In this document: one piece after another, positions 1 to 64,000 of the stretch | Numbering within the stretch: position 1 is the first letter of the stretch | How the letters are laid out: every line of letters starts with the position of its first letter | NCBI GenBank assembly: GCA_947626395.1 | Contig: CANQRU010000003.1 | Coordinates: forward strand, 85,819 to 149,818 | Length of the DNA: 64,000 bases | Direction: 5' to 3' | DNA from: an uncultured Lachnospiraceae bacterium | GTDB lineage: Bacteria; Bacillota; Clostridia; Lachnospirales; Lachnospiraceae | The notes under the pieces: model-generated | The model's input: only the letters and a program-made list of their open reading frames with translations | What the model was told of the DNA's origin: nothing | The model's database searches: none | Made by a program: the position numbers and the translations under genes

Positions 1-451
1 TCAGCCCTTCGTTGCGGTAATCCAGAAAGATAGCGCCGGAGGATGAACTGGTTCCGCTGAAAGACCACCGCAGATAGTGGCTGTTGTCGTCTCCCTGCAC
101 AACGGGATAGCTGATCGACTGTCCCGGGAAATCGAGCCACGCCACTACATCCCCATTCGTCGCCTCCAGCTCGTCGAAATCCACCAGAAGCATCGGCGGA
201 TTCTCATCCTCAATGATCTCAAGCGCAGTGCCATTGCCCCCCGCCGCCGAGCCGTCATCGGAAGCGGCCGGCTTCCGTGCCGGTATATCCTGCCGCACAG
301 TCACGGCATTCTCCGCCACCTGTCTGTATTCTTCATCCGCCTTATGATAATCCCACCAGAAGGACAGCAAAAGTCCGGCACAGATCAAAAATATACAGGC
401 TGAGATCAGAAACAATATCTGATAAATTTTTCTCTTCTGTTTTTTGCTCAT
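1..451 (-). CDS. class B sortase, truncated by window edge (N-terminal part only)
   Basis: Reverse-strand reading from ATG at 451: MSKKQKRKIYQILFLISACIFLICAGLLLSFWW...VVAWLDFPGQSISYPVVQGDDNSHYLRWSFSGTSSSGAIFLDYRNEG; N-terminal TM segment plus sortase-B-like YPVVQGDDNSHYL/GAIFLD motifs. Open to window start. Confidence 0.85.
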   Translation of the reverse strand, partial: MSKKQKRKIYQILFLISACIFLICAGLLLSFWWDYHKADEEYRQVAENAVTVRQDIPARKPAASDDGSAAGGNGTALEIIEDENPPMLLVDFDELEATNGDVVAWLDFPGQSISYPVVQGDDNSHYLRWSFSGTSSSSGAIFLDYRNEGL

Positions 452-579
452 TTTTGCCAATGCAGACTCCCCCTTTGCAGTTGACTTTTCTTCCCTATAT
501 CTTAGCAGTAAAAAGGATGGATGTCAACTGACGAGTTCGCAGCCAACGACAGACGGTATTATCAAACTACCCGCTAATA

Positions 580-671
580 GCCATAAGGCAGCGGATATGG
601 AATCTGCTGCCTTTTCGTAATTCAGCTTTTATTCTGTCTGACACGCGGGCCGGCCGATGGCCGACCCGCGT
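580..671. terminator. two consecutive hairpins between adhesin and sortase genes
   Basis: Hairpin AAGGCAGCGGAT-atgga-ATCTGCTGCCTT near 583-611 and ACGCGGGCCGGCC-gat-GGCCGACCCGCGT at 643-671 (one mismatch). T-tracts weak, so terminator versus processing site is uncertain. Confidence 0.45.
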
Positions 672-719
672 CTCTTACTGTAATTCCGTTCCGTGCGCTT
701 CACGCGCTCCGGTCAACGC

Positions 720-3700
720 TTACGCGTCCTCTTCGTCCTTCTTCTTGAAGCCCAGGATTCCGAACGCTCCCATCATTCCTAAGGCCAGCAGCCCGAACAG
801 CGCTGCCGCTCCTACCGGCTTGTTGTCTCCCGTCATCGGGGCCAGGAATGCTAACGGTACATCCTCATCCTCGATCGTCTCAAACCCTGCCAGCGGTACC
901 GGGCTATCCGGGAATTCCGCAAGCGGCGTCGGGTTATCCGGAATCTCGGTTCCGGGATTGCCGCCAGGATTGCCTCCGGGATTACCACCCGGATTACCTC
1001 CGGGATTACCACCCGGGTTGCCTCCAGGATTGTTCTTCTGGACCTCTACCTCGTTCGACGGCGTCGGGTTCTCCTTCGAGCCTTCCGGCGGATTCTCCGG
1101 GTTCTCCGGATCGGCCGGCGGGTTCTCATACCAGGTCGTCGCCACGTTCCTCCAGTTCTTTGTTCCGGCCGCGTACGGTACGATTACCTGGAAGCTTACT
1201 GTCTTCGATGTTCCGGCGCCCATGTCGCCAATCTCCCAGACGATCGTGATTCCGTCACTCTGCAGCTGGCCGCCTTCGGTTATGGATCCCTCCACCAGCG
1301 ACAGCGGTAAATCATCGCCCTGGATCGTCTTCTGCGGAATCTGATCCTCTACCACTACCTTCTCTGCTGTCTCTTCGCCGCTGTTCGTCACTGTCAGGTA
1401 ATAGGTCACAATGTCTCCGCCTGTTACTGAGAACGCATTCCTCGTCCGTTCATGTCCCGCACTGGACTGCTCCTTCACGATGCTGACGATCGGGTACTTC
1501 TCCTCGATTTCCACCTCGGGCGTCGGATTCCACGGGTCTTCCGGATTCTCAGGATCAGGATCCTTCGGGTCAGGATCGTCCGGATCATTCGGATGCACAT
1601 ACGCGATGTTGGTCCACTTCGTGTTCTCGCTCACATCCGGCACCACCACCGTGAATTCCACGGTCTTCGTGCTCCTGGCCGGGATCAGGGCGATCGTCCA
1701 GTCGATGGCCGATCCGTCCGCACGGAGTTTTCCTCCATCAGAGATTCGGTCGCTGCCGTCTGCGTTCTTCGCAACGGTCAGCTTCGCTCCGTTCGCCGGG
1801 ACTGCTTCCGGTATCGCGTCGTAAATCTTTACACTCTCAGCGTCTGCGTCGCTCGTATTCGTCACCGTGATATAGTAGGTGACCTCATCGTCTTCAATTA
1901 CTGTCCTCGTCAGCGCGTCAGCCGATCCGCCGTTAACGGCCTGCGTCTTCGTCTGCGTCAGTTCTGGCGTCTGCTCTTTGATCTTAACTTCATTGGACGG
2001 TGTCCACGGGTCTTCCGGATCCTTCTTCGGATCGTTGTCATACTTCACCGCGCCGGTGTTCGTCCATTCATAGACTCCCACCTTCTCCGGTACGGTTACA
2101 TCGAAGGTGACTTCCACGGATCCGCCTGCCGGGATCTCCTCAAACTTCCAGGTGATCGTCTTCTCACTCTCAGTATAGGTACCGTTATTGGAGATCGCAT
2201 ATCCGGAAACCGTACTGCTGTCCTCCTTAAGGATCAGAGGAAGTTCGACCGTCTTCTGCTGCTTCTCTCCGTCAATGATCTCCGTCTGAAGCGCCTGCTG
2301 CGGCACTACATCCCGGATCTCTACGTCAGTAGCCGCCTCGCCTCCGGTGTTCTTTACCACCAGATAATACCTTACGGTATCTTCTCCGTAAACCCGGATG
2401 CCGTTCTTCGTGCGCGGTTCACGGTTGCTGGACTGCTCCTTCTCGATCGTGAGGACCGGGAATTTCTCCTCCTCCTCTACGTCGTTGGTCGGTTCCCACG
2501 GATCTTCCGGATTCTTCGGGTCAGGATCTTCCGGATCAGGATTCTGCGGATCATGGTACACATACGCGATATTCTTCCACGTCTGGTTGTGGTCGGTATC
2601 ATGCACCTCTACCTGGAAGCTGACTGTTGCGCTTTCGCCCTTCTCCAATTTCTCTATCTTCCAGATGATGCTCTTACTGTCAGCCTGCAGTTCGCCGCCT
2701 TCTGAAATGGATCCTTCCACCAGCGTCAACTCCGGCTCGCCTTCCGGAATACTGTCGTAAACCAGGATGTCATTGGCCGTGGACGGACCGTTATTGGTCA
2801 CTTTGATCGCGTACGTAACGATATCCTTATCCTTCACCTGGAGCGGTTTCGTCGTCGGCTTCTCGTCATTTACCGCATGGGTCTTCTCCTGGATAAGTGT
2901 TACGCCTTCCTCTTCGATCCTCACATGGTTGGACGGAATCTCCGGGGTCTCTTCTTTGTGCGGATCATTCTTATAACTGGTTCTTCCGACATTGTCCCAG
3001 ATGGTTTCATACTTCACATCCGGCACCTCTACGGTGAAGCTGACCTCTACAATGCCGCCCACCGGAATGTCGCCAAGGTCCCATCTAATTTCATGGGTAT
3101 TCTCATTGTAATCCGACATGTACTTGAGACCGCCCTCGCCCCATTTGCCAATCTTCTTCGCGCTGATAGTCGACTTATCCAGTATCAGCGGGAGATCGAC
3201 AGTATCCCGTCTGACCGTCCCATCATCCTCTACCCTGATCTGCTCAGCCGTCTGCGGAACGATATCCTTCACGGTTACCTGCTGGGCTGCTTCCGAGCCG
3301 TCGCTGGTGACCGTCAGATAATAAGTAACCCTGTCTCCGCCGTCGACGCCGTCCGGAATATCATAAGCCTTTGTCCTCGTGCCGCCGTTTACAGACTGCT
3401 CTTTCTCGATCAGGATGTGCGGCGCCAATTCTTCGATCTCCACCTTATTGGTCGGAATCTCTTCCTCCGGGCCGTTCGGATTGTTGCCGTACTTCGCCGC
3501 GCCGGCATTCGCCCAGCGGGTCACTGTATCCACATCCGGTACAGATACCTGGAAGCTGACCTCTACAGATTCCCCGACAGGGATATCTCCAAGATACCAG
3601 GTGATCGTATTAGTAGACTCATTGTAGCCATGCTTCAAGTCAGGATCGTCGTACGTGGTTCCGTCAGCATGCTTTCTCACCGCATGGATACTTTCTTTGT

Positions 3701-6700
3701 CCAGTATCAGCGGAAGTGTAACAATATCCTTGACTTCCTTGCCGTCGACAACTCTTGTCTGTTCCGCCTCCTGCGGGACAACGTCCGTCACTACCACGTC
3801 TTCCGCGTCTTCCTTTCCGGTACTCTTCACCGTCAGGTAGTAGGTGATGATGTCGTCCTTACCGACGCCCAGTTCGTTCTTCGTACGCGGTCCGTCAAAA
3901 CGCTGCTGCTCTTTAATAATCTCGATATTCGGAGCGAACTCCTCGATCTCAACCTTATTGGAGGGCTCTGGTTCCTTCGGCGGGTTATCATATGCCACCG
4001 TGGCGATGTTATTCCAGTGAGTCTCATATGCTACATCCGGAACGATCACCGTAAACGATACTACTTTTGTGTCACCTGCCGGCATATTTCCTAAATCCCA
4101 GGTAATCTCATGGGTTTCCGAATCATAGGCACCGCCATCCGAAATCGCATACGTCGTAACACCTGCGCTATCGCTCTCCGCTTTCAACTCAAGCGGAATC
4201 TTCGCATTGGTTATCCCTGCGCCAAACGTCTTACCGCCCACCTCATAAGAGGACGTTATCACTTCTGCTTCCTGCGGCACTGTGTCATGAACGATAACAC
4301 TCTTCGCAGTGCCTTCACCTTTATTCTCGACAGTCAGATAATAGGTAATCTCATTTCTATTCTTGACCGTCAACTTCTCGTTGGTTATGTTACCATCACT
4401 GTTCTTTTCCTGCGTCTTACTGATCGTGACATACGGAGAAGTGTATTCATTCGTATACGCAATCTCTATCGCTTTGTCATTGTCCTTAGATGTTGTAACG
4501 CTGATCTTATTAGATTCGGTAACTTCACCGGATCTGACTGTCGTTTTACGATCCAGACCTTCTATATTCGCCTGCCCATCATACTCGCTTACCGTGATCG
4601 TCTTGCCCACAGGCAGATTATAAATTGTTACCTGACCTGCACCGGTGACAGATACTTTTGCCTGCTTACCAGAAAGATTTATATCCGTTCCGGCACTTGT
4701 CTCGTAAGAAGTCAGCGCTTCGTCCGTCTCTACTGCAAAGTCATAACGATTCCCCTGAATCTCATTCTGCTTTTCGGCTGATGTATATGCATCCCACCTA
4801 ATCGCTTTTCTGATGGTCAAGTCTACGCCATGGAAACCGGAATCATGGTACGGAGAATTGTATGTGGCGGATGTCATTGCACCGGCTACCGGCATATCGA
4901 TACCCAGGATAGCCGTATAGTCCACCCCTTCGTTACCCGGCTTATACGAGGGTGTCGCGTCAGAATCCGCATTTCTCTTCTGTCCCGGCACCTTATCGAC
5001 CGGAGACGCTATATAATCACCTAAATCAACCGTATCACTGGACTCAAATTTCACAGCAAAAGTTCCTGAAGGCAGATGGCTGAACAGATAGCGGGCTCTA
5101 TTATCTGATCCGGAATATTGTTCAGGATCTCCTACCAGCAAATCCATCTGCTGCCCGGTTAATATAACAGCATCTTTATTATTCTTTGCCTTGTAAACAT
5201 CATAATCAGCAATATCTGTTGGGTCGCCACCCTCTCTCAATTTCAGCAATGTAACCTTAACATTCTCAAGCCTCGGCTCGCCATCACCCTGAAGGCCATC
5301 ATGATCAGTGTCAAACCAGGTCAATCCTTCCAGTCGGCGATTAACGATAGACGTCTTGTCGCTGGATTCCAATGTGCTGTTAGACAGGCGGTTTACGACA
5401 TGATCACCAGGTTTACCCTTGGGAAGATCCAGATCGATATTCATCTGAAGCGTCTTCCCGCCAGGCAAAGTGCCTACCGCGGCAAATGCAACGATTTCAC
5501 CCACGTCTTTGCCCGGTTTATATTCCAGAGAGACAGTGTCATAAGGTTCTATCGGTGTCCATTTATTACGATCATCAAATATTCCTCTTTCCAACTTTGC
5601 CTTACCGGGATCTCCATTACTGTCCTGCGTTACAATGAAATCTTCACTCTTTATTGGACGATAAGCAGGATTTGTCGTATAATAGAACTTCAGGTTACCA
5701 CTGACGGGCGTGCTCTTATCCGTAAAATTCGCCGTGAAATTCAGCACATTCAATGGGCCTGTAAAGCTTGACGCACCGTCTCCATTATACGGAAGGCTCT
5801 CTATGATCACCTGCTCCTCAAGATCATTCTCACTATCATTACCAACCAGCATCTCATAGGTCATCGTGCTGCCAACCTCAACATACACGTTCTTAGCACG
5901 TTTCACCACGTTGGACGAATTCAAACGAGAGATATTGATCGTAGCAGACGCCACATTGTTATTATACTTTTTGAACTCACGCTTGTTGCTATCGTAATCA
6001 CTCCAGATCTTTACATTATTGGTAATTACCTGCTGATCTACTACATCCTCCTTCGTATTTCCTTCCTTACCAATCTTACATGTGAAATAAATCGGTCCTA
6101 TGGGAGTCGTCTCAGCGGTTATAGGAAAATCTTTAAGTTCGATCGTCCACTTTAGTGTCGTCGTTCCATCAGGATTAGGTCTCGCAACAGTAGTAATTGA
6201 CTTTCCTCCCTTTACACTTCCAGGCGAATGACCATTCACATCACCGCTATAATCTTCAGCACTTCCGATCACACTGCCGGGGTCTTCCAAATACTCAAGC
6301 TCTTTGGGCAGCGTGTCTTCTATATACACAGTATCCGTGATCTTATTACTTCCATCAGAACTTGCTACCGCTACTTCGATATTAGGATTCAGCACGAAAT
6401 CCACAAAACGTTGTTTGTCATCCATGCTAAATGTACTCTTATCAAGCGTCCATGTCCCTGTAACAGAATCATATGCTTTCTGAGCGACATTTTTTGAAAT
6501 AGAAGTACTATGCCCTACTACGAGACAGGCATCGCCACCCTTGACATAACCTGTACCGGCAGAAGTCCAATTGCCCTGATGACTATCATATATACTCTTT
6601 TTAAAATCAGTTACATGTGCGTCTGTATTTGGTCTTTCTCCATTTTTACCGCCACTTTGACCTTTTGCTTTCCCTTCACCATACACGGATGACCACCAGA

Positions 6701-9700
6701 ATTCGCTGGTAACCCCTTTTCCTTCTGACAGGAATTTACACTGCTTGCCTGCATTATTTTTTCCTCCAATAGATGACCTGTCACCTCTTGTCGGGAATCC
6801 TACTTTTACATATTCAGTATATTCGGCATCTGAAAGGGGTTTGCCTGCTCGCTCAGGATATTTTTCATCTCTCCATGCGGTAGCATATTTTTCTACTTCA
6901 TTCTTCCTCCACGCATGAGCTGTATGGGTGATCATATATACTTGATCTGTCGGGCAGTCATCTTTCACTTTTCCGTCGATCACCTCAATCAAATGCGTTC
7001 TTCCGGAATCCGCTACGCCACGCCACTCTATCAGAAACGCCACACATTGGCCGTTCTGCTTTGCCTCTTCATAGGTGTTATAGAATATCAAATCATCTGG
7101 GGTCGCCTCCTGCATTTCCTGATCACTTGACCAATTCTTTTTATCAGGTTTGATACCCCATAATTTCAAGGCATTTGCAGCAGACATCTGATTTCCGCCA
7201 TCTACGACGCTTCGGTCGCCACTACTTACGCCACTACTGCTTACCGCATCCGGCTCGAAGAAATCCGCATCGAACTTAATCATCTGGTCAACAGCGACAC
7301 CCAGCCACTGGCCATCAGCTCCATTGTAGAAAACAACATCCTCCAAGCTTACCGGCTTACCCGGCATTGCCCAATCACGACCATTTTCCCATCCTTCTTC
7401 AATAAGAGGATGTCCCCATCCCTGTTTATAAGCATGATAAACGATTTCGTTATCAATCGTTCCCGGTCTTTCCAGCGGGAAATCATTTTGCGCTGTCCAC
7501 ACGGAATTATCTATCTTACGATCACCAACTTTAGCGTCGCTTGACGTTAATGTAACATGGAAGGTTCCGGAACCCATCTTCTGCTGCGCCGCACCGTCAT
7601 CCCACTCTGTCTCATCAGCATTTACATACGCTTTCTGAACCGCCCAAATCTCGCCCGTTGAGAAGATTGCACGCTGAAGTTTCCAGTACTGCATGCCAAT
7701 TTCATCCTTGTTATAATACGTAGTAGTCACATTACTTGCGCCTACATACGTATATGGCACCTTCATTTGTGCCAGCGCTTCCCGAATCCTGTAGCCACTG
7801 ACTTTTACTTTAACAGTATTATTGGCTCCATATTCGAAACTCCACTCGCCGCCATCGTAACATGTACGATACGCATTGGCCTCATTTATCCATTCGTTCC
7901 ACGGAAGAACATTGGATGCATACGGATTCGTGGACTGAATCTCACGTCCATCCGGCTGTATCTTATCACCCTCATTAAGATTAGGGCCTGCGCTCCAGAA
8001 CTTAACCGGATAGTCGGTCAATTCATTCCCCCTATAAGTATAGGAACCGCTTACCCCCTCTTTTGATCCTACGTAGTCATTCGTCATTGTCAAGGTAAAA
8101 GTGATGTCTTCACTCTCGTCCGGAAGTTCCATTCCTACAAGACCTTTTGTTTTGCTTTCGCCCACAAGTTCAATTGACACGCCGAAAACACCCAGACGGC
8201 CTTTGACTAAAGTTGATTCCGTCGTACGATTGGGCGCTGTAGAATTGCCAGTACTGAAGTCAAACGTACCAAACGATAATGTTGAGTTATCGTTATCCAG
8301 ATGCACCTTAAGATCCATCATCAACCGGGCAGAGATCGTAACTGCGGGAGGTTCAACAGTCATATATTCCTTCTTGTGATGCTCCTTGCATTCATGATTG
8401 GAATCTGTCGCCAACGTATCGCCCGTCGGGTACTTTACATCAACATTCACATCTTTATTCTCGTAAGAAGGTACACTTGCAGAAGCATATTCCACGCCGA
8501 CATCATTACCCTCAAGCCAGTATGTGAATTTGGGCTGTAATGTCTCCCTATTCTTCATCGCCAGAACACGGACCACAACAGACATCTGACGGTTGGAATT
8601 ACCAATAGCCGCAGTCTCATCATTCTTCGGGACCAGAAGATAACTGCCGCGAAGAACCTGTCTGTCACCCATATCCGTCACTTTATACGCCATTTCGGGA
8701 ACCGTATTCATCCAACCCATGGCGTCCGTTGCGAACTGTGCCTGATCCACGGAACATGGCAGCACAAGTTCAAAGTAAATTCTGCCTGTCTCGAACAACT
8801 GTCCCCCTTCTTCTTGCGTACCGGTTGAAAGATCCACTGTATATGCGACCGTATCGTATGTACGCACAATATCATTAGTTTTGGATTTGTCGTTTCCAGG
8901 ACCAGCGCTTTCATCCATTTCAACGCTGCCGCCGGTAAGCATGGCATATCCATTATCATTCTTTCCTTTGGCCAGAGCAGCACATTTGATCACTGCCTTA
9001 TCCTCCCGGAGACGTTTGCCAATTTTGGTTGGGTTAACTACGGAGAATGTGGTCATCCATGTCGTTGGCTTAATATCAGGTGTCTCGGGTTGGGCTGAAT
9101 AAGTAATTTCATACGTCTCGCCATCATTCGATGAACTAAGCTCAAGAAAAGCTCTGTCATTATCTGTGCCCCGTGTGTACGTTGCTATTTTCGGATCCAA
9201 AACATTACCATTTTCATCGGTCTTTGTACATTTTACCTCTACAGTAAGTGTTATCGGATTGCCGTCATAGGTTTCCGGAGACACTTGCACATCCTTAAAG
9301 AGTTCAATCCTTACCGGCTCATCATTATCCGCGAACGTATAGCCCGCAAGGAATTTATTTTCCGGAACCGTGATCGTTATCTTTATCTCACCCACGGTTG
9401 TTTCCAGTTCCCGGCTGATCGCCGATACCATTCTATTACTGTCTTCGTCCCATGCCGTGTAAACTACATGATACGTGGTCTCCGTCTTCGGGGTCAGCGT
9501 ATTTCCTGCCTTATTCCACTCCTCCGGCTCACTCACGTCAGAAGCTACTGTGAATACTTTCACCTTGTAATCGATAGATGTGGGCATTCCTTCGTACCAC
9601 GGAGTATTGTCATCGATTACCAGTTCCTTCTTCGCGGTCACGCCCTCCAGAAGAGAAATCTCCTGCCCCTCATATACCACACCATTTTCAAGGCTCTCAG

Positions 9701-11234
9701 GGAACGTAAACTCCACTCCATCGACCACGCCATCACTGAACACCTCTTCTTTGGAGCAGATCGGGCAGACAAATTCACACTTGTGGGCAGGTCTGTAGCC
9801 ACACTCTTCGTTGTGGACATGAACTGCCGGCTCCTCCTCTTCCGAAAAGAAGTCGTCATCGCTATCCGCATGGGTGTCCCCTGTCCCTTCCTGACTCTCT
9901 TCGGTCGCGGAAGGTGCAGTTGTCTCAGCTGCGTTTGTCTCTTTCTCAGACTCGGACTCTGTTGTCTCTACTGCGCTCGTCTCTTCCTCAGACTCGGACG
10001 CCGTTGTCTCAGCTGCGCTCGTCTCTTCCTCAGACTCGGACGCTGTTGTCTCAGCTGCGCTCGTCTCCTCGGTCTCGGCTGCACTCGTCTCGACCACGGT
10101 CGTTTCTTCCTCGGTCTGAGATGCCGTCGTCTCCGCTGCGCTCGTCTCTTCCTCAGTCTGAGGCGCAGTCGTCTCCGCTACGGTCGTCTCTTTCTCAGTC
10201 TCGGGTGCTGTCGTCTCCGCTGCAGTCGTCTCCTCCTCGGTCTCGGCTGCGCTCGTCTCTATCTTTCCATAATATTCATCAACTACTCCCGGGCCTTCAT
10301 TGAACCATCCCATGGCTACCGGTGCATCTGCGATCACCACCTGGGACGCTTCCGTCTCGGTCTCGGCGGTCTCTTCTGCCGGGGTCTCAGCCGGAGCTTC
10401 CGTCGGCTCGCTTTCCAGAGCCTTCTCCGATGCTTCCGTCGGCTCGGCTGCCAGAGTCTCTGTCGCGGCAGTCTCTTCCGCTGTGGTCTCGTCTGCGACG
10501 GCCTCGGTGCTTTCTTCTACCGTGGTTTCAGTCTCAGCCGCGGTAGTCTCGGCTGCAGCTTCTGTGGTTTCTGCCGGCGCTTCGGTCTGATCAGTTGCCG
10601 TAGTCTCTTCCGGTGCCTCGGTCTGATCGGCCGCCGAAGTCTCTGCCGGCGCTTCGGTCTGATCGGCCGCCGAAGTCTCTGCCGGCGCCTCGGTCGGCTC
10701 GGTTGCCTGGGTCTCTACCGGAGCTTCAGTCGGTGCATCTGCCTGAGTGTCAGCCAGAGCTTCGGTCAGATCATCCGTCTCACCGTCAGCGTCTTCCGTT
10801 ACGTTTTCGACAACGATCTCGGATATCTCTCCCTCGATATTCTGTCCTTCTTTGAGTGCCTCTTCATATTTGCAGGGGCTTCCCGGATCATAGCCGCAGT
10901 CTTCCGTATGGGTCGGATGATGGATACATAATCCGTCCTCATACGATACCTCTTCTTCCTGCTCTTCCGGCTCAACGACCGTTATGGAAGTCTCGCCCTG
11001 CTGAATCTCCTCGTACTCCGGCTCTGTCTCGGAATTCTCTGAATTCACATACGACGCCGCTTCGGAACTGCTGACTGCCCACGCGTCGATGCCTACGCTC
11101 GTAAACACCATGCTCAGGGCCAGAACGCCCGCGGTGATGCGCTTCGTCATCTTCTTCCGGCTGAAATTCCGCGCGAATGCGCCAAGCCGTCCGAGTCCTG
11201 TGTTCGCAAGTCTCATTTCTTTCCTCTCCTTCAT
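720..11234 (-). CDS. giant cell-wall-anchored surface protein (signal peptide, Thr/Glu-rich stalk, SdrD_B-like and FctA/Spy0128-like domains, 7 DUF11 repeats, NPGG repeats, sortase signal APMTGD + TM + KKK)
   Basis: ORF 720..11270; a start at 11234 (MKERKEMRLANTG) or 11216 fits RBS-like GGGAG/AAGGAGAGG better. C-terminus APMTGDNKPVGAAALFGLLALGMMGAFGILGFKKKDEEDA is a sortase signal; seven IxKEQ...VTYYLTVTN.G...A..V.V.D.VP repeats are DUF11 (TIGR01451-like). Confidence 0.93.
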   Translation of the reverse strand: MKERKEMRLANTGLGRLGAFARNFSRKKMTKRITAGVLALSMVFTSVGIDAWAVSSSEAASYVNSENSETEPEYEEIQQGETSITVVEPEEQEEEVSYEDGLCIHHPTHTEDCGYDPGSPCKYEEALKEGQNIEGEISEIVVENVTEDADGETDDLTEALADTQADAPTEAPVETQATEPTEAPAETSAADQTEAPAETSAADQTEAPEETTATDQTEAPAETTEAAAETTAAETETTVEESTEAVADETTAEETAATETLAAEPTEASEKALESEPTEAPAETPAEETAETETEASQVVIADAPVAMGWFNEGPGVVDEYYGKIETSAAETEEETTAAETTAPETEKETTVAETTAPQTEEETSAAETTASQTEEETTVVETSAAETEETSAAETTASESEEETSAAETTASESEEETSAVETTESESEKETNAAETTAPSATEESQEGTGDTHADSDDDFFSEEEEPAVHVHNEECGYRPAHKCEFVCPICSKEEVFSDGVVDGVEFTFPESLENGVVYEGQEISLLEGVTAKKELVIDDNTPWYEGMPTSIDYKVKVFTVASDVSEPEEWNKAGNTLTPKTETTYHVVYTAWDEDSNRMVSAISRELETTVGEIKITITVPENKFLAGYTFADNDEPVRIELFKDVQVSPETYDGNPITLTVEVKCTKTDENGNVLDPKIATYTRGTDNDRAFLELSSSNDGETYEITYSAQPETPDIKPTTWMTTFSVVNPTKIGKRLREDKAVIKCAALAKGKNDNGYAMLTGGSVEMDESAGPGNDKSKTNDIVRTYDTVAYTVDLSTGTQEEGGQLFETGRIYFELVLPCSVDQAQFATDAMGWMNTVPEMAYKVTDMGDRQVLRGSYLLVPKNDETAAIGNSNRQMSVVVRVLAMKNRETLQPKFTYWLEGNDVGVEYASASVPSYENKDVNVDVKYPTGDTLATDSNHECKEHHKKEYMTVEPPAVTISARLMMDLKVHLDNDNSTLSFGTFDFSTGNSTAPNRTTESTLVKGRLGVFGVSIELVGESKTKGLVGMELPDESEDITFTLTMTNDYVGSKEGVSGSYTYRGNELTDYPVKFWSAGPNLNEGDKIQPDGREIQSTNPYASNVLPWNEWINEANAYRTCYDGGEWSFEYGANNTVKVKVSGYRIREALAQMKVPYTYVGASNVTTTYYNKDEIGMQYWKLQRAIFSTGEIWAVQKAYVNADETEWDDGAAQQKMGSGTFHVTLTSSDAKVGDRKIDNSVWTAQNDFPLERPGTIDNEIVYHAYKQGWGHPLIEEGWENGRDWAMPGKPVSLEDVVFYNGADGQWLGVAVDQMIKFDADFFEPDAVSSSGVSSGDRSVVDGGNQMSAANALKLWGIKPDKKNWSSDQEMQEATPDDLIFYNTYEEAKQNGQCVAFLIEWRGVADSGRTHLIEVIDGKVKDDCPTDQVYMITHTAHAWRKNEVEKYATAWRDEKYPERAGKPLSDAEYTEYVKVGFPTRGDRSSIGGKNNAGKQCKFLSEGKGVTSEFWWSSVYGEGKAKGQSGGKNGERPNTDAHVTDFKKSIYDSHQGNWTSAGTGYVKGGDACLVVGHSTSISKNVAQKAYDSVTGTWTLDKSTFSMDDKQRFVDFVLNPNIEVAVASSDGSNKITDTVYIEDTLPKELEYLEDPGSVIGSAEDYSGDVNGHSPGSVKGGKSITTVARPNPDGTTTLKWTIELKDFPITAETTPIGPIYFTCKIGKEGNTKEDVVDQQVITNNVKIWSDYDSNKREFKKYNNNVASATINISRLNSSNVVKRAKNVYVEVGSTMTYEMLVGNDSENDLEEQVIIESLPYNGDGASSFTGPLNVLNFTANFTDKSTPVSGNLKFYYTTNPAYRPIKSEDFIVTQDSNGDPGKAKLERGIFDDRNKWTPIEPYDTVSLEYKPGKDVGEIVAFAAVGTLPGGKTLQMNIDLDLPKGKPGDHVVNRLSNSTLESSDKTSIVNRRLEGLTWFDTDHDGLQGDGEPRLENVKVTLLKLREGGDPTDIADYDVYKAKNNKDAVILTGQQMDLLVGDPEQYSGSDNRARYLFSHLPSGTFAVKFESSDTVDLGDYIASPVDKVPGQKRNADSDATPSYKPGNEGVDYTAILGIDMPVAGAMTSATYNSPYHDSGFHGVDLTIRKAIRWDAYTSAEKQNEIQGNRYDFAVETDEALTSYETSAGTDINLSGKQAKVSVTGAGQVTIYNLPVGKTITVSEYDGQANIEGLDRKTTVRSGEVTESNKISVTTSKDNDKAIEIAYTNEYTSPYVTISKTQEKNSDGNITNEKLTVKNRNEITYYLTVENKGEGTAKSVIVHDTVPQEAEVITSSYEVGGKTFGAGITNAKIPLELKAESDSAGVTTYAISDGGAYDSETHEITWDLGNMPAGDTKVVSFTVIVPDVAYETHWNNIATVAYDNPPKEPEPSNKVEIEEFAPNIEIIKEQQRFDGPRTKNELGVGKDDIITYYLTVKSTGKEDAEDVVVTDVVPQEAEQTRVVDGKEVKDIVTLPLILDKESIHAVRKHADGTTYDDPDLKHGYNESTNTITWYLGDIPVGESVEVSFQVSVPDVDTVTRWANAGAAKYGNNPNGPEEEIPTNKVEIEELAPHILIEKEQSVNGGTRTKAYDIPDGVDGGDRVTYYLTVTSDGSEAAQQVTVKDIVPQTAEQIRVEDDGTVRRDTVDLPLILDKSTISAKKIGKWGEGGLKYMSDYNENTHEIRWDLGDIPVGGIVEVSFTVEVPDVKYETIWDNVGRTSYKNDPHKEETPEIPSNHVRIEEEGVTLIQEKTHAVNDEKPTTKPLQVKDKDIVTYAIKVTNNGPSTANDILVYDSIPEGEPELTLVEGSISEGGELQADSKSIIWKIEKLEKGESATVSFQVEVHDTDHNQTWKNIAYVYHDPQNPDPEDPDPKNPEDPWEPTNDVEEEEKFPVLTIEKEQSSNREPRTKNGIRVYGEDTVRYYLVVKNTGGEAATDVEIRDVVPQQALQTEIIDGEKQQKTVELPLILKEDSSTVSGYAISNNGTYTESEKTITWKFEEIPAGGSVEVTFDVTVPEKVGVYEWTNTGAVKYDNDPKKDPEDPWTPSNEVKIKEQTPELTQTKTQAVNGGSADALTRTVIEDDEVTYYITVTNTSDADAESVKIYDAIPEAVPANGAKLTVAKNADGSDRISDGGKLRADGSAIDWTIALIPARSTKTVEFTVVVPDVSENTKWTNIAYVHPNDPDDPDPKDPDPENPEDPWNPTPEVEIEEKYPIVSIVKEQSSAGHERTRNAFSVTGGDIVTYYLTVTNSGEETAEKVVVEDQIPQKTIQGDDLPLSLVEGSITEGGQLQSDGITIVWEIGDMGAGTSKTVSFQVIVPYAAGTKNWRNVATTWYENPPADPENPENPPEGSKENPTPSNEVEVQKNNPGGNPGGNPGGNPGGNPGGNPGGNPGTEIPDNPTPLAEFPDSPVPLAGFETIEDEDVPLAFLAPMTGDNKPVGAAALFGLLALGMMGAFGILGFKKKDEEDA
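950..1036 (-). repeat. 12-bp tandem repeat encoding (NPGG)7
   Basis: Alternating ccgggattacca/cccggattacct units; protein GGNPGGNPGGNPGGNPGGNPGGNPGGNPG just before the sorting signal. Confidence 0.95.
1040..4440 (-). repeat. seven tandem DUF11 domains (about 150 aa each)
   Basis: Protein repeats starting ITISKTQEKN, IEIIKEQQRF, ILIEKEQSVN, VTLIQEKTHA, LTIEKEQSSN, LTQTKTQAVN, VSIVKEQSSA, each followed by (I/V)xYYLTVxNxG...VxDxVPQ. Confidence 0.9.
9915..10265 (-). repeat. 42-bp tandem repeats encoding Thr/Glu-rich stalk (ESEEETSAAETTAS)n
   Basis: Unit gacgctgttgtctcagctgcgctcgtctcttcctcagactcg repeated with substitutions. Confidence 0.9.
10575..10710 (-). repeat. 36-bp tandem repeats encoding (EAPAETSAADQT)n
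   Basis: gccggcgcttcggtctgatcggccgccgaagtctct repeated about 3-4 times. Confidence 0.9.
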
Positions 11235-11390
11235 AATTTTTATCTCCCTTTCCTTTGATCTATGGATCATATTTTTCGATTAACTGCAAATACTCACCAC
11301 TGTTCCCCTTTGCGAAATCACGCCGCTCGTGCCGCGCATTTTCAAGGAAACAGCCGCGAAACTACAATAAGATGCGATTGTCCGCCGCGC

Positions 11391-11951
11391 TTATACCACC
11401 CGGAATACGGGTTGGGCGATGGACCTGGCAGCGGACTTCGCCTTCGCCGCGCCGGGCGCCAGTGCAGAATGAATCAGACACATCAGTTCCAATGTGCTCC
11501 GAAAATAAAGCCGCTGGGCCTTCCAGCAGACTTCTCCCTGCCAGCTGTTGTGCTGGCGGCAGATGACACGGACGAGAAATGCTTCCTTGCGCCTGGCGTC
11601 GCCGCGGCGGCCAAGGCCCGTAAGACGTGCAGCGTCAGATACGACCGGTTTCGCCGCGTCTGTGGCCGTGGATGATTCGCCGGTCGATTCCATGACAGAT
11701 ACGCTGCCCACGCCGTGGGCAACCGGGCGTCTCCTGCGTCCGGTCTCGAAGGTCCGAAGGACCGAGTCCGCAGAAAGGGGCTTTTCTTCATCCAACCATT
11801 CGTTTATCATAAGAAGAGCCTGATCCAGGCCCGCAAAGGACACAGCCTGGCCGTGAGACATCCGGTTAATCACACCGGTCACACCGCCGTCGGCTGCCAT
11901 TTCCGTATGGAGCAGAAAAACGGATGTGTTTTTCAGAAACTGTTCAGCCAT
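11391..11951 (-). CDS. small conserved-type hypothetical protein upstream of the giant surface protein (C-terminal EAFLVRVICRQHNSWQG...FRSTLELMCLIHSAL motif)
   Basis: 186-aa ORF, ATG at 11951 with aggagg upstream (catgtgtcctcctttcc); same strand and about 150 bp upstream of the adhesin. Confidence 0.75.
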   Translation of the reverse strand: MAEQFLKNTSVFLLHTEMAADGGVTGVINRMSHGQAVSFAGLDQALLMINEWLDEEKPLSADSVLRTFETGRRRRPVAHGVGSVSVMESTGESSTATDAAKPVVSDAARLTGLGRRGDARRKEAFLVRVICRQHNSWQGEVCWKAQRLYFRSTLELMCLIHSALAPGAAKAKSAARSIAQPVFRVV

Positions 11952-11965
11952 GTGTCCTCCTTTCC

Positions 11966-11982
11966 TATACCGCTACGGTATA
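11966..11982. promoter_or_regulatory. palindrome TATACCG-CTA-CGGTATA adjacent to RBS of the 11951 gene
   Basis: 7-bp perfect arms, 3-nt spacer. Confidence 0.5.
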
Positions 11983-11996
11983 TGGTCGGCGGGTAG

Positions 11997-12023
11997 TGTC
12001 GTAGAGTGGCGTACTCTACGACA
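11997..12023. promoter_or_regulatory. perfect inverted repeat TGTCGTAGAGT-ggcgt-ACTCTACGACA upstream of adhesin gene block
   Basis: 11-bp perfect arms with 5-nt spacer; followed on + strand by ttttctttt. Confidence 0.55.
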
Positions 12024-12102
12024 TTTTCTTTTGTGTAAGTATAGTAAACGCCATGCGGAATGGCTGATCTTAGCCAATACTTCTTCTCAGTGAGACAAAA
12101 TA

Positions 12103-12129
12103 AGACATCCACTTATGAAATGGATGTCT
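12103..12129. promoter_or_regulatory. inverted repeat AGACATCCA-N9-TGGATGTCT
   Basis: 9-bp perfect arms in the long non-coding region between divergent adhesin block and Rpn gene. Confidence 0.4.
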
Positions 12130-12413
12130 CTGCTTGATGATACATGCCGGACTGAAATTTCACCACAGCCATCCGGTTTTCTTTTTTATACTATTCTTTA
12201 TACAACAGGTTCGCATGGCCCTATAGCTGCCGGCAAGATTCATTTTATCGATTCATTTTATTAAATCAACACCTGCCTTCAATGACTTTCAATTTCTCAT
12301 TGCATTTTTCCTAATGATGTGTTATGATAATCACATCGGCGGGCGCTCTGTCGCCTGCCCTTTATGCTTTTCTGGCATCGTGCCTGGATTTTCTCCGGCA
12401 GATTCCATGTCAT

Positions 12414-12541
12414 GCGGCCTGCAGTGGTTTGGCCGCACTACCCATGCAGCCTGCAGCGGCTTGAATGCACTGCTCACGCAGCCTGCAGCAGCTTGAATGT
12501 ACTTCTTACGCAACCTGCAGCGGCTTGAATGTACTGCATCT
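12414..12541. repeat. 32-bp degenerate tandem repeat, 4 units
   Basis: Units start at 12414, 12446, 12478, 12510: GCAGCCTGCAGCGGCTTGAATGCACTGCTCAC and variants. Confidence 0.93.
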
Positions 12542-12628
12542 GTACCTATGCGTCCGCAGCCACGCAGCGCAGCAAAACCCGATATCCATGCACACCCCGG
12601 CCCGGGGCGATTTCGAAGGGGGAATTCT

Positions 12629-13696
12629 ATGGGCATCCAAAATCTTGAAGTCAACGAACTCTTAAAACGCAGGGAAATATTTGCCGATCTCGTCAACGGT
12701 TCCCTGCACCACGGCCGGCAGGTTCTCAAGCCGGAGGACCTGACTCCTCTGCCTCCTCAATCCGGCGCCGTCATCGACGGACGGCGTGGCCGCCGCAGCG
12801 CCGTTGAGCGCACCGGCGACATTCGCATGAAGGCCGATTCCGGCACCTACTCTGTCATTTTTGCCGGCGAGGTCCAGGCCAATACCCACTACGCCATGCC
12901 TGTCCGGAACATGCTCTATGACGCCCTGGAGTACACTCGCCAGGTGAAGGATCTGGAGAAGCGGCACCGGGAAAGAAAGGATTTAAAGCAGTCCGACGAG
13001 TTTTTGTCCGGCATATCGAAAGAAGACCGGATCCGGCCGGTCGTCAATACGATCCTTTTCACAGGTAAGGCATGGGACGGCAGTGAAACGCTTCACGGCC
13101 TGCTGGCAGTCGACCCGGACGACCCAGACACCAAAGATCTGCTGAAATACATACCGGATTATCGGATCAACCTGATCACGGTCAGGGCGATAGAAGAACC
13201 AAAAAATTACAGAACGTGTTTACAACAGATATTCTCTATGATAAAATACAAGGAAGATAAAGAGAAATTAGACCACTATGTACAGGAGAACCGCGAGGCA
13301 ATTGACCGGATGGACAGCGTGGAACTGTCCGCGGCCCTGGAGATGTTTAATGACCGGCGGCTGGAGAAACAGATCGAGCAGCAGAGAAGGAAAGAGGGGG
13401 AGAAGGTGCTTGGATTAAGTCAGGCTATTACAGATATGCTGAACGACAGTGAGAAAGCGGGTCAGGAGCGCGGTGAGAAACTCGGTTTCGAACGCGGCGA
13501 GAAACTCGGACTGGAACGCGGTGAGAAGCTCGGACTGGAGCGCGGTGAGAAGCTTGGACTGGAACGCGGTGAGAAGCTTAGCCTGGAACTTTGCAGCCGT
13601 CTCATGGAAGCCGGCCGTATGGACGACATGAAACGGATATTCACCGATCAGGAGTTCCGTGAATCTCTCTATGAGAAATATGGCATTCAGAAATAA
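12629..13696 (+). CDS. Rpn-family recombination-promoting nuclease / putative transposase-like PD-(D/E)XK protein
   Basis: ATG 12629 with gaaggggga RBS; MGIQNLEVNELLKRREIFADLVNG...FAGEVQANTHYAMPVRNMLYDALEY...RPVVNTILFTGKAWDGSETLHGLL; C-terminal ERGEKLGLERG repeats typical of this family. Confidence 0.85.
   Translation: MGIQNLEVNELLKRREIFADLVNGSLHHGRQVLKPEDLTPLPPQSGAVIDGRRGRRSAVERTGDIRMKADSGTYSVIFAGEVQANTHYAMPVRNMLYDALEYTRQVKDLEKRHRERKDLKQSDEFLSGISKEDRIRPVVNTILFTGKAWDGSETLHGLLAVDPDDPDTKDLLKYIPDYRINLITVRAIEEPKNYRTCLQQIFSMIKYKEDKEKLDHYVQENREAIDRMDSVELSAALEMFNDRRLEKQIEQQRRKEGEKVLGLSQAITDMLNDSEKAGQERGEKLGFERGEKLGLERGEKLGLERGEKLGLERGEKLSLELCSRLMEAGRMDDMKRIFTDQEFRESLYEKYGIQK
13466..13585 (+). repeat. 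24-bp tandem repeat, 5 units, encoding ERGEKLG(F/L)
   Basis: gaacgcggtgagaagctcggactg x5 at 13466, 13490, 13514, 13538, 13562. Confidence 0.95.
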
Positions 13697-13829
13697 AAAA
13701 TCGGCGTCCCCGGATGTCCCGCGCCATACAACTCCTCAGCGATCTGACGGACGCCAGTCTGCCTCCGCGCAGCCAGCGGCCGCCCAGAGCGTATCGCAGG
13801 ACTTCTCTTGCCATTATTAGCGTTGTATT

Positions 13830-13862
13830 GAGGAGCGCCGATAAGCGGCGCCCCTCGCTTTC
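13830..13862. terminator. hairpin GAGGAGCGCCG-ataag-CGGCGCCCCTC between convergent genes
   Basis: 11-bp stem with one mismatch followed by gcttt on +; lies between convergent Rpn and TIGR00266 genes. Confidence 0.5.
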
Positions 13863-13864
13863 AT

Positions 13865-14545
13865 CTACTTGCCAGATGGTATATACCGCAGGATCTGCCC
13901 CGCCACCGCGGAGATCGGCATGGTCTGCAGCCACACATGGCCCGGGCCGGTGATCACGGTGTTGAACAGGCCCTCTCCGCCGAACAGCACATTTTTCACT
14001 CCGGACACAGTCTGGATATCGATCTGGCAGGTACTTTCCATGGCCGCCAGATATCCGGTATCCACGACGATCTGCTGTCCCGGCTGCAGGTCGTACTCGA
14101 CCACATGACCGTCGAATTCCAGGAAAACGACGCCCTGACCGGACAGCCTCTGCATGATGAATCCCTCGCCGCCGAAGAAACCGGCTCCCAGCTTCTTCTG
14201 GAAGAACACGGACAGATTGACGCCCGGCTCCGATGCCAGAAAGCCCGACTTCTGCACCACCAGTTCTCTTCCGGGTCCGATCTCAAAGGGAACGATCTTC
14301 CCCGGAAAGCTGGACGCGAACGCGATCATGCCCCGGCCGCCCATGGCAGTGTAGATATTCTGGAACATGGCCTCACCCGCGAACATCCTTCCAAACGCCT
14401 TGCCGAGACCGCCGTTGGTGCCGGTCTCCATCCTCATATTCGGGGACATCCAGCTCATGGAGCCCCGTTCTGTGACCATCTGCTCCCCATCCTCCAGATA
14501 ACATACGACAACCGGCAGTGTTTCTCCCTTCACCTCGTAACGCAT
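13865..14545 (-). CDS. TIGR00266 / AIM24-family protein
   Basis: Start MRYEVKGETLPVVVCYLEDGEQMVTERGSMSWMSPNMRMET; FGGEGLFNTVITGPGHVWLQTMP C-terminal motif. Confidence 0.93.
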   Translation of the reverse strand: MRYEVKGETLPVVVCYLEDGEQMVTERGSMSWMSPNMRMETGTNGGLGKAFGRMFAGEAMFQNIYTAMGGRGMIAFASSFPGKIVPFEIGPGRELVVQKSGFLASEPGVNLSVFFQKKLGAGFFGGEGFIMQRLSGQGVVFLEFDGHVVEYDLQPGQQIVVDTGYLAAMESTCQIDIQTVSGVKNVLFGGEGLFNTVITGPGHVWLQTMPISAVAGQILRYIPSGK

Positions 14546-14803
14546 GACAAATCCTCCTTTTCTTTTCACGAAATCGCGCCGGGCGGGATCTTCTCCTGTC
14601 GCGGCCGCCTTTTTTCTGTGTAAATGTATTCGCGCGGCGACGATGCCGCTACAACATATTTATCATAATTTATACAGCAGCTCAATGCCCATTCACGTCT
14701 TGTGCCGCAATCTTGCACTTCTCAAAAGCGGACGTAACTTGCTGTACGTTTCCCTGCGGAAAGTACAGGTATTTTCTTTCCGAACGCATTCTATACAGGC
14801 TGT

Positions 14804-16098
14804 CTAGTCGATCGCATGATCGATGGAAATATGTCCTCCCGCCCAGACCTTCCGCCCGGACCAGTCCTCATCCGGCTGGTTCCAGAACGGATCCTCCGGC
14901 GCAAGCCCCAGTGGCAGAAAAACGGCGCTGCAAAGATACAGGCTGCCGGTATTGATATATTCCTCCGCCAATTCCGGCTGATATCCGAAGACGCCCGGCC
15001 GCAGCCAGCCATTTTCATCAAACATATCCGGCGCGGACATGACACGGCGGATCACGGCGGTCAGACCGCAGCGGACCGAAGCCGGGGATAAATGCTCCTC
15101 CAGCCGGTGCTGCAGGGCTGCCTGGGCCAGCATCTGGAACGCGCCGAAACGATAGCAGATGGAACGCCCCACCACCGGATAGGAACCGTCCGGACCGATC
15201 ATCCGCTCCAGCACGGAGGCATAGCGGGACGCGCGGGCCAGAACCGCCGGGCGCATCCGCGCGATCTCATCCGACTGAGCCGCAAACAGATCCACCAGAT
15301 CCACATACATGGGCTGGATCACGAAGCTGTTGTAGTAATCCCAGTGGAATATGGGGCCGTCGCCGTAGACGCCGTCGCCCCTGTACCACTCCTGAAATGC
15401 CCTGAGCGCCCCAAGGACGCGCATGATATCCCACTCTTCTCCCAGCACATACAGTCCGGCCTCCACCATGGCGGAGAAGAACAGCCAGTTGGTGTTGACC
15501 GCGGCGATCCGGCGGGTCGCGCGCAGCGCGTCGGCCAGATGGCGGCGGGTACGCCCACTCGCAGACAACGGAGCAGCCATATCTGCTCCCGTTCCATCCG
15601 GCTGCATAGCTGCGGTCTTAGCCGCACCGGCTGCTTCCGCTTCTAACCGATATCCAGCGGTTTTACCGGCGCACTGTCCCGGAACGCTTTCATCAGCCTC
15701 GGCCGCAGCGATACCTCTCCCGGCAAGCGCCTTCTGCGCCCGCACCAGCGCGTGAGCCAGGAAAGCGGCGTCGACCAGCGGCTGTCCGCCGTCCGTGAAA
15801 TTCATAAAATCAGGCGAATCCGGGTCAGCGGCCATCTCAAGACAGCGGACGGCCTTCCGGCGCATCCCGCTCTGCAGCTTTCTCTCCTCCGATGAAAGCG
15901 CCGCCGGATCCAGTTCCAGCCACGGCGCCAGCCCCAGCATACTGCGGCCGAACGCCTCCAGCGGCGCGTACTGCGCCCGGCCCGCGTGAAAATCAAGCGG
16001 GAGCCGCTGCTTCAGTTCTCCATTTTCAAGCGCGTCAAGCACCGGCCCGGTGATCTTAAGAAGCGCCGCCAGCCATTCTTTTCTCGTATCTTCCATAG
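14804..16098 (-). CDS. DUF2264 domain-containing protein
   Basis: Start MEDTRKEWLAALLKITGPVLDALENGELKQRLPL (ATG 16098); W.FFSAMVEAGLYVLGEEWD, DGPIFHWDYYNSFVIQPMYVDL. Confidence 0.88.
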
Positions 16099-16340
16099 TT
16101 CCCGTTCTCCCATTTTCAAAATCAGCGCATAAATCCGCCGGATATCTGTCTGCAGGCTGCTTTCCCGGCGCTGCATTCTCTTCTCCGCAATGTCCCGGCC
16201 AACGCCGCCTTCTCTCTCCTGCAACATCCCTGCCGCCGTCTCTTTCTGGCAAAAAACAGACTGCCGCAGAACCGTCCCGGCCCCGGCGGTCATCCCGCAG
16301 GGAGCCGGCTTCCGTCCCGCGGCAGCCTTTCATTTTCGCA

Positions 16341-16994
16341 TTATTCGCCGAATACAGCGATGTAATCCTTCTTGAACTTCTCGATGCCCTGATCCGTCAG
16401 CGGATGCTTGGTCATCTGCATCAGCACCTTATACGGAACCGTGGCGATGTCCGCGCCGGCCCTTGCGCAGTCGATCACATGGATCGCGTGGCGAATGCTG
16501 GCGGCGATGATCTCGGTCTTAATATCGTGGGTCATAAATACATCCGCGATGTCCTCGATCAGTTCCACGCCCGGCATGGAAATGTCGTCCAGACGTCCCA
16601 CGAACGGAGACACGAAGGTCGCGCCTGCGCGGGCGGCCAGCAGAGCCTGGGCCGTGGTGAAGATCAGAGTCACATTGGTCTTGATGCCTTCGGCGGACAG
16701 AACCTTGACGGCCTTTAATCCCTCAGCGGTCATCGGGATCTTCACGACCATGTTCGGATGGATCGCCGCGATCTCACGGCCTTCCTTGATCATGCCGGCC
16801 GCGTCGGTCGTCGTGGCCTTCACCTCGCCGCTGATCGGGCCGTCCACGATGGAGGCGATCTCCGCGATCACCTGATTAAAGTCCCGGCCTTCCTTGGCGA
16901 TCAGGGACGGATTGGTGGTAACTCCGCAGATAATGCCCATCTCGTTGGCCTCGCGGATCTCATCTACATTTGCTGTGTCGATAAAAAATTTCAT
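16341..16994 (-). CDS. fsa: fructose-6-phosphate aldolase / transaldolase-like
   Basis: [39 protein letters not shown]...[31 protein letters not shown]. Confidence 0.95.
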
Positions 16995-17207
16995 GACTGA
17001 TACACTCCTTTTATATGATAATATTTAAATTCTATTGAGTACGGCCCATGTTCCCTTTCCATGGGCCGCATTCATCTTATAAATACCGGCAAACGTCTGC
17101 CCCGGCAATTTACGCGCGAAGCAGGCGGCATCGCGAGAATCTTGCTGTTCACATACAAAGCGACGCTTCCGGTCCCCGCGGCTTACCCGCAGTCCGAACA
17201 CAAACAT

Positions 17208-19190
17208 TTACAGCGACTTCACCGCCGCGACCACATTCTCCACCGTGAACCCGAAATGCTCGAACAGCTTCGCATAGGGGCCGCTGGCGCCAAATCCGTG
17301 CATAGTCACATACGCGCCGTCCAGGCCGACGTACTTGCCCCAGCCGAAATCGCTGAGCGCTTCGATGGCCACACGCTTGCGGACGCTCTTCGGAAGGACA
17401 GACTCCTTGTACTCGTCGCTCTGCTCCTCGAAAATGTCCATGCACGGCATGGAGACTACGCGGACTTTCATGCCCTCTTCCGCCAGCACCGCCTTCGCCT
17501 TCACGGCAAGCTCCACCTCGGAGCCGCTGGCAATCAGGATCACATCCGGCGTGCCTTCGCAGTCGTCGGTAATGTAGCCGCCCTTCAGCGCTTCCTTGCT
17601 GCTGCCCGGCATCGGAGCCAGGTTCTGACGGGTCAGCACCAGGGCCGTCGGGGTCTTCGTGGAAGTCATCGCGCTGTACCAGGCAGCCGCCGTCTCCACC
17701 GCGTCGCAGGGACGGAATACGTGGAAATTGGGCAGCGCCCGCAGCATGGCCAGCTGCTCGATGGGCTCATGGGTCGGGCCGTCCTCGCCGACGCCGATGC
17801 TGTCATGGCTGAATACAAAGGTCAGCGGCAGTCCCATGATCGCGGAAAGTCTCGCCATGGGCTTCGTGTAATCGCTGAACACAAAGAACGTAGCCACATA
17901 GGGCTTCAAACCGCCGTGCAGCGTCAGGCCGTTGCCGATGGCGGCCATCGCCTGCTCGCGGACGCCGAAATGAAGATTCCGGCCTTCCGGAGTCGCTGCG
18001 GAGAAATCGCCGGCGCCGGACATATTGGTCTTGTTGGACGGAGCCAGGTCCGCGGAACCGCCGAACAGGTTCGGCAGCTTATCCTTCATATAGTTGATGA
18101 CCTTGCCGGACAGGTTCCGAGTGGCCTCCGGCTTCTCAGACTGCTTCCAGAAATCAGCGTCGTCCCAGAAGATCTCCGCGGCCTTCTCGTCATGGTACTG
18201 GTTCCAGAGCTTCTCCATTTCCGGATATTCCTGGCAGTAAGCGGCAAACATCACGTTCCACGCGTTCTCCGCGTCCACCTTGCTGTCCGCCAGCGCCTGA
18301 TAATGGGCGTAGACCTCATCCGGCACATAGAACGGTTCCTGAGACGGCCACTCCAGGAATTCCTTCATCTCCCGGATATTGTCGTCGCCCAGCGGCTCGC
18401 CGTGGGCGCTGGCCTTGCCCTGCTTCGCCGGGCAGCCGTAACCGATCTGTGTCTTCACGGTGATAAAGGACGGCTTCGAAAGATCCGCCTTCGCCATCTC
18501 GATGGCCGCGCCGATCGCTTCCAGGTCATTGCCGTCCTCCACGGTGATGGTCTGGAACCCGAAGGCCGCCATTCTCTCCTGCACGTTCTCCGTGAAAGCG
18601 ATATCCGTGCTTCCCTCGATGGAAATGCTGTTGGAATCATAGAGTACGATCAGCTTGCCCAGCTTCAGCGTCCCCGCCAGGGAGAACGCCTCAGAGGAAA
18701 TGCCCTCCATCATGCAGCCGTCGCCGCCCAGCACGAAGGTATAGTGATCCACCACCGGATACTCGTCCTTATTAAATACCGCCGCCAGATGCTTCTCCGC
18801 CATCGCCATGCCGACTGCCATCGCCATGCCCTGGCCCAGCGGGCCAGTCGTCGCCTCGACGCCCACCGTGTGCTTATACTCCGGATGGCCCGGCGTCAGG
18901 GAGCCGAACTGACGGAAATTCATCAGATCCTCCTTCGACAGATTTCCATATCCATAAAGATGCAGAAGCGAATACAAAAGCATGGAACCGTGTCCGCCGG
19001 ACAACACGAACCGGTCGCGGTTGGGCCAGTCCGGATCCGCCGGATTGTGGTTCATATGGTTGGCCCACAGCTCGTAGGCCGCGGCCGCCGAACCGAGCGG
19101 CAGCCCGGGATGTCCCGACTTCGCCTTCTGGATCGCGTCCGCCGACAACACGCGGATCGCGTTTACTGCCTGTTCCTGTACTGTTTTCAT
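17208..19190 (-). CDS. tkt: transketolase
   Basis: Start MKTVQEQAVNAIRVLSADAIQKAKSGHPGLPLGSAAAAYELW; VLGGDGCMMEGISSEAFSLAG; FGGSADLAPSN. Confidence 0.97.
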   Translation of the reverse strand: MKTVQEQAVNAIRVLSADAIQKAKSGHPGLPLGSAAAAYELWANHMNHNPADPDWPNRDRFVLSGGHGSMLLYSLLHLYGYGNLSKEDLMNFRQFGSLTPGHPEYKHTVGVEATTGPLGQGMAMAVGMAMAEKHLAAVFNKDEYPVVDHYTFVLGGDGCMMEGISSEAFSLAGTLKLGKLIVLYDSNSISIEGSTDIAFTENVQERMAAFGFQTITVEDGNDLEAIGAAIEMAKADLSKPSFITVKTQIGYGCPAKQGKASAHGEPLGDDNIREMKEFLEWPSQEPFYVPDEVYAHYQALADSKVDAENAWNVMFAAYCQEYPEMEKLWNQYHDEKAAEIFWDDADFWKQSEKPEATRNLSGKVINYMKDKLPNLFGGSADLAPSNKTNMSGAGDFSAATPEGRNLHFGVREQAMAAIGNGLTLHGGLKPYVATFFVFSDYTKPMARLSAIMGLPLTFVFSHDSIGVGEDGPTHEPIEQLAMLRALPNFHVFRPCDAVETAAAWYSAMTSTKTPTALVLTRQNLAPMPGSSKEALKGGYITDDCEGTPDVILIASGSEVELAVKAKAVLAEEGMKVRVVSMPCMDIFEEQSDEYKESVLPKSVRKRVAIEALSDFGWGKYVGLDGAYVTMHGFGASGPYAKLFEHFGFTVENVVAAVKSL

Positions 19191-19601
19191 AGTCAGTGAT
19201 CTCCTCTTCTCATATCTCAGAACTGGTTTTGCAGCTTCGCGGCGGACCCGCAGGGCCGTAGCCGCAGAAACCCGCGCTTCACACAATGTTCTCTCACGGA
19301 TTCCCGCCCCGCACAGGCGACCTTTTTCACAGGTTCTCGCCCTCACGCAGAAGCCCGTTTTCACAAGCACCGTCCCGCACGTCGCTCTGCAGTCCACTCT
19401 TAGCCTTGATTATATACCAGTTTTCTGTTTTTGTCATCCGTTCGGATGCAATTAACGAATCTTAATTTCCGCCTATTAACCGCAGCGTTATCTCCCGCGG
19501 AGTTGCGCGCTGCGCACCATGCCGGGAATACGAATAGAGCGTCTCTGTCGCCTGCCCGCATTCTGACGTAATGAACGGCCGCGCAGCCGCTCGTGCCAGT
19601 C

Positions 19602-20300
19602 CTATTTTCCCTGCCCGTAATACGCGTTAGCCCCGTGCTTCCGGTAATAATGCTTGTCCTGCAGCTCCTGCGGCGCCGGCTTCACCTCCGGGTTCAGCCA
19701 CTCGCACCGCGCCGCCATCTTCGCCACTTCCTCCAGCACCACCGCATTGTGCACCGCCTCATGGGCATCCTTCCCCCACGTAAACGGCCCGTGGTTCTTG
19801 CAAAGTACCGCCGGCGTCGCCTCATAATCCAGACCATTTTCCTCGAAATGATCCGCAATCAGAATCCCGGTATTCAGCTCATAAGCCTCCTCGATCTCCT
19901 CTTTCGTCAAATTCCGCACGCAAGGCACCGTCCCATACAGATAATCCGCATGCGTCGTCCCATAGCACGGAATCCCCCTCCCGGCCTGCGCCCAGCTGGT
20001 CGCCCACGGCGAATGCGTATGCACCACGCCCCCAATTTTCGGGAACCGATTATACAGCACCACATGCGTCGCCGTATCCGAAGAAGGATTCAGCTTCCCC
20101 TCCACCTTCTTCCCATCCAGATCCACGACCACCATATCCTCCGGCGTCAGCTTCTCATAATCCACCCCGCTGGGCTTGATCACGAACAACCCTGCCTCCC
20201 GGTCGATCCCGCTCACATTCCCCCATGTAAACGTCACCAACCCATACTTCGGCAGCAGCATATTCGCCTCATAAACTTCTTTCTTCAGTTGCTCAAGCAT
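19602..20300 (-). CDS. araD: L-ribulose-5-phosphate 4-epimerase
   Basis: [68 protein letters not shown]. Confidence 0.96.
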
Positions 20301-20336
20301 CTCTCATCATCTCCTTCTAATTTCATCCATCCTCTC

Positions 20337-20460
20337 AACGACAGCGAAGCGCCTCGCCCTTCTCCCAACGACAGCGCAGCACCTCGTCCCTCCTCCCGAC
20401 GACAGCGCAGCGCCTCGTCCCTCCTCCCGACGACAGCGCAGCGCCTCGTCGTCTCAGCCT
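20337..20460. repeat. 30/31-bp tandem repeat, 4 units
   Basis: acagcg(a/c)agc(g/a)cctcg... recurring at 20341, 20371, 20402, 20433. Confidence 0.92.
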
Positions 20461-20472
20461 GCCGACAGCCCA

Positions 20473-20675
20473 GCGGATGAGAACTTGTCTGTATGGGCTG
20501 ACTTTGCAGGATGGTTAGAATTTCTTAGTGAACAGCAATTTGTGTTATCACGAAAAATGGACTTGTTTGAGCGAAGCGAGTTGTCCATTTTTCGTGATGC
20601 TTTTAGCAAATTGCTGTGAGCTTAGAAATTCTTCCGTCCGAAACCGGAAGCCCAGACAGACAAGTTCTCATCCGC
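20473..20675. repeat. 203-bp long imperfect palindrome
   Basis: Outer arms GCGGATGAGAACTTGTCTG (20473-20491) / CAGACAAGTTCTCATCCGC (20657-20675) perfect; inner arms AGAATTTCTTAG...CAGCAATTTG...ATCACGAAAAATGGAC / GTCCATTTTTCGTGAT...CAAATTGCTG...CTTAGAAATTCT; centre ttgtttgagcgaagcgagtt. Confidence 0.95.
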
Positions 20676-20739
20676 GGACCTCCCGCCATCTCAATAAGCC
20701 TGCATCCACCCCTCATCCGCGGACCTCCCGCGTCCAGGC

Positions 20740-22329
20740 TCAGATCAGGCACTCCAGCGCCGCCTTCTCAATCCCAATCCCCTTCTTATACCGCTCAATA
20801 AACCTCTCAAATCCTTCCACCGCCCGCGGATCCGGCTGCATCTCCTCGCCCTTGTTCCCCAAGAACACCTTCTCTGCCAGGAAATCCCCCAGGCTCTCAT
20901 CCGTATCCTTATGTATCATATACGACGCCAGCAGCGCCATCCCCCACGGGCCGCCCTCGCCCGCCGTCTCCATCACCGACACCGGCGTATCAATAGCCGC
21001 CGCCAGGAATCCCTGCCCAACGCCCTTCGTCTTAAACAACCCGCCGTGCCCCAGGATCGAATCAATCCTCACATGCTCCTCCTTCAGCAGGATATCCATA
21101 CCCACCTTCAGCGCCCCCAGCGCCGTAAACAGATTCGCCCGCATGAAATTCGCCAGATTGAACTTACTCTCCGGCGACCGCACAAACAACGGCCGTCCTT
21201 CGCTGACGCCTGTAATATTCTCCCCGGACAGATACCCATAAGACAGCAGTCCTCCGCAGTCCGGATCCCCCTCCAGCGCCTTATTATACAGCGTCCCAAA
21301 CAGCGTATTCATATCCAGCTTCACCCCAATGCTGTCCGCGAACTCCTTAAACAAACCAACCCACGCGTTCAGATCCGACGTGCAGTTATTGGCATGAACC
21401 ATTCCCACCAGGCTGCCGTCCGGCGTAGTCACCAGATCGATCTCCGGATACACCTTCGAAAGCTCCTTCTCCAGCACCACCATCGCGAATACGGAAGTTC
21501 CCGCAGACACATTGCCGGTCCGTTTCGCCACGCTGTTGGTCGCCGCCATACCGGTTCCCGCGTCGCCCTCCGGCGGGCAGATTGGAATCCCCGCCTCCAG
21601 AGTCCCGCTCTCATCCAGCAGTCTGGCTCCCGCCGCCGTCAGCACGCCGGCCGGCTCCCCAGCCATCAGAGCCTTCGGCAGGATATCCCGAAGCTTCCAC
21701 GGATAGCCCTTATCCGCCACCAGATCGTCGAACTTCGCGATCATTTTCTCATCGTAATCCTTCGTCTCCGGATCGATGGGAAACATACCCGAAGCGTCGC
21801 CCACGCCCAGCACCTTCTCGCCGGTCAGCTGCCAGTGGATGTAGCCCGCCAGCGTCGTGAAGAAGGCCACGTCCTTCACATGCTCCTCGCCGTTTAGGAT
21901 GGACTGGTACAGATGGGCAATGCTCCATCTCTGGGGAATGTTGTAGTGAAACAGCTCCGTCAGCGCCTCCGCCGCCGGTCCGGTGATCCCGTTGCGCCAG
22001 GTACGGAACGGCGCCAGCAGGTTCCCCTCGCTGTCAAAGGCCATGTAGCCGTGCATCATGGCGGAAAAGCCGATGGCCCCCACCTTCGTCAGCTTCACGC
22101 CGTATTTGGCCTTCACGTCCGCCGCCAGCTTGCTGTAGCAGTCGCGCAGGCCCGTCCAGATATCGTCCAGGCTGTAGGTCCAGACGCCGTTCTCCAGCCG
22201 GTTCTCCCACTCGTGGTCGCCGGAAGCGATAGGCGTGTGGGACTCGTCGATTAAGACCGCCTTGATGCGGGTGGAGCCCAGCTCCAGACCCAGAACGCTG
22301 CTCTCGATTGCTTCTTTGATGCTTGCCAT
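20740..22329 (-). CDS. FGGY-family carbohydrate kinase (putative ribulokinase of the arabinose pathway)
   Basis: [19 protein letters not shown]...[16 protein letters not shown]...[30 protein letters not shown]; adjacent to araD. Confidence 0.88.
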
Positions 22330-22458
22330 CTCATTTCCTCCTCTTACAATAAAGTTTGCGGCCGTTAGATACCTAACAGCCAGTTAAGACTAACTGTTTT
22401 CCATTTTCCAAAGGCTCTCCGGCCTCCCGTCGGACTAAACAGATTCGTCGTCCGCGGC

Positions 22459-23385
22459 TCACAGGGAGCTGTAATGGATCCTCACCTGGATCGCCTGATT
22501 ATAATTGCCGAATTTCCGGCCGAACAGCGTCAGGCCGCCTACATTGACCGCGTCCGAAGGCACCTCCAGCTTAAATCGGACGCTGCTTCTGTAGTTCAGC
22601 CCAAACCGGTCGATGTTCACTTCCGAGAGCTTCAGACCGTCCAGCCAGGTCCCCTGCCGGTCGATCACAATAGTCTTCAGCTGCCCATACTGGTTCCAGT
22701 TGGGGCTCCACCAGTCGGGAGTGAACGCCCCATGCACATCGCCGAAATCCCCGGGACTGGTCCACATCCCCAGGTACACATCATTTAAGTAAAAGCTGAT
22801 ATCGGAAGGCCAGTCGCTGTTGGAGCCCGGCGCTTCCGAACCGATCTCCATGGAAAGAGAGAGCCGGTCGATCCGCGTGTGGGGCGGCAGAAGCATAGGA
22901 ACCATATACTCCACATAGCCTTTGCCGAACCACAGGATTTCCGCGTACATCCGGTCTACATGGGAAAAATACCGCGGATCGTCTACTTCTCCGATCAGAT
23001 AATCACCTGTGGCGATCCCGCAGGTCGGGCTGATCTCGCACGCCGTATAATGTCCTACCGGGATCTCCGTTTCGTATACATTTCCCGGATGCATCTCCGC
23101 CCCGGAAAGGACATCGATCAGAATCTTCTCCTGGCACACCCGGCAGACCTTCTGGTTCCCGTGGCTTCCCCTCTCCGAAAGGACCTCCACAAGCCCGGCC
23201 TCTTCCAGAAGACGCATATGACCGGTCAGAGCGCCGTTGGTCACTCCGAGGGCGGACGCCAGCTCATTCATATTCATCTCCCCGTTGTCGATCAAAAGCC
23301 TTACGATCCGAAGCCGGATCTCCGAGGCCAGCGCCTTATACACCGGCAGGCCGTCGTCCAGGTTCTTGATGTGAATCATCGGCAT
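22459..23385 (-). CDS. ArsR-type HTH transcriptional regulator with about 200-aa C-terminal beta-rich domain
   Basis: N-term KALASEIRLRIVRLLIDNGEMNMNELASALGVTNGALTGHMRLLEEAGLVEVLSER (ArsR-like winged HTH), followed by ETEIPVGHYTACEISPTCGIAT...HIHYSSL. Confidence 0.85.
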   Translation of the reverse strand: MPMIHIKNLDDGLPVYKALASEIRLRIVRLLIDNGEMNMNELASALGVTNGALTGHMRLLEEAGLVEVLSERGSHGNQKVCRVCQEKILIDVLSGAEMHPGNVYETEIPVGHYTACEISPTCGIATGDYLIGEVDDPRYFSHVDRMYAEILWFGKGYVEYMVPMLLPPHTRIDRLSLSMEIGSEAPGSNSDWPSDISFYLNDVYLGMWTSPGDFGDVHGAFTPDWWSPNWNQYGQLKTIVIDRQGTWLDGLKLSEVNIDRFGLNYRSSVRFKLEVPSDAVNVGGLTLFGRKFGNYNQAIQVRIHYSSL

Positions 23386-23397
23386 TCCCCCCCTTCC

Positions 23398-23832
23398 TCA
23401 CCAACGTTTCACCGGACACCGCGCGTCCCGCTTCAGCGCGCGCACCTCAGCGTAGCAGCCGCACTGCATGCAGGTGGCGTTATCCAGATGCGGACATTCC
23501 CGGCAGACAGCCAGACGCCGGTCATATTCCGCGTCATTTGCCCTCTCCGCGGCCGGCATCGCCTGCCGCAGACGGACGACGCTCTGATAATACGTTTCCT
23601 TGCCTTCCATCTCATAAAGAAAGCAGCGGCGGCAGCGGCGAAGGGCCGGCTCACCGGCGCCTTCCGGCGATAGCGACGGCTCGGCCGCAATGATAGTTTC
23701 CGGCGATAGCGGCGGCTCCGCCGCAATGACAGTTTCCGGCATCAGCGATAATTCCGATACGGACTCGGACGGCTTTATATGCGGCGCGACGGTCCTTACC
23801 GGACCGCCGCCTGAAATATCGCACACTGCCAT
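23398..23832 (-). CDS. DUF6171-family Cys-rich protein
   Basis: CRRCFLYEMEGKETYYQSVVRLRQAMPAAERANDAEYDRRLAVCRECPHLDNATCMQCGCYAEVRALKRDARCPVKRW. Confidence 0.8.
   Translation of the reverse strand: MAVCDISGGGPVRTVAPHIKPSESVSELSLMPETVIAAEPPLSPETIIAAEPSLSPEGAGEPALRRCRRCFLYEMEGKETYYQSVVRLRQAMPAAERANDAEYDRRLAVCRECPHLDNATCMQCGCYAEVRALKRDARCPVKRW
23662..23769 (-). repeat. 36-bp tandem repeat (about 3 units) inside the DUF6171 N-terminal region
   Basis: TTCCGGCGATAGCGACGGCTCGGCCGCAATGATAGT-like units starting 23662, 23698, 23734; protein (M/S)PET(V/I)IAAEP(P/S)LSPE. Confidence 0.88.
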
Positions 23833-23837
23833 ATCAA

Positions 23838-25319
23838 CTACTCCGTGATCGTAAACGCCGCCACGCTGCAGGCCGGCATCACCGCGGTAAATCCGCTGTC
23901 CGTCACCTGAATGCCGTCCATCGTGGCCGGCTTCACATTCTCCGGCGCATCAAAGGTATTATAAGCCCCAGCGGTTCCGGTCAGCACGGTGCCTTCCACC
24001 TTTCCGCGGCGGCCGATTCCGGACCACAGCACCTCCACGGGCGCGGCTTCCGTATCGCTCAAATTCGCCACGGTCAGAAGAACGCTTCCGTCCGCCGCCT
24101 GGCTGGCCGACACATGCAGGTTCGGCACCTGATCGCCGCAGGTGCCCACATTCTTCGTCTCCGCATAGGTCTCCAGCTGTTTCGCGTTCTGATGTCCCTT
24201 GTACATATGGAACACATGATAGCTGGGCGTCAGTACCATCTTGTCGCCCTCGGTCAGCACCATGGACTGAAGCACATTGACCGTCTGGGCGATATTCGCC
24301 ATGACCACGATATCGCAGTGGTCATTGAAAATGTTCAGGTTAATGGCCGCCACCAGCGCGTCCCTCATCGTATTCTGCTGATAGAGGAAGCCCGGATTCG
24401 TGCCCGGCTCCACATCGTACCAGGTACCCCACTCGTCCACCACCAGGCCCAGCTGATGATGCGGATTGGTCATGCGCATGATATTCGCGTGATTCTCCAC
24501 CAGTTCCTTCATCCGCAGCGTCTTCTTAAGAACGTTGTAATACTCTTCCGCCGTGAATCCGGTCGCGGCTCCCTTGTGATTCCAGTCGTCACTGGGCAGC
24601 GTATAATAATGCAGGGAAAGCGCGTCGATCACATGGCCCGCTGTTCTGGCCACGGTCTCGGTCCAGCGGTAATCGCTTACATTGGCGCCGGAAGCGATCT
24701 TATAGATCTTATGCTCATGGTCATAATTGCGCAGATAGGTAGAATACTGACGGCACAGGTCGCCGTAGTACTCCGGCCGCATATTGCCGCCGCAGCCCCA
24801 GGCCTCGTTGCCGATGCCCCAGTATTTCACATGCCACGGCTCATCCTGGCCGTTGGCGCGGCGCAGGCTGGCCATCGGGGAAATGCCGCCCATGTTGCAG
24901 TACTCGACCCAGTCGGAAAACTCCTGAACCGTGCCGGAGCCTACATTTCCGGAGATGTAGGGCTCGCAGCCAAGCTGGCGGCACAGCTCCAGGAACTCGT
25001 GGGTGCCGAAGGAATTGTCTTCGGTGACGCCGCCCCAGTTGGTGTTGACGATGGTCTTGCGGCTCCCCTTCGGGCCGATGCCGTCCTGCCAGTGATACGT
25101 GTCGGCGAAGCACCCGCCGGGCCAGCGAAGCACCGGGATATTCATATCCTTAAGCGCCTCCACCACGTCGGCGCGCATGCCGTTTACATTCGGGATATCG
25201 GAATCCTCGCCCACATACAGGCCGCCGTAGATGCAGCGCCCCAGATGCTCGGAGAAATGTCCGTAAATGTTCTTGTTGATGGTTCCTTTGGAACGGTTTC
25301 CATTGATAATGATACGCAT
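23838..25319 (-). CDS. abfA: alpha-L-arabinofuranosidase, GH51-type
   Basis: [36 protein letters not shown]...[24 protein letters not shown]...[38 protein letters not shown]. Confidence 0.96.
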
Positions 25320-25469
25320 GATACTGATCCTCCTTGCCGGAATGCCGGCCTGCCGCCGGTATTGGTCGTTTGCTTTTCACTTTTTATCATACAACATGCG
25401 CGGGCATTTTTCCAGTGGTTTTTATATTATTTTTAATTATTTTACATTTTAGTAAAATATCTGATTAAA

Positions 25470-25518
25470 AATGATCCGGCGCCGCAGCTGACTGCCGTGG
25501 CGCCGGATTATTTTTTAC
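25470..25518 (-). terminator. rho-independent terminator downstream of metY
   Basis: ATCCGGCGCC (25474-25483) / GGCGCCGGAT (25499-25508) stem, T-rich runs on both sides (ttaaaaatg ... ttatttttta). Confidence 0.8.
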
Positions 25519-25551
25519 CATTCCGCTATTTTATTTTACCTGCTTTCTCTG

Positions 25552-26835
25552 TCACTTCGCCGCCGCGAACCCCTTCTCCAGATCCGAGATGATATCGTCG
25601 ATATGCTCGGTCCCGATGGACAGGCGGATCGTGTTGGGCTTGATGCCCTGATCGGCCAGCTCCTCCGCCGACAGCTGGGAGTGGGTCGTGGTCGCCGGGT
25701 GGATCACCAGGCTCTTCACGTCAGCCACATTGGCTAACAGCGAGAAGATCTCCAGGCTGTCGATAAAGCGGTACGCCTCCTCCTGGCCGCCTTTGATCTC
25801 GAACGTGAAAATGCTCGCTCCGCCGTTGGGGAAATATTTCTCATAGAGGGCGTGGTCCGGATGGTCCGGCAGGGACGGATGGTTCACCTTCTCTACCTGC
25901 GGATGCTTCGCCAGGTACTCCACCACCTTCTTCGTATTCTCCGCATGACGGTCCAGACGCAGGGACAGCGTCTCCACGCCCTGCAGCAGCAGGAAGGCGT
26001 TGAACGGGGAAATGGTCGCGCCGGTGTCCCGCAGAAGGATCGCGCGGATATAGGTCACGAAGGCCGCCGGCCCCGCCGCGTCCACGAAGGACACGCCGTG
26101 GTAGCTGGGATTGGGCTCCGCGATGGGCGCGTATTTTCCGCTGGCTTTCCAGTCAAATTTGCCGGAATCCACGATGATGCCGCCCAGAGTGGTGCCGTGG
26201 CCGCCGATAAACTTGGTGGCGGAATGGACCACGATGTCCGCGCCGTGCTCGATGGGCCGGATCAGATACGGGGTGCCGAAGGTATTGTCGATCACAAGCG
26301 GCAGGCCGTGCTTATGGGCGATGGCCGCGATGGCGTCGATGTCCGGGATGTCGCTGTTGGGATTGCCCAGAGTCTCCAGATAAATGGCCTTGGTATTCTC
26401 CCGGATCGCGCCTTCCACCTCCGCCAGGTCATGGGCGTCCACAAAGGTCGTCGTGACGCCGTACTGGCTCAGCGTATGGGCAAGCAGATTATAGCTACCG
26501 CCGTAAATCGTCTTCTGGGACACGATATGGTCGCCCTTCTGGGCCAACGCCATGATCGTGTAGGTGATGGCCGCCGCGCCGGAAGCCAGCGCCAGCGCCG
26601 CCACGCCGCCCTCCAGGGCTGCCAGGCGCTTCTCCAGCACATCCTGGGTGGAATTGGTCAGACGGCCGTAGATATTGCCGGCGTCGGCCAGGCCGAAGCG
26701 GGCCGCCGCGTGGGCCGAATTATGGAATACGTAGGAGGTGGTCTGGTAGATCGGCACGGCACGGGAATCCGTCGCCGGGTCGGCCTGCTCCTGCCCTACG
26801 TGAAGCTGCAGTGTTTCGAAATGATAGTTACTCAT
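25552..26835 (-). CDS. metY: O-acetylhomoserine aminocarboxypropyltransferase / cysteine synthase family
   Basis: FETLQLHVGQEQADPATDSRAVPIYQTTSYVFHNSAHAAARFGL...SATKFIGGHGTTLGGIIVDSGKFDW. Confidence 0.96.
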   Translation of the reverse strand: MSNYHFETLQLHVGQEQADPATDSRAVPIYQTTSYVFHNSAHAAARFGLADAGNIYGRLTNSTQDVLEKRLAALEGGVAALALASGAAAITYTIMALAQKGDHIVSQKTIYGGSYNLLAHTLSQYGVTTTFVDAHDLAEVEGAIRENTKAIYLETLGNPNSDIPDIDAIAAIAHKHGLPLVIDNTFGTPYLIRPIEHGADIVVHSATKFIGGHGTTLGGIIVDSGKFDWKASGKYAPIAEPNPSYHGVSFVDAAGPAAFVTYIRAILLRDTGATISPFNAFLLLQGVETLSLRLDRHAENTKKVVEYLAKHPQVEKVNHPSLPDHPDHALYEKYFPNGGASIFTFEIKGGQEEAYRFIDSLEIFSLLANVADVKSLVIHPATTTHSQLSAEELADQGIKPNTIRLSIGTEHIDDIISDLEKGFAAAK

Positions 26836-26989
26836 TTGCGGATCCTCTTTTCTTTCTATGTTTTCTTTACGATGCGCTCTCTTTCTGCGCGTTCTCAGGT
26901 TCCCGTATTTCTCGTGATTCCATGTTTCTTGTTTCCCACTTTCTGAACCTGATGCTTTATTTCGAATGCTGCACTGTCTGTATTCCGGA

Positions 26990-27919
26990 TCACTCGAATA
27001 ACGGCGTCGACAGATACCGGTCGCCCGTATCCGGCAGAAGCACCACGATGGTCTTGCCTTCGTTCTCCGGCCGCTTCGCCAGCTCGATCGCCGCCCAGGC
27101 CGCCGCGCCGGAGGAGATGCCCACCAGCACGCCTTCTTTCCGCCCGATCAGCCGTCCCACGGCGAAGGCATCCTCATTGGCCACCGGGATGATCTCGTCG
27201 TAGATCCCGGTATTCAGCACCTCCGGCACAAAGCCGGCGCCGATGCCCTGGATCTTATGCGGTCCGCTGACGCCCTTGGAAAGAACCGGGGATGCAGCCG
27301 GTTCCACGGCTACTACCTTCACTTCCGACTTCTGCGCCTTCAGGTACTCGCCTACGCCGGTGATCGTGCCGCCGGTGCCGACGCCTGCCACGAAGATATC
27401 CACCTGGCCGTCCGTGTCGTTCCAGACCTCCGGCCCCGTGGTCTCTCGGTGGATCTTCGGATTGGCCGGATTCACAAACTGTCCCGCTATAAAACTGTTC
27501 GGAATCTCCTTCGCCAGTTCATCCGCTTTCGCGATGGCCCCGGGCATGCCCTTGGTGCCTTCGCTTAAGACCAGTTCCGCGCCGTAGGCCTTCATTAACT
27601 GCCTGCGTTCCACGCTCATGGTCTCCGGCATGACGATGATGATGCGGTATCCCCTGGCCGCCGCTACGGCGGCCAGGCCGATTCCCGTATTGCCGGACGT
27701 GGGCTCTATAATGACGGAACCGGGCTTTAAGACGCCCCGCTCCTCCGCGTCGTCGATCATGGCCAGGGCTATTCTGTCCTTGACGGAACCGGCCGGATTA
27801 AAATACTCCAGCTTCGCCAGTACACGGGCCTTCAGCCCCTCCTCCTTCTCAATGTGCGTAAGCTCCAGAAGCGGCGTGCCGCCGATCAGCTGATCGGCTG
27901 ATGTGTAGATACGACTCAT
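26990..27919 (-). CDS. cysK: cysteine synthase A
   Basis: Start [74 protein letters not shown]. Confidence 0.97.
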
Positions 27920-28043
27920 ATGATTACCTCCTGTAAATGATCGGTTCAAGTAATTACCTACTTAACTGATATGTTTATGGGGATTATACGCTCGCTGTTT
28001 TGCTTTGTCAATAGGATTTCGGAAAATATTTCCGATTTGTCTA

Positions 28044-28072
28044 TTGATTACCCATTTACCATGTACTATAAT
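28044..28072 (+). promoter_or_regulatory. sigma-A-type promoter TTGATT-17-TATAAT for the Rrf2 regulator
   Basis: TTGATT 28044-28049, 17-bp spacer, TATAAT 28067-28072; about 205 nt upstream of ATG 28284. Confidence 0.7.
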
Positions 28073-28123
28073 AGGTTTATAGGTAATATTGCACGAACGA
28101 CACAGCAGACAGAACTGTTAATA

Positions 28124-28152
28124 CAGAAAGCATGTCACTGGCATGCTTTCTG
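28124..28152 (+). promoter_or_regulatory. perfect 11-bp hairpin in Rrf2 leader (CAGAAAGCATG-tcactgg-CATGCTTTCTG)
   Basis: Perfect inverted repeat between predicted TSS and start codon; no U-tract follows. Confidence 0.7.
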
Positions 28153-28283
28153 CATACTGACGTAAACCAAAACGCCGCGCCACAGACGCCGGCGTATGGA
28201 AAAAGAAAGTACGGCACGGCCCAAAAGCGCCGAATCACATCACTAAGCAGAAAATCCAGAAGTAACAATAAAGGAGAACAAGC

Positions 28284-28715
28284 ATGCTGATATCAACAAA
28301 AGGCCGCTACGCGTTGCGGGTAATGATCGATCTGGCAGAGAATCAGAAGGACAGCTATGTGCCGCTCAAAGAAACGGCCGAGCGGCAGGAAATATCCGAG
28401 AAATATCTGGAAGGGATATTAAAGATATTAGTGCAGCAGAACATGCTGACCGGCGTCCGCGGCAAAGGCGGCGGGTACCGGCTGACGCGAGCGCCGGAGA
28501 ACTATACGGTCGGAGAGATCCTGCGGCTGACGGAAGGCTCCCTCGCGCCGGTAGCCTGCCTGGAGTCAGGCGCGAAGCCATGTCCGCGGATGGCGCAGTG
28601 CCGGACGTTTCCGATGTGGGAAGGGCTGGACAAGCTTATCTCGCAGTATCTGGACGGAATTACGATCGCGGACCTGATGCGCAGGGAGACCGCCGGGTTT
28701 GATTATATCATATGA
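28284..28715 (+). CDS. Rrf2-family transcriptional regulator
   Basis: MLISTKGRYALRVMIDLAENQKDSYVPLKETAERQEISEKYLEGILKILVQQNMLTGVRGKGGGYRL; divergent from cysK/metY. Confidence 0.95.
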   Translation: MLISTKGRYALRVMIDLAENQKDSYVPLKETAERQEISEKYLEGILKILVQQNMLTGVRGKGGGYRLTRAPENYTVGEILRLTEGSLAPVACLESGAKPCPRMAQCRTFPMWEGLDKLISQYLDGITIADLMRRETAGFDYII

Positions 28716-28718
28716 CGG

Positions 28719-29276
28719 TCAGGCGGTGCATTTTTCGATCAGTTTCTTATAAATATGCTCCACAAACCACGGCTCCGTCGACGCGCGCAGCGCTTCGTCG
28801 AACGTCCACCATTTCACCGCCTTATTCTCTTCTGCGTTCACGACCAGCGTCTCCGTCTCGTCGGCTTCAGCCAGATACGTGACGTTCAGATGCAAATGGC
28901 TGGGCACGTATTTTCCCCGCTTCACATGACCGTCCACCGTCAGGATCTCGAGGCTGAAAATACCGTCGCCGACCAGCGAAGCGTTCCTCACGCCTGTCTC
29001 TTCTGCAAGCTCCCGAAGCGCCACCGCCCGAAGGTCTCCGTCGCCGTCCGCGTGGCCGCCGATCCAGGCCCAGGAATCGTAGATTTTGTGATAGACCATC
29101 AGCGTTTTCGTGCGCGCCTTATTCACCGTCCAGAGCGACGCGGTGAAATGGCCGGTCTGATTGGTCCGGTCCAGATAATCCGGGTACTTCCGAATATAAT
29201 CAAGCATCAGCGCTTTGTCGCAGGCCTCCTGCTCGTTGAATGGTACGTAGTTTTCGATATCCTGATATAAATTCAT
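28719..29276 (-). CDS. NUDIX hydrolase
   Basis: Start MNLYQDIENYVPFNEQEACDKALM; Nudix box GHADGDGDLRAVALRELAEETGV. Confidence 0.93.
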   Translation of the reverse strand: MNLYQDIENYVPFNEQEACDKALMLDYIRKYPDYLDRTNQTGHFTASLWTVNKARTKTLMVYHKIYDSWAWIGGHADGDGDLRAVALRELAEETGVRNASLVGDGIFSLEILTVDGHVKRGKYVPSHLHLNVTYLAEADETETLVVNAEENKAVKWWTFDEALRASTEPWFVEHIYKKLIEKCTA

Positions 29277-29301
29277 CGTCTCTCCTTTTCGCAGGCTATC
29301 C

Positions 29302-30039
29302 TCAGTCACGCCTCTCGTCTTCATTCTCATAACACTCGCAGAACCTGGCCGCGAAAGCCGGCTCCATCCCATGAACGTACAGATGTGAAATGTCCCCGAT
29401 GGCGTTCGCCCGGAAAAGCGCGATGCCCGGCCGCCGCTCTTCGGAGATCACCGTCGTCACCGACGTAGGCGCCGCACAGATCCCGTGCCACAGGATCATC
29501 GGTGAAACGCCCAACAGATGGGACAATAACACGCACTCCACGCCGAAATGGCAGAACAGCACGATCGTATCGTTATTCGGCCGGACCGCACGGTAGATCC
29601 GTCCGTCCCGCTCATATCCATGGCGGGCCAGCAGACGGTCGAAATTCTCTGCGACACGGTCATACTCCTGCTTCACGCCCGCGTCCTCGAACACATCGCG
29701 CTCATACCAACGTGTCTCCTCGTAAAAGCGTTCATCCGCCGTCCAGTCCTGGGGCAGCCAGTCCCAGGCCACCGGACAGAGCCCCGGCCCTTTCCAATCC
29801 GGCCGGGCCACCGGCGGTCCGAATTCCTTAAGCCACGGACATTCCTCCGCGGTACGGTTCATTTTCTTAAGCGTCAGCGACGCCGTGTCCTTCGCCCGGC
29901 CCAGAGGCGATACATAGAAAGCCGCCACATTCAGCTTCGACAGCCGTTCCGACAGATATTCCGCCTCCGTCCAGCCCCGCTCCGTCAGGGAATCAATGGA
30001 GTAATCCGGGTCGCCGTGACGCACGATCAGTAATTTCAT
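29302..30039 (-). CDS. histidine phosphatase family protein
   Basis: MKLLIVRHGDPDYSIDSLTERGWTEAEYLSERL...FYVSPLGRAKDTASLTL. Confidence 0.93.
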   Translation of the reverse strand: MKLLIVRHGDPDYSIDSLTERGWTEAEYLSERLSKLNVAAFYVSPLGRAKDTASLTLKKMNRTAEECPWLKEFGPPVARPDWKGPGLCPVAWDWLPQDWTADERFYEETRWYERDVFEDAGVKQEYDRVAENFDRLLARHGYERDGRIYRAVRPNNDTIVLFCHFGVECVLLSHLLGVSPMILWHGICAAPTSVTTVISEERRPGIALFRANAIGDISHLYVHGMEPAFAARFCECYENEDERRD

Positions 30040-30076
30040 ATACAATTCCTCTTTCTGTTATCCAAATACGCATGAC

Positions 30077-30250
30077 CTATTTAAGTTTCTGCTCTGACAG
30101 CCGTTCTTCTTTTTCCGGCGTTAGACCGAGGTTCTCCGCAGTTGGAAGTTTGATATCCGGCCATGTCACAAGGTTGGGAAGGAACTCATAAAAACGGATG
30201 AAATGCCGCATAAGAGCGACGATCCGCTGCGTTTTGAAGTTTCGTATCAT
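30077..30250 (-). CDS. small hypothetical protein (57 aa), ATGA-overlapping the DUF1016 stop
   Basis: Not in the supplied ORF track. Reverse translation MIRNFKTQRIVALMRHFIRFYEFLPNLVTWPDIKLPTAENLGLTPEKEERLSEQKLK; start overlaps DUF1016 stop (gaATGAtacg). Confidence 0.5.
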   Translation of the reverse strand: MIRNFKTQRIVALMRHFIRFYEFLPNLVTWPDIKLPTAENLGLTPEKEERLSEQKLK

Positions 30251-31470
30251 TCATGGACGGTTCCCTCCGTTTCCTTTTGCATGTTGAGCTTAAACGTTTC
30301 CTCTGCAATCTCAATTTGCTGCCTGATTTGTTCAGCGGTTGGCAGGTACTCCTGAATTTCTTTGATTTTTACGTTATTATAGGTCGCGACTCCCATGGGT
30401 GTCGTAATCCCTTCGAAAGCTAACTGTACTTCCGTCCGATCCATATCCTTGCAGATCAAAAGTCCGATAGACGGATTATCACTGTCCCGGCGGAGCAGTT
30501 CATTTACCGCATTTACATAAAAATTGAGCTTACCGGCAAACTCGGGCTCAAACGGTTTTACCTTCAATTCTATCACAACATAGCATCTCAGATAGATATG
30601 ATAAAAAAGCAGGTCAATTTTCCGGGTTTTGCCGGAAATAATCATTTCCTTTTGTCTTCCGACAAATGCCCAGCCATCGCCTAACTCCAGCAGAAATCTT
30701 GTCATCTGCTGCTCTATGGCATCTTCCAGAGCAGCTTCATTGTATTCCTCAGAAAGACGGATAAAGCCCAAATCATAATTTCCTTTGAGCAGTTCCTGGG
30801 CCAGTTTGCCCTGAGGAGCAGGAAGCTGCACACTAAAATTTGTAACCGCTGCTCCAATGGTATGATACATATCGGAGCGGATACAATTATCCAGTGCGTT
30901 GCGGCTCAGACCTTTATCAATCGTACGCTGAATATAGAATAAAGCCTCTTCAACGCTTTTACATTTTGTTATTATCAAGATATGATGTCCCCACGGAACA
31001 TAGCTAAAGAAAAGCGGAAAAGGAATTTCTCCAACAGGCTGTTGGATTTTTTCTTCCTGCAGCGGTGTTCCAATCTGCTGAAGCCGGGGAAAATTTGCCT
31101 GCGTAATTTCTCCAACAAGCTGTTGGATTTTTTCTTCGCACAGCGAAGCTGAATAGAATTGATACCATTTTTTCATGTACCAGAGATTCGAGGTACTGAA
31201 TCCCTTAACATTGGGAAATTCTGCCTGCAGATCAAGACTGACCTGTTCAACGATTCCCTTCCCCCATTTTTCTTCAGCACGTCTGATAACGAGATCCCGC
31301 CCGAGCCGCCAGTTAAAAAGAAGCTGTTCGGAATTCACTTTAACGGCGGCTTTTATCTGCGCATTGCGAAAACGCTGTTTGATTTCATGCATCCACTGAA
31401 CATACTCGCTGTCAAGGTTTACATTCTGGGAACGCACAACTGTAAGAGTTTTATTTGACTGATTCCTCAT
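30247..31470 (-). CDS. DUF1016 / YhcG-type PD-(D/E)XK nuclease domain protein
   Basis: KVNSEQLLFNWRLGRDLVIRRAEEKWGKGIVEQVSLDLQAEFPNVKGFSTSNLWYMKKWYQFY...PWGHHILIITK...RKIDLLFYHIYLRCYVVIELKVKPFEPEFAGKLNFYVNAVN. Confidence 0.92.
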   Translation of the reverse strand: MRNQSNKTLTVVRSQNVNLDSEYVQWMHEIKQRFRNAQIKAAVKVNSEQLLFNWRLGRDLVIRRAEEKWGKGIVEQVSLDLQAEFPNVKGFSTSNLWYMKKWYQFYSASLCEEKIQQLVGEITQANFPRLQQIGTPLQEEKIQQPVGEIPFPLFFSYVPWGHHILIITKCKSVEEALFYIQRTIDKGLSRNALDNCIRSDMYHTIGAAVTNFSVQLPAPQGKLAQELLKGNYDLGFIRLSEEYNEAALEDAIEQQMTRFLLELGDGWAFVGRQKEMIISGKTRKIDLLFYHIYLRCYVVIELKVKPFEPEFAGKLNFYVNAVNELLRRDSDNPSIGLLICKDMDRTEVQLAFEGITTPMGVATYNNVKIKEIQEYLPTAEQIRQQIEIAEETFKLNMQKETEGTVHE

Positions 31471-31547
31471 CAGAGCGCACCTCCTTCTTTCCTGTGACAT
31501 ACTCAAAGATGAGAGATTTTTTGTTTCCTTCGATTGTTACAAACTAT

Positions 31548-31814
31548 TCACGCTTTGTCAGTAAGATGCTCCGAGTCGTTCACCAGCTTCGCCAGGTCAT
31601 AGCGACTTGTTTGCGATAGATCAGATAAAGTTTGTTTGATATATTTCCCGCTCTTGATTCTTGCGTCTTTCGGCTTCGGCTCATCATCTGGTATCGCCCA
31701 CGAATAATCGATCCTGACTGCGCCGGGGACGCGTCCCTCCGCACATAAAATCTGTATGCGCCTGGTAGAAATCCCCCAACGTACCGCTGTCTGACGAATG
31801 GACAAATACTTCAT
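31548..31814 (-). CDS. small helix-turn-helix DNA-binding protein
   Basis: MKYLSIRQTAVRWGISTRRIQILCAEGRVPGAVRIDYSWAIPDDEPKPKDAR; MerR/excisionase-like wHTH; same strand, 78 bp upstream of DUF1016 start. Confidence 0.85.
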   Translation of the reverse strand: MKYLSIRQTAVRWGISTRRIQILCAEGRVPGAVRIDYSWAIPDDEPKPKDARIKSGKYIKQTLSDLSQTSRYDLAKLVNDSEHLTDKA

Positions 31815-31925
31815 TATTCCCGCCCCCTGAAGACAAATTTCTTTCCATGTATTGTACTCGATATTGCGAACAAAATCAAGATAGTTTTATTTTTCAAAGG
31901 TATTATTAAAAGATTGCTTAAAAGC

Positions 31926-31982
31926 AAGATTCCCATGGTGCCAAAATTCGCTCTTGCGCTTATTTTGCTCCATGGGAATCTT
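31926..31982 (-). terminator. stem-loop downstream of the sigma-factor gene
   Basis: AAGATTCCCATGG (31926-31938) / CCATGGGAATCTT (31970-31982) perfect 13-bp arms, with inner CAAAAT/ATTTTG. Confidence 0.65.
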
Positions 31983-31998
31983 ATTAAAATTCTCCCAG

Positions 31999-33699
31999 TC
32001 ACCTCTCGCGCCTGTCCCGGCCAAACCCCAGCACCGTCGTCAGCGCCTTCCTCTGCCCCTGCGTCGGCGGTTTCAGTTTCCCGTTCCGCAGAAGCGCCGT
32101 GACGCAATGGATCAGAAACCACCCGTCCGAGAAGATGAACTGCATCTCATAGGCTCCGAGCTTCTTTAGATGCGCCGGAACCATGTCCAGCCAGGCTTTG
32201 ACGTAAGGCGCTTTCAGCGCCTCAAACTCGGCCTGGTGCTTTCTCTTGATCCGATCCCCGACCTCGATCAGCCGCGTCTGAATATCCCTGTTTTCCAGTA
32301 TTACGATCTGCCACGCCGCCTGAAACAAGCCGTCATAGTCGCCGCAAGTCTTTACATAGCCCTGCTCCGCCAGCCACGCGTATTCATCCCGGGAGAGACG
32401 TTCCTTCCTCTCCCGCTCGTACAGGGCGATCACGCGCAGCGCGTCCTCACCGACATGCATCATCCGGCCTTCCTCGTTCCGGTCGGACCACTCGCTGTCT
32501 ATCTGCCAGAGCATCCGTCCGTCGGGACCGCTCCCATTCCACAAAGGGCCGCACCATCCGTTCAGATACACATAATCATCCGGCAGCTTCAGATCGTCGG
32601 GAACCACCGTCGCGAGGACGGTATTCCGGCCGCCGTCCGCCCGGATCGTCATCACTTCCTCAAAGGAGACTGATTTATCCATCAGTTCCTCCCCGGACCA
32701 GGACGCGATGAGCGGGATCAGCGTCCACAGAACGAAATTCGTATCCGCCCGAGCGTCATCCGCGGGCGTAACCGGCCCGTCCGTCTGATGACAGAGGATC
32801 CCCGGGTCGTCCAGAATCCCGCTGCCGGTCAGCTCGTCATACAGGTCGTTGGCGAACAACTCCGCCGCTTTCTTATACATCCGGTCCTGCATGATCAGAA
32901 GATCCGACGTGGGCTCGCTGATCAGAAAATTCACGATATAGCGTCCATTCTTCTCCAACAGGAACCCATATTTCTCCAGAAATTCGACCTCGGTCTCCAC
33001 ATAGACCGGGGAAACGCCCAGATCGTCGGCAATCTCTCCCACGGTCTTCGCCGTCTTCCGGACGCAGTAGCAGATATTCTGCGACAACGCGGAGCGGAAG
33101 AACTCGTCCAAAGACTTTGTACCGCTTTTTCCGTTCATTCCGACCGAATCAAAATGGATCGGATTGAATTTCAGATCGCTTGGCTGTCTCATTTTATCCA
33201 TCCCTCTTTTCAATTCCCTTTTTGCTTCGAACAGATGCCATTTGACCGTGCCGAGAGGAATACCCAGTTCGCGGGCGATATCCGCCTGCTTTCGGTTTTC
33301 GAAATAATACGCAATCACGATCCGCCGCTGCAGCCTGGACAGATACGCGATCTCTCCCTGCAGCCGCCGGATGGTTTTTCTCTCCTCCTCTGCTGCAAGC
33401 GCCCCGTCCGGCCCCGCGCCCGGATCGGGAAGCGCCTCAGCCGCTTCTTCCAGCGGAACGCCAACGATCCCCCGGGACGTCTCCCGGTAGTAGCTGTTCA
33501 GCGTGTTGTGGGCGATGGTCCAGATAAATTTGCGCGCGTCCCCGATGTCGTCCCGAAGAAGAAGCGCCCGAAACGCCCGGGTCACGATCTCCTGCGACAG
33601 ATCCTCGGCGTCGTGGACATTGCCGCAGCGCTTTAAGGCAAAACCGAAGATCGGGTTTAAATATTCTGTGATGAGCCTCTCCGCTTCCTGTCTGAGCAC
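31999..33699 (-). CDS. ECF-like RNA polymerase sigma factor with about 380-aa C-terminal extension
   Basis: GTG 33699 preceded by AAGGAGG; LITEYLNPIFGFALKRCGNVHDAEDLSQEIVTRAFRALL (region 2) and RLQRRIVIAYYFENRKQADIARELGIPLGTVKWHLFEAKREL (region 4). Confidence 0.88.
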   Translation of the reverse strand: MLRQEAERLITEYLNPIFGFALKRCGNVHDAEDLSQEIVTRAFRALLLRDDIGDARKFIWTIAHNTLNSYYRETSRGIVGVPLEEAAEALPDPGAGPDGALAAEEERKTIRRLQGEIAYLSRLQRRIVIAYYFENRKQADIARELGIPLGTVKWHLFEAKRELKRGMDKMRQPSDLKFNPIHFDSVGMNGKSGTKSLDEFFRSALSQNICYCVRKTAKTVGEIADDLGVSPVYVETEVEFLEKYGFLLEKNGRYIVNFLISEPTSDLLIMQDRMYKKAAELFANDLYDELTGSGILDDPGILCHQTDGPVTPADDARADTNFVLWTLIPLIASWSGEELMDKSVSFEEVMTIRADGGRNTVLATVVPDDLKLPDDYVYLNGWCGPLWNGSGPDGRMLWQIDSEWSDRNEEGRMMHVGEDALRVIALYERERKERLSRDEYAWLAEQGYVKTCGDYDGLFQAAWQIVILENRDIQTRLIEVGDRIKRKHQAEFEALKAPYVKAWLDMVPAHLKKLGAYEMQFIFSDGWFLIHCVTALLRNGKLKPPTQGQRKALTTVLGFGRDRRER

Positions 33700-33849
33700 C
33701 TGTTCATACCTCCTTGCAACTGTTTGAAAGCTTTCATTCCTATAGACGCCGGGGATGGAAAAAGGTTGGCGAAAATCGCTTGTTTTTGCTTCTATTATAC
33801 CATATAATACAGAAAAACGGCCGGGAACATCCCGGCCCGGAGGAATTTC

Positions 33850-34662
33850 ATGAAGACAGACGATCTGATCCGCCGCTCCATTTTCATCATAACGGAATAC
33901 TACAAGAACAATCTGGAACCGTTCTTCGAGTATCTCAGCGACGACGTCCTGTGGCTCGGTCCCGCCGAACGGCAGCAGATTCAGGGAAAGGATACCCTGA
34001 TACAGACCTGGAGCAGGGAAAAGCATACCCTGACCTTCACCATGGGCAATATTACGGCCCTGTGCGTCTCGCCCCACATCCATGTGAAGGAAATCGTCCT
34101 GCATTACGACGTTTTCACCCATTATCCCAGCGGCAATATCGTTCCGCACAATCAGCAGCTGCACTATACATGGCGGGAAAAGCGGGTGAAAACCGCTTCC
34201 GGATGGGAATCCCGGCCGGAGATCGTCATGCTGCACATCAGCAATCTGTGGAAATACGACAGCAGGGACACCATTTATCCTGTTCACTATGAAGACATGA
34301 CGGTATCGCCGCATCTCCCTGCGGAACCGGACCGCTTCGTGACCGTCAAGGCGTCCGACTTAAGCGTTCACCGCGTCGCGGCGGATCAGATTTTATATAT
34401 CGAGACCGTCAAGCGCGCCGCAAAGCTGCGGATCCACATGACAGACGATACGCTCACGATCAATGAAACGCTGCACGAATTCGAGCGGAAATACCCGGGG
34501 CTTTTTCTGCGCGCCCACGCCGGGTACCTGCTCAATCCCGCCCATGTGCGTGAGATCCGCCGGTTCTTAGTGGCTTTATCCGACGGGACGCAGCTCCCGG
34601 TTCCGGAGAAAAAATATACGCAGGTCAAAAAAATACTCCTGCAGGAGTCCGCGAAAAACTAG
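33850..34662 (+). CDS. NTF2/SnoaL-like domain fused to LytTR DNA-binding domain
   Basis: N-term DLIRRSIFIITEYYKNNLEPFFEYLSDDVLWLGPAERQQIQGKDTLIQTW; C-term FVTVKASDLSVHRVAADQILYIETVKRAAKLRIHMTDDTLTINETLHEFERKYPGLFLRAHAGYLLNPAHVREIRR. Confidence 0.87.
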   Translation: MKTDDLIRRSIFIITEYYKNNLEPFFEYLSDDVLWLGPAERQQIQGKDTLIQTWSREKHTLTFTMGNITALCVSPHIHVKEIVLHYDVFTHYPSGNIVPHNQQLHYTWREKRVKTASGWESRPEIVMLHISNLWKYDSRDTIYPVHYEDMTVSPHLPAEPDRFVTVKASDLSVHRVAADQILYIETVKRAAKLRIHMTDDTLTINETLHEFERKYPGLFLRAHAGYLLNPAHVREIRRFLVALSDGTQLPVPEKKYTQVKKILLQESAKN

Positions 34663-34699
34663 ATCCGCTCCTGCAGGAGTCAGCAAACAAATCGCTTCA
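34635..34699. repeat. 32-bp-spaced duplicated CTCCTGCAGGAGTC palindrome spanning LytTR stop codon
   Basis: CTCCTGCAGGAG at 34636-34647 and again at 34668-34679, with similar flanks (gtccgcgaaaaac / gtcagcaaacaaa). Confidence 0.88.
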
Positions 34700-34723
34700 G
34701 ACAACAGATATTCTGCCTCTTCC

Positions 34724-35824
34724 CTACCTCTCCCCGCGGGCTATCATATCAAGCCTCTTGTCGATCTCCGCCTTCCAGGCGTCCTTATCCAGGGAGCCGA
34801 TGATCATGTCGCCTACCTGGTTCCCCTCGCTGTCTACGAATACCGATGTGGGATATGCCTGCACATGGTCATGGATGAAACCGTTCTGCAGATCTCCGGC
34901 CGGATTCAGGTTCAGATAGGCGTCCGCGTGCGTTTCTTCGGCAATCTCCAGCGCATCCTCGTATTCCTTCTGCTGCAGCTGTCCGTTCGACGCGTCCACG
35001 ATGTCTCCGCAGATACCGACCACCTGAAAGCCCCGGTCCCGGTATTCCTCATGCAGTTCCGCCAGATCCGGCATTTCCGCCTTGCACGGCCCGCAGAAGG
35101 TGGCCCAGACATTGATAAGCGTCAGATCGTGATCCGCGAAGATCGTCTGATCCGCCGGATTGCCCGCCAGATCCTCCGCCTGAAATCCGGTAAACGAATC
35201 GACATGGATCCCGGCGCTGGACCGCTGGCCGGAGAATATAAAGGCCAGACTGAGCACCAGAAGCACAGACCACCTGGCGTGGCCCTTCAGGGACAGGAGG
35301 AATTCCTTCATGGAACCTTTCTTCTGCCCTTCTTCTACTCTGCAGGAGCAGAAGATAAACAGGAACATGGTTATCCCGACAGCCGGAAACAGCACGAGAA
35401 CGGCTTCCAGGAAAATATAAAGCATCGTCAGAGAGATGTCTGACAGCAATCCTTCCTTAAACAGGGACGCCAGTAAAAAGTTCCCTATATTAAAGATAAA
35501 GCATATCAGAAGGATAAGAAACACCAGAAGCATTTCGCGGAAATGAGTCGCCGCCTTATCTCCCTTCAGCCCGTTTCGGAATCCGCTGACGGAGAACGTA
35601 AGCAGAAGCAGCGCCGCGAACACCACCGGTATCTGAAGCAGCGCTCCTCCCCAGACTCCCGGCTGGCTGCTTCCTCCGATATTCAAAAGAAACGGCAGAT
35701 AGCTGCAGACAGCATGGATGATAACCGCCAGACAGGCGACGGCCGTCACGCCGCCGATAACGCAGGCGATCCTGTCTCCCAGTCCGACAGACGGCTGCTC
35801 TTTTCTTTCAACCGCTGATCCCAT
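34724..35824 (-). CDS. membrane protein with C-terminal TlpA/thioredoxin-like domain
   Basis: Five or so TM segments then LTLINVWATFCGPCKAEMPDLAELHEEYRDRGFQVVGICGD. Confidence 0.92.
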   Translation of the reverse strand: MGSAVERKEQPSVGLGDRIACVIGGVTAVACLAVIIHAVCSYLPFLLNIGGSSQPGVWGGALLQIPVVFAALLLLTFSVSGFRNGLKGDKAATHFREMLLVFLILLICFIFNIGNFLLASLFKEGLLSDISLTMLYIFLEAVLVLFPAVGITMFLFIFCSCRVEEGQKKGSMKEFLLSLKGHARWSVLLVLSLAFIFSGQRSSAGIHVDSFTGFQAEDLAGNPADQTIFADHDLTLINVWATFCGPCKAEMPDLAELHEEYRDRGFQVVGICGDIVDASNGQLQQKEYEDALEIAEETHADAYLNLNPAGDLQNGFIHDHVQAYPTSVFVDSEGNQVGDMIIGSLDKDAWKAEIDKRLDMIARGER

Positions 35825-35852
35825 GACCGATCCCTCCTCTCACGGTTTCCTG

Positions 35853-36011
35853 TTATCCGATCCCGATACATTCCAGACAGATATTGGCCGCCTTGTTAAA
35901 TACGGCAGCCGGTTCTCCCTGCATCACTCCCAATACGATCAGCGCCGCGGACAGCGCGATCAGTCCCAAACGGATCATAACTTTTTGCTTCTCGCTCAGA
36001 TTCCGGTTCAT
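35853..36011 (-). CDS. CD1871A-family CXXC motif-containing small protein
   Basis: 52 aa, not in supplied ORF track: [52 protein letters not shown]; start overlaps 4Fe-4S gene stop. Confidence 0.85.
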
Positions 36012-36886
36012 TGCGCTTCCTCCAATCCGCTCTTTTTCCCGAAAAGTTCCTTTGCCGATGTAGTAATGGCTCCCTTAGGGCACGCGTCCATGCACCTGCC
36101 GCAGCGGATACATTCCATGCTGTTTGGCGTCTCCCAGGTCTTCACGTCCATGGGACAGGCTTTCTGACATCCGCCGCATTTTACGCAGGCCGTTTCGTCC
36201 ACCTTCAGACGGTAGAAGGAAATGGGATTGAAAATGCCGTAAAGCGCCCCCAGGGGACACAGATATTTGCAGAAGGGCCTGCTGTACCTGACGGACAGCC
36301 AGAGGATCACGATAAGAACCCACAGCTTCCATCGGAACAGAATGCCTGTAGCGCTCCGGATCCCCTCGTTGCTAAGCGCCAGAGGAATCCCTCCCAGAAG
36401 CGTTCCGCTCGGACAGATCCATTTGCAGAACCAGGGCGTCCCGGCCAGATCTCCTTTCACAAAATACGGAAGGATGATGACAAAGAGCGCCAGAACCACA
36501 TATTTCAGATACCGGAGGTATTTATCGCCCGGCATGTTCTTCGCCTTCTTCTTAAGGGGGATCTTGTTCAGCATATCCTGCACGAACCCGAAGGGACACA
36601 GCCAGCCGCAGATGAACCGCCCCAGGAACGTGCCGAACGCCATCAGCATGCCGAACACGTAACAGGACAGCTTAAAGGAACCGCTGTCCAGCACAGCCTG
36701 CAGAGAGCCGATCGGACAGGCGTACAGGGCGCCCGGACAGGAATAGCAGTTCAGTCCGGGTACGCAGATGGTCTTGGTCTTTCCGATAAAGATCTTCCCC
36801 TGGAGATAACCGGCCGCGTAACCGTTGGTCAGGGCGAACCACGCCGCCTGGACCCAGTGGCGGAAAGCGCCGCTTTTCTTTTTCAT
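36008..36886 (-). CDS. 4Fe-4S binding membrane protein (NapH/CcoG-like)
   Basis: [23 protein letters not shown]...[14 protein letters not shown]...[41 protein letters not shown]. Confidence 0.94.
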
Positions 36887-36981
36887 AGGTGTCTTATTTC
36901 CTCCTTCTGCGAGACCTGCGGCGCCGGCCGGAACAGTGCTGTCCGGCCCGGGAAGACGCAGGAGCCTGGATTCCGGCGGGT

Positions 36982-39048
36982 CTATTTCAGCGTATCCGGA
37001 TCCACCGTAAAGTAAAGATGATAATATCCGTCGGCAGTGGTGACAGTGCCGGAACCGGAGTAGTTATTCGTATAAACAGGCACGGCGTCCTCAGATTCCG
37101 TAAGATAGAAGGTATGCGCGCCCTTGGAAACGGTCAGATGCAGTCCGTCCGCCCCGCAGACCACCTTCTCGGGAGCCTCGTTGTCGATCACGATCTCGAA
37201 CTCCGTTCCCGCGAAATCGTACTCGCTGCCGTCCGGCGTCTGCACGGGAATCACCACATCATACGTCTCCGGGGATTTATCCCCAGCCACTGCGATCCTC
37301 CCCGCCGGCCGGTCGATGGTCAGAGTATCCGTTCCATCATTGGTCAGATAGAGGATATAGTCCATGACAATGGCGTCCTCGCCGCCCAGCTCGCCGAATT
37401 TCATCGTGGAATTAAAGCCGTCGAAAGTCGTCACATAGTTGTTGGTGACCACGAAAAGATCCGTCTCCTCATCGTCCCTGGAGAGTTCAGTGCCGTCGTC
37501 AAGCACGACCGAGACCACCTTATTGCCCTCTTCTCCCGCGGGATCATATGTGTATGTGATCCCGGATACCTGCAGGAAGCTGCCGGAGGGCTTTTCGCGG
37601 ACCAGAAGACCGGTGTCGTCCTGACCGGTCATTGAAAGGCCGAGTTCCAGCGCCGTATAAAGCTGGGAAGGATACACCCGAATCACGTCTACCGTATTGC
37701 CGTGGTTGAAAGCGTTCAGGATATCGCCCCGCGTCACAATCCCGTAGGGAAAGGTGGCGCTGATCCCGCCGCCGTTCTCCACGCCGATCACCGGAGCGGT
37801 GATATTGTTATTGTCAGCAAATATCTGGCCGTAATACCGGAAGGCGTCCGTCACCAGATCGCCCATGGTCGTTTCCACGATCCTCGGCTCCGCGTAATCA
37901 TAGTAAATGTAGCCGCCCCAGATGGGAGCGCCCGTAAGGGCCACCTCCTCAGCCAGGATCGGATCGATCTCAATGATGCTTTCGTCATAGGCGGCCGTAA
38001 CCGCGGCTTTCGCGGCCTCGCCGTCCTCGTTCAGCGCAAATGCGGAAGCTTTCTCATAGTCCCAGACCTCTCCCTCTGCCGTAAATCCGCCTTCGCCGTC
38101 GAAGGAAAGAGCGACGACGCCCAGACCTGTATTCTGCGTACCGGTCTGAACGATGGGGACAGAACCGACGGACGTCTGTTCAACCGTGTGGCTGTGGCCG
38201 TCTATGACGGCGGCGACCTTCGCAAGCTCCTCAGAAGAAAGTCCCTTAAGGAGCTGCTCAGAGGTAACGTCCGTGGCAAGAGCGTTGTCGCCGAGATGGG
38301 TCACAAGAACGATCGCGTCCACGCTGTCCGCGATCTCCCCGATCTCAGCCCTGGCGGTCTCGATCTCATTTTCAAAAGTGACGCCTTCCAACTTTGCCGG
38401 ATTGGTGGATGTGGAGGTGGAAGCGGTGGTGAGACCGATGATGCCGATCTGATACCCCGCCGCGTCAACAATTGTATGGCTGTCCAGCAAGGGCTTTCCG
38501 TCCTTTAAGGTGTTGGCGGAAAGAATAGGGAACTGCGCCTTCCGCGCGTTAGCCAGAAGCGCGTCCGCACCGTAATCAAACTCGTGATTGCCCGCCGCCA
38601 TGGCTTTGTATCCGGCGGCGTTCATGACATCGATCACATAAGCGCCGCTGCCGACGGTGGCGAAGCTGGCTCCCTGAGTGGCGTCGCCGGCGTCCAGAAG
38701 AATGGCGTTCTCTGTAGACGCGGCTATGCCGGCCACCTGCGGCAGTCCGATCACTCCGTCGTCCGGGCTTTCCGCCACGACTCCGTGAATATCGTTGGTG
38801 GAATAGATCGTTATCACCGCGGGGGCGCGGTCCGCAGTCTGTTCCTGAGATGCGGTTTCTGCAGCGCTTTCTGCGGCGGTTTCCGTTACGCTGCTTTCCG
38901 CGGCAGTCTCCGCAGTTTCCACCGATTCCTCCCGGGAAGACCCGCCCGCGGTCTCCTGCGTACCCTTCCTGCTCCCGCAGGCGCTCAGGCCAGACACCAT
39001 AATCAGGCATAATACGAGCGCTATCGCCTTATAACATGTTTTTTTCAT
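36982..39048 (-). CDS. lipoprotein bifunctional metallophosphatase / 5'-nucleotidase
   Basis: Lipobox LSACG; ITIYSTNDIHGVVAESPDDGVIGLPQ; AGNHEFDYGADALLANA; NGGGISATFPYGIVTRGDILNAFNHGNTVDV. Confidence 0.93.
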   Translation of the reverse strand: MKKTCYKAIALVLCLIMVSGLSACGSRKGTQETAGGSSREESVETAETAAESSVTETAAESAAETASQEQTADRAPAVITIYSTNDIHGVVAESPDDGVIGLPQVAGIAASTENAILLDAGDATQGASFATVGSGAYVIDVMNAAGYKAMAAGNHEFDYGADALLANARKAQFPILSANTLKDGKPLLDSHTIVDAAGYQIGIIGLTTASTSTSTNPAKLEGVTFENEIETARAEIGEIADSVDAIVLVTHLGDNALATDVTSEQLLKGLSSEELAKVAAVIDGHSHTVEQTSVGSVPIVQTGTQNTGLGVVALSFDGEGGFTAEGEVWDYEKASAFALNEDGEAAKAAVTAAYDESIIEIDPILAEEVALTGAPIWGGYIYYDYAEPRIVETTMGDLVTDAFRYYGQIFADNNNITAPVIGVENGGGISATFPYGIVTRGDILNAFNHGNTVDVIRVYPSQLYTALELGLSMTGQDDTGLLVREKPSGSFLQVSGITYTYDPAGEEGNKVVSVVLDDGTELSRDDEETDLFVVTNNYVTTFDGFNSTMKFGELGGEDAIVMDYILYLTNDGTDTLTIDRPAGRIAVAGDKSPETYDVVIPVQTPDGSEYDFAGTEFEIVIDNEAPEKVVCGADGLHLTVSKGAHTFYLTESEDAVPVYTNNYSGSGTVTTADGYYHLYFTVDPDTLK

Positions 39049-39084
39049 GATAAATTTTCCCGTTAACTCCTTTTTACTTCTTTA

Positions 39085-39483
39085 TTACTTCGCCTGATCG
39101 ATCTTGTTCTGCTTGAAAGCGGCGTAACAGAACAGAGCCGGTATTACCGCGCCGGCAAGAACCGAAAAATAGCCGCTGACGCCGCCTGCAATAACGGCGT
39201 TGAATACAGCCGGAACGATAAGGGTAACGATGGATACCTTATACACAAGATCGATCTCCTTATGCTGCAGAGCCATAATTGCAAGAATAAAATTGATAAC
39301 CAGACAGACGATCGATACCGCCAGGGATATCCAGGTCATGGGTGTAACGGTCCCGCTTTCGGACGTTTCCACAACCGGCGCCAGAAAAGCGGCGAATCCG
39401 TTGATCAGGATCCCGATAACGCTCTGGATCAGAACGATGATCGACATAACCTTTAAAAATGTAGTAATGGGTTTCTTTTCCAT
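39085..39483 (-). CDS. hypothetical membrane protein (4 TM)
   Basis: Start MEKKPITTFLKVMSIIVLIQSVIGILINGFAAFLAPVVE; ggaggatttt RBS. Confidence 0.75.
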   Translation of the reverse strand: MEKKPITTFLKVMSIIVLIQSVIGILINGFAAFLAPVVETSESGTVTPMTWISLAVSIVCLVINFILAIMALQHKEIDLVYKVSIVTLIVPAVFNAVIAGGVSGYFSVLAGAVIPALFCYAAFKQNKIDQAK

Positions 39484-39658
39484 AATGAAAATCCTCCTCT
39501 GACAATGATTTGACAGTATCAATTATAATCATTGCGTCATTTACTTCAATATATTCTTACTAATCACTTGTATTTCATGTCATATCGCTTGTTTTTGATT
39601 CTCTCCTTTACTCTCCGAGAAAAGCCATAAAATATATAGCGATAAACTGCGTATCTCT

Positions 39659-39853
39659 GTGCCGGAATTGAATCGGATCAGACTGGCGACGGAGGATGAC
39701 CGGGCTTACCATATCGACTATTGGCCCCGTCTCTTCAAAGCCACCACTTGGAAGGAACTGAAAACTTTGGCAGAGCAAAAACAGCAGCTGACTTCCAAGA
39801 TTCAGCGCCTGCTCCTGCAGTCTGCCGGCATTCCGGACTCGAAGAATAATTAA
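39659..39853 (+). pseudogene. C-terminal remnant of a PDDEXK_2/Rpn-type transposase-associated nuclease
   Basis: MPELNRIRLATEDDRAYHIDYWPRLFKATTWKELKTLAEQ resembles the C-terminal part of this family; no N-terminal half upstream. Confidence 0.6.
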
Positions 39854-39898
39854 TAACAGAGGCAGTCCGAAAATACGGATTGCCTCTATCTGTTATTT
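39854..39898. terminator. hairpin AATAACAGA-GGCAGTCCG-aaaata-CGGATTGCC-tcta-TCTGTTATT
   Basis: Strong stem between the remnant and the end of the trp operon. Confidence 0.55.
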
Positions 39899-39953
39899 TC
39901 ATACAAACATGGCACCAGCGACACCCTGTTTGTATTTCCTGATTATTCATTTC

Positions 39954-40727
39954 CTACCCGCGCACCGCATCCTTCATGCTCTTCACATACTCTCCCACGT
40001 AAGGCGCCGCGTCCACGCCGTATTTCTCCAGGATCTTGATGATCGCCGAACCCACGATGGCGCCGTCGGCGACGGAAGCCATTTTCCGGGCCTGCTCCGG
40101 CGTGGAGATGCCGAAGCCGATGGCACAGGGCACGTCGGTGTTTTCGCGGATCACCTCCACGATGGAAGCCAGATCCGTCTTGATCTCACTGCGGGTGCCG
40201 GTAACGCCGAGGCTGGACACCACGTAGATGAAGCCCTCCGCTTCCTTCGCGATCATCGCGATCCGGTTCTGAGACGTGGGCGCAATCAGGGAGATCAGGT
40301 CCACGCCGTACTGCCGGCACAGCGGCAGGAACTCGTCCTTCTCCTCATAGGGCAGATCCGGCAGGATCAGGCCATCGATGCCGATCTGGCGGCAGGTGGA
40401 AATGAACCGCTCCGCGCCGTAGGAAAAGACCACGTTGGCGTAGGTCATAAATACCATCGGAACCGTCACGTCCCGGCGCAGGTCCCGCACCAGATCGAAG
40501 ATCTTGTCGGTGGTGACGCCGCCGGTCAGCGCCCGCAAATTGGCCCCCTGGATCACCGGGCCTTCGGCCGTCGGATCGGAGAACGGGATGCCCAGCTCGA
40601 TGAGATCGGCCCCATTTTCCACGCAGGCCCGCACCACGGCCGCGGTGGTCGTAAGGTCCGGGTCGCCGCAGGTGATGAACGGGATAAATGCTTTTCCATT
40701 CGCAAATGCTTCTTTGATCTTACTCAT
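39954..40727 (-). CDS. trpA: tryptophan synthase alpha subunit
   Basis: [60 protein letters not shown]. Confidence 0.97.
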
Positions 40728-41910
40728 GGATATCCTCCCCTCTGTACCGGGCAATCGCCGCGCAGTCCTTGTCGCCCCGGCCGGAAATCGTAATGACGAT
40801 GATCTGATCGCGATCCATCTCCGGCGCGATCTTCATCGCGTGGGCCACCGCGTGCGCCGATTCGATGGCCGGGATGATGCCCTCGGTCTTCGCCAGATAT
40901 TCAAACGCGCAGACCGCCTCGTCGTCCGTGACCGGCACATACTCGGCCCGGCCGATATCGTGAAGATGGGCGTGCTCCGGCCCGATGCCCGGATAGTCCA
41001 GCCCTGCCGAGATGGAATAGACCGGCGCGATCTGGCCGTACTCATCCTGGCAGAAATACGATTTCATGCCATGGAAAATGCCCAGCCGCCCCGTGTTGAT
41101 CGTGGCCGCCGTCTCGAAGGTATCAATGCCCCGGCCGGCCGCCTCGCAGCCGATCAGGCGCACGCTCTCGTCGCCGATGAAATGGTAGAAGCTGCCGATG
41201 GCGTTGGAACCGCCGCCCACGCAGGCGATCACCGCGTCCGGCAGTCGTCCCTCCCTCTCCTGAAGCTGCTGTTTGATCTCTTTGGAGATCACCGCCTGGA
41301 AATCACGGACAATGGTCGGAAATGGGTGCGGCCCCATGACGGAGCCCAGGCAGTAATGGGTATCGTCGATACGGCTTGTCCATTCGCGCATGGCCTCGGA
41401 AACCGCGTCCTTTAACGTCGCCGTGCCGGTCTTCACCGGGATCACCTCCGCGCCCAGAAGACGCATACGGTAGACGTTCAGTGCCTGCCGCTTCGTATCC
41501 TCCTCGCCCATGAACACCACGCACTCCATGCCCATCAGCGCCGCGGCCGTGGCTGTGGCCACGCCGTGCTGGCCCGCGCCGGTCTCGGCGATCAGGCGGG
41601 TCTTGCCCATTTTCTTCGCAAGAAGGGCCTGGCCCAGTACATTATTGATCTTGTGGGCGCCGGTGTGGTTCAGATCCTCGCGCTTTAAGTAGATCTTCGC
41701 GCCACCTAAATCCTTCGTCATCTTCTCCGCGTAGTAGAGGCGGGAAGGGCGGCCGGCGTACTCGTTGAACAGCTGCGTCAGTTCCCGGTTAAATTCAGGA
41801 TCATCCTTGTAATGGTTGTAAGCGGCTTCCAGCTCGATCACCGCGTTCATCAGCGTTTCGGGGATGTACTGGCCGCCGTGGATGCCGAAGCGTCCGTTTG
41901 GATTGGTCAT
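40720..41910 (-). CDS. trpB: tryptophan synthase beta subunit
   Basis: [28 protein letters not shown]...[43 protein letters not shown]. Confidence 0.98.
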
Positions 41911-42022
41911 GATTGGTTCCTTCTTTCTGGTTTCTCTGTATTTTTTTCTGGCCGTGGGTTCTGCCGAAAACGTCAAAGCCCCACGAACAGGACAACTCTC
42001 ATCTGCAAGTCAGATGCCTCCA

Positions 42023-42628
42023 TCAGTCTGCGTCCCGCACCTGCCGGACAAACTCTCTCATTTTCATCTGGTCCTTCAAGCCTTCGGTCTCAATTCCGGA
42101 GCTTACATCCACCGCATAAGGGTGAAGCCGCTCCACCGCCGGGCGCACATTTTCCACCGTCAGGCCCCCGGCCAGGAAATACGGCCGTTTCATCTTCTGA
42201 AGGAGCGTCCAGTCGAAGACCCTGCCGGTCCCGCCGATGCCGGAATCCAGAAGCACGTAATCCGCCGTACTCGCCTCAGCCCTTCGGATATCCTCCTCCG
42301 TCTCGATCCGGAACGCCTTAATGAGAGGCTTCTTCGTCAGGGTCCGCAGCCGTTTTATGTAATCCTCATCTTCCGTTCCGTGAAGCTGCGCGATATCGAT
42401 GATTCCTTCCCGCAGAAACTGCGCGACCCGCTCCGGCTCCTCATTGATAAATACGCCTACCGCCTGAATTCCGGGAAGCAAATGCCGCTTCAGCTCCGCT
42501 GCCAGTTCCGGGGCAATGTTCCGGCGCCTGCCCGGCACGAAAATGAAACCGATGTATTCCGGCAGCAGCTCGTTGACTGCTTCGATGTCTGTCACGCGGG
42601 CCATCCCGCATAGTTTGATCCTGGTCAT
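42023..42628 (-). CDS. trpF: phosphoribosylanthranilate isomerase
   Basis: MTRIKLCGMARVTDIEAVNELLPEYIGFIFVPGRRRNIAPELAAELK; AVDVSSGIETEGLKD. Confidence 0.95.
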   Translation of the reverse strand: MTRIKLCGMARVTDIEAVNELLPEYIGFIFVPGRRRNIAPELAAELKRHLLPGIQAVGVFINEEPERVAQFLREGIIDIAQLHGTEDEDYIKRLRTLTKKPLIKAFRIETEEDIRRAEASTADYVLLDSGIGGTGRVFDWTLLQKMKRPYFLAGGLTVENVRPAVERLHPYAVDVSSGIETEGLKDQMKMREFVRQVRDAD

Positions 42629-42849
42629 GGTCTGGTTCTCATCTTTCCTAAAGCGTTCTGTCTTACATTTCCTTTGTACACAGTATCCGTTGTCTGAAGA
42701 TTTTTTCATGTACTGCCACCGTCTGCTTGTGCTTTCTGCTTTGTCGACGCTCTGTCTTCATCGGGATGGCATTCACATTAGGCAGTACATCCTGCACACG
42801 CCTGGCTTCACTGACAACTTTCTATATTTCTGACAAGCAATTATTTTTC

Positions 42850-43635
42850 TCAATACCCCCGCAGCTCCGCCAGCCGCGCCTTCCTGTCCTCCGCCCGCAT
42901 CAGCGTCTCGCCCACCAGCACGGCGTCCGCCCCGATCTCGCGCAGCCGCCGCACATCCTCCGGAGCGCTGACGCCGCTCTCGGACACAAAGATCACTTCA
43001 CGCGGGATCATCCGGCGCAGCCTGCGGCTGTTCTCCGTATCCACAGTGAAATCCTTCAGGTTCCGGTTATTGACGCCGATCATGCGCGCCCCGGCCCGCA
43101 GAGCCGTCCGCACTTCCGCCTCGTCGTGGGCCTCCACCAGGGCCGACAACCCCAGCCCGTCGCAGACAGCCAGATACTCCTTTACCTGCGGTTCCGTGAG
43201 GATCGAACAGATCAGAAGCACGGCCGACGCGCCCAGAAGCTTCGCCTCGTAGATCATGTATTCATCTACGGTGAAATCCTTCCGCAGACACGGGATCCGG
43301 ACTGCCGCCGCGATCTCCCGGAGATACTCGTCGCTCCCCAGGAACCATTTCGGCTCCGTCAGCACAGAAATGGCGTCGGCCCCCGCCGCCTCGTAGTCCT
43401 TCGCGATCTGCAGATACGGGAAATCCGGCGCGATCAGGCCTTTCGAAGGGGACGCCTTCTTGCACTCGCAGATGAACGCGGGACCGTCTTCCCGACCTCG
43501 GAGTGCCTTTTCAAGCAGAAAGTCTCCCTTCGGCATCGCCTCCGCCTGACGGCGGATCTCCGCCAGCGAAAACTGAGCTTTCGCCTGTTCCGTTCGTTCT
43601 CTCGCGTGATCCGCCAGCTGGTCAAGTATCGTCAT
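42850..43635 (-). CDS. trpC: indole-3-glycerol-phosphate synthase
   Basis: MTILDQLADHARERTEQ...AFICECKKASPSKGLIAPDFPYLQIAKDYEAAGADAISVLTEPKWFLGSDEYL. Confidence 0.97.
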   Translation of the reverse strand: MTILDQLADHARERTEQAKAQFSLAEIRRQAEAMPKGDFLLEKALRGREDGPAFICECKKASPSKGLIAPDFPYLQIAKDYEAAGADAISVLTEPKWFLGSDEYLREIAAAVRIPCLRKDFTVDEYMIYEAKLLGASAVLLICSILTEPQVKEYLAVCDGLGLSALVEAHDEAEVRTALRAGARMIGVNNRNLKDFTVDTENSRRLRRMIPREVIFVSESGVSAPEDVRRLREIGADAVLVGETLMRAEDRKARLAELRGY

Positions 43636-43759
43636 TTTCGCGCTCCTTTTCCTTTTGATCTGCCACTGATTTTGCTTCTGTCTGTTTCCTTGCTTTGCCT
43701 CACTCGCCAACGCCAGTGACTGGTATTTCTGTTGTCATTATGTCAGCAGCCCTCGTGCC

Positions 43760-44782
43760 TCACTCCGGCCGGTTACTGACCTCGATGAATTTCTCAAGGG
43801 TCGCCGCCGCCTTGCCGGAATCGATCAGCTCCGCCGCCAGCTTCACACCGTCGGCCATGCTGTCCGCCTTGCCGCCCAGATAGAGGGCCGCGCCCGCGTT
43901 CATCAGAACGGCGTTCCTCTTCGGCCCCTGCTCTCCGTTCAAAATTGCCCGGGTGATCGCCGCGTTCTCCTGCGGCGTACCGCCTACCAGATCCGCCTTG
44001 GCGCACCGCTCAAATCCGAAATCCTCCGGTTTGATCACATAAGATTTGAACCACCCGTCCTTAAACTCGCAGACTGTGGTCGGAGAACTTAAGGAGATCT
44101 CATCCAGCTTATCCTGACCGTAGACCACCATGCCCCGCTTCACGCCCAGGCTGATCAGCACCTGCGCCAGCGGCTCCACCAGATACTCGTCGTAAACGCC
44201 CAGCAGCTGGACCTTCGGGCTGCCCGGATTCGTCAGCGGCCCCAGAATATTGAACACGGTGCGGAAGCCCAGCTCCTTGCGGATGGGGCCCACATATTTC
44301 ATGGAGGTGTGATATTTCTGAGCGAAGAAGAAGCACATGCCGACCTCATTCAACAGTTCGACGCAGCGCGCCGGACTCTGGTTAATGTTGATGCCCAGCG
44401 CCTCCAGACAGTCGGCGGTGCCGCACTTAGAAGATGCGGCCCGGTTGCCGTGCTTGGCCACCTTCATGCCGCCCGCCGCGGCCACCAGGGCCGACGTGGT
44501 AGAAATATTGAAACTGTGGGCGTTGTCGCCGCCGGTGCCGACGATCTCGAACAGTTCCATGTCCGTCTCCACCTTCGTCGCATGGTCTCGCATAGCCGCT
44601 GCGCAGCCCGCGATCTCATCCGTGGTCTCCGCCCGTGCGCTCTTGGTGGACAGCGCCGCCAGAAACGCCGCGTTCTGGGTAGGCGTGGTCTCGCCGCTCA
44701 TGATCTCATTCATCACGGCGTAGGCCTCGTCGTAGCTTAAGTCCTGCTTGTTCACAATCTCTACAATTGCTTCTTTAATCAT
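43760..44782 (-). CDS. trpD: anthranilate phosphoribosyltransferase
   Basis: [78 protein letters not shown]. Confidence 0.97.
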
Positions 44783-44872
44783 GGTGTTTCGTCTCCTTTT
44801 CTATTAATGAAAAAATATTTATTTGCGTTTTTTCTCGCCCTGAACACGAATGCCTGCTCAGAAATTGGTCGC

Positions 44873-45544
44873 CTATCCGCAGTACCGAATGAAATTCTCC
44901 AGCATCCGCTTCCCGTCCGGCGTCATAATAGATTCCGGATGGAACTGCACGCCGAAGATTGGATATTCCCTGTGCTGCACCGCCATCACTTCGCCGCCTG
45001 CCGCATTCCCGCAGGCTGGTTCAGTCTGACCGCCGCCTGCCATATTCCCGCAATTCGGCTTCGTCTGGCCGCCGTCCGGCGCCCCCTGATGCTCCGGTAC
45101 CGTCACCGCCGTCACCTTCAGGCAGTCCGGCATCGTCGCCGGATCCGCCGCCAGCGAATGGTACCGGGCCACCGGCGCCATCTCCGGGCAGCCGGCAAAC
45201 AGCGGACACTCCGGATCAAACCGCACCTCCGACTGCTTCCCGTGCATCAGCTTTCTCGCGTAAGTGATCGTCGCGCCGAACGCCGCACAGATGGCCTGGT
45301 GCCCCAGGCAGACACCCAGGATCGGGATCTCCTTCCCCAGCTCCGCCGCCACCCGGCAGATCACGCCGGCGTCCTCCGGACGCCCCGGCCCCGGCGACAG
45401 AATGATGCGGTCCGGCGCCATTTCCCGGATCTCCTCCACCGTCAGCTCATCGTTCCGGATCACCCGGATATCCGGCTCGATCTCGCCGATCAGCTGATAC
45501 AGATTGTAGGAAAAGCTGTCGTAATTATCAATTAAGAGAATCAT
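44873..45544 (-). CDS. trpG: anthranilate synthase component II (glutamine amidotransferase) with repeat insertion
   Basis: MILLIDNYDSFSYNLYQLIGEIEPDIRVIRNDELTVEEI...RIILSPGPGRPEDAGV...GVCLGHQAICAAFGA...YPIFGVQFHPESIMT. Confidence 0.96.
   Translation of the reverse strand: MILLIDNYDSFSYNLYQLIGEIEPDIRVIRNDELTVEEIREMAPDRIILSPGPGRPEDAGVICRVAAELGKEIPILGVCLGHQAICAAFGATITYARKLMHGKQSEVRFDPECPLFAGCPEMAPVARYHSLAADPATMPDCLKVTAVTVPEHQGAPDGGQTKPNCGNMAGGGQTEPACGNAAGGEVMAVQHREYPIFGVQFHPESIMTPDGKRMLENFIRYCG
44996..45073 (-). repeat. 39-bp tandem duplication inside trpG
   Basis: gcctgccgcattcccgcaggctggttcagtctgaccgcc / gcctgccatattcccgcaattcggcttcgtctggccgcc; protein GGQTKPNCGNMAG-GGQTEPACGNAAG. Confidence 0.93.
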
Positions 45545-45621
45545 ATTTATATTCCGTCTCCCTTTCTGTTTTCTCCATGTACTTTCCACAGTACCCCGCA
45601 TTTTCGGCCATGCGGCCAGCT

Positions 45622-47079
45622 TCACTCCACATCCGTCTCCAGCGCCTTCACCACGGCCTTCGCCTTATTGATGCACTCCTCAAACTCCTTCTCCGGCACC
45701 GAGTCGGCCACGATTCCCGCGCCGCTGCGCACGAACACCTTGCCGTTCTTCTTGTAGGCGATGCGGATCGCGATGCAGGTGTCCATATTGCCGGTGAAGT
45801 CGATATAGCCGATGGCCCCGCCGTAGATGCCCCGCTTATTGTTCTCCAGCTTCCCGATCAACTGGCAGGCCCGGATCTTCGGCGCCCCGGAGAGCGTCCC
45901 CGCCGGCAGCACCGCGCTGACGGCGTCCAGTGCGTCGCAGTCCTCTCGGATCTCGCCCCGCACCGTGGAGCCGATGTGCATGACGTGGGAATACCGCTCG
46001 ATGGAATGGAGCTTCTCCACCTTCACGGTCCCGAACCGGCTGATCCGGCCCAGGTCATTTCTCCCAAGATCCACCAGCATATTGTGCTCGGCCAGCTCCT
46101 TCTCGTCCGCCAGAAGCTCCCGCTCCAGCGCCCGATCCTCTTCCTCGGTCTTCCCACGGGGTCTGGTTCCCGCCAGCGGGAACGTGTGCAGCACGCCGTC
46201 CTCCAGCTTCACCAGCGTCTCCGGCGACGCCCCCGCCACCTCCACGTCCGTCCCGGAGAAATAGAACATATACGGCGACGGATTCAGCGTCCGCAGCACC
46301 CGGTACGTATTTAAGAGGCTCCCCTCAAAGGGGGCGCTCAGCCGGTTGGACAGTACGATCTGGAAAATGTCTCCCTCCCGGATGTAATGCTTCGCCTTTT
46401 CCACCATTTCACAGTAAGCCGCCTTGTCAAACAGCGGCGTGACCTCCCCCAGAAGGCGGCCGCCCGGCTCCTGCTTCTTCTCGCCGTTCTTCAAAAGCTC
46501 ACACAGCTGCTTAAGCTCCATCACGGCTTTATTGTAGCCGGTCTCCGGCTCCGCCAGCGGCATATTCACGATGAGGATCAGCTTCTGACGGAAGTTGTCG
46601 AAGGCGATGACCTTGTCAAAGAGCATCAGATCCACATCGCGGAACGCCTCCTCGTCCGGCACCTTCATCCGCACCGCCGGCTCGCTGTAGCCCAGATAAT
46701 CATAGGAGAAATATCCCACCAGCCCGCCGGTGAACGACGGCAGATAGGAAAACCGGGGGCTTTTGTAATCTGCCAGGATCTGCCGCAGGAAGGCGGACGG
46801 ATCGTCGGTATGGAAGCGGATATTGCCGGCCTTCATCTCGCCATCCATGCAGGTGATCTCCAGCTTCGGGTCGAAGCCCAGAAATGTATAGCGGCCCCAT
46901 TTCTCCTTCTCCTCCACCGACTCCAGCATATAGCAGTGGGTGGATACGTTTTTCAGGATCCGCAGCGCCTCGATGGGCGTGCAGATGTCCGACAGGATCT
47001 CGCAGCTGACCGGAACCACCTTGTACTCGCCCGACGCGGCGATCTCGCGGACCTCCTGTAAGGATGGGGAAATGTTCAT
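45622..47079 (-). CDS. trpE: anthranilate synthase component I
   Basis: MNISPSLQEVREIAASGEYKVVPVSCEILSDICTPIEALRIL...DLGRNDLGRISRFGTVKVEKLHSIERYSHVMHIGSTVRGEI...AVLPAGTLSGAPKIRA. Confidence 0.97.
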   Translation of the reverse strand: MNISPSLQEVREIAASGEYKVVPVSCEILSDICTPIEALRILKNVSTHCYMLESVEEKEKWGRYTFLGFDPKLEITCMDGEMKAGNIRFHTDDPSAFLRQILADYKSPRFSYLPSFTGGLVGYFSYDYLGYSEPAVRMKVPDEEAFRDVDLMLFDKVIAFDNFRQKLILIVNMPLAEPETGYNKAVMELKQLCELLKNGEKKQEPGGRLLGEVTPLFDKAAYCEMVEKAKHYIREGDIFQIVLSNRLSAPFEGSLLNTYRVLRTLNPSPYMFYFSGTDVEVAGASPETLVKLEDGVLHTFPLAGTRPRGKTEEEDRALERELLADEKELAEHNMLVDLGRNDLGRISRFGTVKVEKLHSIERYSHVMHIGSTVRGEIREDCDALDAVSAVLPAGTLSGAPKIRACQLIGKLENNKRGIYGGAIGYIDFTGNMDTCIAIRIAYKKNGKVFVRSGAGIVADSVPEKEFEECINKAKAVVKALETDVE

Positions 47080-47169
47080 GTGTGCATGCCTCCTTTTCTT
47101 TCGTTCTGCGAGGGGGTTCCACAAGCGGAACCTGCGGCGGCTCTTGCTTCTTTCGCGACAGCACCTCGA

Positions 47170-47455
47170 AAACGCAAAGCGTCCCTGACAGAACGACTCT
47201 CATTCTGTCAGGGACGAATAATCTTATCCGCGGTGCCACCCTGAATTCACGGTTCTGAACCGTGCGCTTAGCGGGATACCCTCATATCCCCGGCAACTGA
47301 CGTATGCCTCACGTTGCAGAATACTCTGCGCCCTGCGGCGCATTTGACTGCACCCTCCGCGGTCCATTTGACGGGTTGTTTCTCACCTGACTCTCAGCAT
47401 CGCAGGCTCTCTGTAAAGGCATCGCCGCCGTTATCTCCGCTTCAACGGTTTGGCT
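47170..47455 (-). ncRNA. T-box leader, predicted tRNA-Trp responsive, upstream of trpE
   Basis: Reverse strand AGGGTGGCACCGCGG (47228-47242) T-box motif; terminator CGTCCCTGACAGAA-N9-TTCTGTCAGGGACG (47180-47216) followed by CTTTGCGTTTT; TGG specifier candidate in CAAATGGACC (TGG at 47364-47366). Confidence 0.93.
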
Positions 47456-47471
47456 TATTAAATTATTTATG

Positions 47472-47500
47472 ATGATAGCACAGCTTTTTGGGGTTGTCAA
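47472..47500 (-). promoter_or_regulatory. trp operon promoter TTGACA-17-TATCAT
   Basis: TTGACA (complement of 47495-47500), 17-bp spacer, TATCAT (complement of 47472-47477). Confidence 0.8.
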
Positions 47501-47596
47501 TCCTAAAAATAAAAATGCAGTCTCAAAGCGCCTGGTATATTTTCTCAATATCGCATTCCGGTGTAGCGGCCAGTAAAAAATACGATGAGTTAGCCC

Positions 47597-47625
47597 TTGA
47601 CTTTTCTATTAGAACTATATACAAT
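47597..47625 (+). promoter_or_regulatory. promoter TTGACT-17-TACAAT for the DUF234 ATPase
   Basis: TTGACT 47597-47602, TACAAT 47620-47625. Confidence 0.6.
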
Positions 47626-47699
47626 AATATCAAATCACGATTTACTAAATCAAGATTTGGTAACATGTCAAGACTCTTTGTGAAAATGGAGGCGGTTTC

Positions 47700-49160
47700 A
47701 TGTTTATCGGCAGAGACGCAGAACTGAAATTCTTAAATGATAAATATAACGCAAAAGGCGGCCAGCTGATCGTCCTGTACGGCAGGCGGCGCGTGGGCAA
47801 AACAGAAACCCTGCGGGAATTCTGCAAAGGAAAACCGCACGTCTTTTTTTCCTGCACCCAGACGACCGGCCGCATCCAGCTTCGGAACTTCTCGGAGCGG
47901 ATGCTGAAGGAAAGCATTCCGGCCGGGAGATATATTTCTGAGTTTGCCAACTGGGAAAGCGCATTCCGCGCCGTTTTAGAGCTTCCTTACAAAGACGCGA
48001 AGAAGCTCCTCGTAATCGATGAATTTCCCTATATGTGCCGCGGAGAGAAAAGCATTCCTTCCATCCTGCAGAATCTCTGGGATACGGAATTGAAAGACAG
48101 CAATGTGATGATCATTCTTTGCGGAAGCGCCATGAGTTTTATAGAAAAGGAGCTTCTTGCTGAGAAGAATCCTCTTTACGGCCGGTCCACCGGCATCTAT
48201 AAGATGAATGCGATGGGCTTTTACGATGCCGCGAAGTTCTTCCCGGATTATTCCGACCGGGACAAAGTACTGGCGTACGCCATCCTTGGAGGCGTTCCCC
48301 ATTATCTTCGGCAATGGGATCCCGGGCTGTCCGTAGATGAGAATATCAAACAGAACATTCTGACAAAAGGCTGCATTCTATACAGTGAAGCGGAATTTCT
48401 GCTTCACCAGGAGCTGCGCGAAACGCCGATTTATAATTCGATCATTGAAGCGGTCGCCCTCGGGAACCGGAAACTGAACGATATCAGCCAGAAGTCGCTG
48501 ATCGAAGATACCTCCAAGACCAGCGTTTATTTGAAAAATCTGATCGAACTGGGTATCGTAGCGCGCGAATTTCCGGTCGATGTCGGGATAAAAGAGAAGG
48601 CGAACGCGAACCGGGGCTTCTACCGGCTGACTGACAATTTCTTCCGCTTCTGGTACGCCTTCGGGTTCACGAATTCTTCACAACTGGAGGACGGCGACGT
48701 GGACGGCGTTTATGAATACGCCGTAAAACCGGCCCTTCATGAATTTGCCGCCTGCGCCTTCGAAGATATCTGCCGGGAATTTGTCCGTGAGAAACAAAAG
48801 CGAAATGAACTGCCTTTCCGCTACGCGAAAATGGGCCGCTGGATGGGCAGAACCACCGTCCGGGACGTCAAAGCTGCCGGCGGGCTGCGCACCTCCGAAA
48901 CGGAAATCGATCTTTTATGTATCGACAAAAGCGGGACGGAATACCTGGTGGGAGAATGTAAGTTCAAGGGCCATCCGTTTTCCTACTCCGAATATCTCGA
49001 TACGGTCGCAAAACTTACGCCCCTTAAAAAGGACGCAATATTCCATTCCGCTCTGTTTTCAGAAAGCGGCTTTGATGAAAAAATTACGTCGGCAGCCCGG
49101 GAAAGTGAAATCCTCCTTTATTCTCTGGCAGAGATCGTGAATGCCTTTCATTCCGCCTGA
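47700..49160 (+). CDS. AAA-family ATPase with C-terminal DUF234 domain
   Basis: MFIGRDAELKFLNDKYNAKGGQLIVLYGRRRVGKTETLREFCKGK (Walker A); KKLLVIDEFPYMC; C-term ETEIDLLCIDKSGTEYLVGECKF nuclease-like. Confidence 0.94.
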   Translation: MFIGRDAELKFLNDKYNAKGGQLIVLYGRRRVGKTETLREFCKGKPHVFFSCTQTTGRIQLRNFSERMLKESIPAGRYISEFANWESAFRAVLELPYKDAKKLLVIDEFPYMCRGEKSIPSILQNLWDTELKDSNVMIILCGSAMSFIEKELLAEKNPLYGRSTGIYKMNAMGFYDAAKFFPDYSDRDKVLAYAILGGVPHYLRQWDPGLSVDENIKQNILTKGCILYSEAEFLLHQELRETPIYNSIIEAVALGNRKLNDISQKSLIEDTSKTSVYLKNLIELGIVAREFPVDVGIKEKANANRGFYRLTDNFFRFWYAFGFTNSSQLEDGDVDGVYEYAVKPALHEFAACAFEDICREFVREKQKRNELPFRYAKMGRWMGRTTVRDVKAAGGLRTSETEIDLLCIDKSGTEYLVGECKFKGHPFSYSEYLDTVAKLTPLKKDAIFHSALFSESGFDEKITSAARESEILLYSLAEIVNAFHSA

Positions 49161-49409
49161 AGATCAGAAGAATGTAATCTATATCTTTATGACATATTGG
49201 TAAAAAAAGAAACGAGCAGCCCGCTTAAGTGAAAACACTGTACGGTAAAAACCCATTTCTTATTACCGATAATAAGCCTTTTTCCTATATTGTCAATTCC
49301 TGATTTAATTTTTCACTTCACATGGGAATTTCACACACACAAATTAAGTATTCATTCCATACAGAAAAAACTCCGAAGGAAATCTGTCTTTCCCTTCGGA
49401 GTCCTTTCA

Positions 49410-52181
49410 TCATATCACATATTTATGCTCCCCCGGCCCGGCTATGTGTCTGGTTCCGTCAGGAAGCAAAACCTCCGCCTCCAGATTGGCCGGAAGTTTT
49501 ACCCGAAGCGTCCATTCTTCGCCGCGATAGCTCCACTCGCTCTCGATCCGCCCTGCCGGCGAGTCAAAGCAGGCGCAGGCGTGCGCAAGAAGCGGATGCG
49601 GCGCAGGCGCGATCACCGTTTTCTCGTCGCTGTAGCGGATCCCGCAGACGCCAGAGATCAGCCACCCGGAAATCGCCCCGTAGGAATAATGGTTCTGCGA
49701 CGCCTGACCGTCCCAGGTCTCCCAGATCGTGGTCGTTCCCTGTTTTACCGCGTACAGCCAGCCGGGCGCCGTTTCCTGCAGAAGCACCCGGTAAGCGGTC
49801 TCCGTATGGCCGTATTCGGCCAGCGTGCCGCACAGATGCGGCGTGGTCAGAAAACCGGTATTTAAATGGTAATCATTTTTCCGCACCAGTTTATCCAGTT
49901 CATCCGCCGCGGCACGGCTTTCTTCCTCATTCAGAAGCCCGAAGCGGATGGGGCGGATATACTGGCACTGCCGTTCGCTTTGGATCGTACCGTGATCCGT
50001 ATACTCCGTCCGGTAGGCGCGGCGCGCGCCTTCCGCGATTCGTGAGAACTGCTCCGCATCCTCTGCCGTCCAGGCGCCGTTTTCTGCGCTTTCCGCAGTC
50101 TCAGCGAAACGCTCCGCGTCTTTCGGTGTCCAGGCACTGTTTTCCGCGTCTTCCGCAGTCTCAGCGAACTGCATCACATCCTTCGCTTCACCGAGAAGCG
50201 AGGCGATCTCAGACAGAAGTTTCCCGGAATTGGCCAGGTAAGCGGTGGCGACATCGAAATTTCCATTGCGCATGGATGCCATGGGATTGCTTCCCGGTTC
50301 GCACCATTCGCCGTAGTCGACGCCGCCTCGAATGCCGTAAAGCGGCCGTCCTTCCTCATCCGTTTTCCCGCTGTCGGCCCGTCCCGCAAGGAACGCGAAC
50401 CACCGTTTCATCATCGGGTAATTGTCCCGCAGTACCCGCAGGTCGCCGCTCTGCCGGTAAATCGCGTAAGGCACCAGGATACAGGCGTCTCCCCAGGCGG
50501 CGGAGCCGTACAGAAGCCCGCTGAAATAACTGGGACGGTTGTTGGGCGGCGCGATATTGGGAAGTCTTCCATCTTCAAGCTGGCCCAGACGGCACTGCCG
50601 AAGCCATTTGAGGAAGACCGGGGCGGAATCCATCAGTGTCAGCCCCGTCTCCGCGAAAATCCCCGCGTCGCCGGTCCACGCCGCCCGCTCCCGCGTCGGG
50701 CAGTCCGTAGGCACATCGCAGAAATTGCCCTTCTGGCTCCAGACGCTGTTGCAGAAAAGCTGGTTGACCAGTTCGCTGCTGCAGGAAAATGTTGCCGTTT
50801 CCGCCATGTCCGAATAGACGGCGTGGGCCGTGAACCGGGCCCCGCTTAAATCCAGTTCCGTCTCGACCTTTGCGTAGCGGAAGCCCATGATCGTAAAGCG
50901 GGGCTTATAGTGGTTGGCTCCTTCTTTACAGATATAAGAGATCATCTGGTAGGTGCCGTTCTCCTTGTGACGCTTCCGGTCTTCAAAATTCTCCTGCGTA
51001 AAATTGCCGTCCTTATCCAGCGTCTCGCCGTGCCAGAGGCGGATCTCCGCCCCTTCCCTGCCTTCGATCCAGAATTCCACATATCCGGCCAGATTCTGTC
51101 CGAAATCGATGATCCTGCTGCCATCCGGGGCAGTAAACAGACAGCCCTCAAAGGACTCCTGTTCCCGGATTGGGACGGTATCCATCGCTTTCAGGATACT
51201 GAACGGCGGAGCCGCCGGAATACCGGGCGATGCCGCCTCTGAAGGCACCCCCGGCTCTCCGCCCGCGAGCGCCTTCACGCCGTGCCAGTTCTCTGCCGTC
51301 CTGCGCGCGTCATATACCTCGCCCTGCTGCAGATCGTTCTGGCGCAGAGGGCCATCCTGCGACGCTTCCCACGCTTCGTTCGTAGCCAGAACCGCCCGTC
51401 CTCCGCATTCCAGCTGGCAGAGCAGCGCAGACGTATCCCCGTAGAGGCATCGGTCTCCGTCCACGCCGGAGGTACTTCTGTACCAACCGTCGCCGAGAAG
51501 AACCGTGATCTCATTTTCCCCCTCATTCAGGAGACCGGTCACATCGTAGGTCTGAAACGGGATCTCACCGGCATAATTGCTTGTGCCCGGCGTAAGCACC
51601 GCGTCTCCGACACGCCTGCCGTTTAAGTACGCCTCGTAGAGGCCAAGGGCGGTGATATAGAGGCGGGCGGGTTTCTGAATATCTGTCACAATAAATGTTC
51701 TGCGAAGAACGCTGGCCGGCTGATGCGGCATAAACGCCTCCTGCTTCGCATCAGCTTCCCTGCGTTCCTCCCACGCAGCCTTCGCCAGACGGTTGATCGC
51801 GTCGGAACAGTCGTAATTCTCCGCCGTCAGCTTCTCAAGCTCCGGCGTGATCCACTTCGCCTGCCAGTCCGCGCCCGTCAGAAGCCCCATTTCAAAGAAT
51901 GCGGCGTCGCTGTAATCTCCGGCTTCTCCATGTTCATCCCACAGACGCACCTTCCAGAAGATCCGCTCCCTGCTGCGGGCCGCGCCGCCGTAAGACGCGT
52001 GCATTTTCTCTGTGTCCACCCGTCCGCTATCCCAGACGGTCTCGTCCCCGGACAATGCCACGATCTGATATGCGGTCTGCTTTACGCCTCCCTCGCACTG
52101 CCAGGATAAAAACGGCGCGGTGTCGCTGATACCGACCGGATCGCGGCGGTAATTCGTTTTCAAATTGATCGCTTTCACTTG
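49410..52181 (-). CDS. GH78 alpha-L-rhamnosidase
   Basis: Probable GTG start 52181 after GGAGGAG; WQAKWITPE, RTFIVTDIQKPARLYITALGLYEAYLNGRRVGDAVLTPGTSNYA, DCPTRERAAWTGDAGIFAET, GTTTIWETWDG. Confidence 0.93.
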   Translation of the reverse strand, partial: QVKAINLKTNYRRDPVGISDTAPFLSWQCEGGVKQTAYQIVALSGDETVWDSGRVDTEKMHASYGGAARSRERIFWKVRLWDEHGEAGDYSDAAFFEMGLLTGADWQAKWITPELEKLTAENYDCSDAINRLAKAAWEERREADAKQEAFMPHQPASVLRRTFIVTDIQKPARLYITALGLYEAYLNGRRVGDAVLTPGTSNYAGEIPFQTYDVTGLLNEGENEITVLLGDGWYRSTSGVDGDRCLYGDTSALLCQLECGGRAVLATNEAWEASQDGPLRQNDLQQGEVYDARRTAENWHGVKALAGGEPGVPSEAASPGIPAAPPFSILKAMDTVPIREQESFEGCLFTAPDGSRIIDFGQNLAGYVEFWIEGREGAEIRLWHGETLDKDGNFTQENFEDRKRHKENGTYQMISYICKEGANHYKPRFTIMGFRYAKVETELDLSGARFTAHAVYSDMAETATFSCSSELVNQLFCNSVWSQKGNFCDVPTDCPTRERAAWTGDAGIFAETGLTLMDSAPVFLKWLRQCRLGQLEDGRLPNIAPPNNRPSYFSGLLYGSAAWGDACILVPYAIYRQSGDLRVLRDNYPMMKRWFAFLAGRADSGKTDEEGRPLYGIRGGVDYGEWCEPGSNPMASMRNGNFDVATAYLANSGKLLSEIASLLGEAKDVMQFAETAEDAENSAWTPKDAERFAETAESAENGAWTAEDAEQFSRIAEGARRAYRTEYTDHGTIQSERQCQYIRPIRFGLLNEEESRAAADELDKLVRKNDYHLNTGFLTTPHLCGTLAEYGHTETAYRVLLQETAPGWLYAVKQGTTTIWETWDGQASQNHYSYGAISGWLISGVCGIRYSDEKTVIAPAPHPLLAHACACFDSPAGRIESEWSYRGEEWTLRVKLPANLEAEVLLPDGTRHIAGPGEHKYVI
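50049..50168 (-). repeat. 60-bp tandem duplication inside the GH78 gene
   Basis: Protein FAETAEDAENSAWTPKDAER / FAETAESAENGAWTAEDAEQ; DNA copies align base-for-base at 60-bp period. Confidence 0.93.
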
Positions 52182-52198
52182 TTCTCCTCCAGCCATCC

Positions 52199-53776
52199 TC
52201 ACTCCATCGACAGATCGGCCACATCCCGGCGAAGCCCGTCATACTCGGCGAAGCCCCTGCATTTGGGCTGACCGTCCTCCGCCGGATCCATATTCAGATA
52301 GATCTGAAACTGACTGTCCGCCCGCAGAACCAGACGCAGCTTCATCTGTCCGTTGTGCTCTCCGTGGACGTTCAGATCGCTTTCGATCGTCGTCTCGCCG
52401 GGCATGAACATATTGGCAGGCGCCTTTACGCGGATCCACCCGTCATAGAAGGTCTTTCCGTCCCCGCTGAAATTCTCATAACGCGTCTGCAGCTGTCCGG
52501 ACTCAAGAAGCGTATTCTCCACCATTCCGCTCAAGCCCCGGATGCGCAGCGGAAATTCCATAGCCACCGGCTTAAGCGCCTCGGAGACCGGCAGCGAATA
52601 CGGGATCTGATCCGCGTCCGGCGTTCTCTGCGCCGGAACCGGTTCCGCCGGCGCCTTGTCGAGCAGATGGCACACGCGCAGCCGGCACTCTACATTTCCC
52701 TCGCAGAGCCGGGTCTTCTCATTCCACAGCGCCTTCGTGCTGTCGGGATGCCAGCTCATGGGAGAATAATACACCCACCGGCCCTCCGGATCGCTTAAAT
52801 CGACGCCCTGATACGCCCGGCCTTCCTTCATGGAACGGTCGATGTGGATCAGCGCCGGTCCAATATTTCCGGCCCGATGGTGCCGGACTCCGGCGATGGC
52901 GTACTGATACAGCACATTCAGGTACCGCCCGCGGGTGACCAGGTCGTTGCTTAAAGGAACGACTCCCAGCACGCCAAAATCCGTCTTCGGTGAGAACCTC
53001 GGCGACATGCAGACCGCACAGGTCTCATCCGGCGAGAAAATGGCAGTCTCCTCATATCCCAGTGTATCCGTGATAAACGCCGTCTCCTCGCTGTCCAGCA
53101 TCTGCAGGCAGCTTTCGCTGATGCTTCTGCCGCCGCCTGCCAGCGTGATCCCGCGGCCGCCGCGCACAAACTGCTTCACTTCTCCGCCGCGCTGCTCCTT
53201 CGCCAGACTGAAGCCGGGATGATCCGGATCCGGCTCCACCGCGCCTATGCTGCTGATGATGCGGGCGTCCTCGATCGCGTACGCATTTTCATGCCGCACC
53301 AGCTTCCCAAGGAAATTAAAAGCGCCGCTGCCCGTCAGGCTGGAGAAGCAGACGTGCTCCATATCCGGAGCGATGATCGGTTCGGACCACCGCATGAAGA
53401 TGCCCGGGATCTTCACGACCTCTTCCGGGAAAATGACTTCCAGAAGCTCGGATTTCTCGCAATGATCCAGATCCGGGCTGCATTCCAGCACATAGTCCCC
53501 CAGAAGCACCCTCTTATTATCGGCAAAGCACATCCAACGGATGCCGTTGGCCCCCTGCTTCTTCGGAATGAGTCCGTCGTAAACCTCGCAGATATCGGTA
53601 CCGTCGTCATTTACGGAAAAGACCCGGTACCAGTCCTTCCCCTTCTCCTGCCTCTGTACGGAGACAAGCACCCGGCCGGAATACGTATAAGTGCCGTTCA
53701 CATCCGGCCCCAACCCTTCGGGGAGCGGAACCGTCGTAACCTCGATGCGTCCAAATTCTTCATTCTGTATAATCAT
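52199..53776 (-). CDS. hypothetical beta-propeller-like (PD40/oligogalacturonide-lyase-like) protein
   Basis: MIIQNEEFGRIEVTTVPLPEGLGPDVNGTYTYSGRVLVSVQRQEKGKDWYRVFSVNDDGTDICEVYDGL; ggaggttctatc RBS. Confidence 0.65.
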   Translation of the reverse strand: MIIQNEEFGRIEVTTVPLPEGLGPDVNGTYTYSGRVLVSVQRQEKGKDWYRVFSVNDDGTDICEVYDGLIPKKQGANGIRWMCFADNKRVLLGDYVLECSPDLDHCEKSELLEVIFPEEVVKIPGIFMRWSEPIIAPDMEHVCFSSLTGSGAFNFLGKLVRHENAYAIEDARIISSIGAVEPDPDHPGFSLAKEQRGGEVKQFVRGGRGITLAGGGRSISESCLQMLDSEETAFITDTLGYEETAIFSPDETCAVCMSPRFSPKTDFGVLGVVPLSNDLVTRGRYLNVLYQYAIAGVRHHRAGNIGPALIHIDRSMKEGRAYQGVDLSDPEGRWVYYSPMSWHPDSTKALWNEKTRLCEGNVECRLRVCHLLDKAPAEPVPAQRTPDADQIPYSLPVSEALKPVAMEFPLRIRGLSGMVENTLLESGQLQTRYENFSGDGKTFYDGWIRVKAPANMFMPGETTIESDLNVHGEHNGQMKLRLVLRADSQFQIYLNMDPAEDGQPKCRGFAEYDGLRRDVADLSME

Positions 53777-53872
53777 GATAGAACCTCCTGTCATAATTGT
53801 GTCTATATCCTTTTTCGGCCATATAAACAATATCTATAGCCTTTCTTTCAGCCACATAAAGCGTATCTGTAT

Positions 53873-54718
53873 CTATGCCTTCTCTTTCAGCCACTTCGCG
53901 CTCAGCCGCAGGCTCTTCACCGGATCCTTATCGATCCAGTTCTTGTGGCTCTCCAGCACAACCTTTTTCACGCCGTTTTCAGCGGCGATCTCCCACAGGC
54001 CGTCCAGATCCATATTGCCGGTCCCCAGTTCCATGCTGTCGGCCGCAAGGATCGGAGTCATGGCCGGGCCGGACTGACGGCTGCCCCGGTCGTTGATATG
54101 CCAGAGCTTCATCCGGCCGCCCAGTCTCTTCATCCAGGCTTTCGCGTCCGCGCCGCCATCGGTGAACCAGTAGCTGTCAAATTCAAAATTCACCGCCGCC
54201 TCGTCTGTCTCTCCGATCAGGATATCATAGGCGCGGACTCCCGGCCGAACCTGCAGAAGTTCAACATTGTGATTGTGGTAAAGCAGCGAGATGCCGGCGT
54301 CTTTAAGCTTTTCACCCGCCCGGTTCAGCCGGCCGGCCAGTTCCCGCACCACGGATTCATTTCCATAATCGAAACGATACATGCCTGTGATGACGACCGT
54401 GTCGGTCCCGAAGCTTTCCGTCTCCCCGATCACAGCCTCCGGCTCCCTCTCAAGACTGCCCAGATCGGTGTGAAGGCTGGCGACCTCAAGGCTGCTCTCT
54501 TTCAGGAGCGCGTGCCAGTCCAGCTTTCCGCCGTTTCCGGTGGGCATGCCTGCCGCGCGGGTCATCATCCGCACCATCATGGAACTCGGATGGATCATAA
54601 AACGGTTGAGCTCGACTCCGTCGTATCCCGCTGTCCGGATCTGTTTCAATGTTTCAGCGGCCTTCGCCGGGCTGCCCGTCACCGTGCCGAGCATGATCTG
54701 CTGTACGTAAGTTTTCAT
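53873..54718 (-). CDS. sugar phosphate isomerase/epimerase (TIM barrel)
   Basis: MKTYVQQIMLGTVTGSPAKAAETLKQIRTAGYDGVELNRFMIH; ISLLYHNHNVELLQVRPGVRAYDIL; VNFEFDSYWFTDGGADAKAWM. Confidence 0.93.
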   Translation of the reverse strand: MKTYVQQIMLGTVTGSPAKAAETLKQIRTAGYDGVELNRFMIHPSSMMVRMMTRAAGMPTGNGGKLDWHALLKESSLEVASLHTDLGSLEREPEAVIGETESFGTDTVVITGMYRFDYGNESVVRELAGRLNRAGEKLKDAGISLLYHNHNVELLQVRPGVRAYDILIGETDEAAVNFEFDSYWFTDGGADAKAWMKRLGGRMKLWHINDRGSRQSGPAMTPILAADSMELGTGNMDLDGLWEIAAENGVKKVVLESHKNWIDKDPVKSLRLSAKWLKEKA

Positions 54719-54846
54719 GTCTGTCTCTCCTGTCAAGTCATTCTTGCATCATAGTTCTCCTGAATCCCTGCGCTGGCCTGTTCCTGCGTAATTTCTCACA
54801 GCACACCCCCGGCCCGCGCAGGCTGATTCATTTCTCCACAGCTCTT

Positions 54847-56367
54847 CTATTCCGCCGCGGCCGTTTCCTTCAGCGCCGCCTTCTTCTGTGCGATCCGCTT
54901 CTGAACCTCTACCATTCCCTCTTTATCCAGCTTGCAGCCGCGCATCGCCCACAGCGTGCAGACCCAGCCGATGATCGCCAGACCATAACGCAGAACCATC
55001 GTGACCCAGAAGATGCTTCCGGTCGCCGCGTCACCAGGCTGAGGCAGCGTGGAGGTATAACCGATCACGGCCACGCCCGCAGTGGCGATCAGGGCTGAGA
55101 AGGAGGAAACGATCTTATCGATCAGGCTATATGTACCGGAGACCACCGCCGGGATGTATTTGCCGCTGCGGTCCAGTTCATAGTCGATGACGTCGGCCAT
55201 GAACGCGGTTCCGGCTGTGGTGCCGACCATCATGAACCCGTTGCAGACCAGAGTCAATAAGATGTAAAGGATCATCGTAATTCCGAAGCTGGCAATGGTC
55301 TGGGTGCCCACCGTGTACCAGGTGACCGTAAAGAAAGCGATCATCACTGCGTTGGCGATGATACAGTTCCGGGCCCATGCGACAATGGATTCCTTGTTGC
55401 CGTGCTTACCGCAGTAGCGGGCTCCGATAATCGCGAAGATGATGGACGGCAGCATTCCTCCTACAGACAGAAGCGTAGCGATGGTCATATTGCCGATCAG
55501 GATGCCGGAAAGCATGGTACTCACGACTGCCGCGCTTCCGGCCTGCTGGGCGATCTTATCGGACGCCGCGGAAACGATATAGGCCTGCAGGGGCTTATTG
55601 TGGGCCAGGACGTCAATCATATCTTTCCATTTCAGGCGCTCATTACTCTTATTCGTTCCCTTGAAATTCTCGGGCTTATCGTAAGCGGAGATCCCGATGC
55701 AGACCAGGATCACGCCCACCAGGGAAACAAGGACCGTCACAGTCGCGGCCGCCGTCAGGTAGGCCTGGCTGTAATTCATGGAGTAACCGGTATCCGTCAC
55801 GACGACCTCTCCGAATTTGGGCAGAAGCACCGCGTTCAGGATGATGGAAAACGCCATCGGAACCAGATAATTGAAAACGGTATTCCAGACGCCGACGGTA
55901 GGACGCTGTTTGGGATCGTTGGTAAGAAGCGGCCCCAATGTCTGCGCCGTCATATTGACGATCGTATAACCGATGACATAGATCATATAAGTCGCAAGGA
56001 ACATGGGAATACCGAAGCCCTTGCTTGCGGTCCAGGAGAACATGGACATAAGACCGATGGACTGCACCGCCCAGCCTAAGATCATCAGCGGCCGGATTTT
56101 GCCCCATTTCGTATTGACACGGTCATAAAGGAAAGCAAGAAGCGGGTCCGTAACAGCGTCGAAAATACGTGTGAATGTCAGAAGTCCGCCGACGACCAGC
56201 GTAGAAATTCCGAATCCGATGCTGGCCGCGTAGGACGCCTGTCCGATCAGCGTGTAGACGGCCATACCGTTTAAGGCGTTGCAGGAGATCAGAATGATCT
56301 GCCACAGCTTGGCGCGGCGGTACTGGACACCGTCAATTTCACTTTGGGAACGTTTTGCTTTTTCCAT
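54847..56367 (-). CDS. MFS/GPH-type sugar (glycoside) symporter
   Basis: LVVGGLLTFTRIFDAVTDPLLAFLYDRVNTKWGKIRPLMILGWAVQSIG; about 12 hydrophobic segments. Confidence 0.93.
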   Translation of the reverse strand: MEKAKRSQSEIDGVQYRRAKLWQIILISCNALNGMAVYTLIGQASYAASIGFGISTLVVGGLLTFTRIFDAVTDPLLAFLYDRVNTKWGKIRPLMILGWAVQSIGLMSMFSWTASKGFGIPMFLATYMIYVIGYTIVNMTAQTLGPLLTNDPKQRPTVGVWNTVFNYLVPMAFSIILNAVLLPKFGEVVVTDTGYSMNYSQAYLTAAATVTVLVSLVGVILVCIGISAYDKPENFKGTNKSNERLKWKDMIDVLAHNKPLQAYIVSAASDKIAQQAGSAAVVSTMLSGILIGNMTIATLLSVGGMLPSIIFAIIGARYCGKHGNKESIVAWARNCIIANAVMIAFFTVTWYTVGTQTIASFGITMILYILLTLVCNGFMMVGTTAGTAFMADVIDYELDRSGKYIPAVVSGTYSLIDKIVSSFSALIATAGVAVIGYTSTLPQPGDAATGSIFWVTMVLRYGLAIIGWVCTLWAMRGCKLDKEGMVEVQKRIAQKKAALKETAAAE

Positions 56368-56543
56368 GGTGTTTTCTCTCCTTTTACTATTTTCCTATTT
56401 CCCATTGACTTTGGGTTATATTTATTGTACAAATTATACATAAATGAAAAAAGTCACTGGTTCGGGAAATGTTATACTGATTCGGGAAGTTTTGGAAAAT
56501 ACGTACGCGATCAACTGACCGCAGAGCGAAAGGAGACGGGAGA

Positions 56544-57842
56544 ATGGACACATACGCGGATAACCAGACAGACGCACAGACATCCGGAACAACGAATATA
56601 GCAATGACGCATGCGGAACAGAATCTCCAGTTTCTGCAGGCGGCCATCCCCTCCAATGAAAAATTCTATCTCTGGGCCTACGCCGACGACGGCCATGTCA
56701 TCGCCACGTCCTGTCCCGAAGCGGAGCAGGATCTTTTTCATCACGCGTTTTGTATCTTCGGCGGCGTGGAGAAGGCGCTTTCCTGCGCCGTATCCCGTCA
56801 GGACCGCCCTTCCCTGATCGGTTCTCCCATCGGGATGCAGTGGGCCGTTACCTTTGAAACTGCCCGCAAAGATAATCTGTTCTTCGTCATCGGCCCGGTC
56901 TTCTACGCGCCGCCCACTAAGGCGCAGCTGCGCGAGGCGCTGCGGCCTTATCGGGACAGCATCGAAAACGGCAGCTGGGCGGTCGAACTGATCCGGCGGT
57001 CCTCGGAGATGCCCGTCATGCCCTACGCCATTTTCACCCGCTACGCAGTCATGGTACACAACACGCTGACCGGCCGCCATTCCGAAGTCTATGATCTGTT
57101 TGATATCCCCGGCGCTCAGGCGTCTGTTTCAGCCATACCTGCCGCATCCGCGCCCCCCCGTAAGCGTGACCGCACGAAGGTCTACCAGGCGGAACAGGCC
57201 CTTCTTGGAATGGTCCGCAGAGGCGACATCAATTACCAGGGCGCACTGAATTTGAGCAGCAGCCTGAGCCCCGGCGTTCCCGTTCAGGGCAGGGATCCGC
57301 TCCGACAGGCCAAAATCAGCATTATCGTGTTCACCTCCCTGGTCTGCCGGGCCGCCATGGAGGGCGGTCTGAGTCCGGAGATCGCTTATCCTCTGGGAGA
57401 TTCCTACATCGAAGCCGCCGAGAACAGCCGCGATACCGGCGAACTGAACGAGCTTACGCTGACGATGTACCACGACTTCATCTACCGGGTGCACCATCTT
57501 CACATTAACCCCGACTGTTCCCCGGCCATCCAGAAATGCTGCGATTACATTGAACTGAACCTGGACAAAAAGATCCGCATATCCGACCTGGCAAACCTGA
57601 CCGGATATACGGAATATTACCTGACTGAAAAATTCAAGAAAGAAACCGGCGTCCCTCTGTTCCTCTACATACGCCGCGCGAAAACCGAACGCGCGAAGAT
57701 GTTCCTGGCCTCGACGGATCTGTCCGTCCAGCAGATCGCGGAAAAATTGGCGTTCAGCACCCAGAACTATTTCACCCGCTGCTTTCGGGAAGACGTGGGC
57801 TGTTCGCCCGCACAGTACCGGAAGGATACTAAGAGCCGGTGA
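56544..57842 (+). CDS. AraC-family transcriptional regulator
   Basis: C-term CCDYIELNLDKKIRISDLANLTGYTEYYLTEKFKKETGVPLFLYIRRAKTERAKMFLASTDLSVQQIAEKLAFSTQNYFTRCFREDVGCSPAQYR. Confidence 0.95.
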   Translation: MDTYADNQTDAQTSGTTNIAMTHAEQNLQFLQAAIPSNEKFYLWAYADDGHVIATSCPEAEQDLFHHAFCIFGGVEKALSCAVSRQDRPSLIGSPIGMQWAVTFETARKDNLFFVIGPVFYAPPTKAQLREALRPYRDSIENGSWAVELIRRSSEMPVMPYAIFTRYAVMVHNTLTGRHSEVYDLFDIPGAQASVSAIPAASAPPRKRDRTKVYQAEQALLGMVRRGDINYQGALNLSSSLSPGVPVQGRDPLRQAKISIIVFTSLVCRAAMEGGLSPEIAYPLGDSYIEAAENSRDTGELNELTLTMYHDFIYRVHHLHINPDCSPAIQKCCDYIELNLDKKIRISDLANLTGYTEYYLTEKFKKETGVPLFLYIRRAKTERAKMFLASTDLSVQQIAEKLAFSTQNYFTRCFREDVGCSPAQYRKDTKSR

Positions 57843-57874
57843 CGGGAATCAGATGTACAGCGCGGCTTTTTCCT

Positions 57875-58050
57875 TGCGAAGCGGCAGAGCCCGATCCGCC
57901 TGACGCCGAAAGCCCGCGCGCTGGAGAAACGCTATCACCAGGTCTCTAAGCAGATGGACGATCTGTTCTTCCGGAATTTCAAGATGGCTACGCCTCCATT
58001 GACGGAAGATATCTCGGGAAATGGGGCGAGCCGATGAAAGAGCTCGGCTG
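57875..58050 (+). pseudogene. possible MarR-family regulator remnant
   Basis: + strand SPIRLTPKARALEKRYHQVSKQMDDLFFRNF, then a frame change; resembles a MarR C-terminal stretch. Confidence 0.3.
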
Positions 58051-58097
58051 ACGATGAGAAATGAACGGGATACCGTTCCGCCTATATGCATGGGATC

Positions 58098-58173
58098 GGG
58101 CAGGGCGTCACTGGCGCCCTGCCCGCATGGAAATATTCGCCAGACCGGCAGGCAAGTCTGTCCGTCTGGCGAA
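58098..58173. terminator. two adjacent perfect 10-bp hairpins between convergent AraC and GNAT genes
   Basis: GGGCAGGGCG-N7-CGCCCTGCCC (58098-58124) and TTCGCCAGAC-N18-GTCTGGCGAA (58136-58173). Confidence 0.6.
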
Positions 58174-58197
58174 CTGCCTCGTATACTGCTTCCATAC

Positions 58198-58668
58198 TCA
58201 CGTATCGATCCGGATCATCTCCACCAAAGCCTTATTTCTATATGCGACATCCTCCCTGACCGTAAAGCCCTGGCTCTCCCAAAAGGCGTTCCCGGCCTCG
58301 TTCCGGTTGAAGACCAGAAGAGCGGCTTTATTGATACCCTCTTCCTTCAGCGCGGCAATGCAGCATTCCAGAAGTTTGCCGGCAATCCCCTGCCTGCGGT
58401 AATCCTCCGCGACGGACATATGGTAAATATACCCTCTCCGGCCGTCATGTCCGCAAAGGGCGATTCCGACAATACGGTCCGCCTCTTCCGCGACATACGA
58501 CGTCTCCGGATTTCTTAATAGAAATTTTTCAATACCTTCCCTGGAATCATCCAGATTATTAAAGCCCATATTTTTACAGGACATCCAGAGATCATATACC
58601 TTTTCGTAATCCGCGATGGTCATGATCCGAAACCGTACTTCGTTATTTTCATATAACATCCTTCTCAT
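58198..58668 (-). CDS. GNAT family N-acetyltransferase
   Basis: VRFRIMTIADYEKVYDLWMSCKNMG...GYIYHMSVAEDYRRQGIAGKLLECCIAALKEEGI. Confidence 0.94.
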   Translation of the reverse strand: MRRMLYENNEVRFRIMTIADYEKVYDLWMSCKNMGFNNLDDSREGIEKFLLRNPETSYVAEEADRIVGIALCGHDGRRGYIYHMSVAEDYRRQGIAGKLLECCIAALKEEGINKAALLVFNRNEAGNAFWESQGFTVREDVAYRNKALVEMIRIDT

Positions 58669-58678
58669 CTCCGACTTC

Positions 58679-59473
58679 TCAATGATTCTCTGACGATTCC
58701 GGTTTATCGTCTTTTGCCATATTCTCCTTCGCCGCGCCTTCCGTCATTCCGCCCAGCAGCCAACCGAATCCTTTTCCTACCCGTTTTCCCGGATCTTTAA
58801 AATGATTCCCTTTATTCCACTCCAGAACACAGTCCGTGCCCTGCCCTTTAAGGATCTCACAGCTCTCGCGGATGCATCTGCCTACCGTCCGCATAACCGG
58901 ATTGCCGGTCCTCTCTTCACGGTCGCCCAGACTCAGATACACCCTGCCGGTCAGGATCTCCTTCTCCTTCATATAATCCACAAATCCGGGGAACCAGACC
59001 GATGGGGACACGGCCGCGGCCCCCGCGAACACATCCGTCTGGTATACCGCCCACAGCGCGAACAGTCCTGCCAGGGAATACCCGCCGATGAAATAGCGCC
59101 TTCCGGCGTCCGACGCCGCCTCCAGTACCCGATCCAGAGTCTCCCGCGCGCCCTCGCCGAAACCGTCTTCATCGGATACGGCCGACGCGTCGCCAGTGCT
59201 CTTCTCGCATGGAAATACCGGCAAAGCGTCGCCGGCGCTCTTCCTGTATGGAAATACAGCCGGCGCTTTCCACGGCGACAGCTCCCGGTTCCAATCGTCC
59301 ACCTTCAGCGCAGTCAGACAGAAATCTCCGCCCGCCAGGGCGCTTACCGTTTCCACGGTATCCGGCAGCTGCGCGAAATCATGCTCTCCGACCAGCTGGA
59401 TCAGGACATTCCGCGAATTTGTATCTCCGTAATCATATCTCGTCAGCATCCAATAATCTCCCCTGCGATCCAT
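58679..59473 (-). CDS. alpha/beta-hydrolase (esterase D/Fes-like)
   Basis: RRYFIGGYSLAGLFALWAVYQTDVFAGAAAVSPSVWFPGFVDYM; LSLGDREERTGNPVM. Confidence 0.85.
   Translation of the reverse strand: MDRRGDYWMLTRYDYGDTNSRNVLIQLVGEHDFAQLPDTVETVSALAGGDFCLTALKVDDWNRELSPWKAPAVFPYRKSAGDALPVFPCEKSTGDASAVSDEDGFGEGARETLDRVLEAASDAGRRYFIGGYSLAGLFALWAVYQTDVFAGAAAVSPSVWFPGFVDYMKEKEILTGRVYLSLGDREERTGNPVMRTVGRCIRESCEILKGQGTDCVLEWNKGNHFKDPGKRVGKGFGWLLGGMTEGAAKENMAKDDKPESSENH
59187..59264 (-). repeat. 39-bp tandem duplication inside the esterase gene
   Basis: gcgtcgcc(a/g)g(t/c)gctctt(c)...(g/t)atggaaata at 59187 and 59226; protein AVFPYRKSAGDAL / PVFPCEKSTGDAS. Confidence 0.88.
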
Positions 59474-59649
59474 TATCCTTATACCGCCATATTACCGCAA
59501 AATATCGATTTCGTAAATTCAGATTTTTTATCGATTCGCAGTTTTTTTCTATCGATTTACAAGCTTTTATCGATCTGTACTATCGGTTTATAGCCGGAAA
59601 TTACGAAAAGAAGAATTACAGGAATATGCAAAACGCACTTGACTGTTCT

Positions 59650-59691
59650 GTCTAATGATGTTAGACTATATCTGTCTAATAACGTTAGACA
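59650..59691. promoter_or_regulatory. paired operators GTCTAA-N5-TTAGAC and TGTCTAA-N5-TTAGACA upstream of blaI-like gene
   Basis: Palindromes at 59650-59666 and 59673-59691, centres 24 bp apart; overlap a candidate TTGACT-17-TAGACT promoter at 59639-59667. Confidence 0.8.
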
Positions 59692-59770
59692 AAATCGTTT
59701 TCCATTTATCATTCATCCGCGCCGCATTTACGCCATGCGCGGGAATGAACATACGACGGGAGGAACCATC

Positions 59771-60175
59771 ATGGAACAATTCAAGCTTGGGGAAATGGAG
59801 CAGCGTTTCGCGGAACTGATCTGGGCGGAGGCGCCCATCGCTTCGGGACAGCTGGCCAGGCGGTGCGCGGAAGCGTTCAGCTGGAAACGGACCACCGCCT
59901 ATACGATGTTAAAACGTCTCTGCGACCGGGGAATCTTCGCCAATGAGAACGGCACCGTGACGGTCCTAATGTCCCGCGAGGATTTTCAGGCTTCCCAGGG
60001 GCATCTGTTTATCGATGAGAACTTCCACGGTTCCCTGCCCATGTTTCTGGCCGCTTTCTCCAGAAAGCGGCGTTTAAGCAGCCAGGAGATCGCACAGCTG
60101 CGGAAGATGATCGCGGAATACCCGGAAGATGGACCGGAAGAGAGAAAAGGAGCAGGCGGCAGTCATGAGCCTTGA
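59771..60175 (+). CDS. BlaI/MecI/CopY-family repressor
   Basis: MEQFKLGEMEQRFAELIWAEAPIASGQLARRCAEAFSWKRTTAYTMLKRLCDRGIFANENGTVTVLM. Confidence 0.94.
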   Translation: MEQFKLGEMEQRFAELIWAEAPIASGQLARRCAEAFSWKRTTAYTMLKRLCDRGIFANENGTVTVLMSREDFQASQGHLFIDENFHGSLPMFLAAFSRKRRLSSQEIAQLRKMIAEYPEDGPEERKGAGGSHEP

Positions 60176-62849
60176 ACATCTGTTTATTGAGATCCTGAAT
60201 ATGAGCCTGACGGCGAGCGCCGTGATCCTGGCGGTACTGCTACTGAGGCTGGCGTTAAGGCGCGCCCCGCAGATCTTTTCCTACGTGCTCTGGGCCGTGG
60301 TTCTGTTCCGGCTCCTTTGCCCGTTCTCCTTCACCTCCGGCGTCTCGCTTCTGGGATTCTGGCAGGAAAAATCAGACGATTACGGGCGGATGAACTATAT
60401 ATCGGAGGCGGCAGTATATAGCAACCCGGCGGCGGAAATGACACCTGTACCTTACGGCGGCAGCAATGGGCCTGCACCGGAAGCGGATTCCCTGAATCGT
60501 CCGTCGTTTCCGGCCCCGGCTGTTGTTTCACCGCAGACGTTTCCGCTCTGGCTGCGCGCCGGCGCCCGCGTCTGGACCCTGGGCGTCCTTCTCCTGTTGG
60601 TCTGCGGCCTGGTCTCCTGCGTCCGTCTCTGCCGGCGGCTTCAGAACGCGGTGCCGCTTGGCGGCGGTCTCTGGCAGGCCGACGGCTTCGGAACGCCGTT
60701 CGTCTTCGGCCTGATCCGTCCGCGGATCTATATCCCGGCCGGCATCGATATGGAACACGCGGATTATATCATTCTCCACGAGCGGATCCACATCCGCCGC
60801 GGCGATCACATTTTCCGGCTTCTGGCCTGCCTTGCCCTGTGTCTCCACTGGTTCAATCCGCTGGTGTGGCTGGCCTGCTCCTTAAGCGGCCGCGATATGG
60901 AGATGTCCTGTGACGAGGCGGTCCTTCGGAAAGCCGGAACCGGCGTGAAAAAGGCCTATTCCGCCTCCCTTCTGGCCCTGGCGGCCGGAGAAGGGGACGG
61001 CTCCCCACGAGGCGTTCCTCTGGCCTTCGGCGAACGGGAACCGGAGACCCGTATCCGAAACGTCCTCCGTTTCCAAAGGCCCGCGGCCGCCACGGTAGTC
61101 GTTGTCTGCCTGATCTGTCTGCTGGCCGCCGTCCTTCTTCTGGCAAATCCCAGAAGGCTGACGCCGGCTGGCGAAACCGCACCCGTTTACTACGGCGTCG
61201 TAAAGACTGCCGATACAGAAACGGACCGGCCGGCGAACAGCCCTTATGTAATTCTGATCCCCGGATTGGGAGAAATGGAAATTCCGGACGCGGAGACTGT
61301 AAAACCTTATATTGAGATCGATTTCTCAGGACTGGAGCCGGGACAGCTGGTGCGGATCGTATTTCCGGAAGGAACAGACGCGGATACGCTGACCTCGGCG
61401 GATGGGTCTGACATTCCAGATATGACGGCCGCCGATTCGGAAACTGTGAGAACCGCAGCGGACGGGTCTGAGGCCGCCGGTATGCAGACCACCGGGCAGG
61501 AAACCGTCAGGTCGGAAAACGCCGGAACCGCGGCATCCAAAACGAAATCAGCCGGCCGCTTCACCGCCGGAGCGGAAACGATCCAGGTCGTAGGCGTCGG
61601 TTTCGACCTCCTTCCGCTCGGCGACGGCCGGTATCTCTTCGCCGTTCCCATCGGCATAGCCGAAAACGCCCAGGAAGGGGACCGTCTCCTTCTCTACTGC
61701 CGACAGACCGGCAACATTGAAAACGGCGCAGCAGCCCCTCTCCTCTTCGCCGACACCCGAGTGGTAGCGGTAGACGCGGGGCAGTATGACGTCTGGGTCA
61801 CGCTTTCCGCTGAGGAAACGGCAACATTCCTGGCCGGTTTCGGCTCCGGAATCCTGTCCGGCTCCGCTTCCGGAATCTCCTGCGAATTGGAGCGCTCAGC
61901 GGTTCCCGAAACCCTCACTCCGGACATTCTGCGCGACGGCGCTGTCCCGGACGGAGCCTATCTGATCTATCCCCGCTCTCTCTCCCGCAGCGCGCGGGGA
62001 TTCGACCGCTACGTCATCCCTGAATGGCCGGAAGGCGAAGAACTGCCGTTCCTTCCTTTCGCAGACGACTGTACCTTCCTGGTCAACCGAAGTTTTGAGA
62101 CTCTGCGGTACGAGGAAACCGGCTTCGACGAATTTGCAAAGCTCCTGACGGATGGTCTGGACTGGCAGGATACACCGGTCCACGCGGTTTTCACGAACGG
62201 CCGGATCAGCCAGGCCGCTCTGGAAAGCGCCTTCTACAAAGCCGGTATCTCCTATATGGCCCTTGAGGGCACGGACAGTTGGTACAATGATCTTCCGGAG
62301 CTTACCGAACAGCCCACCAGCGCCGACGCCCTGGCGGCGTATTACAGGCTTGCGCGGACCGAAACCGCGGATGTCTCCGACGCCCGGGGCGCAGAACAGA
62401 TTGATATCTATACCGGCAATATCGGCGACGGGGACAGCGGGATCGTGCTCGTCCGGTACAACAATGAAGAAGCGGGCCAGCTTTCCTTTTCCCTTTCCGC
62501 CCACTCTGCCCGGGCCGGATGGAACAATATCTACGCCGGGGAGCTGGAGGAAACCGGATATCTCTTGACGGTCCATATCGAGAATCGCGACACCTTCGGC
62601 GAATATTCCTACCAGGTGTTCCGCCTGAGTGACGAAGGCCAGATCCGGCAGATCGCCGGCTCATCCTTCCGCTTTTACGAAAGCCATGACGGTTATGACG
62701 AGGAACTGTTCCGCCGGTGGTGCGGCAATCTGGAAGTCTGGCTGGCGAACAGCCATCTGCTTCTGTCCTCCCAGGAAGGCGGACTGCGCACGGATCCGGT
62801 GTCTGACGCGGAGAGGTACAATTTTCAGACGCTTAACCCGCGCTTATGA
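60165..62849 (+). CDS. BlaR1-type M56 metallopeptidase with a non-PBP C-terminal ectodomain
   Basis: MSLEHLFIEILNMSLTASAVILAVLLLRLALRRAPQIFSYVLWAVVLFRLLCPFSF; IILHERIHIRRGDHIFRLLACLALCLHWFNPLVWLA; no SxxK/KTG seen in the ectodomain. Confidence 0.92.
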   Translation: MSLEHLFIEILNMSLTASAVILAVLLLRLALRRAPQIFSYVLWAVVLFRLLCPFSFTSGVSLLGFWQEKSDDYGRMNYISEAAVYSNPAAEMTPVPYGGSNGPAPEADSLNRPSFPAPAVVSPQTFPLWLRAGARVWTLGVLLLLVCGLVSCVRLCRRLQNAVPLGGGLWQADGFGTPFVFGLIRPRIYIPAGIDMEHADYIILHERIHIRRGDHIFRLLACLALCLHWFNPLVWLACSLSGRDMEMSCDEAVLRKAGTGVKKAYSASLLALAAGEGDGSPRGVPLAFGEREPETRIRNVLRFQRPAAATVVVVCLICLLAAVLLLANPRRLTPAGETAPVYYGVVKTADTETDRPANSPYVILIPGLGEMEIPDAETVKPYIEIDFSGLEPGQLVRIVFPEGTDADTLTSADGSDIPDMTAADSETVRTAADGSEAAGMQTTGQETVRSENAGTAASKTKSAGRFTAGAETIQVVGVGFDLLPLGDGRYLFAVPIGIAENAQEGDRLLLYCRQTGNIENGAAAPLLFADTRVVAVDAGQYDVWVTLSAEETATFLAGFGSGILSGSASGISCELERSAVPETLTPDILRDGAVPDGAYLIYPRSLSRSARGFDRYVIPEWPEGEELPFLPFADDCTFLVNRSFETLRYEETGFDEFAKLLTDGLDWQDTPVHAVFTNGRISQAALESAFYKAGISYMALEGTDSWYNDLPELTEQPTSADALAAYYRLARTETADVSDARGAEQIDIYTGNIGDGDSGIVLVRYNNEEAGQLSFSLSAHSARAGWNNIYAGELEETGYLLTVHIENRDTFGEYSYQVFRLSDEGQIRQIAGSSFRFYESHDGYDEELFRRWCGNLEVWLANSHLLLSSQEGGLRTDPVSDAERYNFQTLNPRL
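61381..61500 (+). repeat. 60-bp degenerate tandem repeat in BlaR1 ectodomain
   Basis: gct gacctcggcggatgggtctga... and gag aaccgcagcggacgggtctga... at exactly 60-bp offset; protein SADGSDIPDMTAADSETV / AADGSEAAGMQTTGQETV. Confidence 0.85.
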
Positions 62850-62910
62850 CCGTCCGTACTTACACCCGTATTCATACCGCTTCGTATTCTCCGGCAGTTC
62901 TATGTTCCGT

Positions 62911-63035
62911 CATGCATTGTCCTGCCGGTGACACACATTTTCATCATGCGTTTTCCGCCGGCGCCGCATATTCCGTCATGCGTTTTCCGCCGGCGCCGCA
63001 TATTCCGTCATGTGTTTTCCGCCAGCGCTGCATAT
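62911..63035. repeat. 32-bp tandem repeat (3 clear units plus a degenerate one) downstream of BlaR1
   Basis: catgcgttttccgccggcgccgcatattccgt at 62945, 62977, 63009; degenerate copy at 62911. Confidence 0.93.
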
Positions 63036-63102
63036 AGAATCATCTTTTAAATTATTCATTGCAAGCGATTTGAATTATTGCCAAAATACATCGCCTTTCC
63101 GC

Positions 63103-63147
63103 ATAAAATTACTGATATTAGTCAATAACTAATATCAGTAATTTTAT
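63103..63147. promoter_or_regulatory. 19-bp perfect inverted repeat upstream of XRE regulator
   Basis: ATAAAATTACTGATATTAG (63103-63121) tcaataa CTAATATCAGTAATTTTAT (63129-63147); TATGAT -10 candidate at 63165-63170. Confidence 0.85.
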
Positions 63148-63203
63148 TCTGCACCAATATCGGTTATGATTCAGACAATTCTACCGCAGACTGGAGCAAT
63201 ATC

Positions 63204-63404
63204 ATGATCGTATTTGATAAATTGTGGAAAGTGATGAAACAGAAAGGTATCTCCCAATACAAGCTGATCAACACCTATGAGGTCAGTCCTTCCCAACTGA
63301 CCAGACTGAAGAGAAATCAAAGTGTCAGCACAAATACCATCGACAAATTCTGCACGATTCTGGATTGTGATATTTCTGACATCATGGAATATAAAAAAGA
63401 ATAA
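63204..63404 (+). CDS. XRE-family HTH transcriptional regulator
   Basis: MIVFDKLWKVMKQKGISQYKLINTYEVSPSQLTRLKRNQSVSTNTIDKFCTILDCDISDIMEYKKE. Confidence 0.94.
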   Translation: MIVFDKLWKVMKQKGISQYKLINTYEVSPSQLTRLKRNQSVSTNTIDKFCTILDCDISDIMEYKKE

Positions 63405-63438
63405 CTGTACACTAAAATCACACCGCGCATTCCCCCGC

Positions 63439-63894
63439 CTACAGCCATCCCAGCATCTGCCCGGCCCAATACGCTACTCCCAACACCCAACTGGACAAAA
63501 TCCCGAACAGGATCACCGGTCCGGCAATCGTGAAGATCTTCACGCCGATTCCATATACCTGACCTTCTACCTGGTACTCGATCGCCGGCGCCACGACCGA
63601 ATTGGCAAAGCCTGTGATCGGCACCAGCGCGCCCGCGCCGCCCCATTTAACAATCTTCGGATAAATATTAAAGCCGGTCAGCAGGATACTTCCCAGGATC
63701 AGCGCCAGCGTGTTCCAGGAAGCCGCAGTCTGCTGATCCAGTCCGTACACGGACATAAGACCGCTTATGACTGCCTGACCGATCATACAGATCACACCGC
63801 CGGTGATAAACGCCCGCAGCATATTCTTCCAAAGCGGATTCGCAGGCGTGATCTGCTTAACATATTCATTGTAGGAATTCTTATTGATCTCCAT
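63439..63894 (-). CDS. spoVAC: stage V sporulation protein AC
   Basis: YNEYVKQITPANPLWKNMLRAFITGGVICMIGQAVISGLMSVYGL...GSILLTGFNIYPKIVKWGGAGALVPITGFANSVVAPAIEYQVEGQVYGIGVKIFTIAGPVILFG. Confidence 0.95.
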   Translation of the reverse strand: MEINKNSYNEYVKQITPANPLWKNMLRAFITGGVICMIGQAVISGLMSVYGLDQQTAASWNTLALILGSILLTGFNIYPKIVKWGGAGALVPITGFANSVVAPAIEYQVEGQVYGIGVKIFTIAGPVILFGILSSWVLGVAYWAGQMLGWL

Positions 63895-64000
63895 ATCATA
63901 TTCTCCTCGTATAATTATTTTTCTTTAGGCGTTTGCGAAACGCCACAAGCCGCATAAATACGGCATTTTTTGTTACTCAAAAACAAATAACTCCTCACTG

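What the first reader, a model, noticed from the sequence alone, without database searches (positions are those of the whole stretch)
20473..20675. 203-bp near-complete palindrome inside the arabinose gene block
The + strand folds from perfect 19-bp outer arms through long inner arms to the centre ttgtttgagcgaagcgagtt. It sits between two same-strand genes (FGGY kinase and araD), so a transcript would carry a very large hairpin. It has no ORF of its own, which is compatible with a non-autonomous palindromic (REP/MITE-like) element or an intra-operon mRNA processing or stability element.
Basis: partly seen in the sequence, partly recalled or inferred. Interest (0 to 1): 0.6.

Follow-up and report, generated by a model that had tools for sequence, protein, structure and literature searches.

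The report
Mobile giant-hairpin DNA in arabinose operon
The 203-bp palindrome is one of 13 copies of a non-coding, hairpin-shaped mobile DNA element that landed between two sugar-metabolism genes, and it belongs to an apparently undescribed family, spread through gut Clostridia and relatives, whose hairpin arms differ from copy to copy yet stay perfectly matched while a central core stays the same.

Summary
The palindrome is real: window 20473-20675 folds at z = -14, with perfect 20-bp outer arms. It is not single-copy. A covariance model finds exactly 13 full-length copies in this 3.46-Mb Lachnospiraceae genome. Sister species give an empty site here: in three of them the kinase stop and the araD start are only 16-17 bp apart. 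In this genome and two relatives a 420-530 bp insert (repeat array, hairpin, right-end repeats) separates the genes; a fourth relative keeps a core-deleted remnant. Close relatives in Hungatella are 287-290-bp palindromes, 33 of 76 with perfect 8-bp target duplications (0.4 expected); H. hathewayi has one clean empty site.

The unusual part is the conservation pattern. The ~150-nt core and its apical motif TGTYTGAGCGNAGCGAGTT are conserved across genera. The outer arms and termini are hypervariable but remain Watson-Crick complementary, with no wobble preference (65 G·T, 58 A·C). That points to DNA-level arm homogenisation (probably template switching), not RNA selection, for the arms. Nothing matched in Rfam or in the papers searched.

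The mobilising enzyme was not found, and copies in this genus show no target duplication, so their mechanism is inferred.

The parts
20473..20675 (+). Giant imperfect palindrome (hairpin); outer arms 20473-20492 / 20656-20675 perfectly complementary
   Evidence: 13 copies in genome
20499..20648 (+). Conserved ~150-nt core shared with other copies and other genera (covariance model R1, positions 1-150)
   Evidence: G000:C3:106317-106466, E = 1.7e-28; alignment A2
20564..20582 (+). Apical motif TGTTTGAGCGAAGCGAGTT (family consensus TGTYTGAGCGNAGCGAGTT)
   Evidence: G000:C3:106382-106400; conserved across genera
20327..20450 (+). Four 31-bp tandem REP-like units (CGACGACAGCGCAGCGCCTCGTC...), left part of the inserted segment
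   Evidence: family D8; similar left-flank unit arrays at other copies
20667..20686 (+). Right-border unit CTCATCCGCGGACCTCCCGC, first copy (overlaps end of right arm)
   Evidence: conserved right border in alignment
20712..20731 (+). Right-border unit, second copy
20317..20738 (.). Whole inserted segment (array + hairpin + right repeats), absent in G004, G002 and G021; ends uncertain by a few bases

Best explanation
The palindrome is a copy of a non-autonomous, non-coding mobile element (MITE/REP-like) built as one giant hairpin. SHOWN: it is dispersed in 13 copies in this genome; it is insertion-polymorphic at this locus; Hungatella relatives with the same core make fixed 8-bp target duplications. 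INFERRED: a trans-acting transposase that recognises the ends moves the Hungatella branch by cut-and-paste or copy-paste; the copies in this genus were spread by some trans-acting enzyme too, but which one is unknown (no duplication seen, asymmetric border with a small hairpin). INFERRED: the arms stay complementary while their sequence drifts because DNA polymerase template switching within the hairpin copies one arm onto the other; the core escapes this and keeps fixed mismatches and an apical motif because something, a protein or an RNA-level function, selects it. In the arabinose operon the insert separates the kinase stop codon from araD's ribosome-binding site, which is kept. Any effect on the mRNA is a side effect not yet measured.
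For: 13 full-length copies in own genome. Empty site at the window locus: kinase-araD spacer 16-17 bp with intact RBS in G004/G002/G021 against 420-530 bp in G000/G012/G018, and a core-deleted remnant in G001. Second own-genus locus empty in G009. Hungatella: 33/76 perfect 8-bp duplications, 0.4 expected from shuffled flanks; clean empty site for L130 in H. hathewayi, and no element at the L148 and L110 sites; only 8/76 inside ORFs against ~82% of random positions. No retained ORF or Rfam family. Arms: 3906 WC, 65 G-T, 58 A-C cells, up to four WC types per pair; double changes rise from 0.36 to 0.86 of changed pairs with divergence while core divergence levels off near 0.10. Core covariation 282 both-sided cells against 94.5 shuffled. 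Template switching can create and maintain hairpins: PMC8794818 (abstract).
Against: No target duplication is detectable in own-genus copies, so their transposition mechanism is not shown. No autonomous element with matching ends was found. Empty sites could in principle be losses. Insert ends at the window are uncertain by a few bases. Template switching was not observed directly; very close copies show mostly one-sided changes, so homogenisation is not immediate.
Confidence: 0.87

Rival explanations
1. Functional RNA dispersed by mobility: the core is a structured RNA (or its protein-binding site) with a host or element function, and pairing is maintained by selection on the transcript.
For: Core and apical motif conserved across genera while arms vary. 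In Hungatella, core pairs with a Watson-Crick consensus show 116 G-T against 31 A-C, as expected if that strand acts as RNA. Fixed internal mismatches persist.
Against: Own-genus core shows no such asymmetry for the same class of pairs (33 G-T, 41 A-C). Arms show none (65 vs 58). No Rfam family. Tandem orientations relative to genes are balanced, 19 vs 23.
Confidence: 0.25
2. Intra-operon mRNA element: the hairpin is kept here to terminate, cleave or stabilise kinase-araD mRNA.
For: Position exactly between kinase stop and araD RBS, retained in G000, G012 and G018; very stable fold.
Against: Species of the same genus do without it, with a 16-17 bp spacer; G001 has lost the core; the same element occurs at 12 other loci.
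Confidence: 0.12
3. Single-strand (IS200/IS605 or RAYT-like) mobilisation of the own-genus copies: the folded strand is cut and pasted without target duplication by a Y1 transposase.
For: No target duplication; asymmetric border with a small hairpin (GCGTAACTTACGC type) and neighbouring REP-like arrays; the genome holds one Y1_Tnp gene.
Against: The gene reads like an ordinary IS200 TnpA and no link between its ends and the element was shown; Hungatella relatives clearly make 8-bp duplications.
Confidence: 0.2
4. Simple locally generated palindrome, for example by fork template switching at this locus, not a mobile element.
For: Template switching can make hairpins (PMC8794818).
Against: Homologous core at 13 loci and in other genera, empty sites.
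Confidence: 0.02

Closest known systems
[quoted passage not shown] QMITE2 of Coxiella, ERIC and Chunjie (named in the review PMC10969869)
   Same: Non-coding, short, intergenic, stable stem-loop, terminal inverted repeats and 8-bp duplications (Hungatella branch), multi-copy.
   Different: Here the interior core and apical loop are the conserved part across genera, while the inverted arms and termini are hypervariable yet perfectly matched; no parent insertion sequence identified.
REP/REPIN and RAYT systems, GTAG/CGTC families (PMC3733652)
   Same: Palindromes in intergenic arrays; own-genus copies sit beside short repeated palindromic units; no target duplication found there.
   Different: REP stems in that paper are 6-13 bp (GTAG) or 8-9 bp (CGTC); here the hairpins are about 200-300 bp with a conserved core; no RAYT link shown.
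IS66 family insertion sequences
   Same: 8-bp duplication and GTAA-starting ends in the Hungatella IS66 copies read here.
   Different: Their ends (GTAAGCGCCAAGTATTAGGG) do not match the palindromes (GTTAC/GTAACAGTTCA).
Long structured RNAs in Rfam
   Same: Large conserved secondary structure.
   Different: No family matches at gathering threshold; whole element is one hairpin and is mobile.

Membership tests
MITE | Non-coding, under ~600 bp, multi-copy and dispersed | tested here: met
   13 copies, no retained ORF, ~200-420 bp
MITE | Target-site duplication of fixed length | tested here: inconclusive
   Met in Hungatella relatives, 8 bp in 33/76; not found in own-genus copies
MITE | Empty sites in related genomes | tested here: met
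   Window locus in G004/G002/G021; L005 locus in G009; Hungatella L130
MITE | Terminal inverted repeats shared with an autonomous parent element | tested here: not met
   None found by pattern search in H. hathewayi and in 0.95 Mb of held sequence; the search was limited. It is therefore called MITE-like, not filed as a MITE of a known family
REP/REPIN with RAYT | Short (20-40 bp) palindromes with GTAG or CGTC tag and a RAYT gene | tested here: inconclusive
   Neighbouring 31-bp palindromic arrays exist; only one IS200-like Y1 gene; the giant hairpin does not fit the size
IS66-derived element | Ends match IS66 terminal repeats | tested here: not met
   Only the first 3-4 bases and duplication length agree
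Known RNA family | Rfam covariance model match | tested here: not met
Integron attC site | IntI-type recombinase and conserved R/L boxes | not tested
   Considered only by analogy (variable stems, fixed unpaired bases)

The most novel reading that the evidence does not exclude
A phylum-wide superfamily of giant hairpin mobile elements is recognised through its folded core and apical loop (TGTYTGAGCGNAGCGAGTT) as single-stranded DNA or RNA by a dedicated, still unknown factor, while ends and arms are free to change as long as they match, reversing the usual rule that a transposon's ends are its conserved part.
Probability: 0.25. Interest if true: 0.85.

Novelty: new variant of a known kind. Interest (0 to 1): 0.6.

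Why it matters
The family offers a natural record of how long DNA palindromes survive and evolve in bacteria: arms that turn over freely but in step, beside a core that keeps fixed mismatches. It makes two open questions testable: whether template switching maintains long hairpins in bacteria, and what recognises a conserved structured core when the ends vary. Recent insertions in cultured Hungatella mean that mobility and its enzyme can be sought directly. It also marks an uncatalogued source of intergenic insertions that can separate operon genes in gut Clostridia.

Tried and rejected
G001's short version of this locus first looked like a pre-insertion site; it keeps the left core border (GACTTTGCAGGATGG), so it is read as a deletion remnant. 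The IS66 origin suggested by GTAA ends and 8-bp duplications failed on end sequence. RAYT mobilisation: one Y1 transposase, IS200-like, no link shown. End-only matches in H. hathewayi proved to be deletion remnants or unrelated, none an autonomous element. A search for inverted end pairs up to 4.5 kb apart in ~0.95 Mb of held sequence gave no gene-sized element with a duplication. Scan for target duplications at own-genus copies: no enrichment at any offset. Plasmid and phage collections: no match; three viral contigs hold the apical motif, not followed up. Papers: the motif string occurs in three unrelated papers only; no paper on Hungatella/Lachnospiraceae elements of this kind surfaced. Covariance-model hits below ~60 bits in the order may include unrelated hairpins; only inspected ones are relied on.

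Full report
Observation. Window 20473-20675 is a near-complete palindrome with 20-bp perfect outer arms. The + strand folds at -123.5 kcal/mol, z = -14 against dinucleotide shuffles. It lies between a minus-strand FGGY kinase (20740-22329) and a minus-strand class II aldolase of the araD type (19602-20300), near transketolase and transaldolase genes. No Rfam family matches the window.

Copies in the genome. A DNA search of the window's own genome gave 13 homologous loci. A covariance model from 28 cores of several genera (150 positions, 44 pairs) found exactly 13 full-length copies, the window copy at E = 1.7e-28. An alignment of 32 own-genus copies shows a shared left border (CCCAGCG), a shared right border (GCG-GTAnCTTCCGCGA) and a conserved core, while the ~27-bp outer arms differ strongly between copies and remain complementary within each copy. 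Two sister elements share these borders but have a branched interior (L021, L022).

This locus in relatives. G001 carries a remnant lacking the central ~130 bp. In G004, G002 and G021 the kinase stop and the araD start are 17, 17 and 16 bp apart, with the ribosome-binding site AAGGAGAT intact; in G000, G018 and G012 the same spot holds ~440, 472 and 533 bp. The segment gained is therefore about 20317-20738: the four 31-bp units (20327-20450), the hairpin and the duplicated right-border unit. More distant species have spacers of 58-172 bp without the hairpin, some with other tandem arrays. Gain in this clade is the simpler reading; loss is not formally excluded. A second own-genus copy (L005) has an empty counterpart in G009, directly downstream of an intrinsic terminator. 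No target duplication could be found for own-genus copies.

Relatives in Hungatella. A pattern from the core's left half hit 96 stretches, mostly in Hungatella effluvii, H. hathewayi and Clostridium sp. chh4-2. These are palindromes of mostly 287-290 bp with ends GTTACAGTTCA...TGAACTGTAAC; 33 of 76 are flanked by perfect 8-bp direct repeats against 0.4 expected from shuffled flanks. Only 8 of 76 lie inside open reading frames, compared with 82% of random positions in the same loci; just one lies between convergent genes and the two tandem orientations are balanced. H. hathewayi lacks the element at three sites occupied in H. effluvii, one of them a clean junction with a single copy of the target. 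Deletion remnants flanked by near-perfect duplications also occur, as expected for unstable palindromes.

Conservation pattern. In 65 Hungatella elements the arm pairs are Watson-Crick in 3906 cells, G·T in 65 and A·C in 58, and a single pair may show all four Watson-Crick types. G·T does not exceed A·C, so pairing of the arms is not explained by RNA-level selection. Arm divergence between copies reaches 0.5-0.7 while core divergence levels off near 0.10. Among changed arm pairs the share changed on both sides rises from 0 in the three closest pairs through 0.36 and 0.52 to 0.86, so one-sided changes are later completed. Template switching, reported to create and maintain hairpins (PMC8794818, abstract read), is the most economical process; it was not observed directly here. 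The core keeps T·T and tandem G·A mismatches in this genus and a GTT / GCTTTTA-type internal loop across genera, which homogenisation alone would erase. Core covariation is strong (282 both-sided cells against 94.5 shuffled, collapsing when partners are slid). In Hungatella the core shows more G·T than A·C (116 vs 31 at Watson-Crick-consensus pairs), but in this genus it does not (33 vs 41), so an RNA role is open.

Breadth. The model finds hits in 23 of 295 genomes of the order. Inspected hits show the same apical motif on long hairpins with other arms, some with more than 100 bp of nearly perfect arm. The apical motif alone is found in 14 of 399 genomes across the phylum, mostly in several copies, against none for the reversed control. 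Nearly all inspected copies sit at the tip of a hairpin whose stem is otherwise unlike the others. Whether all of these descend from one element was not tested.

Mechanism. Shown: dispersal, insertion polymorphism, and fixed-length duplication in one branch. Inferred: a DDE-type transposase in trans for the Hungatella branch. Its IS66 elements also make 8-bp duplications and begin GTAA, but their ends otherwise differ, and no autonomous partner was found. For this genus the lack of duplication and the small border hairpin would also fit a Y1 single-strand transposase, of which the genome has one IS200-like copy; no link was shown.

Verdict. The element is a MITE-like mobile hairpin of an apparently undescribed family. 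The reversal of the usual pattern (conserved core, variable but matched ends) is the part worth follow-up.

Noticed in passing
L021 and L022 (G000:C38:3115, C19:52629): Sister elements with the same outer borders but a branched, multi-hairpin interior containing strong stem-loops.
   Followed up: partly
L188:460-611 (H. hathewayi 558460): 151-bp element with ends GTAACAGTTCAG and a near-perfect 8-bp duplication but a different interior of three stem-loops, probably moved by the same enzyme as the giant hairpins.
   Followed up: no
window 20327-20450: Four 31-bp tandem REP-like units directly left of the hairpin; similar locus-specific unit arrays flank other copies, and other arrays fill the same spacer in relatives lacking the hairpin.
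   Followed up: partly
L130 (H. effluvii) and L005 (G000:C16): Insertions lie immediately downstream of intrinsic terminators, suggesting a target preference or a safe-site bias.
   Followed up: no
genome G585: 36 copies of the apical motif, many within 70 bp of contig ends, so the element probably breaks this assembly.
   Followed up: no
L273, L274, L275 (G408, G648): Two hairpins in divergent orientation about 300-450 bp apart recur in two genomes of one family; possible composite arrangement.
   Followed up: no
window 9873-10782: Long stretch of 36- and 42-bp tandem repeats, outside the finding.
   Followed up: no
L268-L270: Three IMG/VR contigs carry the apical motif exactly; they may be host sequence or carried elements.
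   Followed up: no
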